Assembly (NCBI GenBank): GCA_021850345.1
Contig: JAJZMN010000028.1
Coordinates: 1 to 13,310 of the forward strand
Source of the DNA: Actinomycetes bacterium
GTDB taxonomy: Bacteria > Actinomycetota > Acidimicrobiia > Acidimicrobiales > RAAP-2
Direction of reading: 5' to 3'
Length of the DNA: 13,310 bases
This document shows, piece by piece, positions 1-13,310 of this stretch (position 1 is its first letter; every line of letters starts with the position of its first letter). The notes under the pieces were generated by a model. It saw nothing but the letters and a program-made list of their open reading frames with translations, searched no databases and was not told the DNA's origin. The position numbers and the translations under genes were made by a program.

Positions 1-873
1 GTCCGGTGAGAGGTCCAGCTCGTGCCATCGCGCCGGCGGGATCCGCTCGAGCACCGCGGCGGGGACCAGCCCGACGAGCTCGGCCCGGCGGATGAGCCCG
101 CCCTCCTTTCGAAGGAGCGCCGCGACGCGGTCGTAGGTCTGAGCAGGACCGACCTCGAGCGGGGCGAGCAGGTTGCAGGAGACCTGGACGCCGGAGGGAA
201 GGTCGAAGCCGAGCGCCCGCACCGACGGGCCCCGCAGTGCGGCGGCGACCCGCCTGGCGACGGCAGGGCCCGCGCCTTCGAGCCACAGGTTGTATGCCAC
301 GAGCAGGGGACGGGCTCCTACCGCGACCGCGCCGGCCGTGGGATGGGGTGCAGGGGGGCCAAAGTCCGGCGCAAGCGTCGTGAACGCGCCCCGGCGCACG
401 TCCGGGAGCGACCGGCTGCCTTCGCCCGGAAGCGGGCCGTAGAGGAAGCAGGGAAGGCCGAGCGCCGCCGAGGCCCACGCGGCAAACGCGTCACGGGCGG
501 CGGCAGGGGCGCCGAGCTCAGGCGTCCCGAGCGGGACGAAGGGAACGACGTCGACCACGCCGAACCGGGGATGCGCGCCGTCGTGCCCCGAGAGGTCCAT
601 CGTCGCCACGGCGAGGCGGGTGAGGGACCGCACGCCCTCCTGCACCGCGTCCGGCTCACCCGCCAGGGTGAAGACCGAGCGGTGGTGGTCGAGGTCCGAA
701 TGGACATCCAAAAGGACGCCCCCACAGGCGTCAGCGAGCGCCCCGAGGGCGCGCTGGTCACGCCCCTCGCTGACGTTGGCGACGCACTCGAGCGGCGTCA
801 GCGCCTCAAGAGCCGGTGGTGGCGGTGGCGGCCGTGGGCACTCGGCGGCGCCGCAGGATCCGGCGGCGCTCAC
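1..873 (-). CDS. Glutamate formimidoyltransferase-like protein, 3' end outside window
   Basis: Probably transfers a formimino group from formiminoglutamate to tetrahydrofolate in histidine breakdown (EC 2.1.2.5), in the cytoplasm. The minus-strand frame shows the family's N-terminal signature LECVANVSEGRD, then HSDLDHHRSVFTLAG, then LSGHDGAHPRFGVVDVVPF, which holds the His believed to be catalytic. About 267 residues from the LECVANVSEGRD region to the window edge are visible, so only a short C-terminal piece of the roughly 300-residue domain is missing. No cyclodeaminase domain is seen. The start is uncertain. The nearest GTG is at 873, inside the end of whiB, but would add a Gly/Ala/Pro-rich leader without family resemblance. 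A CTG at 801 (MTPLECVAN), five bases after the whiB stop, fits the family length better. The gene is probably cotranscribed with whiB. The family call is firm; the exact substrate is inferred, since some actinobacterial members lack histidine-pathway neighbours. Confidence 0.85.
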   Translation of the reverse strand, partial: MSAAGSCGAAECPRPPPPPPALEALTPLECVANVSEGRDQRALGALADACGGVLLDVHSDLDHHRSVFTLAGEPDAVQEGVRSLTRLAVATMDLSGHDGAHPRFGVVDVVPFVPLGTPELGAPAAARDAFAAWASAALGLPCFLYGPLPGEGSRSLPDVRRGAFTTLAPDFGPPAPHPTAGAVAVGARPLLVAYNLWLEGAGPAVARRVAAALRGPSVRALGFDLPSGVQVSCNLLAPLEVGPAQTYDRVAALLRKEGGLIRRAELVGLVPAAVLERIPPARWHELDLSPD

Positions 874-1060
874 GCTCCGAGCAACCGCCCCAGACACCGT
901 GGTCGATGCGGTTCTCCAGCGCGTACTCGAGGCAGGGCTCCGCGACGGGGCAACCCTCGCAGATCTTCTGCGCCGCCTGCACGCCGAGTCCGTCGCTCGG
1001 GAAGAAGACCGCAGGCGGGATGTCGCGGCACTTTCCTCGTGCCATCCAATCCGTGTTCAT
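806..1060 (-). CDS. WhiB-family iron-sulfur transcriptional regulator
   Basis: This is an 84-residue WhiB-like protein, a small 4Fe-4S protein that usually works by binding the primary sigma factor at selected promoters. Cluster-ligand cysteines are C11, C34, C37 and C43 (ICEGCPVAEPC). They are followed by the family turn GVWGG at 55-59, SERERR, and a basic tail (RRRR at 70-73) that would contact DNA. The short length, WMARGKC start and FFPSDG segment resemble the WhiB1/WhiB2 groups, but I cannot assign a subgroup. The ATG at 1060 is chosen because AAGGGGG lies 8 bases upstream and because the homology begins there; longer frames to a TTG at 1189 lack family resemblance. An extra cysteine, C60, follows the GVWGG turn where a Leu, Ile or Thr is common. 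The formimidoyltransferase gene follows on the same strand with a close or overlapping start. Confidence 0.93.
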   Translation of the reverse strand: MNTDWMARGKCRDIPPAVFFPSDGLGVQAAQKICEGCPVAEPCLEYALENRIDHGVWGGCSERERRRILRRRRVPTAATATTGS

Positions 1061-1086
1061 GGGTAGTGCCCCCTTGTCGAGCCTCA

Positions 1087-1092
1087 AGGTTA
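1087..1092 (-). promoter_or_regulatory. Putative -10 box of the whiB gene
   Basis: On the minus strand the sequence TAACCT fits the actinobacterial TANNNT -10 pattern. It would start transcription near 1080, leaving a leader of about 20 bases that carries the AAGGGGG ribosome site. No convincing -35 box is seen at 17 bases. The assignment rests on position and pattern only. Confidence 0.4.
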
Positions 1093-1103
1093 GCCGCGAT
1101 GCA

Positions 1104-1139
1104 ACGGAATTGACACGGTTGGCTCCGCGGCAATTCCGT
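1104..1139. repeat. 9-bp inverted repeat in the whiB divergent region
   Basis: ACGGAATTG at 1104-1112 and CAATTCCGT at 1131-1139 are perfect inverted copies separated by 18 bases. The repeat lies just upstream of the putative whiB -10 box, where an activator or repressor would bind. It could be an operator with half-sites about 2.5 helical turns apart (27 bases centre to centre), or a fold in a transcript. Related CAACGG words surround it (1102-1107 and 1142-1147). Confidence 0.5.
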
Positions 1140-1194
1140 GACAACGGTTGCAATCTGTCGCACCGCCTCCTCCCGCCGGTCGCGAGCAAGCGGT

Positions 1195-1200
1195 TACGCT
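1195..1200 (+). promoter_or_regulatory. Putative -10 box, leaderless start of the 1207 gene
   Basis: TACGCT fits TANNNT and ends 6 bases before the ATG at 1207, the spacing expected when the transcript begins at the start codon itself. No Shine-Dalgarno sequence precedes the ATG, which agrees with a leaderless mRNA. No clear -35 box is seen. Confidence 0.45.
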
Positions 1201-1206
1201 GGTCCT

Positions 1207-1488
1207 ATGGATGAGCCGACCATCGAGCAGGCCCCCGAACCGATCGGGCACGTCCGGATCGTCTACCTGGGCCCGGTCGCCCCGCACTGGGAGGTGCAGT
1301 CCGACTACGGGGACCCCGACGTCATCGACGCCTTCCGCGACCGGGTGCTCGCTCGCCTGGTGCTGCTGCCGCCCCACGACCCCCAGTTCCGCCGGAACCG
1401 CGAGCGGGTCGTGCGCGACGCCGAGCGTGAGAACCTCGCCCTCGAGTGGGACCTCGGCTTCCCCGAAGAGGGTGAAGGCGCCGAGTAG
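1207..1488 (+). CDS. Small conserved-looking protein of unknown function
   Basis: This encodes a 93-residue soluble acidic protein that I cannot assign to a family. It has no signal peptide, membrane segment or cysteine. Residues 14-30 (GHVRIVYLGPVAPHWEV) look like a beta strand followed by a turn. Residues 35-55 are probably a helix (DPDVIDAFRDRVLARLVLL), and residues 58-75 are charged (NRERVVRDAERENLALEW). The ATG at 1207 is chosen over a GTG at 1138 because a TACGCT box lies 6 bases upstream and because the stretch before it reads as non-protein-like. Codon positions show the strong third-position G/C bias of the neighbours, which supports real coding. It is divergent from whiB and convergent with the DUF2342 gene, so it appears to be a single-gene transcript. 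Confidence 0.75.
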   Translation: MDEPTIEQAPEPIGHVRIVYLGPVAPHWEVQSDYGDPDVIDAFRDRVLARLVLLPPHDPQFRRNRERVVRDAERENLALEWDLGFPEEGEGAE

Positions 1489-1493
1489 GCGAG

Positions 1494-1535
1494 GAGGACC
1501 GGGCGCCGAGGACCGGGCGCCGAGGACCGGGCGCG
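1494..1535. repeat. Three tandem copies of a 14-bp unit
   Basis: GAGGACCGGGCGCC occurs at 1494-1507 and 1508-1521, and at 1522-1535 with its last base changed to G. The array fills almost the whole 54-base gap between two convergent genes (stops at 1488 and 1543). It contains the palindrome GGCGCC but no clear terminator with a T tract. It is probably a slippage-prone spacer repeat. Confidence 0.85.
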
Positions 1536-1542
1536 GACCAGC

Positions 1543-2718
1543 TCAGTCCTCGGGGAGCTCGGGAAGAGCGATCCGTTCGAGCCAGAGGCCCGGCGCGTCG
1601 AGCTCTGCAGGGGTAGGGAGGTAGCGGGCGTCTTCCCAGAGTTGCTGGAGCCCTTCTTCGCCGGCGCGCTCGACGACGCCCCGGACGAACGCCGCTCCCC
1701 GGTCGACCTGCCGTCGGGTGAGGTCCAGCCCGAAGAGGACGCCCGCAGCCTGCTCGGACGCGGACTCCTCGATGCGGTAGCGGTACCAGGCCTCCCCGAG
1801 CGGCGCTGCCGCGCCGACGAGGGTCGCCCCGAGCGTGCGGGTGACGTGGTCGACGTAGGCGCCGACCACGGTGGTGACGGCGACGAGGTCCTCCGACGTG
1901 CGCCGCTGGCCCGGGGTGAGAAGGTCGGCGAGCAGCGCCTCGGGGTCCGACAGGATGCGCTGGAGCGCCTCGGGGTCGGTCGCCTGCCCGCCGAGGCGCT
2001 CGGCGAGCCCCTGATGGGCCGAGACCATGTCGAGGGTCAGCGCGTCCACGAGCTCGCGCACCCGCTCGGCGACGTGGGGCCTGCTCAGCACCGCGTGCGT
2101 CGTCAGCTCCCGGAGGCACACCCACAGCCGGGTCTCGTCCTCGGGCAGGCTCCACTCCTCAGCGAAGTGGTGGACGTTCTCTGGGACCACGAGGACCTCC
2201 GCCGACATCGGCCAAGGCAGCGGGAGCGCGTACTGGCCCAGCGTTCGCTGCGCGAGGTGCCCGGCGGCGGACCCGAACTGCATGCCGACGAGCACGGGGC
2301 CGAGCGTGCTCGCGAACCGCCCGAGCAGCGCTTCGACATCGCCCATGCCTTCCCCGCCCGTTGTCTCCATGGGGATCGGGGGGGCTGGGGCGGACCGCTG
2401 GGCTTCCACCATGCGGCCGAGCGTCGGCGCCCACGCGTCGAGGGCGCGCAAGGCCCAGGTGCCGCGCCCGACGGGCACGAGCACGGGCGATCGGTCGAAT
2501 TGGAGCCCGGTGGCGTCGGCGACGTGGAGCTCGGCGACACGCCCAAGCTCCTCGAACCTGATCCTCGCGATGGGATCGGGGTTGGTCTCGGGCTCGCCGT
2601 CCGTCGCGACGCCGTGGGCGAGCGAGCGGGCCGCGTCGAGCCATGCGTTCTGGCTGCCGGGAGCCCCCCCGATGACCTTGAGCAGATCCTGCAGCAGGCC
2701 CTGGAAGGGGTCGTTCAT
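1543..2718 (-). CDS. DUF2342 / zincin-like family protein
   Basis: This 391-residue protein belongs to the DUF2342 (Zincin_2) family of actinobacteria, annotated as putative zinc-dependent metalloproteases or 'coenzyme F420 biosynthesis associated'. The best-matching part is the C-terminal third: GLDLTRRQVDRGAAFV (330-345) followed by LPTPAELDAPGLWLERI (367-383). The segment where the family's metal motif normally lies reads LRELTTHAVL at 202-211, and no HExxH is present, so metal binding is doubtful. There is no signal peptide or membrane segment. The ATG at 2718 is chosen because it lies 16 bases after the upstream gene's stop; a longer frame to 2784 would overlap that gene and adds a low-complexity Ser/Arg leader. 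No strong ribosome site is seen, so it is probably translated from a shared transcript with the PDZ gene. Its natural substrate is unknown. Confidence 0.85.
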   Translation of the reverse strand: MNDPFQGLLQDLLKVIGGAPGSQNAWLDAARSLAHGVATDGEPETNPDPIARIRFEELGRVAELHVADATGLQFDRSPVLVPVGRGTWALRALDAWAPTLGRMVEAQRSAPAPPIPMETTGGEGMGDVEALLGRFASTLGPVLVGMQFGSAAGHLAQRTLGQYALPLPWPMSAEVLVVPENVHHFAEEWSLPEDETRLWVCLRELTTHAVLSRPHVAERVRELVDALTLDMVSAHQGLAERLGGQATDPEALQRILSDPEALLADLLTPGQRRTSEDLVAVTTVVGAYVDHVTRTLGATLVGAAAPLGEAWYRYRIEESASEQAAGVLFGLDLTRRQVDRGAAFVRGVVERAGEEGLQQLWEDARYLPTPAELDAPGLWLERIALPELPED

Positions 2719-2734
2719 CGACACGTCGTCGATG

Positions 2735-3877
2735 CTACGGCGACGGGGCGAGCTCGACGAACGCTCGGAAGACGTGGGTCCCACGCATCGCCTCGACCGA
2801 CACCTTGGTGCCGGGGGCCATGACGTAGAGCATCGAGCGCAGCTCGGCCGAAGAGTGGACGCGCCAGCCGTCGAGCCGGACGATCACGTCCCCCGCGCGC
2901 AACGTGTGGGCAGCCGCGCCGTGAGGGTCCACCGACACGACCTGTGCACCGGAGGCCCCCTCGGGCGTCGCGTCGGTGACGCCGAGCCAGCCGTGCCGGA
3001 CCCTGCCGATCGTCGCGAGGTCGTTGCTGACGCCGACCACGAAGGACATGGGCAGGAAGGAGCGTTCCGCACCGCGAGCGCTGGCGAGGATGCCCTCGAC
3101 CCGCCCGTGCCGGTCGACCAACGGCTCGCCGGGCATCGCCGGGACGGCCGCGCCCCGGACGGTGATCGCCGCCATGGCGGTCGGGGGCTCACCGGGCGGC
3201 GGCTCGCCGACCGACACGACGGTCGCGGACGTCCACAACGGCCTCGGCGGGTTGTTCCCCGTCGCGGGGCGCATCGCCATCGCGAGCGCCCAGTTGCCGT
3301 TGCCGAGGGTGTCGCCGACGTTCATCTGCGCGGCGGGCAGCGGGGCGCTCACACGCAGGAGGACGATTCCCGAGTCGTGGTCCGAGGCGACCACCGCCCC
3401 CTCGAGCATCCGGCCTGTCGCCGCGACGACGCGCACCCGGCGCGCCCCGGCGAGCGCGGCCTCGGTCGTGACGACGAGGCGGCTCGCCACGACGACACCG
3501 CAACCGGTCGCGCCCGGCCCGACGGTCGGCTCCAGGGAGACCACCGCCTGCTCCGCATCGCGGGTGAGCACCGGCGACAGGGTGCAGCACGGGGTCACCG
3601 CGGCCGTGCCGACCGGCATCGTGTCGAGCGTCGCCGTGCCGGGCGAGGAGCCGGTCTTGGCCAACAGGAGCGCTCCCGCGGCGATCGCCAGAAGGGCGGC
3701 CGTGCCGACGGCGAACGCCGCGCTGCGGCGCCATCCGTGCGTCGTGGTGAGCACGGCGGCGACGCCGGCCATGTGGAGCTCGGACGGGTGGCGCCAGGTC
3801 CGCGACTCGGGCGGCACCCATCCGCCTCCGGCGCCTCCCTGATCCTCGGGATCGTCCTCGGAGGGGCCCCATTGCAC
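2735..3877 (-). CDS. Membrane-anchored HtrA-like PDZ protein, predicted inactive protease
   Basis: This 380-residue protein has a short cytoplasmic head ending in RTWRHPSEL (26-34), a motif seen in actinobacterial HtrA-like proteins. One membrane segment follows (about 53-73), then an external trypsin-like domain (about 105-285) and a PDZ domain (about 294-378, beginning HGWLGVTDA). The trypsin-like fold is recognisable, but the catalytic positions are gone. The usual TNAH reads TTEA (His replaced by A140), the usual DxA reads SGIV (Asp replaced by G170), and GNSGGP reads AMPGEP (Ser replaced by P249). It is therefore likely a binding or adaptor protein outside the cell. Cysteines 97, 98 and 126 could form a disulfide. 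The GTG start at 3877 lies 6 bases after a TAACCT box and has no Shine-Dalgarno sequence. It is the first gene of a two-gene unit with DUF2342. Confidence 0.88.
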   Translation of the reverse strand: MQWGPSEDDPEDQGGAGGGWVPPESRTWRHPSELHMAGVAAVLTTTHGWRRSAAFAVGTAALLAIAAGALLLAKTGSSPGTATLDTMPVGTAAVTPCCTLSPVLTRDAEQAVVSLEPTVGPGATGCGVVVASRLVVTTEAALAGARRVRVVAATGRMLEGAVVASDHDSGIVLLRVSAPLPAAQMNVGDTLGNGNWALAMAMRPATGNNPPRPLWTSATVVSVGEPPPGEPPTAMAAITVRGAAVPAMPGEPLVDRHGRVEGILASARGAERSFLPMSFVVGVSNDLATIGRVRHGWLGVTDATPEGASGAQVVSVDPHGAAAHTLRAGDVIVRLDGWRVHSSAELRSMLYVMAPGTKVSVEAMRGTHVFRAFVELAPSP

Positions 3878-3883
3878 GGAGCG

Positions 3884-3889
3884 AGGTTA
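3884..3889 (-). promoter_or_regulatory. Putative -10 box of the HtrA-like gene
   Basis: On the minus strand TAACCT is followed by six bases and then the GTG start at 3877, the geometry of a leaderless transcript. It shares the 66-base divergent region with the mreB promoter. No good -35 match is seen. Confidence 0.5.
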
Positions 3890-3907
3890 CCGAGCGGGCT
3901 GTCCGGA

Positions 3908-3935
3908 TTGGCATCGCCCCATGCCTGCGTACCAT
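3908..3935 (+). promoter_or_regulatory. mreB promoter: TTGGCA, 16 bases, TACCAT
   Basis: TTGGCA at 3908-3913 and TACCAT at 3930-3935 form a good housekeeping-sigma promoter with a 16-base spacer. The ATG of mreB lies 8 bases downstream at 3944, so the transcript is leaderless or nearly so, and no ribosome site is present. The minus-strand promoter of the HtrA-like gene starts about 20 bases upstream of this -35 box, so the two polymerases probably compete. Confidence 0.6.
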
Positions 3936-3943
3936 GACGGCCG

Positions 3944-4948
3944 ATGTCACGTGACCTCGCGATCGATCTCGGCACGGCCAACACGCTCGTGTACGCGAAG
4001 GGCAGGGGCATCGTGCTCAACGAGCCGACGGTCATCGCGATGGACACGCGCTCCAAGGGCGTGCTCGCGATCGGGGACGAGGCGTGGCAGATGATCGGCA
4101 GGACCCCCGGCTACATCGTGGCCGTGCGGCCGATGCGCCAGGGCGCGATCACCGACTTCGACATCACCCAACGGATGCTCCACGTGCTCCTGCGACGGGT
4201 CGGGGTCGGCCGGCTCAGCCGTCCCAAGGTGCTCGTGTGCGTGCCGTCGGCGATCACCGCGGTGGAGCGCCGGGCGGTGATCGAAGCGACCCGCAGCGCG
4301 GGCGCGTCCGAGTGCTTCCTCATCGAGCAGCCGATCGCCGCGGCGATCGGTGCGGGACTCTCGATCCACGAACCGGTCGGGTCGATGATCGTCGACGTGG
4401 GCGGCGGCACGTCGGAGACGGCCGTCATCTCGCTCGGCGGCATCGTCGCGATGCGCGCCATCCGGTGCGGCGGCTTCGATCTGGACGCGGCGATCCAGTC
4501 GTACGTGCGGACGAACTTCGGCGTCGCGATCGGCGAGCGCACCGCCGAAGCGGTGAAGCTCGCGATCGGGTCCGCCGAGCCGTTCCCGGACGAACCCGAC
4601 GCGGAGGTGCGCGGCCGGGAAGTGGCCACGGGGATGCCGCGCACGGTCGCCCTGAGCTCCGCCGAGGTGCGGTCCGCCGTCGCGGACCAGGTCACCCAGA
4701 TCCTCGACGCGGCGACGAACTGCCTCGGCGAGGCGCCGCCAGAGCTGGCCCAGGACATCATCTTCCAGGGGATCCACCTGACCGGCGGCGGGGCGTTGCT
4801 CCGCGGGCTCGGCGAGCGGCTCTCGGAGGTGACCGGTGTGCCCGTGCACCTCGTCGAGGCACCCCTCGAGTCCGTGGTGCTCGGGGCAGGGCGCTGCATC
4901 GAGTCGTTCGACCGCCTGAAGCCGCTCTTCAGCGCGGCGGAGCGCTGA
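3944..4948 (+). CDS. mreB: Rod-shape actin homologue MreB
   Basis: This is a bacterial actin of 334 residues, the usual family length. It polymerises under the membrane and guides lateral cell-wall synthesis. Visible nucleotide-binding motifs are phosphate 1 DLGTANTLVY (8-17), phosphate 2 VDVGGGTSETAV (150-161), the ECFLIEQPIAAAIGAG segment (123-138) and the adenosine motif LTGGGALLRG (279-288). The protein begins almost directly with the first strand (MSRDLAIDLG). It therefore lacks the N-terminal amphipathic helix of enterobacterial MreB and would need the hydrophobic loop to reach the membrane. It has no mreC or mreD next to it: upstream is a divergent PDZ protein and downstream a convergent HEAT gene. 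It may thus be an Mbl-like or sole MreB paralogue. The promoter immediately upstream suggests independent expression. Family assignment is secure. Confidence 0.95.
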   Translation: MSRDLAIDLGTANTLVYAKGRGIVLNEPTVIAMDTRSKGVLAIGDEAWQMIGRTPGYIVAVRPMRQGAITDFDITQRMLHVLLRRVGVGRLSRPKVLVCVPSAITAVERRAVIEATRSAGASECFLIEQPIAAAIGAGLSIHEPVGSMIVDVGGGTSETAVISLGGIVAMRAIRCGGFDLDAAIQSYVRTNFGVAIGERTAEAVKLAIGSAEPFPDEPDAEVRGREVATGMPRTVALSSAEVRSAVADQVTQILDAATNCLGEAPPELAQDIIFQGIHLTGGGALLRGLGERLSEVTGVPVHLVEAPLESVVLGAGRCIESFDRLKPLFSAAER

Positions 4949-4955
4949 AGGCCGG

Positions 4956-4973
4956 GCCGGCCGTCAGGCCGGC
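4956..4973. terminator. GC hairpin between convergent mreB and HEAT gene
   Basis: GCCGGCC (4956-4962) and GGCCGGC (4967-4973) pair perfectly over seven G/C pairs around a GTCA loop. The loop includes the stop codon of the HEAT gene, and mreB ends eight bases before the stem. There is no T tract on either side, so this would be an actinobacterial-type bidirectional terminator rather than a classical one. Confidence 0.45.
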
Positions 4974-5596
4974 GCGTCGTCGCCGACGTCGAGCAGGATC
5001 TCGGCGACTTCGCGCACCTGCCAGTCGCGGTCGTCCGCGCTCCGACGGAGCGCCGCGCGCACCTCGTCGCCGTCGAACGCGGCGAGCGCCACCACGGCAC
5101 GGCGGCGCACGGTCGGCCGGTCGTGGAGGGCGTCGAGCACCGCGGGCAATCCCTCGGGGTCCCCGATGCCGCCGATGGCCGCGACCGCGGCTTCCCTCGC
5201 CCGCGCGTCCGGGTGCTCGCGCGCGGTCCGCACCAGCTCCGGGACAGGGGACGACGACGACTCGCCGAGCGCCCAGCAGGCCGCCTCGACCACCAGCGCG
5301 TCGGGGTCGCCGAGCGCCTCCCGCAGCGCCGAGAGGAGCGAGCCGGACGGCTGCAAGGTCCCTGCGAGGTCGCACGCGCGCCGCCGGACGCCGGGATCGG
5401 GGTCGTCGCGCAGCACCCGTTCGACGGTGCGAGGCCCGAGATGCCCCGAGCGCGCGAGGGCGCCGAGCGCCACCTCCCGGAGCCGCGGGTCCTCCGAAGC
5501 CAGGGCTCGCCTGGCGGTCTCGGCGTCGCCGCGGTGCCCGGCGACCACCACGTCGACCAGGCGGAGCGTGCCAGGCGTGGCAGGATCGTCCCCCAC
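4964..5596 (-). CDS. HEAT-repeat protein
   Basis: This 210-residue all-helical protein is built from about five to six HEAT (PBS-lyase-type) repeats. Recurrent helix pairs are visible at 24-50 (DAETARRALASEDPRLREVALGAL region), 56-80, 85-110, 117-142, 147-172 and 176-204, with D-P turns (DDPDPGVRRRA, GDPDALVVEAA, GDPEGLPAVL). Such repeats form curved scaffolds that bind protein partners; no catalytic motif is present. The GTG at 5596 is chosen because the repeats begin soon after it and because the open frame upstream enters the divergent protease gene. A weak CATACT box sits 6 bases before it. Its start is only nine bases from the divergent YlbL-like ATG, and its stop lies close to that of mreB. 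The partner is unknown; adjacency to MreB or the protease is the only clue. Confidence 0.8.
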   Translation of the reverse strand: MGDDPATPGTLRLVDVVVAGHRGDAETARRALASEDPRLREVALGALARSGHLGPRTVERVLRDDPDPGVRRRACDLAGTLQPSGSLLSALREALGDPDALVVEAACWALGESSSSPVPELVRTAREHPDARAREAAVAAIGGIGDPEGLPAVLDALHDRPTVRRRAVVALAAFDGDEVRAALRRSADDRDWQVREVAEILLDVGDDAPA

Positions 5597-5605
5597 CGAC
5601 CGAGT

Positions 5606-6838
5606 ATGTCCGAGCCCGACCTCAGCCGCACGGCACCGTCCCCCGTCCCCCGGCCCCAGCTCCCCCCGCCTTCGGGCACCGAGCCCGCGGGCGCTGAGCC
5701 CCCGGGAGGAGCACCTCGCCGCCGCCGGGTCCTTCGGTGGCGCCACGCCGCGGTGCTCTTCGTGCTCGTGCTCGTCGTCGCCGGCGTGGTCGCCGACCAC
5801 GTCGACCTCAACTACTACGTGCTCACCCCGGGCGTCGCGCAGCCGGTCGCCCCGCTGGTGACGGTTCCCAAGGCCCGCGCCCACCGGCTCCACGGCAGCG
5901 TCTTTCTCACCGACGTCTACCTCACACGGGTGACCGCGCTGAGCTACCTCTACGACAAGCTTCGGGGCGACGCGCAGGTGCTGCCGTCGGCCGAGGTGCT
6001 CGGCCCCGCGACGCCGCCCTCTCAGCTCGTTGCGCAGGGATATCTCGAAATGGAGCAGTCCCAGTCCGCGGCGAAGGCCGCCGCGCTGACCCGCCTGGGC
6101 TACCACGTGGGCGCGCACCCCACCGGCGTGGTCGTCTTCGCGGTCGTGCCGCGCTCGCCGGCGTCAAAGGTGCTGTCGGTGGGCCAGATCCTCACCGCGG
6201 TGGACGGCCACAAGACGCTGGGCGCGTGCTCCTTCGCCCGGGCGCTGGCGGCACACCGCGCGGGGCAGGAGGTGACGCTGGCGGTGGAGCGCTCGCACGT
6301 GAACTCCCGCGCCCAGCTGGTGCCCGGGCCGAGCGCGCGGGAACGCGTACGGCTCGGATCCTGGCCCACGTCGGTGCCGCACCCCGCGGCCACACCGAGC
6401 TGCCCCGGCACGGGCTGGCACGGGCAGGGGTTCCTCGGCGTCGAGGCGCAGACGCAACTGGCGTTCCGCTTTCCCTTCCCGGTGACGTTGCGCACCACAT
6501 CGATCGGCGGCCCCTCGGCGGGGCTCGCGATGACCCTCGGGCTCGTCGACACGCTCTGGAACGGCCGGCTCACGGGCGGAAGGAAGATCGCGGCCACCGG
6601 CACCATCTCGCCTACAGGGGCGGTCGGCGCGGTCGGCGGCGTCCCCGAGAAGACCGTGGCGGTGGAGCGGGCGGGCGTAACGGTGTTCTTCGTGCCCGCC
6701 ACACAGGTCGCGACAGCCAGGTCGAAGGCGACGTCGTCCCTCGAGGTCTACGGGGTCCGCTCGCTCACGCAGGTGCTCGCGGATCTCCGCCGCCTCGGGG
6801 GCTCCGTGCCGCCGACTCCGGCATCCCGCGGGTCGTAG
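5606..6838 (+). CDS. YlbL-like membrane protease with PDZ and Lon-type catalytic domain
   Basis: This 410-residue serine protease carries a proline-rich cytoplasmic head (1-45), one membrane anchor (48-64, AAVLFVLVLVVAGVVAD region) and an external body. The body has a PDZ domain (about 165-230, GVVVFAVVPRSPASKVLSVGQ region) followed by a Lon-type S16 domain. The Ser-Lys dyad is visible: S304 in GGPSAGLAMTL and K349 in GVPEKTVAV. GxIxxTGxVGAVGG, typical of these proteases, lies at 332-345. B. subtilis YlbL and M. tuberculosis Rv3194c are the nearest characterised types; these proteases act on membrane or secreted substrates. The ATG at 5606 is chosen because the frame upstream has the composition of the antisense HEAT gene. 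There is no ribosome site. The DivIVA-like gene follows after 10 bases. Unlike the nearby HtrA-like protein, this protease appears catalytically intact. Confidence 0.93.
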   Translation: MSEPDLSRTAPSPVPRPQLPPPSGTEPAGAEPPGGAPRRRRVLRWRHAAVLFVLVLVVAGVVADHVDLNYYVLTPGVAQPVAPLVTVPKARAHRLHGSVFLTDVYLTRVTALSYLYDKLRGDAQVLPSAEVLGPATPPSQLVAQGYLEMEQSQSAAKAAALTRLGYHVGAHPTGVVVFAVVPRSPASKVLSVGQILTAVDGHKTLGACSFARALAAHRAGQEVTLAVERSHVNSRAQLVPGPSARERVRLGSWPTSVPHPAATPSCPGTGWHGQGFLGVEAQTQLAFRFPFPVTLRTTSIGGPSAGLAMTLGLVDTLWNGRLTGGRKIAATGTISPTGAVGAVGGVPEKTVAVERAGVTVFFVPATQVATARSKATSSLEVYGVRSLTQVLADLRRLGGSVPPTPASRGS

Positions 6839-6841
6839 TCT
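6836..6841 (+). promoter_or_regulatory. Putative -10 box before the DivIVA-MuF gene
   Basis: TAGTCT begins at the stop codon of the protease gene and ends seven bases before the GTG at 6849. This is leaderless geometry and would allow the DivIVA-like gene to be expressed apart from the protease. The -35 match is poor. Confidence 0.4.
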
Positions 6842-6848
6842 TTGCGCG

Positions 6849-8804
6849 GTGGCTGACCACAATCCGTCCATCCCGACCCCGCACCTCGACGCGAGCGAGG
6901 TCGCGCGGCACTCGTTCGGGACCGTCCGGCGCGGCTTCGACCCCGAGGAGGTGCGTGCCTACCTCGCGGCACTCGCCGAGGCGCTCGACCGCTCGGCTCG
7001 CCGCGAGCAGGAGCTCGTCGGCCAGCTGCACGACGCCGAGGAGCGTGCGCGACATCCGGTGATCGACGAGAGCGTGCTCACGTCCTCGCTCGGCCAACGC
7101 AGCGCCGCGGTCCTTCGCGGGGCGCACGAGGAAGCGGCACGGATCCTCTCGCAAGCCGAGGAGACGGCGGCGGCAACGGTCCGCGACGCCCAGCAGCAGG
7201 CGACCGACATTCAGGTGAACGCCGAATCGTCCGCCGCCGAGCGAATCGCCGAGGCGGAGCTCGAAGCCAACTCGCTTCGCCAGCAGGCGCACGAGGAAGC
7301 GGCAGCAGTCGTGGAGACCGCGCGTCTCGAGGGCGAGGCCGTGGTCGAGCGAGCGCGCGAGCACGGGAGGGCCATGCTCGACCAGGCCCAAGAGGCGCGT
7401 CGACGGGTGCTCGCCGACATGGCGCATCGGCGCCGGCTGATCACCGAGCAGATCGAGCTGTTCCGTGCCGCGCGAGACGAGATCGCGGGCTCGGTCGTGG
7501 GGGTCCGGCGGTCCCTCGACCGGATCGTCGACGACCTCTCGCATGCCGAGGACTCGGCGCGGGCCGCGGCCTCGGCCGCTTCGAAGCCCCACGGAGTTGA
7601 GGTGCCCGAGCCGGTCCTCGTGGAAGAAGGCGAGCGTGCCGTCGCGGCCCTCGAGGAGTCCGACCGTGGAGAGGAGCTCGCCGCTGCGCACGCGCCCGTG
7701 GATGTGTCGCCATCCCATGAGCCCCGCCCCGTGTTGCGCTTCGACGACATCGCGAGCGTCGTCGAACGACCCGAGCCCGGTCTTCCCGGCCCCTCGGGCG
7801 AGGATCTGCCGGGTTCGAACGGCGTGACGGCGGACGTCAAGCCCCGCGAGGCCGTCGTCCACGATTGGCAGGACGACCCCGAGCTGGCCCCTGCATCGGA
7901 TCCAGCGGCGGGGGGATCCGATGTCGACGGGCTCTTCGCGCGCCTGCGCGCCCGCCACGCCGTCGCCGACGCGGCGCCGGCTGCCGAGGACGCGGCGCCG
8001 GCTGCCGAGGACGCGGACGGCGACGGGGTCGAGGCGGCCGGGAGGGTCGTGGAGACCGGCAAGGACGAGGCCGAGCGTCCGGCCGTGCTCGACGAGGTCG
8101 CAGACGACACCGAGGCCGCGGACGGGCCCGAGGTGGACGGCTCTCCCGACGCCGCGATGTTCGAGCGCCGTGCAGAAGCCCTGGACCCGATCACGACCAC
8201 CCTGGCGCGTCGGCTGAAGCGGGCCCTCCAGGACGACCAGAATGGGCTGCTCGATCGTCTCCGGCAGGGTACGGGCGAGTGGTCGGATGACCTGTTGCTC
8301 GACGAGGCCACCCAGCGCGAGCTGTACGCGAAGGCGGCCACGGTGTCGGTGCGCGACGCCATGGCGGCGGGGGCGAGCTTTGCCCGATCGATTGTCGGCG
8401 GCCGCCGGACCAAGTCGACGTCCGCCGCGGACGAGCAGGGCGTCGACGAGGTGAGCAGCGAGCTCGCGTCGACCATCGTGACCTTGATCCGACGCCGCCT
8501 CGAGGGGGGCGACATCCCGGACGCGGCCGAGCGTATCGGTGCCGCGTACCGCGAGTGGCGCGGAGAGCGGATCGAGCGCCTGGCCGAGGACTCGGCCGTG
8601 CACGCCTTCTCGAAGGGCGTGCTCGCGGGGTCGGGTAAGCGCAGCGTGCGTTGGAGCCGGAGCGACGTGGGCCCGGGCTGCGCGGATTGCGAGGACAACG
8701 GCCTCGCCGGGACCGTTGCACCCGGAGAGGAGTTCCCGACCGGCCACCGCCATCCGCCGGCGCACGCAGGCTGCAGATGTCTCGTCCTGCCGACCCCAAG
8801 TTGA
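6849..8804 (+). CDS. DivIVA-domain coiled-coil protein with phage Mu gpF-like C-terminal domain
   Basis: This 651-residue protein has four visible parts. Residues 15-47 match the DivIVA N-terminal domain (FGTVRRGFDPEEVRAYLAAL), which senses curved membrane and recruits growth or division proteins. Residues about 50-245 form a long Ala/Glu/Arg-rich coiled coil. Residues 246-440 are an acidic, probably disordered linker with a duplicated DAAPAAE block. Residues about 445-651 are a separate folded domain whose end (RIERLAEDSAVHAFSKGVL, then C611-x2-C614, then FPTGHRHPPAHAGCRC with H639, C642, C644) closely resembles phage Mu gpF-like minor head proteins, including the ending PPxHxxCRC. The cysteines and histidines could bind zinc. 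There is no signal or membrane segment. The GTG at 6849 is supported by the TAGTCT box and the start of DivIVA homology. Domain calls are by eye; the function of the fusion is unknown. Confidence 0.88.
   Translation: MADHNPSIPTPHLDASEVARHSFGTVRRGFDPEEVRAYLAALAEALDRSARREQELVGQLHDAEERARHPVIDESVLTSSLGQRSAAVLRGAHEEAARILSQAEETAAATVRDAQQQATDIQVNAESSAAERIAEAELEANSLRQQAHEEAAAVVETARLEGEAVVERAREHGRAMLDQAQEARRRVLADMAHRRRLITEQIELFRAARDEIAGSVVGVRRSLDRIVDDLSHAEDSARAAASAASKPHGVEVPEPVLVEEGERAVAALEESDRGEELAAAHAPVDVSPSHEPRPVLRFDDIASVVERPEPGLPGPSGEDLPGSNGVTADVKPREAVVHDWQDDPELAPASDPAAGGSDVDGLFARLRARHAVADAAPAAEDAAPAAEDADGDGVEAAGRVVETGKDEAERPAVLDEVADDTEAADGPEVDGSPDAAMFERRAEALDPITTTLARRLKRALQDDQNGLLDRLRQGTGEWSDDLLLDEATQRELYAKAATVSVRDAMAAGASFARSIVGGRRTKSTSAADEQGVDEVSSELASTIVTLIRRRLEGGDIPDAAERIGAAYREWRGERIERLAEDSAVHAFSKGVLAGSGKRSVRWSRSDVGPGCADCEDNGLAGTVAPGEEFPTGHRHPPAHAGCRCLVLPTPS
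7968..8009 (+). repeat. In-frame 21-bp tandem duplication in the DivIVA-MuF linker
   Basis: Two perfect copies of a 21-base unit (7968-7988 and 7989-8009) encode DAAPAAE twice. A truncated third start (GACGCGGAC) follows. The duplication lengthens the disordered acidic linker without breaking the frame. Confidence 0.9.
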
Positions 8805-8818
8805 GCGTCCCCGCGTCT

Positions 8819-8824
8819 TAGGCT
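8819..8824 (+). promoter_or_regulatory. Putative -10 box of the UPF0182 gene
   Basis: TAGGCT is followed by seven bases and the GTG at 8832, again the geometry of a leaderless transcript with no ribosome site. It lies in the 27-base gap after the DivIVA-MuF stop codon. No convincing -35 box is seen. Confidence 0.4.
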
Positions 8825-8831
8825 TCTCCGG

Positions 8832-11800
8832 GTGCGAACCCCGCCTGATGTTCCCTCGCGTGTGGCGAAGCCGCGTTCCGGCCATGCGCGCTGGTGGGTC
8901 ATCGGCGGCGTTCTGGTCCTGATCGTCGTGCTCGGCTCCCTCCGGTCGCTCGCCGGCCTCTACACCGACAGCCTCTGGTTCTCCTCGGTGGGTTTCCACC
9001 CGGTGTGGTCCACGCTGCTCGCAGTGAAGATCGGGCTCTTCGCGAGCTTCGGAGCCGCCTTCTTCGTCGTCCTGTGGCTGAACCTCGTCGTATGCGACCG
9101 TCTCGCGGCGCATGGGCCGGCCGTCGACCCCGACGACGACGTGGTCCGGCGGTACCAGCACGCGGTTCGGCCGTACGCGGGGCGCGTGTACGCCGCGTTG
9201 GCACTCGCGGTGGCGCTGATCGCCGCGGCCACCACCGTGGGGCAGTGGAACAACTGGCTGCTCTTCACCCACGCCCAGTCGTTCCCCTATGCCGATCCCC
9301 AGTTCGGCGTGAACGACAGCTTCTTCGTCTTCCGTCTGCCGTTCCTCCAGTTCCTCGTCGACTGGGTGCTCGCAACGCTTGTCGTGGTCGTCCTCTTCAC
9401 CACGCTCTTCCACTACCTGAACGGCGGCATCCGGCCTCGCGGGACCCCGAGGGTGCGGCCAGTGGTGAAGGTCCACCTGTCGGTGCTCCTCGCACTGATC
9501 GCACTCGTGAAGGCTGGGGGCTACGAGCTGTCCCGCTACGCACTCGACCTCTCGACGAACGGCTACGTGGAGGGTGCCGGGTACACGGACGTCCACGCCC
9601 GGCTCCCCGCCCTCGAACTCCTGTTCTTCGTATCGTTGTTCGCCGCAGCGATCCTGCTCTACAACATCCGCCGTCAGGGCTGGACGCTGCCTGTGCTCGC
9701 GGTCGGCGTGTGGGGCTTCGTCGCGCTCGTGATCGGGGTCATCTACCCGGCGGTCCTCCAGGCGTTGAAGGTCAACCCCGCGCAGAGCACGCTCGAGAGC
9801 AAGTACATCGCCCGCAACATCGCGGCCACGCGCTACGCGTACGGGATCGACCACGTGAAGGTGGTGTCGAGCTATCCGGATAGGACAGTGGTGCCGAGCG
9901 CCACAATCGACGCGTCCCTGACAACCCTCAACAACATCCGGCTGTGGGATCCCAGCACACAGATCTCGCTAGCGGACTTCCGGACCAAGCAGGCGATCAG
10001 CAGCTACTACACCTTTCAGACCACCCAGGTGGAACGGTACGCCACACACACGCATGGGACGATCCGACCGGACATCGTCGGTGTCCGCCAGATCGATCCA
10101 ACAAATCTTCCCTCGTTGAGCTGGGTGAATCTTCACCTCCAGTACACCCACGGAGAAGGCCTGGTGCTCGCCGAGGCAAACCGGGCCACCGCGAAGGGCA
10201 ATCCGGTCTTCGCGATCAGCGACGTCCCGGCGAAGTCAGCCCACGGGTTCCCCAAGCTGAAGCAGCCAGCCATCTACTTCGGCGTCAAGCAGCCCGGCTA
10301 CGTGGTGGCGGACTCGAAGCAGCCCGAGCTGAACGGCCAGCGGCCGACAGGCACCGACGTCGAGGCTCACTACCGCGGATCCGGAGGCGTCCGCCTCGGT
10401 TCCTTCGTCACGCGTGCCGCCTTCGCGCTGCGGCTCGGCGACCTCAACCTCCTGCTCTCCAACCTCGTCACGCCGCAATCGAAGATCATGTTCATCCGCG
10501 ACGTGCACACAATGGCGGAGAAGGCCGCGCCGTTCCTGAGCTTCGACTCGCAGCCGTACCCCGTGCTCTCCAATGGCCACGTCGACTGGGTCCTCAACGC
10601 GTACACGACGTCCGCCAACTTCCCGTACTCCCAGAACGCCGACACCCAGACCCTTCCGTCCACCTCCGGGCTGCCGTCGAGCTACAACTACGTGCGCAAC
10701 TCGGTTATCGTGGTCGTGAACGCGTACAGCGGCAAGATGACGTTCTACGCGATGGACCACGACCCGATTCTCCGGGCGTACGAGGCGGCGTTTCCCAAGT
10801 TGTTCACCCCGGCTCGCACAATGCCGCCCTCGATCCGATCGCAGCTGCGATACGGCAACGACCTCTTCGCGGCGCAGGCGGCGATCTACGGTCGCTACCA
10901 CATCACCCGCCCCGCGCAGTTCTACACGGCAGGGGACGCATGGCTCGTCTCACCGACGACGGGAGTCGGCTCGCCGACACAGGCACTCAGCTTCCGCTAC
11001 GTGACGAACCAGCAGGGTCAGATCGTCGGGGGCTCCTACCAGCCGATGACACCCGTGTACCAGGTGGAGTCTCTGCCCGGCCAAACGACACAGTCGCTCA
11101 CCGTCACCGATGCGTACGTCCCGGCCGGCTCGTCGGCGGCCGGTGACAGCCAGCTGCTACGTGCGCTGCTCGTCGGTGACTCCGGTCCGGGGCATTTCGG
11201 CCAGCTCCACGTGTACGAGACGCCACCGGGCACGAGCAAGGTCGGCCCGATCTTCGCGGACAACGAGATCGAGACGACACCCACAGTGTCGAGCAAGATC
11301 ACGCTGCTCAACAAGGAGGGTTCGCGTGTCGTGCTCGGCAACATTCTGCCGGTGATCGTCGGACAGTCCGTCATCTATGTCCGGCCGCTCTACGTCGAGT
11401 CGAAGACCGTCCCGCAACCTCAGCTCAAGTTCGTCATCGCGGTGCTCGGCCAGCGGGTGCAAATGGGACCGACAACCGGCGCAACGCTCAACGCCCTGCT
11501 CGGGACCACCCTCAAGCGCACAGGAGGGATCCTCACCACAACACCCAACGCGCCGACGGTCGCTCCCCAGCCGCAGGGCAAGTCCTCGTCGTCGGCGATC
11601 GAGAAAGCCCGGTCGCTGCTCGCGCAAGCCGCGGCCGACTTCGCCGCCGCTCAGGCCGACCTGAAGTCCGGTGACCTCGGCGGCTACCAAAGCGAGATCG
11701 CCGCCGCGCAGTCTGCGACGGCCCAGGCCGACGCGATCCTCGGTGGGGGGTCGGCCTCGTCAAAGAAGACGAACGGTGGGACCTCCAAGGTCCCGTCGTC

Positions 11801-11858
11801 GTCGAGTGCTTCCGCGACGACGACGAGCGCACTGTCCCCGCGGCGCGGCAGCTCCTGA
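8832..11858 (+). CDS. UPF0182 family large membrane protein
   Basis: This 1008-residue protein belongs to UPF0182, a widespread actinobacterial family (Rv3193c type) without a settled function. Seven hydrophobic segments are visible at about 21-41, 62-87, 116-137, 168-193, 211-230, 258-278 and 284-307. They include the family block LYTDSLWFSSVGFHPVWST (43-61) and the QSFPYADPQFGVND region (149-162). A large domain, about 310-910, follows and probably faces outward (NPAQSTLESKYIARNI, then FAISDVP, IYFGV, YRGSGGVRLGSF). The C-terminus has an Ala-rich helix (about 916-970, SSAIEKARSLLAQAAADFAA region) and a Ser/Thr-rich tail. Length and topology match the family. The GTG at 8832 is supported by the TAGGCT box and by the basic stretch before the first membrane segment. 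It lies downstream of the DivIVA-MuF gene, in the same order protease-to-UPF0182 as I recall from mycobacteria. Confidence 0.95.
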   Translation: MRTPPDVPSRVAKPRSGHARWWVIGGVLVLIVVLGSLRSLAGLYTDSLWFSSVGFHPVWSTLLAVKIGLFASFGAAFFVVLWLNLVVCDRLAAHGPAVDPDDDVVRRYQHAVRPYAGRVYAALALAVALIAAATTVGQWNNWLLFTHAQSFPYADPQFGVNDSFFVFRLPFLQFLVDWVLATLVVVVLFTTLFHYLNGGIRPRGTPRVRPVVKVHLSVLLALIALVKAGGYELSRYALDLSTNGYVEGAGYTDVHARLPALELLFFVSLFAAAILLYNIRRQGWTLPVLAVGVWGFVALVIGVIYPAVLQALKVNPAQSTLESKYIARNIAATRYAYGIDHVKVVSSYPDRTVVPSATIDASLTTLNNIRLWDPSTQISLADFRTKQAISSYYTFQTTQVERYATHTHGTIRPDIVGVRQIDPTNLPSLSWVNLHLQYTHGEGLVLAEANRATAKGNPVFAISDVPAKSAHGFPKLKQPAIYFGVKQPGYVVADSKQPELNGQRPTGTDVEAHYRGSGGVRLGSFVTRAAFALRLGDLNLLLSNLVTPQSKIMFIRDVHTMAEKAAPFLSFDSQPYPVLSNGHVDWVLNAYTTSANFPYSQNADTQTLPSTSGLPSSYNYVRNSVIVVVNAYSGKMTFYAMDHDPILRAYEAAFPKLFTPARTMPPSIRSQLRYGNDLFAAQAAIYGRYHITRPAQFYTAGDAWLVSPTTGVGSPTQALSFRYVTNQQGQIVGGSYQPMTPVYQVESLPGQTTQSLTVTDAYVPAGSSAAGDSQLLRALLVGDSGPGHFGQLHVYETPPGTSKVGPIFADNEIETTPTVSSKITLLNKEGSRVVLGNILPVIVGQSVIYVRPLYVESKTVPQPQLKFVIAVLGQRVQMGPTTGATLNALLGTTLKRTGGILTTTPNAPTVAPQPQGKSSSSAIEKARSLLAQAAADFAAAQADLKSGDLGGYQSEIAAAQSATAQADAILGGGSASSKKTNGGTSKVPSSSSASATTTSALSPRRGSS

Positions 11859-11876
11859 GCCGGGAAGAGGGGCCTT

Positions 11877-11909
11877 CGACTCCGGCGGCGAGCACACCGC
11901 CCCGAGTCG
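11877..11909 (+). terminator. Imperfect hairpin after the UPF0182 gene
   Basis: CGACTC (11877-11882) pairs with GAGTCG (11904-11909), and inside it GGCGG (11884-11888) pairs with CCGCC (11897-11901), with a small bulge and an 8-base loop. It begins 19 bases after the UPF0182 stop codon. No T tract follows, so it could be a terminator of the GC-hairpin type or a structure that sets expression of the next gene. Confidence 0.4.
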
Positions 11910-11944
11910 GCGCGAGGATCGTTGTGGACCAAGGTGACGAGCTC

Positions 11945-11950
11945 GGAGGT
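11945..11950 (+). promoter_or_regulatory. Ribosome binding site of the 11956 gene
   Basis: GGAGGT lies five bases before the ATG at 11956. It is the strongest Shine-Dalgarno sequence in the window; most neighbouring genes have none. Confidence 0.75.
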
Positions 11951-11955
11951 GGGCC

Positions 11956-12231
11956 ATGGGGCTGCTGGACAAGGTGAAGACGCAGGCGGCGAGCGCGACG
12001 GCTATCGCCAAGGACGCCGCCCAGAAGGGGCAAGCGAAGCTCGACGCCATTCAGGCGAAGCGGGCGGCCGACGTCCTCCTGCGCGACCTCGGCGCCATCG
12101 TCTACGGGCAGCGGACCGGACGGGCCGCAGCCACGGCGGATGCCGACATCGAGCGGATCGTCTCCTCGCTGAAGTCCCACGAGGAGGAGCACGGTCCGAT
12201 CGATCTCGGCGCGGAGTCGTCGGTGGGCTGA
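11956..12231 (+). CDS. Small helical protein of unknown function
   Basis: This is a 91-residue, almost entirely helical protein. The first 35 residues form an Ala/Lys-rich amphipathic helix (MGLLDKVKTQAASATAIAKD, then KGQAKLDAIQAKRAADVLLRDLG). A short segment IVYGQRTGRA (48-57) and a second helix with DIERIVSSLKSHEEEHG follow. There are no cysteines, signal peptide or membrane segment. Similar short proteins starting MGLLDKVK are, as I recall, common and uncharacterised in actinobacteria. The start is fixed by GGAGGT five bases upstream. The gene stands between UPF0182 and the initiator tRNA. It is likely transcribed from its own promoter or by readthrough past the hairpin at 11877; I see no obvious -10 box. 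Confidence 0.8.
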   Translation: MGLLDKVKTQAASATAIAKDAAQKGQAKLDAIQAKRAADVLLRDLGAIVYGQRTGRAAATADADIERIVSSLKSHEEEHGPIDLGAESSVG

Positions 12232-12289
12232 CGTTCAGCCGGCCCCAACCGATCCGATCGGGCCCGTGGCGCGGCGGTGACCCGGCTGG

Positions 12290-12295
12290 TATCCT
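12290..12295 (+). promoter_or_regulatory. Putative -10 box of the tRNA-fMet gene
   Basis: TATCCT lies 11 bases before the mature tRNA 5' end and predicts a transcript starting near 12302, about five bases before it. The -35 region at 17 bases is a poor match. Confidence 0.5.
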
Positions 12296-12306
12296 GACGG
12301 TTCCGC

Positions 12307-12383
<77 letters not shown>

Positions 12384-12398
12384 GCGAAAGTGCAGCTC

Positions 12399-12431
12399 AG
12401 GGCCGGTCTCCAGGGACCGGCCCTTCTGCTG
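12399..12431 (+). terminator. Intrinsic terminator of tRNA-fMet
   Basis: AGGGCCGGTC (12399-12408) and GACCGGCCCT (12415-12424) form a perfect 10-bp stem with a 6-base TCCAGG loop. A modest T-rich stretch, TTCTGCTG, follows. It begins 16 bases after the tRNA CCA end, a usual position for tRNA termination, and would insulate the integrase from tRNA transcription. Confidence 0.75.
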
Positions 12432-12442
12432 TCTGGAGTTCC

Positions 12443-12472
12443 ATCCCACGAGTCATCCCACGAATCCCACGA
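12443..12472 (+). repeat. Three direct copies of ATCCCACGA upstream of the integrase
   Basis: ATCCCACGA occurs at 12443-12451, 12455-12463 and 12464-12472. The first two copies are 12 bases apart start to start, and the last two are directly abutting. They lie between the tRNA end and the integrase start, where arm-type integrase or excisionase sites are expected. The tRNA T arm also contains ATCCCAC (12366-12372). Confidence 0.7.
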
Positions 12473-12481
12473 GTGCAGGTC

Positions 12482-12487
12482 TACGAT
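12482..12487 (+). promoter_or_regulatory. Putative -10 box of the integrase gene
   Basis: TACGAT fits TANNNT and ends seven bases before the GTG at 12495, consistent with a leaderless transcript. The ATCCCACGA repeats cover the -35 region, so protein bound there would control integrase expression. Confidence 0.4.
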
Positions 12488-12494
12488 CCCCTTC

Positions 12495-13310
12495 GTGAGA
12501 GGGTCGAAGCGGCGGTTGCCGAGTGGAGCCTGGGAGCTCAGGGTCTCCCTTGGCCGGGATCCGGTAAGCGGCGGGTACCGGCGACTCTCGAAGACCTTCC
12601 ACGGCACGGCCCGCCAGGCCGACGAAGCCCTTCGAGAGCTGATCGGCCGGCAGGCGCCGGATGCCACCGGCGCCGGCGCCACGCTCGGGCAGCTCCTCGA
12701 CGAGTGGTTGGCGGAGGGGGAGCGGCTCGACCTCTCGCCGACGACGCTACGCACGTACCGGGCCCAGATCGACCGCACGATCCGGCCAAGGCTCGGCAAG
12801 GTGCCGCTCGTTTCGCTCACCTCCAAGCACTTGGACGACCTGTACCGAAGTCTGAAGGCTGCCGGGCTGTCGCCCAAGACGATCCGGAACTACCACGCCA
12901 TCCTCTCAGCCGCTCTTCATCAGGCCGTCCGGTGGGGATGGATCGGGACCAACGTCGGAGAGCGGGCGAAGCCGCCGCGGATCTCGCAGCGCAGGGTCGA
13001 GGCACCCACGACCGAGACGGTGCGGGCAGTTATCGAAGAGGCGGAGAGTCGAGACCCCCGACAGGCGCCGCTCCTCATGCTCGCCGCACTGACTGGCATG
13101 CGCCGAGGCGAGCTGTGCGCGCTGCGGTGGTCTGACGTCGACCTCGAGCGCGGAGTGATCGAGGTCTCACGATCGGTTGCCGTCGTCCCGGGTGGGATCC
13201 TCGAGAAGGGGACCAAGACTCACCAGGCACGCCGTGTCGCCCTCGACCCAGTGGGTGTTGCGCTGCTCATCCAGCACGGGACGCGCATCGCCTCGTGGGC
13301 GAACAAAGTC
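12495..13310 (+). CDS. Site-specific tyrosine integrase, 3' end outside window
   Basis: The first 272 residues of a phage- or ICE-type tyrosine recombinase that joins the element to the tRNA-fMet site. Residues 1-50 form the AP2-like arm-binding domain (WELRVSLGRDPVSGGYRRLSKTF region; FHGTARQADEAL). Residues 62-155 form the SAM-like core-binding domain (LSPTTLRTYRAQI, LSPKTIRNYHAILSAAL), and the catalytic domain begins near 170. Catalytic R203 is visible in ALTGMRRGEL, and the beta-hairpin lysine is probably K241 in GTKTHQARRVAL. The HxxR and Tyr motifs lie beyond the window. The GTG at 12495 is chosen because VRGSKRR leads directly into the arm-binding fold and a TACGAT box precedes it. The frame is open with no defect to the window end. 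Length to come is probably about 100-130 residues. Confidence 0.93.
   Translation, partial: MRGSKRRLPSGAWELRVSLGRDPVSGGYRRLSKTFHGTARQADEALRELIGRQAPDATGAGATLGQLLDEWLAEGERLDLSPTTLRTYRAQIDRTIRPRLGKVPLVSLTSKHLDDLYRSLKAAGLSPKTIRNYHAILSAALHQAVRWGWIGTNVGERAKPPRISQRRVEAPTTETVRAVIEEAESRDPRQAPLLMLAALTGMRRGELCALRWSDVDLERGVIEVSRSVAVVPGGILEKGTKTHQARRVALDPVGVALLIQHGTRIASWANKV

Follow-up and report, generated by a model that had tools for sequence, protein, structure and literature searches.

A DivIVA-type protein ending in a phage MuF-related domain, encoded next to UPF0182 in Acidimicrobiia

The window, that is, the whole stretch of 13,310 nucleotides that was analysed, contains a single open reading frame that runs from a GTG at 6849 to a stop at 8804 on the plus strand. 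Its start is collinear with those of its closest homologues, and the frame, Pfam matches and a protein search mark it as the gene for a 651-residue fusion of DivIVA with a MuF-like domain. Upstream lie conserved neighbours encoding an MreB/Mbl-like protein (3944..4948, plus strand) and a HEAT-repeat protein (4964..5620, minus strand, start approximate), followed by a YlbL-type membrane protease with PDZ and Lon_C domains (5606..6838, plus strand, start approximate). Downstream is a UPF0182 membrane protein gene (8832..11858, plus strand), the most constant neighbour, whose longest frame begins 27 bases past the fusion gene. The ylbL, divIVA-muF and UPF0182 genes probably form an operon. The initial annotation had placed the gene in a non-phage cluster, and this held: none of the seven neighbours tested had a phage match, six belonging to non-phage families and one to no family, and the genes around the fusion are those for MreB, HEAT, YlbL and UPF0182 instead of a portal gene. 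Beyond UPF0182, a tRNA-Met gene (12307-12383) is followed directly by an integrase frame that extends from 12390 to the window end (13310) and matches PF00589 and PF14659 over their cut-offs, so that a mobile element, separate from the fusion gene, probably begins within 12307-13310.

The N-terminal part of the protein is a DivIVA domain (residues 15-68, 6891..7052, plus strand, from PF05103, TIGR03544 and the helices of the structure model). PF05103 matched residues 16-127 (E=6e-13, 49.3 bits against a cut-off of 28) and TIGR03544, DivI1A, scored 27.4 against 22; the Wag31 equivalog NF050102, with 23.6 against a cut-off of 260, did not recognise the protein. The motif FGTVRRGFDPEEVRAYL, on which the DivIVA assignment had originally been based, occupies residues 23-39. 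A full-length AlphaFold model built from 46 rows (mean pLDDT 76) has the DivIVA start, a helix at 32-68, and then a single helix at 74-241 that corresponds to the long coiled coil already proposed from the sequence (7068..7571, plus strand), part of which is covered by the PF05103 match ending at residue 127. The following linker (residues 242-432, 7572..8144, plus strand) is largely of low confidence in the model and poorly conserved, the mean top-residue frequency among 46 aligned relatives being 0.24-0.28 compared with 0.65-0.75 for the DivIVA part, the coil, the MuF helices and the tail. Within the linker, alignment and model pick out a short conserved helix, LFARLR (residues 359-374, 7923..7970, plus strand), with a mean frequency of 0.54 and five invariant residues within 355-375 across the 46 rows. 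Because a similar motif is retained in proteins that have no DivIVA part, this helix may be a docking motif in its own right. Confident structure resumes at about residue 434 with the MuF-like domain (residues 436-651, 8154..8801, plus strand), which AlphaFold, BFVD, PHROG and hhalign comparisons delimit as four helices plus a Cys/His tail. The initial annotation had recognised the MuF-type end, and PHROG matches, fold, profile alignment and tail residues bear out that relationship; its bound of about 70 residues was too tight, the folded domain (~434-651) comprising about 216.

How close the C-terminal domain stands to the MuF family as Pfam defines it depends on the sequence used. On the fusion protein alone PF04233 gave 11.4 bits for the whole sequence and 15.0 for the C-terminal part, under the cut-off of 29.6, and this single-sequence score would not carry a MuF assignment by itself; of the two Pfam matches that the initial annotation had proposed to check, only the DivIVA one was over its cut-off. 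Among 54 relatives, 25 matched PF04233 at E≤0.1 (best 1.6e-5), and the best score among the relatives scanned, 28.7 for P0165, was likewise under the cut-off; the protein database gives a precomputed PF04233 for P0165 and for P0164. A phage relative, from Brevundimonas phage Strzyga, also fell short (26.9), while Arthrobacter phage Wheelbite (45.8) and the locus L168 (62.5) passed. As the scores lie under the gathering level, the domain is better described from its sequence as MuF-related than as a Pfam member. Stronger matches came from the PHROG profiles: 52 of the 54 relatives matched phrog_2662, annotated as portal, at E≤0.001 (best 1.2e-15), and the C-terminal 216 residues of the fusion protein align to positions 475-707 of its 717. 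The match of the Strzyga portal to phrog_2662 runs along its length (E=1.2e-105), and the portal ends in PF04233, which identifies phrog_2662, at the level of sequence, as a family of portal-MuF fusions. Searching phages with tblastn returned 21 records at E≤10, with Strzyga best (2e-5) and Arthrobacter and Methanoculleus viruses next (E from 6e-3 up); 12 of the 14 Arthrobacter phage records are annotated as capsid or head maturation protease or MuF-like minor capsid protein, and two as hypothetical.

Comparisons of predicted fold and of profiles point the same way. Modelled alone, the domain reached pLDDT 95 and pTM 0.91, and Foldseek against BFVD, a comparison of predicted with predicted structures, gave 77 matches at E≤0.001, with E down to 1.3e-6 and a query TM of 0.67. 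Among the 50 of these matches listed, 32 were named, 29 of them as head, minor capsid, portal or MuF proteins; the other three were one zeta-toxin-domain protein and two uncharacterised proteins. Sequence and fold searches of the PDB gave no significant match (fold E≤0.001), the top rows being designed bundles and other helical proteins. With a 68-row family profile, hhalign gave probabilities of 98.2 to Strzyga and 96.9 to Wheelbite gp17, two sequences originally found by similarity, and the E-values are those of single comparisons. Against a set of seven of the nine phage MuF sequences (L258 and L260 left out) the probability was 89.9 with the 68-row profile and 69.6 with a 54-row profile; controls gave 0.1 to the DivIVA half and ≤0.5 in ten column shuffles. 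The match of the C-terminal part to phage MuF, which the initial annotation had proposed to look for by profile comparison, was thus found, and it covers about half of the domain. In the reverse direction, the family profile recovered four of seven phage or prophage MuF loci at E≤1e-5 (L091, L092, L104 and L168), L091 and L092 having themselves been found by similarity; L105 appeared only at 5.7e-4, and L103, which scores 77 bits in Pfam, and L110 were missed. These misses suggest kinship to one branch of the diverse MuF family. Taken on sequence and predicted fold, the C-terminal domain is homologous to phage MuF. A BTAD match in the same part was weak (18.7 bits against 22.1, in five of 54 rows) and was rejected as a chance match on a helix.

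The domain ends in the Cys/His tail (residues 611-644, 8679..8780, plus strand), C611-x2-C614 ... P636-P637-x-H639-x2-C642-x-C644, in which the motifs quoted by the initial annotation are all present. A protein search that did not rely on tail patterns yielded 427 relatives at E≤0.001; of the closest 120, which were examined, 119 bear the tail, and P0108, which does not, was dropped. Both Cys pairs, H639, F629-H633 and P636-P637 are invariant in those 119. In a wider set, all five Cys/His residues are kept in 120 of 136 usable rows and at least four in 134; the 136 are the 143 rows for distinct loci, repeat fetches of the same gene included, minus seven cut before the tail. All five are also kept in each of the four phage rows aligned. 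Conservation of these residues makes a metal site likely, and the tail is probably such a site.

Genome scans, for which the patterns were tail and helix peptides, confirmed 249 loci, of which the best 80 were kept. The tail is present in 80 of 80 (76 by pattern, four by eye), partly by construction. All but one of the 80 come from records titled as actinobacteria of some kind, the exception being titled Acidobacteriota; the named strain among them is the cultured Aciditerrimonas ferrireducens MV1 (L069), of the class Acidimicrobiia. Two records, titled Bifidobacterium breve (L068) and Acidobacteriota (L025), have MuF domains that group with the acidimicrobial ones and are probably mislabelled or mixed bins. 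At least 270 of 395 Acidimicrobiia genomes encode the MuF-like domain. This is an undercount, since G005 and G022, both scored as negative, have it ahead of UPF0182, the frame in G022 being cut by the contig start; of 20 negatives listed, from a total that includes 105 more, 13 are genomes of 0.9-1.1 Mb. Only three of the 395 class genomes have PF04233 genes over the Pfam cut-off, and a phage portal gene was found in only 20 of 385, so that most genomes of the class offer no portal for a MuF domain to bind. One prophage-type MuF gene of the same class (L104, genome G340) is a 922-residue open frame that is over the Pfam cut-off and has a large C-terminal extension, and two genomes (G118 and G200) have unusually long open frames, of 1191 and 1543 residues, containing the MuF domain. 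In a draw of 396 genomes from the phylum, 54 had the domain, 18 of them outside the class draw, including one (G544) with a phage-type MuF away from UPF0182. Twelve distant loci (L154-L164 and L169) mostly read as a DivIVA-like start, coil, linker and MuF domain ending just before UPF0182; L154 combines in one frame PF05103 at 47.4 bits with PF04233 at positions 6-111 (24.4 bits, under cut-off), and L161 matched PF05103 and not PF04233. In L156 and L158 the DivIVA start motif looks eroded and the coil and MuF domain are retained. From these sequences, inheritance of the domain is apparently vertical and old.

The gene order recurs with the gene. As the initial annotation had proposed to check, the fusion lies beside YlbL and UPF0182 genes in other actinobacteria: relatives of the neighbours were found in the 80 loci, several of them short, for UPF0182 in 79, YlbL in 74, the HEAT protein in 71, MreB in 70, a zincin in 65, an HtrA-like protein in 58 and a 91-residue protein in 25. 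A UPF0182 start, extrapolated from tblastn, lies on the same strand from -200 to +600 nucleotides downstream in 135 of the 143 locus rows, with a median gap of 30 nucleotides; seven of the remaining eight are truncated where the locus stops, and in L025 the two genes are 3.3 kb apart. YlbL is less constant. Of the ten loci in which no YlbL relative ends within 600 nucleotides upstream, four have it further off (with a broken frame in L031) and six, which are short or cut, have none. UPF0182 is present in 54 of 54 MuF-positive genomes of the phylum draw against 252 of 396 overall, a contrast inflated by shared ancestry. Conversely, none of 17 UPF0182 loci from MuF-negative genomes, hand-picked and so non-random, has MuF or DivIVA upstream, which indicates that UPF0182 does not need the scaffold everywhere; ten of the 17 have a YlbL relative close upstream, so that YlbL-UPF0182 appears to be a wider pair. 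In the present lineage, by gene order, DivIVA-MuF stands between the two.

The fusion is not the only DivIVA of its host. A PF05103 search of 14 genomes found a DivIVA frame separate from the MuF gene in 12, namely in nine of ten genomes with the fusion (all but G194) and in three of four with MuF alone (all but G080); in G018, PF05103 did not recognise the DivIVA half that belongs to the MuF gene itself. In both genomes examined closely (G002 and G007) the separate DivIVA follows ftsZ and sepF. As judged from these frames, DivIVA-MuF is an additional paralogue and not the housekeeping DivIVA. The MuF part, for its part, can occur alone: at L094, L095, L096 and L098, YlbL is followed by a short MuF protein, which begins close to an LFARIR-type helix and has no DivIVA part, and then by UPF0182. 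In the tree the four loci make up a single clade (support 99) that lies within a group of nine rows (support 100); the rest of this group are fusions or, in the case of L101, cut at the contig start. Since the clade is nested among fusions, its lineage most likely lost the DivIVA half and kept the helix and MuF domain. All four lack the second Cys of the first tail pair, and L095 was recognised by neither Pfam nor PHROGs. The tree was made by a quick method with SH-aLRT support only, has several long branches, and includes among the rows labelled as fusions some cut at contig ends, with the DivIVA half unseen. It separates the chromosomal family from the phage rows with a support of only 75, which makes a single capture of the MuF domain likely from the sequences and not proven.

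Set against known systems, the protein resembles DivIVA/Wag31 of Actinomycetota (PF05103, NF050102) in its N-terminal domain and long coiled coil, but it has about 400 further residues ending in MuF, and its gene is not at the ftsZ-sepF locus, which houses another DivIVA in the two genomes. With the phage portal-MuF proteins (phrog_2662, Strzyga) it shares the tail C-x2-C ... FPSGH ... H-x2-C-x-C, but DivIVA takes the place of the portal part and the gene is chromosomal, with non-phage neighbours. The helical domain with its Cys/His tail is likewise that of MuF minor capsid proteins (PF04233), as compared with Wheelbite gp17; SPP1 gp7 is a further protein of this kind, and Mu gpF is linked to the fusion protein only through PF04233. 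MuF polymorphic toxins also have a MuF domain in a multidomain protein, but, according to the available part of PMC5576092, they carry the toxin in a C-terminal extension behind MuF; here the MuF domain ends the protein with nothing after it, and a MuF toxin was rejected. The same part of that survey, which used HMMER with -cut_ga, assigns 90% of 901 bacterial MuF genes to prophages and 3% to putative remnants. Most of the DivIVA-MuF family, with PF04233 scores under the cut-off, would miss this level. The literature collection searched, as far as its texts were available, held no report of a DivIVA-MuF fusion and, among papers naming UPF0182, none on its function; in the accessible part of PMC9858780 the acidimicrobial DivIVA proteins fall in an actinobacterial cluster and the word 'phage' is absent from the main text, and that of PMC10457771 had nothing of use on MuF.

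Members of the DivIVA family bind curved membrane and oligomerise. In the reading to which we give about an even chance, the fusion protein is an extra and specialised paralogue of DivIVA whose MuF domain, of phage origin and domesticated, docks, most likely, UPF0182. Its DivIVA half would be expected to oligomerise on strongly curved membrane, at the poles or septum; a flexible linker would hold the MuF domain, which is expected to act as a metal-stabilised protein-docking module; and the scaffold might thereby cluster or position a UPF0182/YlbL membrane system, with YlbL as a possible further client. UPF0182 is favoured as docking partner because its link survives both loss of DivIVA and absence of YlbL. 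Gene neighbourhood is no proof of contact with UPF0182, and shared ancestry inflates the linkage. As to the part in polar growth, division or the envelope that the initial annotation had put forward as a possibility, the analysis ties the fusion only to UPF0182 and YlbL. A related and more tentative proposal, which we hold possible at somewhat under even chances, puts the emphasis on the MuF half: the C-terminal domain of a portal-MuF protein would have been captured once, anciently, and would have become a new cell part of Actinomycetota; its dock, formerly a grip on the portal ring of a phage, would now grip UPF0182, and DivIVA would carry it to curved membrane. The system would then centre on the MuF half and not on DivIVA, since the lineage that discarded DivIVA has retained MuF at its position. 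According to the available part of PMC5576092, the MuF protein gp7 of SPP1 binds the portal protein.

Other partners for the MuF half seem unlikely to us. It might mainly partner YlbL, so that the fusion brings this protease to the septum, or regulates it, as part of a division checkpoint; a YlbL relative does lie within 600 nucleotides upstream in 70 of the 80 loci, and in the window it ends 10 bases before the fusion gene, yet in the 12 distant loci tblastn with the YlbL of the window found none in the fetched flank beside the fusion while UPF0182 stays. DivIVA proteins are, moreover, cytoplasmic. The B. subtilis YlbL is, in the part of PMC6051672 available, a membrane protease with a share in removing the division inhibitor YneA, but it likely acts outside the cell. 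Docking of UPF0182 is also favoured by the linkage over an improbable role in which the MuF half is a DNA-binding part that anchors the chromosome at curved membrane. Some actinobacterial DivIVA proteins do hold the chromosome through ParB, and a DNA-binding protein targeted to the SPP1 procapsid is reportedly gp7. A reference title in the accessible part of PMC5576092 speaks of such a DNA-binding protein targeted to the procapsid by the portal; the gene linkage of the fusion, however, is to membrane proteins.

Because the domain is phage-related and nearest to portal-linked MuF, it could be imagined as a decoy or superinfection barrier, a captured head domain spoiling incoming phage heads. 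We regard this as very unlikely: no PADLOC-DB 2.0.0 family matched at E≤0.01, and the fixed position and broad, apparently vertical inheritance are unlike those of most defence genes. That the tail is an unrelated Cys/His knuckle merely resembling MuF would fit the single-sequence Pfam score under cut-off and the lack of a significant match to a solved structure, but it is highly improbable, being disfavoured by whole-domain matches in PHROGs and BFVD and by hhalign over about half of the domain. An assembly artefact or a decaying prophage remnant has next to no probability and was rejected. Chromosomal MuF genes are mostly prophage (the 90% given in the available part of PMC5576092), but many assemblies contain the fusion, among them that of cultured A. 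ferrireducens, and its tail is conserved. The initial annotation had argued against an artefact from the uninterrupted frame; the frame is indeed uninterrupted, but it is recurrence and not the frame itself that excludes one.

MuF domains are otherwise known from phage heads, of which they are parts, and from phage toxins, which they carry. A MuF family that is conserved outside phages and coupled to a cytoskeletal scaffold would clearly exemplify how a structural module of phages can become a part of the cell, and DivIVA-MuF gives a handle on UPF0182, a membrane family that 252 of the 396 genomes sampled from the phylum possess. Together, these results suggest that a viral component was recruited long ago for a task at the cell envelope.
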